Part shown: positions 1 to 22,185 of the stretch, piece by piece
Position numbering within the stretch: the first letter of the stretch is position 1
Layout: each line of letters starts with the position of its first letter
Origin: a virus
Strand: one strand, 5' to 3'
Length of the DNA: 22,185 nucleotides
Virus record (IMG/VR): IMGVR_UViG_3300046007_006311
Span: 1 to 22,185 of that record
Position numbers and translations under genes: made by a program
The notes under the pieces: model-generated
The model's input: the letters and a program-made list of their open reading frames with translations, nothing else
The model's database searches: none
What the model was told of the DNA's origin: nothing

Positions 1-426
1 TGCACCATCGGCGCCAACACCGTCATCGGCGCGCCAGGGTTCGGGTACGACACCACGCTGACCGGTGAGCACCAGTACCGCCCACACGCCGAGGGTGTGC
101 TCCTCGAGCCCCACGTCAGCATCGGCTCAAACACCTGCGTTGATCAGGGCCGCCACCGCACCACCACCATCGGTGAGGGAACGAAAGTCGACAACCTTGT
201 TCACATCGCCCACAACGCCGTCATTGGCCGTCACTGCCTGATCATCGCCCACAGCATGATCGCCGGCTCAGCTGAGGTCGGGGACTACACCCGCATCGCC
301 CCCGGCGCGCTCGTTAGGGACTGGCGCACAGTCGGGGAGCACTGCCTGGTCGGTATGGGGTCGGTGGTCGTCAAAGACGTTGAGGACGGCACCACCGTTG
401 CCGGGAACCCGGCCCGGCCGCTGTGA
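1..426 (+). CDS. LpxD-like hexapeptide-repeat acyltransferase (5' truncated)
   Basis: The reading frame is open from the first base, so the window edge cuts the gene; 141 residues of the C-terminal part remain. They form a left-handed beta-helix of repeated [IV]-G-x-x-x hexads. The signature follows LpxD (UDP-3-O-acyl-glucosamine N-acyltransferase) closely: VIGAPGFGY, then VDQG, then GTKVDNLVHIAHN, whose last His corresponds to the LpxD catalytic His, then IAGSAEVGDY and a closing VAGNPAR. The family moves an acyl or acetyl group onto an amino sugar nucleotide. The substrate here cannot be read from sequence; lipid A is unlikely because the neighbours suggest an actinobacterial host. The TGA stop overlaps the GTG start of the glycosyltransferase-like gene, so the two are probably translated together and may act on one glycan, for example on the virion (inference). 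Confidence 0.82.
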   Translation, partial: CTIGANTVIGAPGFGYDTTLTGEHQYRPHAEGVLLEPHVSIGSNTCVDQGRHRTTTIGEGTKVDNLVHIAHNAVIGRHCLIIAHSMIAGSAEVGDYTRIAPGALVRDWRTVGEHCLVGMGSVVVKDVEDGTTVAGNPARPL

Positions 427-1208
427 AGATCGTCGGGCTGCTCAGCTGGTTCTGTGAGCAGCCGGAGAAACTGCACCGAACCATCACCAGCACAGCCCCG
501 CTACTCGATGAGCTGGTGTGTCTGGACGGGCGCTACGCCCTGTTTCCGCATTCTGAGAACCGCAGCACCCAAGATGAAATCAAGGCGATTCAAGACGCCT
601 GCGGAACAGCGCGCATCCCGGTCCACATCAACCAGGTCGATGAGCCTTTCGATGGCAAGTGGGGCGGTGAGGTAGCTAAACGCGCCTCACTGTTTCAGCT
701 TGGCGCCAAGACGGGCGCTGATTGGTTCTACGTCTTTGACGCCGACACCGTCGTGCAGGAAATCCAAGGCGGGTGGCGGGAAATGCTCGAGGACGAGCTC
801 GACCTGAACGTTGGCACCGTGATGGTCGCGGATAAGGGGATCGCCCACCCGCACCCAATGTTTTTCCGCGCCTTGCCGGGCCTGACAGTTCGGGAACGTC
901 ACTGGCGCTACCTGGTGCCCGGCGGCCCGGTCCTTTGGGACTACCCCGCGTTCCTGACGCAACGCAAGCGGATACCGACCTTTAAGAAGATCATCGTTGA
1001 GCATGAGGCCCACGATCGGAACACTGATCGCGCCCGGGCCCGCGCCAGCTACTACGAGCTACGCGACAAGCACCGCATCGAAACTGAGCCGGTGATGTCC
1101 GTTACCGCCCCGCAGGACACGCTAAGGGCGGCACAAATGCTTCACCGCGCCCTGTCAAGGGGTGCGGGGGATACGCCCGGCGGCGGGCGCACCGATTCGC
1201 ACCGGTGA
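423..1208 (+). CDS. Glycosyltransferase-like protein (GT-A type)
   Basis: This 261-residue protein begins at a GTG that overlaps the previous stop (GTGA). The N-terminal half reads like a GT-A fold nucleotide-sugar transferase: a first beta strand MKIVGLLSWF, a helical stretch with AKRASLFQLGAK near residues 84-96, and a WFYVFDADTVV strand whose D106-A-D108 fits the metal-binding DxD motif. The C-terminal tail, after about residue 200, is Arg-rich and less conserved-looking. Phage-encoded glycosyltransferases that decorate capsid or tail proteins are known in some mycobacteriophages. The position directly ahead of the scaffold and capsid genes fits such a role, but no acceptor can be named. 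The overlap with the LpxD-like gene suggests a two-step sugar modification. It could also be a glycosyltransferase relative without catalysis. Confidence 0.6.
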   Translation: MKIVGLLSWFCEQPEKLHRTITSTAPLLDELVCLDGRYALFPHSENRSTQDEIKAIQDACGTARIPVHINQVDEPFDGKWGGEVAKRASLFQLGAKTGADWFYVFDADTVVQEIQGGWREMLEDELDLNVGTVMVADKGIAHPHPMFFRALPGLTVRERHWRYLVPGGPVLWDYPAFLTQRKRIPTFKKIIVEHEAHDRNTDRARARASYYELRDKHRIETEPVMSVTAPQDTLRAAQMLHRALSRGAGDTPGGGRTDSHR

Positions 1209-1240
1209 CCTAAACCAAACGCGCCGCAAGGAGACACCTA

Positions 1241-1807
1241 ATGGCCGAAGAAGAAGTTGTCAGCCAGGAGGAAACGCAGGACGCCGGCATCTACGACGCT
1301 GAAGCAAATGGTGACGTGAATGCTGAGGGCAGCGACGAGGCCAAAGAGGCCGCTGATCGTGCCTTTGCTGAGCAGCGCAGGAAGCTCCGGGCCGCTGAAA
1401 AGAAGGCAGCGGAGCTGGAGGCGAAGCTCACTGAGAAACAGCGCGCCGAAGCTGAGGCCGAAGGGCGCTATAAGGAGCTATACGAGGAGGAGCGCACCGC
1501 CCGCGAGCAGGCTGAGAAGGCTGCCGAGGAGCGCGAGCGTGTCGACCGCGTAACCAAGCTCGCTTCCGATCTCGGGTTTCGTAACCCGCAGGTCGCGCAT
1601 CGCCTACTGGACGCCGATGACCTTGTCGATGACACGGTCGCTGAGGCTTCCCTGAAGGCGCTGGCTAAGCAGGAGCCTTACCTGCTCAACGAGCAGCCCG
1701 TTCGTACGGCTGCCCCGACGAGCAACACGGCCCCGGAAGTGGACGATCCGCAGCTAAACGCTGCACAAGGCTTGCTGGAGACCATCCGCGCGGTGCGCGG
1801 AGGGTAA
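1241..1807 (+). CDS. Capsid scaffolding protein
   Basis: This 188-residue, very acidic and Glu/Ala/Lys-rich protein starts at an ATG with an AAGGAG ribosome site at 1228-1233. Residues about 30-105 are a long predicted coiled coil full of EAK/AEAE-type heptads. The C-terminus (about 150-188) is shorter and ends with a basic segment, ETIRAVRGG, as is usual for scaffolds that bind capsid protein through a basic C-terminal helix. The gene lies directly upstream of the major capsid gene. The capsid protein lacks an extra N-terminal delta domain, so a separate scaffold is expected. Function is assigned from composition and position rather than a conserved catalytic motif. No protease gene is visible in the window. 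Confidence 0.85.
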   Translation: MAEEEVVSQEETQDAGIYDAEANGDVNAEGSDEAKEAADRAFAEQRRKLRAAEKKAAELEAKLTEKQRAEAEAEGRYKELYEEERTAREQAEKAAEERERVDRVTKLASDLGFRNPQVAHRLLDADDLVDDTVAEASLKALAKQEPYLLNEQPVRTAAPTSNTAPEVDDPQLNAAQGLLETIRAVRGG

Positions 1808-1862
1808 CCACCGGGGGCCTGGTTGTCGTCCGTGTCAATCAACCCAAGTGAGGTACTGAAAC

Positions 1863-2780
1863 ATGGCGAATAACTCGCCCCTTAACATTGGAACGGATGC
1901 CGCTGGTGGCTTCCTGTTCCAGGAGCAGTACGGCCAGCAGTTCATCGACGGCATTCGCCGTGAGGCTGCGGTCGCTTCGCTTGCCCGCGTGGATTCCCTC
2001 GTCGGTAAGCGTCAGCTCTACACCGTGTACGGTGGCCGCCCGACCGTCAGCTTCGTTGACGAAGGCGCGGAGAAGCCCGTCACTGGTGCTGAGTTCTCGC
2101 AGCTCACCCTCAACGTCAAGAAGCTCGCCGCTGTCGTGGTTTACACGCAGGAGCTCCTCGAGGACGCTGAGGACGACCCGCGTGTCCTGATCAATCAGGA
2201 TCTCGCTGCTGCGTTCGCGCAGAAGATCGACGCTCACGCTCTCGGTTACGAGAACGGGTCCGCGATCACCAGCTCGTTTGACAGCGAGCTCACCGCATCG
2301 ACGGCAACCAACGAGCTCGGCACCACTGGCGACGCGATCGCCAAGTCGGTTTCCGAGGCGATGGAGGACGTTGAGGCCGCCGGCTACATGCCGAACGGCA
2401 TCATCCTCGCCAGCGACGCGAAGGCCGCGCTGCGCGATGCCCGTCAGACCGTGGAGACCGCTACGCCGGTCTACAACCCCGGTTTCACGCAGGCACCGGA
2501 CAGCCTTTACGGGCTGAACATCAGCTACTCCAGCAACCTGGATGGCTTCCCCGCTGGCGCCGGCCAGGTGCTCGGCGTGGTTGGTGACTTCTCGCAGGCG
2601 GTTCTCGGTATCCGTACCGATCTGACCGCTCGCGTGTCGGACACCGCCACCGTGAACATCGGTGGCACGCAGCACAACCTGTGGCAGCGCAACGAGGTTG
2701 CGGTGCTGTGGGAGACCCGTGTGGGGTTTGTCGCTCACGATGTGAACGGCGCCTTCTCGGTCATCACCAACGCCTCGTAG
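1863..2780 (+). CDS. Major capsid protein, HK97 fold
   Basis: This 305-residue protein starts at an ATG with GTGAGG at 1848-1853 as its ribosome site. It has the layout of the actinophage HK97-fold coat protein. There is a short N-arm opening with AAGGFLFQEQY, an E-loop region near residues 45-85 (YTVYGGRPTVSFVDEGAEK, then LTLNVKKLAAVVVYTQELLED), a P-domain spine helix, and an A-domain towards the C-terminus (DFSQAVLGIRTDLTARVSD, WQRNEVAVLWETRVGF). The E-loop pattern, extreme G/C-ending codons and the adjoining scaffold make the call secure. It assembles the icosahedral shell. It ends in TAG and is followed by a structured spacer described separately. Confidence 0.93.
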   Translation: MANNSPLNIGTDAAGGFLFQEQYGQQFIDGIRREAAVASLARVDSLVGKRQLYTVYGGRPTVSFVDEGAEKPVTGAEFSQLTLNVKKLAAVVVYTQELLEDAEDDPRVLINQDLAAAFAQKIDAHALGYENGSAITSSFDSELTASTATNELGTTGDAIAKSVSEAMEDVEAAGYMPNGIILASDAKAALRDARQTVETATPVYNPGFTQAPDSLYGLNISYSSNLDGFPAGAGQVLGVVGDFSQAVLGIRTDLTARVSDTATVNIGGTQHNLWQRNEVAVLWETRVGFVAHDVNGAFSVITNAS

Positions 2781-2786
2781 GTATTG

Positions 2787-2854
2787 GTGACGCGGCGCCC
2801 CGGAACCAGCCTGTTGGCTGGGGGCTTGGGTGGGGTTCGACTCCCCCCCGTCGC
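2787..2854 (+). other. Structured spacer with tRNA-like T-arm after the capsid gene
   Basis: Three helices can be drawn by eye in the 109-base gap between the capsid stop and the next start. P1 pairs GTGACG (2787-2792) with CGTCGC (2849-2854), with one G-T wobble. P2 pairs CCAGCC (2806-2811) with GGCTGG (2816-2821) around TGTT. P3 pairs GGGG (2832-2835) with CCCC (2843-2846) around the seven-base loop TTCGACT, which is exactly the tRNA T-loop consensus. P1 closes P2 and P3 as a three-way junction, like a tRNA without a D-arm. The anticodon-like loop is too small and there is no D-arm, so it is not a functional tRNA. Downstream T-rich sequence allows a weak terminator instead. It may be a tRNA relic, a structured leader or an attenuator. 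Confidence 0.35.
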
Positions 2855-2889
2855 TTTGTTGTTTGTGTTTCGCTGATTGGAGGGCCCTG

Positions 2890-3339
2890 TTGGCCGTTTA
2901 CTACACCACCGCTGCTTTGGTACGCACTGAGCTTGGCTACACCAGCCAGCAGCTCAGTGACGCCGCTGCTGAGAAGGTCATTGAGGAAGCTGAGGACGCG
3001 GTCGATGGCTTGATGGGCGGCTGGGTTCCTAGTGCCGCTACGGGCCGGAAGATCATTGAGGGTGATGTGGAGCCGTGGCAGTGGAACAAGGTGCGTAGGG
3101 CAACTACGATCCTGACGGCGAAGATGGTCCTCGAGCCGGATCTTTTGGAGGGGCAGCAGTGGCGGTCTGTGAGTGGACCGGATTTTTCGTTTAGTGGCCC
3201 GTTGACCGGGAGGTTCCCGAGCCGCGTTATTGACCTGCTTAGCGACAGCTCCTTGCGGAAGCTGACGGGGCAGGCGCATACCGCAAGCCAGTCGTTTGCG
3301 GCTGATCGTGACCTAATCCAGTGGGGGTATGAGGACTAG
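2890..3339 (+). CDS. Head-to-tail adaptor (connector) protein
   Basis: The best start is TTG at 2890, five bases after GGAGGG (2879-2884). An upstream in-frame GTG at 2830 lies inside the folded spacer and would add 20 unlikely residues. The 149-residue product begins MAVYYTTAALVRTELGYTSQQ and is mostly helical, with a DAVDGLMGGWVP turn and a VRRATTILTAKMVLEPD helix. This is typical of the small helical adaptor that forms the ring under the portal (gp6/gp15-like families). The position right after the capsid gene agrees. The C-terminus, QSFAADRDLIQWGYED, is acidic. Its stop touches the ATG of the next gene (TAGATG). The name rests on order and general fold, not on an unmistakable motif. Confidence 0.65.
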   Translation: MAVYYTTAALVRTELGYTSQQLSDAAAEKVIEEAEDAVDGLMGGWVPSAATGRKIIEGDVEPWQWNKVRRATTILTAKMVLEPDLLEGQQWRSVSGPDFSFSGPLTGRFPSRVIDLLSDSSLRKLTGQAHTASQSFAADRDLIQWGYED

Positions 3340-3783
3340 ATGCCTGACAACGTAAACATCACGCCTGGTTCCGGGGCGGTTATTGCTTCTGATGAGGTGG
3401 CTGGCGCTCAGTATCAGCGCGTGAAGGTGACGTGGGGTGCTGATGGCACCGCCACGGATGCAAGCACTTCTAATCCGCTGCCGGTGCAGACGATCAGCGC
3501 GAACACCACCATTGCTGATGGCCGCAAGGTTGTGACGACCGCCGGCACTCGCGTGACGCTTGCCTCGAGCACAGCGTGTAAGCAAGTGGCGATCACCGCT
3601 GAGACTGACAACACCGGCATCGTGGTTGTTGGTGGCTCAACGGTTGTCGCAACGCTCGCTACCCGTCAAGGCGTCCCGCTAAATCCCGGTGACACCATCA
3701 CGCTTGACATTGACAACCTTGCCGACATCAACCTTGATTCAACGGTTAGCGGTGACGGCGTCACGTTCCTTTACCTGGCGTAG
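3340..3783 (+). CDS. Small virion-type beta protein, function unknown
   Basis: This 147-residue protein begins directly after the adaptor stop. The N-terminus has the pattern GAVIASDEVAGAQYQRVKV, then NPLPVQT, which recurs in many uncharacterised phage structural proteins. The remainder is Thr/Val/Ala-rich and alternates like a beta sandwich (TTAGTRVTLASST, QVAITAETDN, GDTITLDIDNLADINLDS). No signal peptide, membrane segment or catalytic motif is visible. The stop overlaps the GTG of the glycine-rich gene by one base, so these two are probably co-translated and could form one accessory structure at the neck or on the capsid (inference). A decoration or fibre-base protein would also fit. Confidence 0.55.
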   Translation: MPDNVNITPGSGAVIASDEVAGAQYQRVKVTWGADGTATDASTSNPLPVQTISANTTIADGRKVVTTAGTRVTLASSTACKQVAITAETDNTGIVVVGGSTVVATLATRQGVPLNPGDTITLDIDNLADINLDSTVSGDGVTFLYLA

Positions 3784-4679
3784 TGAAGGTCACCACCAAG
3801 AAGGCTGGCGCTAGGCAGATCGGCTCGGGTTTCGCAACGCGCCGAGCTCGCGCTTACGCAACTGGTGGGACGGTAACAACCAGCGGCGGGTATCGCATCC
3901 ACAGCTTTACGAGCACGGGCAGTAACACGTTGACGGTCACGGCGCCTGGTGATGTTGAGTACCTGCTGGTTGCTGGTGGTGGCGGCGGCGGCGGTGTGGG
4001 TGGTGATGGTGCTGGTGGTGGCGGCGGTGGCGGAGGTGTCCTTCAGGATCTTTCGGCTGGAGCCCCGGTCTTGATTCAGAATTACACGTTGAGCGTCGGT
4101 GCAGCTGGTACCGCTGGCACAGGTGTTTCCGCTGGCGGTAACGGCGGTAACACGACCGGGTTTGGCTTTACAGCTACCGGCGGTGGTGGCGGCGGTGGCG
4201 CTGGAACCGTGGGTTCTAACGGCGGTTCAGGCGGCGGTGGTGGCACAGGCGGCGCGGTTATCGCTTACGCGCCTGGCACCGGCAGCAGCGGCCAAGGGAA
4301 CAATGGCGGCAATTCTTTCGCTAACGCATCAGGTGACGGCTACCGCGCTGCTGGCGGCGGCGGCGGCGCTTCCGCTGTGGGCGCCAATGCAGCGCAAGGA
4401 ACCGGCGGCAACGGTGGGGCGGGCCTAGCGTCAACAATCACAGGTGCCTCACAGACCTACGGGTCAGGTGGTGGCGGCGGCAGTGACACTGGCGCTTTCA
4501 GGGTCAGCTCGGGAACCGGCGGCACAAACGCTGGATCGGGAACCACCGGCACCGGAGGCGCAGCGACCGCAAACTTTGGCGGGGGCGGCGGGGGCGGTAC
4601 AGGTCAGGGACCAACAATTGCTTTCACTGACGGTGGCGCGGGAGGTAGCGGGGTGGCAATCGTGAGGTACAAGCTGTGA
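3783..4679 (+). CDS. Glycine-rich adhesin-like virion protein
   Basis: This 298-residue protein starts at a GTG. It has a basic N-terminus (1-26), a small beta domain (about 27-64, GGYRIHSFTSTGSNTLTVT) and then long poly-glycine stretches from about residue 65 to 290. Its C-terminal strand, GVAIVRYKL, is the usual ending of the glycine-rich domain found in phage and bacterial appendage proteins. Poly-glycine helix packing is known from the receptor-binding adhesin gp38 of T4-like phages, so host or surface binding is plausible. It sits inside the neck module, between adaptor and the next neck gene, not with the tail-tip genes. It may therefore form a neck or capsid fibre. The repetitive GGC/GGT runs make the reading sensitive to assembly errors, but the frame stays open from end to end. 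Confidence 0.7.
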   Translation: MKVTTKKAGARQIGSGFATRRARAYATGGTVTTSGGYRIHSFTSTGSNTLTVTAPGDVEYLLVAGGGGGGGVGGDGAGGGGGGGGVLQDLSAGAPVLIQNYTLSVGAAGTAGTGVSAGGNGGNTTGFGFTATGGGGGGGAGTVGSNGGSGGGGGTGGAVIAYAPGTGSSGQGNNGGNSFANASGDGYRAAGGGGGASAVGANAAQGTGGNGGAGLASTITGASQTYGSGGGGGSDTGAFRVSSGTGGTNAGSGTTGTGGAATANFGGGGGGGTGQGPTIAFTDGGAGGSGVAIVRYKL

Positions 4680-5062
4680 GCACATTGGCAACCAACGCGA
4701 CAATCACGACCGTTAGCGGGCCCGCCACCATCGACCGGTACGGCGACATCACCACCACCACCGCCCTATGGTCCGGCAGCATCGCCGGATACCTACGCCG
4801 CCCCCGCATCAGCCGCACCGGCACCGACCGCGAAGAAGACCTAAAGCTCGACACGTTCGTCCTCCAAGGCGAAGCAGCCGCCCCCGTCCTGCAATCCCTC
4901 GCATCCGGCGCCGAAGCACAGGCCGTCCAGGTCACCATCATCGACCGCCGCAACCCCACCCCCGTAACGAACACCTACCGCATCAAGGGACTGGACATCA
5001 TCAGTGCCGGCACGGTCGCTGACAGCGTCAGATTGGAGCTTCGCCGGGAAGACCCGGCATGA
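4676..5062 (+). CDS. Probable head-closure (neck) protein
   Basis: This 128-residue protein starts at the GTG of a GTGA overlap with the glycine-rich gene. The beta-rich pattern (TTVSGPATIDRYGDITTTT, WSGSIAGYLRRPR, VTNTYRIKGLDIIS) suits the small beta-barrel stopper that closes the portal channel in siphoviruses. The order, after the adaptor and before gp10-like and terminator proteins, supports that. No diagnostic motif was found, so the name is a context-based guess. Codon use stands out: C- and A-ending codons such as ACC, CGC and GCA dominate, while the genes on both sides use many G- and T-ending codons. This suggests the gene was exchanged as a unit between phages. Confidence 0.45.
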   Translation: MSTLATNATITTVSGPATIDRYGDITTTTALWSGSIAGYLRRPRISRTGTDREEDLKLDTFVLQGEAAAPVLQSLASGAEAQAVQVTIIDRRNPTPVTNTYRIKGLDIISAGTVADSVRLELRREDPA

Positions 5063-5301
5063 GCCGCAACGACGCTCGCGCGACGCTCCTTAGCGCCCTT
5101 GAGCAGATCGACAACATTCACGAACGTCAAGGTGAGGCGCGTAACGTGTATCTCGCGGTCAGCTACGCCTACCAGGTTGATGGGCAAACAACGTTCGGGT
5201 GGACGACCACCGATGATCCTTCGTTTGTGACCGCGAGCCTGCTGCGAACGGTCGCGGATAATCTGGAGTTTGAGGAGCCCCGCCGGGAGGTTGAGGAGTA
5301 G
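5059..5301 (+). CDS. Small neck-module protein, function unknown
   Basis: This 80-residue acidic protein is read from an ATG that overlaps the previous stop (ATGA), and its own TAG overlaps the GTG of the next gene. It has an N-terminal helix (DARATLLSALEQIDNIHERQ), a short beta hairpin around VYLAVSYAYQ and TTFGWTTTDD, and an acidic helical end (LEFEEPRREVEE). No family is recognised. Tight coupling on both sides means it is made together with the neck proteins. A small adaptor or assembly factor is possible, but nothing in the sequence proves it. Confidence 0.7.
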   Translation: MSRNDARATLLSALEQIDNIHERQGEARNVYLAVSYAYQVDGQTTFGWTTTDDPSFVTASLLRTVADNLEFEEPRREVEE

Positions 5302-6191
5302 TGGCGCGTCGCCCGGAGTACCTCCCGCACGATGACATCGTCAACGAGCTCGCCGCAACGTTTAAAGCCAGTCAGCGTCAGATCATGCGCCAGATGGAAG
5401 CGGCGCTCAGGATCGGCAACCTTGAGTACGCGGTCAACCGAAGGCTTCAGCTCGCCGCGGTCCTAGCCGCCCTTGACCAGCTTGGCGCGGCAACCGACCC
5501 GGCAGCAAGGCGCGCGGTCCGCGAAGCGTTCGATGATGGCAGCCGCGTGACCGCCACCGCTATCGGCGCGCAGATCGGCCGGCAGGTTGACATTCCCCGC
5601 TCGTTCACTGGCGTGTCCCTTGAGGCGATCCAGGTTCTTCAGGACTCCGCGGCGCAGCGCCTCGCGTTTGCGAGGCAGACCGTTGGTCGCCGCGTTGAAG
5701 ACTTCTACGCCAAGGCAGGCAGGCGCGCCGCTGTTCGCTCACTGCTGGGCGCTGATGGCTCACCGCAGGCCGCCACACGCGCCCTACGCGCCGACCTGCT
5801 CAAAGACCCGGAGGTCAAGAAGCTGTTCAAGGACGGCGTCACCGGGTTCGTGGACCGAGCCAACAAGAAGTGGGCGCTGGACACCTACAGCGAGATGGTC
5901 GTCAGGACCACTACCCGCGAGGCGGTCGTGCAGGGCCAAGTGATTCGGATGGCTTCGCACGGCGTGAATCTTTGCCGCGTGTCAATGCACGCCAGCAGCT
6001 GCCAGATTTGCCGCCCGTTTGAGGGGCGCTTGATTAGCCTGGACGGCTCGCTCACTGAGTGGCAGGGGCAGACCGTTGGGGATTCCTCGGTGCCTTTGCC
6101 GCCGTATCACCCCAACTGCCGGCACACCATTGAGCCGGTCGTCACCGAGATCGAGGAGCTCCGTCAGGAAATGGAGGCCATCAGTGCCTAA
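5301..6191 (+). CDS. Minor head protein of the phage minor capsid 2 family (MuF-like)
   Basis: This 296-residue protein starts at a GTG with GGGAGG (5286-5290 region) and GAGGAG upstream. Residues 1-190 are helical. The C-terminal third carries the family signature: SEMVVRTTTREAVVQGQ, then VSMHASSCQICRPFEGRLISL, then PPYHPNCRH. The spaced CxxC and HxNCRH residues look like a metal-binding knot, as in phage minor capsid protein 2 and MuF-type head proteins. Such proteins sit near the portal and may be carried in the virion. In most phages the gene directly follows the portal, upstream of the scaffold; here it lies well after the capsid gene among neck genes, which is unusual. The end overlaps the gp10-like gene by eight bases. 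Confidence 0.8.
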   Translation: MARRPEYLPHDDIVNELAATFKASQRQIMRQMEAALRIGNLEYAVNRRLQLAAVLAALDQLGAATDPAARRAVREAFDDGSRVTATAIGAQIGRQVDIPRSFTGVSLEAIQVLQDSAAQRLAFARQTVGRRVEDFYAKAGRRAAVRSLLGADGSPQAATRALRADLLKDPEVKKLFKDGVTGFVDRANKKWALDTYSEMVVRTTTREAVVQGQVIRMASHGVNLCRVSMHASSCQICRPFEGRLISLDGSLTEWQGQTVGDSSVPLPPYHPNCRHTIEPVVTEIEELRQEMEAISA

Positions 6192-6531
6192 GGTCGTTTA
6201 CATCGGGCTGCCGGCGATGATCGCTAAGGGTCAGCAGGCGGTTGGTGAGGCGGTTGTGAAGGCCGCTAATGACCTTCAGGGCCGCTCGCAGGCCATCACC
6301 CCGGTCGACACTGGCACATTGAAGGCCAGCATCCACGTTGAGGGCCCGATGGTCAGCGGGAATACCGTCGAGGCCCGCGTCGCTACGGGTGGAGAATCCA
6401 GCGAGTACGCGATCTACGTCCACGAGGGAACAAGCCGGATGGGGCCATACAAGTTCATTGAGCGACCGCTGCTGGAAATGATCCCGATCTACCGCGAATA
6501 CATCAACCAGGCCGCCCGCGACGCCTTCTAA
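6184..6531 (+). CDS. HK97 gp10-like neck protein
   Basis: The chosen start is GTG at 6184, six bases after GGAGG (6173-6177). A longer open frame begins at 6076 but would overlap the minor head gene heavily. The 115-residue product has the HK97 gp10-like pattern: a helix rich in Ala/Val (QAVGEAVVKAANDLQ), the hallmark TPVDTGTLKASIHV, a beta section EARVATGG..SEYAIYVHEG, and PYKFIERPLLEM at the end. The family acts at the head-tail interface during neck and tail completion. The ATG of the tail terminator overlaps its TAA by one base. The assignment is firm for the family; the exact role in assembly is less certain. Confidence 0.88.
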   Translation: MPKVVYIGLPAMIAKGQQAVGEAVVKAANDLQGRSQAITPVDTGTLKASIHVEGPMVSGNTVEARVATGGESSEYAIYVHEGTSRMGPYKFIERPLLEMIPIYREYINQAARDAF

Positions 6532-7049
6532 TGCCCACCAACTACTACATCGTTGAGGAGCTCCAAACCTACCTGGTCGCCCAAGGTGTCGGGCAGCTAC
6601 CCAACGCCGCACCTTCCGCGACGGTTCCAAGCATCTGGATTCAGCCAAGGGACGGTGCGCGCCTGCCGGGTAAGCCGCGCGGCAGCTACAGCGCCACGGC
6701 AGCGAAGGTGGAGACCACCACCATCACGTTGACCGACACGCAGACCGGGTCCCCGATGAACGGCGGCCTGGAGGCGTACCTCGACGAAGCGTTTATTGAC
6801 GTGATCGTGCGGTCAAAGACCGCGGCGCCCGGCAAGCTTGTTCACCGCACCATTCGTGGTCTTCTTCACCCGACCGGGGATCTGTTCGGGAAGAAGGGCT
6901 GGACGATGAACAGCGTCTTTGTGGAGTACAGCAACATTTGGCGCGCTGAGCAGGCCCTCCCGACGTTGTCGACCGATGGTGAGGTCCAAACGTACGACCG
7001 GGTCGCTAGTTACCGCATCGGCGCACGTCGCGCGAACCTGACCGCTTAA
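6531..7049 (+). CDS. Probable tail terminator protein
   Basis: This 172-residue protein starts at the ATG overlapping the previous stop. It follows the gp10-like gene and precedes the tail tube, the usual place of the tail terminator that caps the tube and joins it to the head. The sequence opens with a helix (YYIVEELQTYLVAQGVG), continues with IWIQPRDGARLPG, a strand set around TTTITLTDTQ, and a helix EAYLDEAFIDVIVRSK, then LVHRTIRGLLHP. This alpha/beta order is compatible with the gpU/terminator fold. The family name rests on gene order and size. After its stop there is an 89-base gap with a small hairpin, the largest break in the morphogenesis block apart from the post-capsid spacer. Confidence 0.65.
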   Translation: MPTNYYIVEELQTYLVAQGVGQLPNAAPSATVPSIWIQPRDGARLPGKPRGSYSATAAKVETTTITLTDTQTGSPMNGGLEAYLDEAFIDVIVRSKTAAPGKLVHRTIRGLLHPTGDLFGKKGWTMNSVFVEYSNIWRAEQALPTLSTDGEVQTYDRVASYRIGARRANLTA

Positions 7050-7089
7050 CAAGACTTTCGCCACCCCGCACGGGGGTTATGTCCAAACC

Positions 7090-7134
7090 GGCCGCCGCGA
7101 TGGAGCAGCGGCCTTCAGAACGTCCAAGGAGGAC
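7090..7134 (+). promoter_or_regulatory. Leader hairpin and strong ribosome site before 7139
   Basis: GGCCGC (7090-7095) can pair with GCGGCC (7108-7113). It is followed by AAGGAGG (7126-7132), which ends six bases before the GTG at 7139. This ribosome site is why GTG 7139 is preferred over the in-frame ATG at 7079, which has only a G run two bases upstream. The 13-base string GTCCAAGGAGGAC (7122-7134) recurs exactly at 7477-7489, where it serves the tail tube gene. Confidence 0.5.
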
Positions 7135-7138
7135 GCCT

Positions 7139-7492
7139 GTGAGCGTTTACCTAACGCTGCCCGACAATGTTGGGCTCGCACCGCCATTCATTCGCCAAGG
7201 CGGCAAGCTCGTCCCGAACCCGAAGGCCGGTGAACCCGAACCGCTCAACAGCATCGGCGTGCCGATCCAGATCCCCGTCATGGCTGACGGCGAGGTCATC
7301 GACAGCACGCAGACGTACCGCATCGAGCCGGCACAGAAGCTCGGTGACGGCGACTGGGCACGCATCGTGCCTGGCACACGCATCGTCGAGGTCAACCACG
7401 AAGGGCTCGCCAACGTGCTTCGCACACTGGCCGGCTACGTGGACTGCGACCCGCCGAAGAAGTCAACCCCCAAGCAGTCCAAGGAGGACTAG
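7139..7492 (+). CDS. Unknown protein between tail terminator and tail tube
   Basis: Read from GTG 7139, the product has 117 residues and starts MSVYLTLPDNVG; a 20-residue longer form from ATG 7079 is possible but poorly initiated. The sequence is Pro/Val-rich with probable beta strands (PIQIPVMADGEVIDS, TQTYRIEPAQ, RIVEVNHEG), then a short helix (LANVLRTLAGYV) and a lysine-rich tail PPKKSTPKQSKED. No family is recognised. Its 3' end contains the ribosome site of the major tail gene (AAGGAGG at 7481-7487), so the two genes are transcriptionally and probably translationally linked. A tail accessory or assembly protein is the reasonable expectation. Confidence 0.7.
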   Translation: MSVYLTLPDNVGLAPPFIRQGGKLVPNPKAGEPEPLNSIGVPIQIPVMADGEVIDSTQTYRIEPAQKLGDGDWARIVPGTRIVEVNHEGLANVLRTLAGYVDCDPPKKSTPKQSKED

Positions 7493-7495
7493 CAC

Positions 7496-8527
7496 ATGGC
7501 AACCGCTATCGAGTCCGGCATCGGGACTCTCAACTACGGCAGGCAGTCCGCTAAGGGCTCGGCCGCAACCGCATCCACCACCACCGTTGGCTTTGACAGG
7601 CCGAAGTGGGAGGGTGGTTTCCTCAAGCCGAACAAGAAGCTCGGCATGCAGGAATACATCGACGGGCAGCGATTCGCTTCCCCGAGCACCTACACCGACA
7701 GTGTTGGCGGTGAGGTCGGAACGCTGACCCTCCAGCTTCAGCCGGAGAACGCGGGCCTGTACGCCGCCGCGATTCTCGGCGTGGACACCGTCACCGGATC
7801 GAGCGACCCGTACACGCACACCATCACCAGCGCCGGCACGTCCGGCCACTGGTCAACCTGGTGGCAGAAGGTCGGATCAACTGTCGGCCCGGAGCGTGAG
7901 TGCTTCATCGACAGCAAGATCGCCAAGCTGACGCTGACCAGCACGTTCGCGGACAAGGTTCTCCGCGGTGAGCTGGACATTCAGTGCCTCAGTGCGGCAC
8001 GCACGTTCACCTCGGACGCGGCGAAGACGGAGAACAGCAGCGACCCGTATTTCCACACGGAAGCAACCGGGTCGTTCAGCTTCGATTCCACCACCATCAA
8101 CGAGATCACCGAGAGCACCTTGGAGATCGACACCGCGATGACCCCGTTCTACGGTGACAACGTCGCTCCCTTGCAGCTCATTGAAGGCAAGGGCATGATC
8201 ACCCGCTCGTTTAAGAGCATCGTCACCGATGACACGCTCGGGAAGTTCCGCAAGGCCGTCTACAACGCGGCTTCGCCCGCCTCAAGCACGAACCCGTCCA
8301 GCAGCGTGTTCTACGCGAACATGACGCAGACGTTCACCCGTGCGGCGGATCGCACCCTGACGATCACCACCCCGAAGGTCGCTATCGACCCGGAAACGAT
8401 GGATGTTGCCCCGCGCCCGGAGGGCGGCGAGATCGAGCTTACGCTCGGTGGACGCTGCCTGAAGGACGGTGCGACCGCCGCCGTTACGGTGATTGCTCTT
8501 TCCGGCGAGTCCAGCAGCTACGCCTGA
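7496..8527 (+). CDS. Major tail (tube) protein
   Basis: This 343-residue protein starts at an ATG eight bases after AAGGAGG (7481-7487). It is beta-rich with few charged helices, and has the alternating pattern of tail tube proteins: GFDRPKWEGGFLKPNKK, then DSVGGEVGTLTLQLQPE, KLTLTSTFADKVLRGELDIQ, and GSFSFDSTTINEITESTLEID. It resembles the long two-barrel tube proteins of actinophages. Ala/Thr/Ser richness and strong codon bias agree with a highly expressed virion protein. It forms the hexameric rings of the tail shaft. The position before the frameshifted chaperones and tape measure gene makes the call robust. The stop overlaps the ATG of the chaperone gene (TGATG). Confidence 0.85.
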   Translation: MATAIESGIGTLNYGRQSAKGSAATASTTTVGFDRPKWEGGFLKPNKKLGMQEYIDGQRFASPSTYTDSVGGEVGTLTLQLQPENAGLYAAAILGVDTVTGSSDPYTHTITSAGTSGHWSTWWQKVGSTVGPERECFIDSKIAKLTLTSTFADKVLRGELDIQCLSAARTFTSDAAKTENSSDPYFHTEATGSFSFDSTTINEITESTLEIDTAMTPFYGDNVAPLQLIEGKGMITRSFKSIVTDDTLGKFRKAVYNAASPASSTNPSSSVFYANMTQTFTRAADRTLTITTPKVAIDPETMDVAPRPEGGEIELTLGGRCLKDGATAAVTVIALSGESSSYA

Positions 8528-9228
8528 TGCCGGCGGCCAAGCGGCCGCCTGCTAAGGGGGCAGCCCGCACACTGACCGTCGCCCGCTTTGAGCAGGCGAT
8601 GATCCTTCTCGAGCAGCTGGTCGATGAGAACACCGACCTGTTCATCGGAAAGATGCATTCTTTCCGTGAGAAGCACCGTGAGGGCACTGACAGGAAGCTG
8701 AACGCTGAGGAGGCCGCGCAGGTTGCGGCCGCCCTCAGTGCCGCCATTGAGGAGGAGTCACGAGACGCAGTCCAGCTCGCTGAGGAGGTCCAGGCGAGTG
8801 GGCTGCGCGCGTACGATCAGCCAAGCTCGCAAGAGGTTCTGATGGCCGCCGGGGTCGCTACGGCCCCGGCGTTCATTGGCGCCGCGTTGCGCCTGGTTGC
8901 GTTGCTTGAGATCCCCGAGGGGGATTTCGAGCAGGCATACGACGATGGTTCCCTTGACGAGCTTGTTGAGGAGAAGGCCGGTGAGCTTCGCAAGCTGGAT
9001 CTGGAGGATGCGAGGAAGCTCACGGCGGAAAAACTTGACCTGCTGGCCTCTAAGTCGGGGGCCGGGTCGGGGGAAGGACTGCGCTCGCTGGTCACCGCGG
9101 TTTGGCGGGCGCTGACAATAGCCGCGGTAGCAACGACCCCGAGCGAAGGCTCGGGGTTGTCGTCGTTGACGGGCTCGCTCGAAGCTATGGGTGGAGCCGA
9201 CGAGACATCCTCCACGCCATCCCTGTAG
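8527..9228 (+). CDS. Tail assembly chaperone G
   Basis: This 233-residue protein starts at the ATG overlapping the tail tube stop. It begins with a Lys/Arg-rich segment, followed by mostly helical, acidic sequence (FEQAMILLEQLVDENTDLFIG, EEAAQVAAALSAAIEEESRD, GDFEQAYDDGSLDELVEEKAG). Size and position are those of the lambda G-type chaperone that coats the tape measure before tube growth. A second reading frame, one base back, opens at 9054 and runs to 9395, giving a G-T fusion by -1 frameshift. The last 50 residues of G itself are Ser/Gly/Thr-rich and low in structure, as expected where two frames share one stretch. Confidence 0.87.
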   Translation: MPAAKRPPAKGAARTLTVARFEQAMILLEQLVDENTDLFIGKMHSFREKHREGTDRKLNAEEAAQVAAALSAAIEEESRDAVQLAEEVQASGLRAYDQPSSQEVLMAAGVATAPAFIGAALRLVALLEIPEGDFEQAYDDGSLDELVEEKAGELRKLDLEDARKLTAEKLDLLASKSGAGSGEGLRSLVTAVWRALTIAAVATTPSEGSGLSSLTGSLEAMGGADETSSTPSL

Positions 9229-9395
9229 ATGAGGCGCTCGAGCTGCTTGGCCTGGTGGTTGAGGCCCGCAACGCTGAGCAGCGTTTTGAGGCTGCCCTTC
9301 ACGGCGTGGAGTTACAGGACGACGGGCGCGGCGGTAACACGCGCGGGATTCGCGGGTTTCACGAACGGATCAAGAACAGGTGGAAAGGCGGGTAG
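8527..9395 (+). CDS. Tail assembly chaperone G-T, made by -1 frameshift
   Basis: The -1 frame relative to G is blocked by stops at 9036-9038 and 9051-9053 and is open from 9054 to 9395. The slip must therefore lie between 9054 and the G stop at 9228. The fused product would have about 289 residues. Its T part carries a compact helical domain, YGWSRRDILHAIPVDEALELL, followed by LVVEARNAEQRFEAALHG. This W-x-x-x-[DE]-[IL]-x-x-x-P-x-x-E pattern is common in T domains. The basic C-terminus (FHERIKNRWKGG) ends four bases before the tape measure ATG. There is no credible independent start for T, which supports the frameshift. The ratio of G to G-T usually controls tail assembly. Confidence 0.8.
9069..9075 (+). 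other. Candidate -1 slippery site GGGGGAA
   Basis: In the G frame this reads G GGG GAA. The P-site tRNA can slip back onto GGG without mismatch, while the A-site Glu tRNA would re-pair imperfectly. A similar run, GGGGG, lies at 9057-9061 (G GGG GCC). The more canonical-looking GGAAAAA at 9027-9033 cannot work, because the -1 frame meets stops right after it. GGGGGAA is the best candidate by position, not proven. Confidence 0.5.
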
Positions 9396-9398
9396 CTG

Positions 9399-12230
9399 AT
9401 GGCGCTTGAGGCTGGCAGCGTTTACGCGGTCCTTGGCGGCAAGTTTATGCCGACTGGGTTTGCGCAGTTTGACGCGGCGATGAAAAAGAGCGCCGCGTCT
9501 GCTGGCGCGGCTGAGGCGCAGATCAACCGGTCTAGTGGCCGGTCGGCTGCGGCGATGGGCGCGCTGGGTACAGCTGCCAAGACCGGTGCTGCTGCCGGGC
9601 TGCTCGCGGTTGGTGTTGCCGCGGTCTCAAGCGTGAAGTCCGCGCAGAAGTTTGAGAAACAAATCAGCGAGCTTCGCGCCGTAACCCGCGCCTCCTCGCA
9701 GGATATGGCGACGATGCGTAAGGCCGCGCTTGATCTTGGTGCGAGCACCGGGATTGGTGCGACGCAGGCCGCGCAAGCGTTGACCGAGCTCGCTAAGGGC
9801 GGTCTGTCCAGCGAAAAGGCCATTGGGGCGCTGAAGGGCACAATCGCTATGGCTCAGGCCGGCGGGATGGACCTGGCGACCGCTGGTGAGACCGTGGCAA
9901 ACGCGCTTAACCTGTTCAAGCTGCGTGGTGAGGACGCCACAATGGTCGCGGATTCGTTTGCAAACGCCGCGAACGCCACGACCGCTGACATCGGGTTTTT
10001 TGCGCAGGGCATGGCGCAGGGTGGTGCTGCCGCTAAGGCCGCCGGCCTGGACTTCTCGCAGACCACAGTGTTCCTTGAGGCGATGGCCGCTAACGGCTTC
10101 AAGAGCGGATCAGATGCCGGTACGTCGATGAAAACGGCGCTTATCCAGCTAGCTAACCCGACGAAGCGAGCTCAAGAGGCCGCAAAGGAGCTCGGTGTCG
10201 CGTTCTTCGATCAGCAGGGGCAGATCAGGCCGCTGCCAGCTATCGCTAAGGAGCTCGGTGACGCGTTTGATGGCATGAGCAAGAAGGAGAAACTTGCTAC
10301 CGCCACGCGCCTGGTTGGCACGGACGGTATGCGCGCGCTGCTGGCGCTCGCTGATCAGGGCCCGGCAAAGCTCAAGGGTTTTGCGGCGGCTAATGCTGAG
10401 ACCGGGTCGGCCGCTCGCGTCGCTGCGGACAAGATGGACAACTACGAGGGCGCCAGCAAGCGCCTCGGCGCAGCGTTTGAGTCGCTCAAGATTGAGGCCG
10501 GCACCGCGCTGATGCCCGCGCTGACCGATGCGGCGAACGGGCTGGCGGATTTCTTCAACCAGCTGCGAACCGGTGAGGGTGTCGGCGGCGTGGTCGCGGA
10601 CATTGGCCGCACGTTCCTGCGGCTTTCCGAAACCGTCCAGACGCTCGCCACTGGCGTGACGTTTGAGAAGATGGCGGAAACCTGGGGAAGCGGATTTACA
10701 AATGCTTCGCTGAAGGTGCTTGGCGCGATTCGCGCAATCGTGCAGGCGATGGTTACCGCCTCGAGCATCGGCGGAAAGTTCAATCCGTTTAGGGGCATTG
10801 TTGGCCCGCAGGCCCGGCAGGCGCTGAGCAACATTGATCAGATCACCGCGAATCTTCGCGGCATTGAGGCTCGCCGCACAAACATCAAGCTGATCGCGGA
10901 CAAGAAGGATGTGCTCAGCAGCATCCAGCAGATTCAGCGCAGCAAGATCGCGCCGAAGGTCGCAAAGATCCAGGCGGATGATGGCGATGCTAAGTCGAAG
11001 ATCAAGAAGCTAGTGGCGCTTGGTATTCCGCGGAAGGTTGCGCGCGTGCTTGCGGATACTGGTTCAGCGCAGGCGGCGATCAGCCGTGTTCGATCTGAGC
11101 TCGCGGCGATCACTAGCAAGACGGTGACGTTGACTGTTCGCCGGGTCGGTCAGGCGATCTCCGGGAACGCCGCTGGCCGCGGCGCCGGTAGCGCGGAGAC
11201 CGCCTTGGTTGGTGAGGGTGGCGGCCCTGAGTACATCGTCGACACGGCGACAGGCCGCAGCCGCAAGGTGACTGGCCCGACGGTGATGAATCTTTCACCG
11301 ACGGAGTACGTGATCCCAACGGAAAGCAAGTATCGCGGCCGCGCGCTTGGGCTGATTGCTGAGATGGCTTCTGACATGGGCTTGGTTGGGTACGCCAAGG
11401 GCCGCAAGGGCAAGAAGAAGGAATCCGCTAAGGAGCGCAAGAAGCGCCGTGAGCGCGAGGATCGGCGCATCGGGATTTCGGACACGAACGCCGGTCGGTT
11501 TGGCACGGAGATGGACACCGCGCAGATTGAAGGTAAGCAGAAGGCTTGGGAGGAGGCGCGCAATAAGCGCCTGAAGGCACTAAACACTCATCTTGGCCGT
11601 GTGACCGCGGCCAGGAAGCGCACGAAGCCCGGTTCGCAGCGGTATACCGAGCTTTCCGCGAAGGCTTCGGAGATTCGTAACGCGATCGCCTCTACTAAGG
11701 CTGAGACCTATCAGGTTGATCCGGTTGACACGGGCCTGACCGATGGTGAGCAAAACCAAATCGACGCGCTTGACGCGGCGATTGCCCTCGCTGCTTTAAC
11801 TGAGGGCACAGGTGATGACCTCGCCGCACTCCAAGGCAAGGCCGGTGTTCTGGCCGGGATGCTTGAATCGGCGCGCACGTCGGGTCGCCCGTCGCGCGTC
11901 ATTACCGAGCTTGCCGGGCAGCTCAAGAGCACCCGTGATGACATCTCCTCACTTACGGGGCAGGCTGCTGGAACACCTGACACTGCTGGCCCGACCGCTG
12001 ATGAGCAGGCGCAGAACGAGCAGAAGATGAACCGGGAGCGCATTAACGCGCAGTCAGCGTTCATCGACCGCTTGGTTGGCGCAACGATCGGTGGGGCGGG
12101 GAACACGCTGGTGTTTCAGTCCTACGTCCCGCCGAGCCCGACGGAAGCTAAGCGCCTGGCGGATTACACCGTTGGTGGCATCGGGTATCAGGGCAGTGTT
12201 CCCTCAAGCCGTGAGTCGGTGGGTGTCTGA
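9399..12230 (+). CDS. Tape measure protein, TP901 type
   Basis: This 943-residue protein starts at the ATG three bases after the T stop. Residues 1-50 are Ala-rich and helical, and 51-79 form a hydrophobic stretch (AAGLLAVGVAAVSSV). The conserved TP901 tape measure core spans about 85-330: LRAVTRASSQDMATMRKAA, LGASTGIGATQAAQALTEL, MAQGGAAAKAAGLDFSQT, GTSMKTALIQLANP, LVGTDGMRALLAL. Further on there are repeats with KIKKLVALGIPRKVARVL, a basic segment (KGRKGKKKESAKERKKRRE, about 666-685) and coiled-coil-like helices to the end. It sets tail length; the known rule of about 0.15 nm per residue predicts a shaft near 140 nm. No lytic transglycosylase or peptidase domain is evident. It is the longest gene in the window, fixing a siphovirus-like tail. 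Confidence 0.95.
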   Translation: MALEAGSVYAVLGGKFMPTGFAQFDAAMKKSAASAGAAEAQINRSSGRSAAAMGALGTAAKTGAAAGLLAVGVAAVSSVKSAQKFEKQISELRAVTRASSQDMATMRKAALDLGASTGIGATQAAQALTELAKGGLSSEKAIGALKGTIAMAQAGGMDLATAGETVANALNLFKLRGEDATMVADSFANAANATTADIGFFAQGMAQGGAAAKAAGLDFSQTTVFLEAMAANGFKSGSDAGTSMKTALIQLANPTKRAQEAAKELGVAFFDQQGQIRPLPAIAKELGDAFDGMSKKEKLATATRLVGTDGMRALLALADQGPAKLKGFAAANAETGSAARVAADKMDNYEGASKRLGAAFESLKIEAGTALMPALTDAANGLADFFNQLRTGEGVGGVVADIGRTFLRLSETVQTLATGVTFEKMAETWGSGFTNASLKVLGAIRAIVQAMVTASSIGGKFNPFRGIVGPQARQALSNIDQITANLRGIEARRTNIKLIADKKDVLSSIQQIQRSKIAPKVAKIQADDGDAKSKIKKLVALGIPRKVARVLADTGSAQAAISRVRSELAAITSKTVTLTVRRVGQAISGNAAGRGAGSAETALVGEGGGPEYIVDTATGRSRKVTGPTVMNLSPTEYVIPTESKYRGRALGLIAEMASDMGLVGYAKGRKGKKKESAKERKKRREREDRRIGISDTNAGRFGTEMDTAQIEGKQKAWEEARNKRLKALNTHLGRVTAARKRTKPGSQRYTELSAKASEIRNAIASTKAETYQVDPVDTGLTDGEQNQIDALDAAIALAALTEGTGDDLAALQGKAGVLAGMLESARTSGRPSRVITELAGQLKSTRDDISSLTGQAAGTPDTAGPTADEQAQNEQKMNRERINAQSAFIDRLVGATIGGAGNTLVFQSYVPPSPTEAKRLADYTVGGIGYQGSVPSSRESVGV

Positions 12231-13702
12231 TGGCTGACCGGCGCCGCGTTGTCACCATCACCCCGGCCGGGGCTGTTGGTCTCGTGAAGGATCTGGAGGA
12301 CGGCACTAGCTACTTCTCGGTGCGTGACAGCTTTGAGGTCACGTCATCGCCACGAAAGACGGTGTTTGCGCAGCGCACGCGTCGTTACGGCGGCGGGCAG
12401 GCCGCGAGCGAGTCGCATGAGAACGCGGTGGTTAAGTGGAAGATGATGGTTGCCGGGTCGACCGCGGACAACGTGAACGCCAACGTGGAGTCCGCGCTCG
12501 GGGTACTTGAGCGCGCAACGCTGGACACGTTCCTTGAGTGGCGCCCGGAGGGTGCGGGAACCAGCACCTACTTTGAGATTCGTGGCCCGGCGTCTTGGCA
12601 GCTGAGCTATCAGTGGGTTCAGTACGTCGGCACGAAGACGATGATTGTGGATGTGTCGGTTCCGGTTGCGCCGCTCGCTCGCGGTGACGTGACTGATGCG
12701 GTGCCGATTCAGTCGCAGACCTTCAGCAGCACAACGATGCCGGAGACCGTTGCGCTTGGCACCGCGGTTCCCGGGACCGCTCCGGCGGCGTGTGACATCA
12801 GCTTGCGAACCAGTGGCGGCACCAGCGCCCCGATTTGGGCGCTGATTGGGTGGACCAGGCGGCCGGACACGCCGATGGCCGGATCAATCGCTCCGTTCGG
12901 AGCGGTGGACGCGGAGAGCTACACCTCGGTGACGACGTGGGCGGCGATCGGCACCGACACCAACTTTCGCAACAGCAACGGCATTCGCGCCACCACATCC
13001 GGTGCTGGGACCGCATCGGCGTTGTGGACGGTTGACCCGTCGGTAATGCAGCCTGATGAGTTCACTGAGGGCACGATTGACGTTGAGGTTTGGGCGCGGG
13101 TGGAGCTCGCGTCGACCGTAGTGTCACCGAAGCTGACGTTGAGCCTTGAGCCGAACGCCGGCAGCTCGTTTGGCGCCTCGCAGTACAGCGCGGAGTTCGG
13201 GTCGGCGGGCAAGCTGCTAACGCTTCCCTCGAGCGGGACCAGGTTCCGTTTTGTTCGGCTTGGGACGCTGACGATGCCGGTGGACACGGTTACGCCTTTG
13301 AAGTGGGATGTGAAGGTTGCGGCGGCGTGGTCGACTGGTTCAAGCGGCTCGTTTGGCCTTGACTACCTGTGCCTAGTGCCTGCTCGGTCTAGGGCGGTGA
13401 GTAAAAGCGGGGTCGCTAATGATTCCGCTTTCCCGGATTTCATCGTGTCAACGAGCGACACCACCAAAACGGTCCGGTCGGATCTGTCGGGGCTGGTGGC
13501 GTCAGCTGCCGGGAACGCCGGCGCGGATTCCGGGCTTGGTGGCACCCCGATTGAGTTGCCGCCTGGTGACGTGAACGTGTTCGTGAAGTTGTCAAGCCTG
13601 GTTGCTGATGATCCAACCTCCGATGCGACTACGGAGCAGAAGGAGCACACTGGCGTCACCGGCACGTTTTTGATCTCGCCGCGCTACTGGATTACGAGGT
13701 AG
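12230..13702 (+). CDS. Minor tail protein, probable distal tail (Dit-like) protein
   Basis: This 490-residue protein starts at the ATG overlapping the tape measure stop (TGATG). Being first after the tape measure, it takes the place of the distal tail protein. The N-terminal 160 residues (RVVTITPAGAVGLVKDLED, FSVRDSFEVTSSPRKTVFAQ, VVKWKMMVAGSTADN) look like the beta-rich ring domain. The middle part, about 230-400, has a jelly-roll-like series (YTSVTTWAAIGTDTNFRNS, SALWTVDPSV, GTIDVEVWARVELA, FRFVRLGTLTMP) typical of an inserted carbohydrate-binding-like module. The C-terminus, TGTFLISPRYWITR, closes as a beta strand. The role is from order and fold pattern. It would join the tube to the tip and may touch the host surface. 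Confidence 0.7.
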   Translation: MADRRRVVTITPAGAVGLVKDLEDGTSYFSVRDSFEVTSSPRKTVFAQRTRRYGGGQAASESHENAVVKWKMMVAGSTADNVNANVESALGVLERATLDTFLEWRPEGAGTSTYFEIRGPASWQLSYQWVQYVGTKTMIVDVSVPVAPLARGDVTDAVPIQSQTFSSTTMPETVALGTAVPGTAPAACDISLRTSGGTSAPIWALIGWTRRPDTPMAGSIAPFGAVDAESYTSVTTWAAIGTDTNFRNSNGIRATTSGAGTASALWTVDPSVMQPDEFTEGTIDVEVWARVELASTVVSPKLTLSLEPNAGSSFGASQYSAEFGSAGKLLTLPSSGTRFRFVRLGTLTMPVDTVTPLKWDVKVAAAWSTGSSGSFGLDYLCLVPARSRAVSKSGVANDSAFPDFIVSTSDTTKTVRSDLSGLVASAAGNAGADSGLGGTPIELPPGDVNVFVKLSSLVADDPTSDATTEQKEHTGVTGTFLISPRYWITR

Positions 13703-13706
13703 CTCG

Positions 13707-15884
13707 GTGTCCCTTGTTCTGCTGTTCAACGGGCAGGGTGGGTACACCCCGCCGGTCAGCACCTACGGGTTCACGCAGCCAAAGGATGTCATTGTTCGCG
13801 TTCAGGCCCTCGATGGTGCGTGGGAGACTTGCGGCGCTGACCGGGCCCGCGGGATTGTCCCGGAGAACGTGCAGCTGGTCAGTGATCAGTGGGGTAGTAA
13901 GACCGCGTCGTTTGATTTGCGTCGTGACCCGAAGGCGATCTGGCCGGACATCAGTGCGTTCGCGCCGGTTGAGGTTGAGGTGGGCGGCCGGCTGGTGTGG
14001 TCGGGCAGGGTGGCTGAGACCCCGGTGCGTGACAGCACCGACAGCGTTATCAGCGTGCAGTGTGAGGGCTGGCAGGCGCACCTGGACGATGACCTTTATG
14101 AGCGGATCTACGCGCACACGAACCTTGGGGACTGGAAGGATGGGCGTGGTGACCCGAGCGCGACGTTGACGACGCTTTTGGCGGTGTGGCAGGTCTCGGC
14201 GGAGTCCGGGAAGTTGTCGATGATCTGCCCGAAGGACAGCTCCCCGGCTGGTCGTGCTGCGTTGGTGCTTGATCTTGGCCCGAACAGCACCGCGTCAAGG
14301 GTGGTGGTTGATTGGTCGATTACCGCTCGGGCTGCGGCTTCGGGTAACCGCGCGTTCTATTTGGGGTCGAGTAACACGTCGGGGGATGCTGGCGGCTCAC
14401 CGACCTTAGACACGATTTCAACTAGCACGACGGCAACGTCAGGGACGTATTCCAAGACGTTGACTACGCCCTCCAGGTGGCTGTTTCTGGCTTACGACGC
14501 CAACACGTATGGGTCGGCTTGTACGGCGGATGATGGGGTGACCATCACTAACGTCCAGGTGTTCGCGGATACCGCTTACGAGTCTGGAAACACGTCGATC
14601 TTGAAGGCTGATCAGGTGGTGAAGGATGCGCTGAGTCGCGCGACGTTGTTGTTGAGTAGTGATCAGTCGGGGATTAGCGCGGGAACGTTCAGTATCCCGG
14701 AGCTCGCGCCGTCTGATCCGAAGACGCCGCGTGAGATGTGGAATGGCGTGAATGCGTTTGAGGATTACCAGGCGGAGATTGATGTGTTGAAGCGCCCGGT
14801 GTTTAGGGCGAAGCCGAGCAGCCCGGAGGTTGAGGTTGGGGCTTGGTCGGGAATGGAGTTTGAGGACTCGTCAGCTAACTCGGGTGGGGATGTGTATTCC
14901 GGGGTGGTGGTGACGGGTACGCAGGCGGATGGCTCACCGTTGCGGGTCACTCGCACGCAAGCGCAGCAGCCAGGGGTGTTGTCGACTGCGTTGACAACAC
15001 CAGCCGTCACGAATCCTTCGTTTGCGACTAACACATCGGGTTGGAGCTTGTCGGGTGCTTCGTCAACGATTACGCGCGACACGGTCACGTTTGATTCGTC
15101 ACCGGCTTCGTTGCGGTGGGATCTGACAGGAGCGTCAGACAACCTGAGCTATGGTGCCAGCTACTACTTGACTGGAGCTACAACTGGCACCTTCAGGAAA
15201 GGCGTGACTTACACCCTTACCGTTAGGGCAAGGCCAAATGCTGCCGGGCCATTTTACACCACTGCGCTTAGACTAGTGTTTGGTGACTATTCGTCGCCCT
15301 GGACAAACATAGCCGTTGGGAACACATATTTCAATAGCAACGCTTGGCAGACGCTTCAAGTCGCGTGGACGCCGATTACATCATTTAGCGGTAACGCGGT
15401 TCAGATCTTTTCACTTGCAGGCGCCGGGGGTAATGCGTTCTTCTACATTGACTCACTTAGCATCGCTGCCGCGCAGCCAACCATCATTGAGCGCCGCAGC
15501 TTTGCACGCACCAAACAGGTAGCCAGCAGCTTCACGCTCACCACCCCCGCCGCGCAACAAATAGCCGACAAGTGGCTTCTTTCGCATAAGACCAGCCCGT
15601 TCAAAGGCCGCGCGAAACTCACCGGCAACCAGGCGTGCCGCGAAATCAAAACCGGCCGGCCAGTTAAGCCCGAGGAGCTCCTCCTCCGAACCGGTGAGCT
15701 AATCCGCTTCGGTGACCGCATCGACCCTGACACTGGCGCCACCGGCCGCGACGGGCGCCTAGTGGAAGCGCAATACGAAGCCGACACTGACAGCGTCACC
15801 CTCACCATCGACAGTAGCCGCGCCGGATTTGAAGCGCTCCTCGAGCGCCTCGGCGTCGTCCTCGGCCAAAACCGGTTCAGCTAA
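13707..15884 (+). CDS. Minor tail protein, tail hub with inserted carbohydrate-binding-like domain
   Basis: This 725-residue protein starts at GTG 13707, with GAGGTAG overlapping the previous stop. The N-terminal hub region (about 25-130, DVIVRVQALDGAW, ENVQLVSDQWGSKTASFDLRRD, VEVEVGGRLVWSGRV) resembles gp27/Tal-type hub proteins. A section near residues 175-290 has a GNRAFYLGSSNTSG pattern. A module from about 430 to 590 begins NPSFATNTSGWSLSGAS and ends FFYIDSLSI, which is the outline of a CBM4/9-like carbohydrate-binding jelly roll. The hub continuation (KQVASSFTLTTPAAQQIADKWLL, LLLRTGELIRFGDRID) follows. Base composition changes across these parts: G/T-ending codons first, A/T-richer DNA around 15120-15470, then A/C-ending codons to the end. 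It suggests domain swapping. It probably forms the tail tip and recognises host cell-wall glycan. Confidence 0.75.
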   Translation: MSLVLLFNGQGGYTPPVSTYGFTQPKDVIVRVQALDGAWETCGADRARGIVPENVQLVSDQWGSKTASFDLRRDPKAIWPDISAFAPVEVEVGGRLVWSGRVAETPVRDSTDSVISVQCEGWQAHLDDDLYERIYAHTNLGDWKDGRGDPSATLTTLLAVWQVSAESGKLSMICPKDSSPAGRAALVLDLGPNSTASRVVVDWSITARAAASGNRAFYLGSSNTSGDAGGSPTLDTISTSTTATSGTYSKTLTTPSRWLFLAYDANTYGSACTADDGVTITNVQVFADTAYESGNTSILKADQVVKDALSRATLLLSSDQSGISAGTFSIPELAPSDPKTPREMWNGVNAFEDYQAEIDVLKRPVFRAKPSSPEVEVGAWSGMEFEDSSANSGGDVYSGVVVTGTQADGSPLRVTRTQAQQPGVLSTALTTPAVTNPSFATNTSGWSLSGASSTITRDTVTFDSSPASLRWDLTGASDNLSYGASYYLTGATTGTFRKGVTYTLTVRARPNAAGPFYTTALRLVFGDYSSPWTNIAVGNTYFNSNAWQTLQVAWTPITSFSGNAVQIFSLAGAGGNAFFYIDSLSIAAAQPTIIERRSFARTKQVASSFTLTTPAAQQIADKWLLSHKTSPFKGRAKLTGNQACREIKTGRPVKPEELLLRTGELIRFGDRIDPDTGATGRDGRLVEAQYEADTDSVTLTIDSSRAGFEALLERLGVVLGQNRFS

Positions 15885-15922
15885 AACCCCCGAAAACCCG
15901 CGACCTTGCAGGAAGAACGATC

Positions 15923-16246
15923 ATGACGACCGCTGACCTTGTCAACCTTGTAGTAAGCCGCTTGGACTCCATTGAGAGCCACCAAACTGCTTTTCGTAAA
16001 GAGGTTCGGCAGGACGTTGAGGAGATCAAGCAGCTCGCGCGGATAACCAACGGTCGCGTGACCGCATTGGAGCGCCAAGAGATTGATGAGAAGGCGCGGC
16101 TCAGCGAGCGCCAGAAGATCGACCAGGAGAACGCTGAGGGCAGGGAGAAACGCGTCGCACCAGTTCGTCAGGTGATGATCAGTGTCGCCGCCGGGGTCAC
16201 CGTCGCGGTGACGGTCGGTGCGCTTAGTCACTTCGGGCTCGTCTAA
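15923..16246 (+). CDS. XhlA-like coiled-coil membrane protein of the lysis cassette
   Basis: This 107-residue protein starts at an ATG with AGGAAG (15910-15915) upstream. The N-terminal three quarters form a charged coiled coil (LVNLVVSRLDSIESHQTAF, VRQDVEEIKQLARITN, ALERQEIDEKARLSERQ). A single hydrophobic segment (about 82-102, VMISVAAGVTVAVTVGAL) ends the protein, with a basic EKRVAPVRQ just before it. This architecture matches haemolysin XhlA-type proteins that work with holins in phage lysis. Being first in a block with a peptidase, an amidase and a holin supports a lysis role. It could also be a tail-associated membrane protein. It lacks a signal peptide; the C-terminal membrane anchor implies the coiled coil faces the cytoplasm. 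Confidence 0.65.
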   Translation: MTTADLVNLVVSRLDSIESHQTAFRKEVRQDVEEIKQLARITNGRVTALERQEIDEKARLSERQKIDQENAEGREKRVAPVRQVMISVAAGVTVAVTVGALSHFGLV

Positions 16247-16322
16247 GCCCATCCCATACCTGTTGCAGTGGCTGGCCCGCCAGGTGGTGCGGCTGGTGCT
16301 GCTCGTTGACCGGAAGGATTAG
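16218..16322 (+). CDS. Possible 34-residue membrane-active small protein
   Basis: A GTG at 16218, overlapping the end of the XhlA-like gene, opens a frame to TAG 16320-16322. The C-terminal part reads YLLQWLARQVVRLVLLV and then DRKD, an amphipathic, hydrophobic segment with two arginines. A shorter version could begin at TTG 16263. The ribosome site of the next gene (GGAAGGA, 16312-16318) lies inside it, and its stop is two bases from that TTG start, as expected if it were translationally coupled. There is no clear ribosome site for its own start and no family is recognised. It may be chance, but it fills what would otherwise be a 78-base gap in a lysis cassette. Confidence 0.25.
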   Translation: MRLVTSGSSKPIPYLLQWLARQVVRLVLLVDRKD

Positions 16323-16324
16323 CG

Positions 16325-16795
16325 TTGAGTAAGCGTCGTAACCGGCTGGACCAGACTGTTGCGTTGAATGGCACCCCGTTGTTTCGCGGGCATCGGTTGA
16401 TGCTTCGTGACGCCGCGAAGCATGGCTGGACTGGGGTAGTAAACAGCGCCGATCGCCGCAAGGGTGTGCCGGAGCGGTACGGGAAGCTCAGCCAGGCCGC
16501 GCTTTACGCCGGGTGGCTTGCCGGGAAGGCCGGGTTCAATCCCGCTAATCCTCCCGGCCGCTCAACGCATGAGCTTCGATCCGATGGTGTCGCCTACCGC
16601 GGCCCGGTCGGCCGACCTTTGGCTTGGTGGCAGCTTGGCCTTGACGTAACCAACTCCGACCAGCTGCTCAGCGTCCTTAACCGACTCGGTTACAGCGCTT
16701 TCCGGCCGTACTCGGCTGGCAGTGAGCGTCACCACATCAACCTTCGGCGCTCACCGCGCCGCCAGCTCATCAAACGCAAGCAGTGGAGGCGCTAA
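16325..16795 (+). CDS. Putative M15-like peptidoglycan peptidase (endolysin component)
   Basis: This 156-residue basic protein starts at TTG 16325, six bases after GGAAGGA (16312-16318). It has a possible M15/VanY-type metal site: H82 in GRSTHE, D107 in WWQLGLDV, and E134 with H137 in SERHHINL. The order H, D, E-x-x-H is that of D-Ala-D-Ala peptidases used in phage lysins. The gap between H82 and D107 is longer than the usual seven residues, with RSDGVAYRGPVGRP inserted. The N-terminus (LNGTPLFRGHRLMLRDAAKHGW) fits the small-domain start of these enzymes. Together with the following amidase it would cut peptide cross-links. No signal sequence is present, so release depends on the holin. The main uncertainty is the unusual spacing. 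Confidence 0.55.
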   Translation: MSKRRNRLDQTVALNGTPLFRGHRLMLRDAAKHGWTGVVNSADRRKGVPERYGKLSQAALYAGWLAGKAGFNPANPPGRSTHELRSDGVAYRGPVGRPLAWWQLGLDVTNSDQLLSVLNRLGYSAFRPYSAGSERHHINLRRSPRRQLIKRKQWRR

Positions 16796-17359
16796 GTGCG
16801 ACGCGGATTCAAGCAGCCAAAAGTTCACATCACCCGGATCGTGCGCAACCGCAGCGGGCGCACCACCGCCGTCAGGTTGATCGTCCTGCACTCCACCGAG
16901 AGTCACGACCGCCCCGGCACACAGGATCTCAAGGGCGTCCTGTCGTGGTTTGATAACCCCGCGGCGCAGGCTTCAAGCCACATCATCATCGACAAGGAGG
17001 GGCTCACCGCTCGCGCGGTCGATGACCGGGAGAAGGCGTGGACTTGCGCGGCGTTCAACGGCGTGTCCGTGAACGTTGAGCAGATCGGGTGGTCGCGGTT
17101 CACGCAGAAGCGTTGGCTGATGCGCGACAAGCAGCTGCGCGCGACCGCTAGGTGGATCGCGTTCTGGTCGCTGAAGTACAACATTCCGATCAGTCAGGGC
17201 GCGGTCCTCGGTCGCGCCGTCGCCTCCCCGGGCGTGGTCACTCACTCAATGCTTGGTGAGCCCGGCGGCAACCACGGCGACCCGGGGAAGGGATACCCGT
17301 TCGAGAAGGTTTTGCGCATGGCCCGCTGGTACAGGCGGTTTGGCTGGTTTTCCCGATGA
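16796..17359 (+). CDS. N-acetylmuramoyl-L-alanine amidase (amidase_2 type endolysin)
   Basis: This 187-residue protein is read from GTG 16796, right after the TAA of the peptidase. It is a full amidase_2 domain with the metal ligands in place: H32 in VLHSTES, H150 in VVTHSML, and D162 in HGDPGKGYPF. A conserved SSHIIIDKEG (60-69), KAWTC (80-84) and VNVEQIGW (92-99) complete the fold. It would cleave the bond between N-acetylmuramic acid and L-Ala. There is no separate cell-wall binding domain; a basic tail (ARWYRRFGWFSR) might help wall contact. Many actinophage LysA proteins combine peptidase and amidase in one chain, whereas here the two activities are separate adjacent genes. The holin follows 11 bases later. 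Confidence 0.9.
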   Translation: MRRGFKQPKVHITRIVRNRSGRTTAVRLIVLHSTESHDRPGTQDLKGVLSWFDNPAAQASSHIIIDKEGLTARAVDDREKAWTCAAFNGVSVNVEQIGWSRFTQKRWLMRDKQLRATARWIAFWSLKYNIPISQGAVLGRAVASPGVVTHSMLGEPGGNHGDPGKGYPFEKVLRMARWYRRFGWFSR

Positions 17360-17370
17360 AAGGAACACAA

Positions 17371-17535
17371 GTGAAGCCCACACGGAAAGTAAGCGCCGCT
17401 GGTATCGGCGGAGCGATCTCAGTGCTGGTGATCTTTATCGCGCAGGAGTTCGGCGTGGAGATCCCGGGGGATGTTGGCGCGGCCATCGGTACGGTCGCGG
17501 CGTTCGGCCTTGGGTGGCTGGTGCCATCTGAGTAA
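17371..17535 (+). CDS. Holin, two membrane segments
   Basis: This 54-residue protein starts at GTG 17371 with AAAGGA at 17359-17364. It opens with a basic MKPTRKVSAAG, then a first membrane segment IGGAISVLVIFIAQEFGV, a short turn around VEIPGD, and a second segment VGAAIGTVAAFGLGWLV, ending PSE. Two short hydrophobic helices with a charged N-terminus directly after an endolysin gene is the classical small holin layout. It would form the pore that lets the peptidase and amidase reach the wall. The 3' part overlaps the open frame of the phosphoesterase gene, depending on which start that gene uses. Confidence 0.85.
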   Translation: MKPTRKVSAAGIGGAISVLVIFIAQEFGVEIPGDVGAAIGTVAAFGLGWLVPSE

Positions 17536-18778
17536 GGACAAGCCGCTTAGCGCCGAGGAGCTACGTGAGCTCGGCGCTGAGCATGGCAGCTGGGCGAAGG
17601 TTGCCAAGCACCTTGGCAAGCCGTCCAGCACCATCAGGGATCGCGCTTTTAACTTGGGCGTGGACATACGGGATCTCACTCCCGGCACCAGAACCAAGAC
17701 GCCGCAGATGACCCCTGGAGTGAAGGTCAACGGCGACTTGGCTGAGGTCGTCAGCAAGCCTTCTGTGGAGCTTGGCGACATCGACACGCTGCTGCGTGAG
17801 CGCGGACTAAACCCCGATGAGTGGGAGGTCAAGTCCGCAACGCTAAACGAGTGGGATTCCCCAACCGGGGATGTTCTTAAGCAGCTGAAGGTCACGCTTC
17901 AGCGCAAGGTCGACACCGCCTGGTTGTTTCCGGCGGTCGACGTAAAGCCGCGTGCTGTGAGGCGCAGCCGGCGCTCCTTGAGCGCCGATCGTGTCGCGGT
18001 CTGCTTACCCGATCAGCACGCGCCGCTGCACGACAGCGCGCTTCACGACGCGGTTTGCGGGTTCCTCACGGAGTTTGCGCACACCGACATCGTTGCCTTG
18101 GGTGACCTTGGTGACTACGCGCCGATCAGCCGGTTCCGCGACAGCGGCGCGCAGAAGTGGATGGCATCCGCTCAGGACTGCATTCAGGCATCGTTTGAGC
18201 TGCTGAGCGACTATCGCTCCGCGAGTGATGCGCCGATGGTGTTGCTGAAAGGCAACCATGACTGGCGCCTTGAGACCGAGCTGCTCAGCCGCGCTGAGCG
18301 CCTGTACGGCATCAAGCCTGCGGAGATCCCCGGCGCTGAGCAGATCCCCGCCAACAGCCTTCGCCACCTCCTTCACCTTGACGCGATTGGGTGCGAGCTG
18401 ATCGAACCGGAGATTGAGGGCGATGACTACAACCACGCGGAGTATTGGCTCAGCGACCAGCTGGTGTGCATCCACGGCAAGCAAGTAAAGAACGGCGCTG
18501 AGAAACACGCGGAAAGCATCGGTGCCTCAGTGATCATGGGGCACACGCATAAGCAGCGCGCGACGGTGGTGTCTAGGTGGAGTAACGACAGCCTCTATCA
18601 CTTGGATGCGGTTGAGGCCGGCACGCTCCGCGAGCTCGGCAAGTCGATTGGTTACGCCAACCGCCCCAAGAGCCAGCAGGGCTTCGCGGTCGCAACGGTG
18701 CTGGCGGACGGGTCGCACACGATTGAGCTGGTGCGCTGGGACGGCAACAAGCTGCGGTTCAGGGGCAGGTCGTGGTAA
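17471..18778 (+). CDS. HTH plus calcineurin-like metallophosphoesterase
   Basis: The start is uncertain. The longest frame begins at ATG 17471, inside the holin gene; TTG 17510 or CTG 17528, giving MSKDKPLSAEEL, are alternatives that overlap the holin less. Residue numbers here use the longest form. Residues 27-62 look like a helix-turn-helix (LSAEELRELGAEHGSWAKVAKHLGKP, split by the recognition helix STIRDRAF). A linker follows, with LNPDEWEVKSATLNEW. From about 173 the metallophosphoesterase core has every family motif: D181-x-H183, GDLGD (211-215), GNHD (261-264), then HGK and GHTH near 340-360. Such enzymes cleave phosphoesters of nucleic acids or nucleotides. The fusion to a DNA-binding-like domain suggests a nucleic-acid substrate; this is inferred. 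Confidence 0.85.
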   Translation: MLARPSVRSRRSALGGWCHLSKDKPLSAEELRELGAEHGSWAKVAKHLGKPSSTIRDRAFNLGVDIRDLTPGTRTKTPQMTPGVKVNGDLAEVVSKPSVELGDIDTLLRERGLNPDEWEVKSATLNEWDSPTGDVLKQLKVTLQRKVDTAWLFPAVDVKPRAVRRSRRSLSADRVAVCLPDQHAPLHDSALHDAVCGFLTEFAHTDIVALGDLGDYAPISRFRDSGAQKWMASAQDCIQASFELLSDYRSASDAPMVLLKGNHDWRLETELLSRAERLYGIKPAEIPGAEQIPANSLRHLLHLDAIGCELIEPEIEGDDYNHAEYWLSDQLVCIHGKQVKNGAEKHAESIGASVIMGHTHKQRATVVSRWSNDSLYHLDAVEAGTLRELGKSIGYANRPKSQQGFAVATVLADGSHTIELVRWDGNKLRFRGRSW

Positions 18779-19012
18779 ATGCGGGTCGTCAACAGCGAGG
18801 AGCAGATCCTCACCGCGCTGCGTAGGCAGGGCTTTGACGCGGAGATTGTCCGCACCACCTTTGAGCAGGGAAGCCTGGTTGTGCTGTTCACGATTGAGGG
18901 CACGACGGGGAAGCGGCTGGGGTTGACGGCGTACATCACTGCGCGTCCGGGAATGCCGGACGGCGCGCTGGAGGCCGAGCCGCGCATCGACATCTTTGAG
19001 GGATTTGTTTAA
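18779..19012 (+). CDS. Small protein of unknown function
   Basis: This 77-residue protein begins with an ATG one base-step after the phosphoesterase stop (TAAATG). It has the pattern of a small alpha/beta domain: helix SEEQILTALRRQGFDAEIV, then strands SLVVLFTIEG and LGLTAYITARPG, and an acidic end (EPRIDIFEGFV). No family is recognised and no ribosome site is obvious, so it is probably translated by coupling to the upstream gene. Codon use agrees with its neighbours. Being next to the phosphoesterase and the resolvase suggests DNA metabolism, but only by position. Confidence 0.7.
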   Translation: MRVVNSEEQILTALRRQGFDAEIVRTTFEQGSLVVLFTIEGTTGKRLGLTAYITARPGMPDGALEAEPRIDIFEGFV

Positions 19013-19035
19013 CCGACCACATGAGGGGGCTAGTG

Positions 19036-19539
19036 ATGGGCGCTGGGACACTGACCGGCTGGGACTACTGCAAGGTTCATGGATGCCAGGAGGAGGGCGA
19101 CGGGATTGAGTACGCCAACCCGCGGCTAAAGCATCTGTGTCCGCGGTGTAATCGGCCGAGGGCAACGGGTAACGAGAAGCGCGATCTGATTCGTGAGCGG
19201 TTCCTGACCCTTGAGGCCAGTCAGTTTGTGCGGGGGATAAGTCCGGCGGAACGCAAGCCGGTAAGTGACGCCTTGAGCTCGTATGCGGAGCGTCGCGCGG
19301 GTGGTGATGCGCCGTGGCGAGATTTCCGCAGCCGCGATTTCAGCATTGAGGCGCTCGAGGAGATCGCTGACCTTCGGATGTACTGCCTGGCGGAAATGTT
19401 GAAGTGGGAGAAGCGCGCGGATGCCGGCCGCGATGATGAGGACGCGGACGCTGAGCTGATGCACCTTCGTCGCTTGTTGGCCGCGACGGTTGAGGCGTTC
19501 AGCGCGATTAGCGCCTACCGGCAGGTGCGCGATTCTTAG
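19036..19539 (+). CDS. Cys-rich (zinc-knuckle-like) protein of unknown function
   Basis: The start at ATG 19036 is preferred because GAGGGGG (19023-19029) sits six bases upstream; an in-frame ATG at 19021 overlaps that site. The 167-residue product carries a small zinc-binding-like cluster near the N-terminus: C and H in YCKVHGC, then LCPRCNRPR. The rest is helical and charged (EKRDLIRERFLTLEAS, SIEALEEIADLRMY, DAELMHLRRLLAATVEAFS). No catalytic motif is seen. Its C-terminal coding end overlaps the start region of the RusA-like gene by about 50 bases, a sign of tight coupling. A DNA-binding or adaptor role is plausible, given the neighbouring resolvase. The family is unknown to me. Confidence 0.7.
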   Translation: MGAGTLTGWDYCKVHGCQEEGDGIEYANPRLKHLCPRCNRPRATGNEKRDLIRERFLTLEASQFVRGISPAERKPVSDALSSYAERRAGGDAPWRDFRSRDFSIEALEEIADLRMYCLAEMLKWEKRADAGRDDEDADAELMHLRRLLAATVEAFSAISAYRQVRDS

Positions 19540-19957
19540 GCAGCAGCAGTACGTCATTGAAGGCAAGCCGGTTCCAAAGGGCTCCCGTGTTCAAGGTTTC
19601 AGTGCCAAGACGGGGCGTTCGTATAGCCGGGAGGCAAACAAGCACGTCGGCCCGTGGATGAAGTCAGCGCACGGTCAGGTTCTCGATCAGCATGAAGGCG
19701 GGCAGCTCAGAGCGCCTTATCGCGTGACCTGCACGTTCTTCTTCGAGCCCCCGCAGCAGCGTTCGTGGCCGCGGTCCGGTGACTGTGAGAAGTACCTGCG
19801 CGCCGTCGCTGATGTCCTCCAGGGCGGCGGCACCTACGGAACCGGCGTGATTTCCGATGATCGCCACATCATTGAGATCAGCGGCAAGAAGGTTTACGCC
19901 GAGGACGGCACGCCGGCCAGGACCGTGGTGCTGGTCGAGGAAGTCAACGGGATTTAA
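19490..19957 (+). CDS. RusA-type Holliday junction resolvase
   Basis: The frame opens at TTG 19490, the only usual start codon before the conserved part; this overlaps the preceding gene by 50 bases and a non-standard later start is possible. The conserved region begins at YVIEGKPVPKGSR. The RusA signature is present: FFFEPPQQRSWPRSGDCEKYLRAVADVLQ interrupted only by small differences, followed by GVISDDRHI. The acidic residues of SGDCEK, VADVL and SDD match the metal-binding aspartates of RusA. The enzyme cuts Holliday junctions and helps resolve recombination intermediates before packaging. The C-terminal strand, ARTVVLVEEV, is usual. It is the last gene before the terminator hairpins. Confidence 0.83.
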   Translation: MRRSARLAPTGRCAILRQQQYVIEGKPVPKGSRVQGFSAKTGRSYSREANKHVGPWMKSAHGQVLDQHEGGQLRAPYRVTCTFFFEPPQQRSWPRSGDCEKYLRAVADVLQGGGTYGTGVISDDRHIIEISGKKVYAEDGTPARTVVLVEEVNGI

Positions 19958-19999
19958 GTTCGTCCGCGCGTCGAGCGCGCCCCCGCTCCGCTGCGGGCG

Positions 20000-20038
20000 G
20001 CCCGCCCCGGTGTTTCATCCCTGCACCGTTGGGCGGGC
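20000..20038 (+). other. GC-rich hairpin, possible first terminator
   Basis: GCCCGCCC CGGTG (20000-20012) pairs with CACCG (20024-20028) and GGGCGGGC (20031-20038), leaving an 11-base loop and a two-base bulge. The following sequence is only moderately T-rich (AGTTCTTCTTC), so it is less clearly a terminator than the next hairpin. Confidence 0.5.
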
Positions 20039-20069
20039 AGTTCTTCTTCACCCCGGGACGGGTGACATT

Positions 20070-20103
20070 GACCCCCAATGCCTTCGGGCGTTGGGGGTCT
20101 TTT
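20070..20103 (+). terminator. Rho-independent terminator
   Basis: A 13-base-pair stem with one G-T wobble, GACCCCCAATGCC against GGCGTTGGGGGTC, is closed by the stable TTCG tetraloop and followed by TTTT. It ends the late/middle operon that finishes with the RusA-like gene. Because the stem has few A's upstream, it is most efficient for + strand transcripts. Confidence 0.92.
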
Positions 20104-20267
20104 CACGTTTCAGGCCGCGTGATCAAGCGATTTGGCAAAAAAGATTTGGCAGCGTGTTTTCCCTGCAAAGCAGCACAAAATCAAGCTTTCCTGCGGGATT
20201 CTACGCATTTTACCTACGTGTTTCGCGTGCTAGAAGACCGGCGGCAATACCGCGAAGGGAGAACACG

Positions 20268-20506
20268 ATGACCAGCAACTCCGGGGGGGGGGGGGCTTGA
20301 AGCCTCGCCCCAAAGTTTCAGCAGGTGACATCGCCATCATGCGCGAGCTGGCCGGCGCGATGCTTACCTACTCACGCCGATGCGAAGGACGCCTCGGCCT
20401 TGACCTAGCCGCCTGGTCGGCGCGGATCAGCCTCCGGGCAACGAGTCTGGATCAGGAAGGACAACAGGGTCGTCAGCGTGCTCGAGGCGCGCCAGCACCT
20501 CGTTAA
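20268..20506 (+). pseudogene. Small gene interrupted by a 13-G run (frameshifted as written)
   Basis: A well-placed ribosome site (GAAGGGAG, 20254-20261) precedes ATG 20268. As written, this encodes only MTSNSGGGGA before TGA at 20298-20300. One extra G (or two fewer) in the 20283-20295 G run would join it to the frame read on to 20506, giving a product of about 79 residues that continues LKPRPKVSAGDIAIMREL, then MLTYSRRCEGRLGLDLAAW. That continuation could also be started at TTG 20297, but no ribosome site is visible there. The last 80 bases overlap the 3' end of the minus-strand repressor gene. No family is recognised. It may be phase-variable, decayed, or an artefact of sequencing through poly-G. 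Confidence 0.5.
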
Positions 20507-20729
20507 GCGACTCATTTAGCTGCTCGTCGGTGAAGCCTTGGATCAGCCAGCCGATCGGGACGTTGGTGACCTGAGCGAGAGCGGTTAGGGCTTCGTTGGT
20601 GATTGGTGATTCGCCGGCTTCGCGTCGACGAATGGTTTCTGCGCTGACCTGAAGGCGGTTTGCCAGCTGCTCGCGTGACAGTCCGGCCATGACGCGAGCT
20701 CCTTTGATGCGTCGTGGTACGTCGCTCAC
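20427..20729 (-). CDS. XRE-family transcriptional repressor
   Basis: The best start is GTG at 20729 (MSDVPRRIKGARVMAGLSRE); the frame extends further upstream to 20882 but that part is Cys/His-rich, unlike a repressor, and covers the divergent promoter zone. The 100-residue product has an XRE helix-turn-helix in residues about 6-62: RIKGARVMAGLSREQLANRL, then VSAETIRRREAGESPI and ALTALAQVTNVPIGWLIQG. A short acidic C-terminus (LNESLNEVLARLEHADDPV) may mediate dimer contacts. There is no LexA-like peptidase domain, so it is not a self-cleaving cI-type. It is divergent from another XRE gene and converges with the poly-G gene. It probably controls its own and the divergent promoter. Confidence 0.82.
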   Translation of the reverse strand: MSDVPRRIKGARVMAGLSREQLANRLQVSAETIRRREAGESPITNEALTALAQVTNVPIGWLIQGFTDEQLNESLNEVLARLEHADDPVVLPDPDSLPGG

Positions 20730-20742
20730 TGGCGGCACGATA

Positions 20743-20849
20743 CACGCGGACTCAAGCCAAAAAACCGCGTGATTGTGGTGCTTTAGCACGGATTGTGTAG
20801 TTCCGTCCGGTTCTGTGGTATCTTTCCAACTGTGGAAACACGGACGGAA
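20743..20849. promoter_or_regulatory. Divergent control region with inverted and direct repeats
   Basis: Several symmetric elements lie between the two XRE genes. CACGCGG (20743-20749) is opposed by CCGCGTG (20765-20771). GTGCT TT AGCAC (20778-20789) is a perfect palindrome flanked by direct repeats GATTGTG (20771-20777 and 20791-20797) exactly 20 bases apart. TTCCGTCCG (20801-20809) is opposed by CGGACGGAA (20841-20849), and inside it TTTCCA/TGGAAA (20823-20828 and 20833-20838). TATCTT (20819-20824) is a good -10 for the plus-strand XRE gene; no strong -35 is seen. The expected transcript start falls at the GTG 20832, suggesting a leaderless mRNA. Confidence 0.55.
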
Positions 20850-21062
20850 ACAAACCACCGCAATCTGACACTTCTCAGGCATCGGCTTGACGCCGGCCTA
20901 AGCCAAAGGCAGATCGCGGAAGCAATCGGCGTCAGCACCCGCGTCTACCAGTACGCCGAGCAAGGCGGCACACCGCAGCCCCGTCACGCCGTGAAGTTCG
21001 CTGACTACTACGGGCTCCCGGTCACCGAGCTGTTCTACCCCGACCTGGAGATCGCGGCATGA
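20832..21062 (+). CDS. XRE-family regulator (Cro/antirepressor-like position)
   Basis: The 76-residue product starts at GTG 20832 (METRTETNHRNL); a longer frame from 20793 would include promoter sequence. An HTH spans residues about 12-65: LLRHRLDAGLSQRQIAEAIG, then VSTRVYQYAEQGGTPQP and RHAVKFADYYGLPVTELFYPD. The C-terminal sequence FYPDLE is frequent in phage XRE regulators. There is no ribosome site, but a TATCTT -10 lies seven bases upstream of the start, so translation is probably leaderless, as for some phage repressors and many actinobacterial genes. It opens the rightward early operon and its stop overlaps the next ATG (ATGA). It could be Cro-like or a second activator. Confidence 0.82.
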   Translation: METRTETNHRNLTLLRHRLDAGLSQRQIAEAIGVSTRVYQYAEQGGTPQPRHAVKFADYYGLPVTELFYPDLEIAA

Positions 21063-21277
21063 GCACCGTCGCATTCACCCACCGCCTTCAGGCACTGATG
21101 AAGATGAACGGCGCCGAGCGCCTTTCGCGTCTTTGTAACGAGCTTCCCGCGATGGTCCCGCAGTCCCTGACCCCGGACCAGCTCGCGCTCCTCGATCACC
21201 TGCACCGCGAGATCCACCTTCTCGCAGTCCGTGAACGCGACGACGCAAACGCACTGATGGGAGAGACAACCCAATGA
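21059..21277 (+). CDS. Small early-operon protein, unknown
   Basis: This 72-residue protein starts at the ATG overlapping the XRE stop and ends overlapping the next ATG. It is helical throughout: FTHRLQALMKMNGAERLSRL, then LTPDQLALLDHLHREIHLLAV, and a short polar tail. No motif or family is recognised. Coupled translation on both sides places it in the early operon governed by the divergent control region. A small DNA- or protein-binding factor is possible. Confidence 0.7.
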   Translation: MSTVAFTHRLQALMKMNGAERLSRLCNELPAMVPQSLTPDQLALLDHLHREIHLLAVRERDDANALMGETTQ

Positions 21278-21441
21278 CCGTCAAGACCGTTGACAAGAAC
21301 GCCGCGCGGTTCCTTGCCTACGCCGACCTGCTCCGCGACGAAGCACGCCAGGTCGACAACGAGCACGACCGCCACCGGCTCCTCGAGCAGGCCAACGCTT
21401 TCCAGCAGGAAGCCAACCGAATCACAGGAGGCACCAAGTGA
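21274..21441 (+). CDS. 55-residue helical protein, unknown
   Basis: It starts at ATG 21274, inside an ATGA overlap with the previous stop, and ends TGA 21439-21441, overlapping the next GTG. The product is a charged amphipathic helix (KNAARFLAYADLLRDEARQ, then HDRHRLLEQANAFQQEANR) with a short GGTK end. It may form a coiled-coil dimer. The overlaps on both sides and NNC/NNG codon bias support it being real, despite its small size. No function can be assigned. Confidence 0.7.
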   Translation: MTVKTVDKNAARFLAYADLLRDEARQVDNEHDRHRLLEQANAFQQEANRITGGTK

Positions 21442-21608
21442 TTGAGGTACTCGGAACCGGCGCCCTCACGGTGCTGGTCATGGGCGGCTGGGTCGCAATC
21501 GTCGTGATTGCGGTGCTGGTCGGCAAAACCGTCATCGACCTTGTCGGTGACCGCGTCTACGGACGCATGGACAACAAGAAGCGCCCCGGGCGAACCCGAG
21601 GCGCATGA
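21438..21608 (+). CDS. Small single-pass membrane protein, unknown
   Basis: It starts at GTG 21438 (GTGA overlap), with AGGAGG at 21426-21431 as a strong ribosome site. The 56-residue product has one long hydrophobic helix (residues about 7-32, GALTVLVMGGWVAIVVIAVL) and a basic C-terminus (YGRMDNKKRPGRTRG), so the tail would face the cytoplasm. Small early membrane proteins of phages often interfere with host processes or superinfection, but nothing specific can be shown here. It ends by overlapping an in-frame ATG at 21605 of the next gene. Confidence 0.7.
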   Translation: MIEVLGTGALTVLVMGGWVAIVVIAVLVGKTVIDLVGDRVYGRMDNKKRPGRTRGA

Positions 21609-21628
21609 CCAAAGGAGGTAGGGCTCCA

Positions 21629-22185
21629 ATGACCACCGAGGAACCTAACGAGCCGGGCGGCGAGATCGTCCAGGCCGTTCCGGTCGATGCGGCAAGTCCG
21701 TCATCGACCTTGTTCAACACCGACGACCCTGTTGAGGTCGTTGAGCGCGCTGCGCGGGTCGCTGACTCGCTGCGCGACGTAATCACCAAGCGCCACCTCT
21801 ACAAGGAGATCAAGGGCAAGAACCACGTCCTTGTTGAGGGCTGGCAGCTGCTCGGCTCAATGCTTGGGGTCACCGCCGTCTGCACTGAGACTGAGGAGGT
21901 TGACGGTGGCTGGAAGGCCACTGTTGAGGCGCGCACGATGGATGGCCGCGTGATTGGCCGCGCTGACGCGCTTTGCACTAAGCATGAGCGCAGCGGTCCG
22001 TGGAAGAACGCGGATGACTACGCCAGGCTTTCGATGGCGCAGACCCGCGCTACGTCGAAGGCGCTGAAGGGCCCGCTGGGGTTCGTGATCAGCTTGGCCG
22101 GTTACGAGCCGACCCCGGAGCCGGAAATGTCGTTTGCGGAGGACGCCGGCATGCCGGTGGAGGACGCAACACCGGTTCAGGACGC
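21629..22185 (+). CDS. Conserved phage protein, possibly single-strand annealing or recombination related (3' truncated)
   Basis: ATG 21629 is preceded by AGGAGGT (21613-21619); an in-frame ATG at 21605 is also possible. The window ends before the stop, with 185 codons visible. An acidic N-terminus (to about 25) is followed by a helix (VEVVERAARVADSLRDVIT), then the distinct block LVEGWQLLGSMLGVTAVC, strands GGWKATVEARTMDGRVIGRADALC, and RLSMAQTRATSKALKGPLGF, ending before an acidic PTPEPEMSF segment. The last block resembles the helix of Rad52/Sak/Erf annealing proteins that carries KRAL-type residues, and an early location near regulators fits. The resemblance is by eye only; treat the function as tentative. 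Confidence 0.6.
   Translation, partial: MTTEEPNEPGGEIVQAVPVDAASPSSTLFNTDDPVEVVERAARVADSLRDVITKRHLYKEIKGKNHVLVEGWQLLGSMLGVTAVCTETEEVDGGWKATVEARTMDGRVIGRADALCTKHERSGPWKNADDYARLSMAQTRATSKALKGPLGFVISLAGYEPTPEPEMSFAEDAGMPVEDATPVQD

Follow-up and report, generated by a model that had tools for sequence, protein, structure and literature searches.

The window analyzed here, a virus record of 22,185 bases from a tailed phage (62.5% G+C), carries a run of 13 G (positions 20283 to 20295, + strand) shortly after the well-placed start codon ATG 20268, beside the gene for an immunity repressor. The length of this run sets the reading frame that is entered from ATG 20268. The explanation we tentatively prefer is that a slippage-prone or mis-sized G tract lies in a small orphan open reading frame (ORF) or leader, where it likely serves no selected switch.

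The window encodes an HK97-type capsid protein (Pfam Phage_capsid), together with a tape measure protein, a RusA-like resolvase, and a divergent pair of HTH proteins (Pfam, PHROGs). The pair consists of a repressor on the − strand (20427 to 20729; HTH_3, E = 7.6e-12; phrog_2328 repressor, E = 3.1e-13; probable start, GTG 20729) and a Cro-like protein on the + strand (20832 to 21062; HTH_3, E = 5.5e-10; phrog_8), which together form a complete immunity switch. On the opposite side of the G tract, a terminator-like stem-loop followed by TTTT (20070 to 20099, + strand; 13-bp stem; −27.9 kcal/mol, z = −7.7; repeat search and folding) probably serves the upstream RusA-side operon as its intrinsic terminator. 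Because this hairpin would cut off the RusA side, an ORF starting at 20268 would need its own promoter, located between 20106 and 20254. A simple scan of positions 19900 to 21100 detected no sigma-70 promoter, a result that says little for a high-GC phage, and Rfam gave no match within the window. Short near-identical DNA matches to the hairpin were observed in Mycobacterium phage Reindeer (tRNA-Glu region) and in several Microbacterium phages.

Read 5′ to 3′, the locus consists of a ribosome-binding site (GAAGGGAG, 20254 to 20261, + strand), the 6 bases AACACG, ATG 20268, ACCAGCAACTCC, the 13 G, and CTTGAAG. Pairing of the site with the anti-Shine-Dalgarno (anti-SD) sequence has a duplex energy of −8.4 kcal/mol, a value that just 12 of the window's 226 ATGs equal or beat and that lies within the spread seen for genes of this phage. 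The run exceeds every other homopolymer in the window (the next G run has 5 bases, and runs of the other bases have at most 7), and its length goes beyond chance: the expected number of G runs of at least 13 is 0.008 from base composition, 0.0013 under an order 1 model, and 0.00005 to 0.0001 under orders 2 to 3. Like the tracts of contingency loci, it is long enough to be hypermutable and would lie in coding or promoter DNA.

As the sequence stands, ATG 20268 opens a ten-codon ORF (MTSNSGGGGA; 20268 to 20300, + strand) that ends at the stop codon TGA (20298 to 20300). When the length of the tract was varied in silico, 13 G gave 10 codons, 14 gave 79, and 12 gave 19; either 14 or 11 G would join ATG 20268 to a frame ending at 20506. 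The sequence and the duplex energy thus agree with the preliminary description, which had reported 13 G after an ATG with a good ribosome site, and the arithmetic it gave for the stop after ten codons and for the 79-codon frame is correct. Its description of a gene out of frame by one base was sound as frame arithmetic but presupposed that translation starts at ATG 20268, whereas starts at TTG 20297 or ATG 20339 are possible. Provided that ATG 20268 is the start, tract length decides read-through, as in a contingency locus.

The frame that a change in tract length would reach (20297 to 20506, + strand) contains 69 codons from TTG 20297 and 55 from ATG 20339. It is convergent with the repressor gene and overlaps its 3′ end on the other strand by 80 bp (repressor stop at 20427), which confirms the overlap noted previously. 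Openness of this frame was not clearly beyond chance, since at least 69 open codons were reached by wrong frames on the + strand in 10% of cases, by antisense frames in 21%, and by locally simulated DNA in 10 to 19%. The 43 codons ahead of the repressor overlap scored 0.04 bits per codon, outscoring the other + strand frames and 99.5% of open wrong-frame windows on the + strand. However, this part scored under 95% of true-gene windows, its score was also reached by a third of the open antisense windows, and the codon score of the full frame was under that of every true-gene window. The codon signal therefore lies between coding and noncoding and is marginal, and it is possible that the downstream frame is a gene. 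The structure predicted from the single sequence of the 69-residue frame was one long helix (pTM 0.48), which we set aside as uninformative.

These measurements also bear on whether the locus contains a gene at all. A chance ribosome site and a chance open frame could lie beside an incidental G run in noncoding DNA: the probability of such an open frame is 10 to 20%, about 5% of ATGs have an equally good site, and the full-frame codon score is below all true-gene windows. Nevertheless, the joint probability of the site, the openness, and a codon score better than that of wrong frames is below each of these alone, and we regard the absence of a gene as rather unlikely. Two of the same observations fit a real small gene and so count against our preferred explanation of an orphan ORF or leader: the ribosome site of ATG 20268 equals that of real genes in quality and is correctly spaced, and the codons ahead of the overlap score better than nearly all open wrong-frame windows on their strand.

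Searches for relatives of the downstream frame found none in IMG/VR viral contigs, 84,980 GTDB genomes, or 50,697 GenBank phage records, and no family in PHROGs or Pfam. Scans for close relatives with five window queries (the downstream frame, the repressor, the upstream gene, RusA, and the early gene at 21605) detected only one, contig IMGVR_UViG_3300042452_000354 (L004), which is 97.7% identical over 4,696 bp with 0 gaps and stops at window position 19251, 1 kb short of the tract. The early gene at 21605 is common to more distant relatives, none of which matched the tract region; two of these contain runs of 8 to 10 G, inside other genes and away from the tract locus. A genome scan with this early gene returned nothing, and the flank pattern, allowing any tract length, was found in no other contig. 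The missing conservation of the downstream protein leans against a contingency interpretation, although as evidence it is weak because no relative of the locus was found in these collections at all. In contig L005, a + strand ORF (3691 to 4002, 103 amino acids) likewise overlaps the 3′ end of a repressor gene (3929 to 4438, − strand); it shares the arrangement but no similarity with the window frame and belongs to no known family, and was not used as support.

Expression of the downstream frame may also proceed independently of tract length, as it would if translation started at TTG 20297 or ATG 20339. The ten-codon ORF could act as a leader element that is coupled to TTG 20297 by termination-reinitiation, or the protein could start at ATG 20339, with no frame change needed. 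In support of such a leader, the stop TGA overlaps TTG 20297 as TTGA, and comparable overlaps are present between other genes in the window (ATGA at 21059 and 21274, GTGA at 21438). The G run itself pairs with the anti-SD sequence at −10.9 kcal/mol, stronger than for most window genes, and is a possible extended ribosome site; AGGTGA lies upstream of ATG 20339, which would start a 55-residue version. However, TTG is a weak start codon, the G run may lie too near it to function as a normal ribosome site, and the protein is without relatives; we consider a leader of this kind unlikely. Fusion of the ten-codon start to the downstream frame by programmed −1 ribosomal frameshifting, or by transcriptional slippage, is very improbable. 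The run contains the slippery sequence G_GGG_GGG, and a −1 shift enters exactly the frame open to 20506. An SD-like element lies upstream of the run but serves ATG 20268; the region from 20230 to 20340 folds no better than shuffled sequences (z = −0.78), giving no sign of a stimulatory structure, and no conservation backs a programmed event.

Homopolymer calls at such lengths are unreliable in short-read data. It is therefore conceivable, at a fairly low probability, that the tract at its true length leaves the frame open and the small gene unbroken, with the base count changed by short-read sequencing or assembly. Plain poly-G runs at the ends of IMG/VR contigs (93 bases in L062, 56 in L064, and 47 in L097) look like sequencing artifacts kept in the assemblies, and they agree with such a miscall. 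Homopolymer error is studied in PMC11140927. In contrast, the window assembly is otherwise free of indels over the 4,696 bp aligned to its near relative, the tract sits 1.9 kb from the contig end amid continuous regulatory and coding sequence, and the downstream protein has no relatives that would prove a gene there.

A scan of IMG/VR for 12 or more G after a ribosome site and ATG yielded 105 stretches, some of them contig-end artifacts and others convincing genes; the window tract clusters with none of the scanned tracts. Among the genes are C5-cytosine methyltransferases of phage contigs (PF00145, E = 4e-29; phrog_363, E = 9e-64), in which 12 to 15 G lie inside motif IV (FPCQDIS-AAG-GGGG-IDGERSG; L085, 1652 to 2479; L101, 5415 to 6309; L105, L057, L107, L023, L048, L082, L075, L060, and L099). 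L085 and L105 have 15 G and an open frame, whereas L101 has 13 G and a broken frame, and their 250 downstream bases are identical. Judged from sequence, these three are strong candidates for phage-encoded phase-variable methyltransferases. In related phage C5-methyltransferases (L030, L033, L042, L056, L070, L076, and L090), a G tract in motif I (ALFAGGGGGILAGHLLGW) lies near the start codon. Possible tail or structural genes carry 12 to 14 G in the first ten codons (L049, 8384 to 10225, − strand; L084, 2649 to 3837; L072; L052): that of L049 is open as is (614 amino acids) and has no Pfam or PHROG match, and the other three are open only at another tract length.

Other contigs show differing tract lengths as well. 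An apparently noncoding but conserved element, CTACGCAACATAATTCA(A)-G14-17-TAGTTTAGGTAAG, occurs with differing tract lengths in nine viral contigs (L010, L027, L032, L040, L067, L087, L093, L103, and L110), including L032 with G15 and L087 with G14 between identical flanks. L029 and L071 likewise have identical flanks around G14 and G13, and in this case the direct repeat TTGCTTC borders the tract on both sides. Two other pairs were rejected as length differences: L091 and L106 (13 versus 14 G) differ by a C-to-G substitution at the tract edge, and L033 and L056 (15 versus 12) by an A-to-G substitution next to the tract. Tract-length differences between assemblies with identical flanks thus occur in IMG/VR, where assembled contigs cannot separate natural from sequencing slippage.

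Our preferred explanation is consistent with the differences of 1 to 2 bases seen at G tracts of similar size between identically flanked contigs. According to this explanation, the 13-G tract, whether real or slightly wrong in length, would form part of the 5′ end of a short ORF or leader specific to this lineage. It would thereby sit in the regulatory gap that, in this high-GC tailed phage, extends from the RusA-side terminator to the repressor gene. The tract would gain or lose G through replication slippage and through sequencing or assembly slippage, and any single assembly would consequently show one of several lengths. A selected switching role seems unlikely because no conservation of the downstream frame is apparent, its coding signal is only marginal, and translation could enter it at TTG 20297 or ATG 20339 regardless of tract length.

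If such a role nevertheless exists, the locus would be a phase-variable (contingency) gene in which slippage of the G tract toggles the 79-residue phage protein, perhaps affecting the neighboring repressor. Poly-G contingency loci typically have a tract of such length and 5′ position, one high-GC actinomycete provides an established case of phase variation through a G tract (pglX of Streptomyces coelicolor), and other phage contigs hold poly-G genes with length differences. However, the absence of a conserved protein, openness near chance, and the alternative starts downstream of the tract make this reading improbable. Quite improbable is its specific form beside the lysogeny switch, in which a hypermutable tract would stochastically switch the small protein and produce, within a phage population, a heritable mix of lysis-lysogeny behaviors; the same low estimate covers, jointly, placement of the tract in a rightward transcript antisense to the 3′ end of the repressor gene.

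Poly-G switching is already well known, including in a high-GC actinomycete, and what interest the window locus holds comes mainly from its place next to the repressor. A true switch there would provide a temperate phage with a device for mutational bet-hedging; at present, the locus is no more than a candidate of a familiar type, a G tract near a start codon ahead of an orphan frame. The window locus resembles the poly-G contingency loci of Campylobacter and Neisseria in having a long G tract whose length decides the frame. Those loci, however, are conserved surface or modification genes with observed ON/OFF mixtures (for example, PMC8437040 and PMC4085013), whereas the window frame has no relative in the collections searched. 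In pglX, part of the phage-defense Pgl system, phase variation occurs by a change from 8 to 7 G (PMC4365076). There too the length of a G tract sets the reading frame against a high-GC background, and length changes alter phenotype (PMC4365076), but pglX is a host gene for a large conserved methyltransferase with measured switching, and the window frame is small, orphan, and of phage origin.

Searches of the open-license literature turned up no account of poly-G switching within phage genes themselves. Here the C5-methyltransferase genes from the scan (L085, L101, L105, L057, L023, L056, and others) offer the comparison, as they too lie on phage contigs and have G tracts of the same length and a length-dependent frame. 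They differ from the window locus in having a clear Pfam DNA_methylase assignment and a tract inside a conserved glycine-rich motif, where the window tract follows the fifth codon, and in that a length difference with identical flanks has been seen for the methyltransferases. Other phage contigs thus hold stronger poly-G candidates than the window locus, these genes among them. Judging from the wider scan, phage genes with long G tracts seem to form a testable class, for which the methyltransferase cases would be a better place to look than the window locus.
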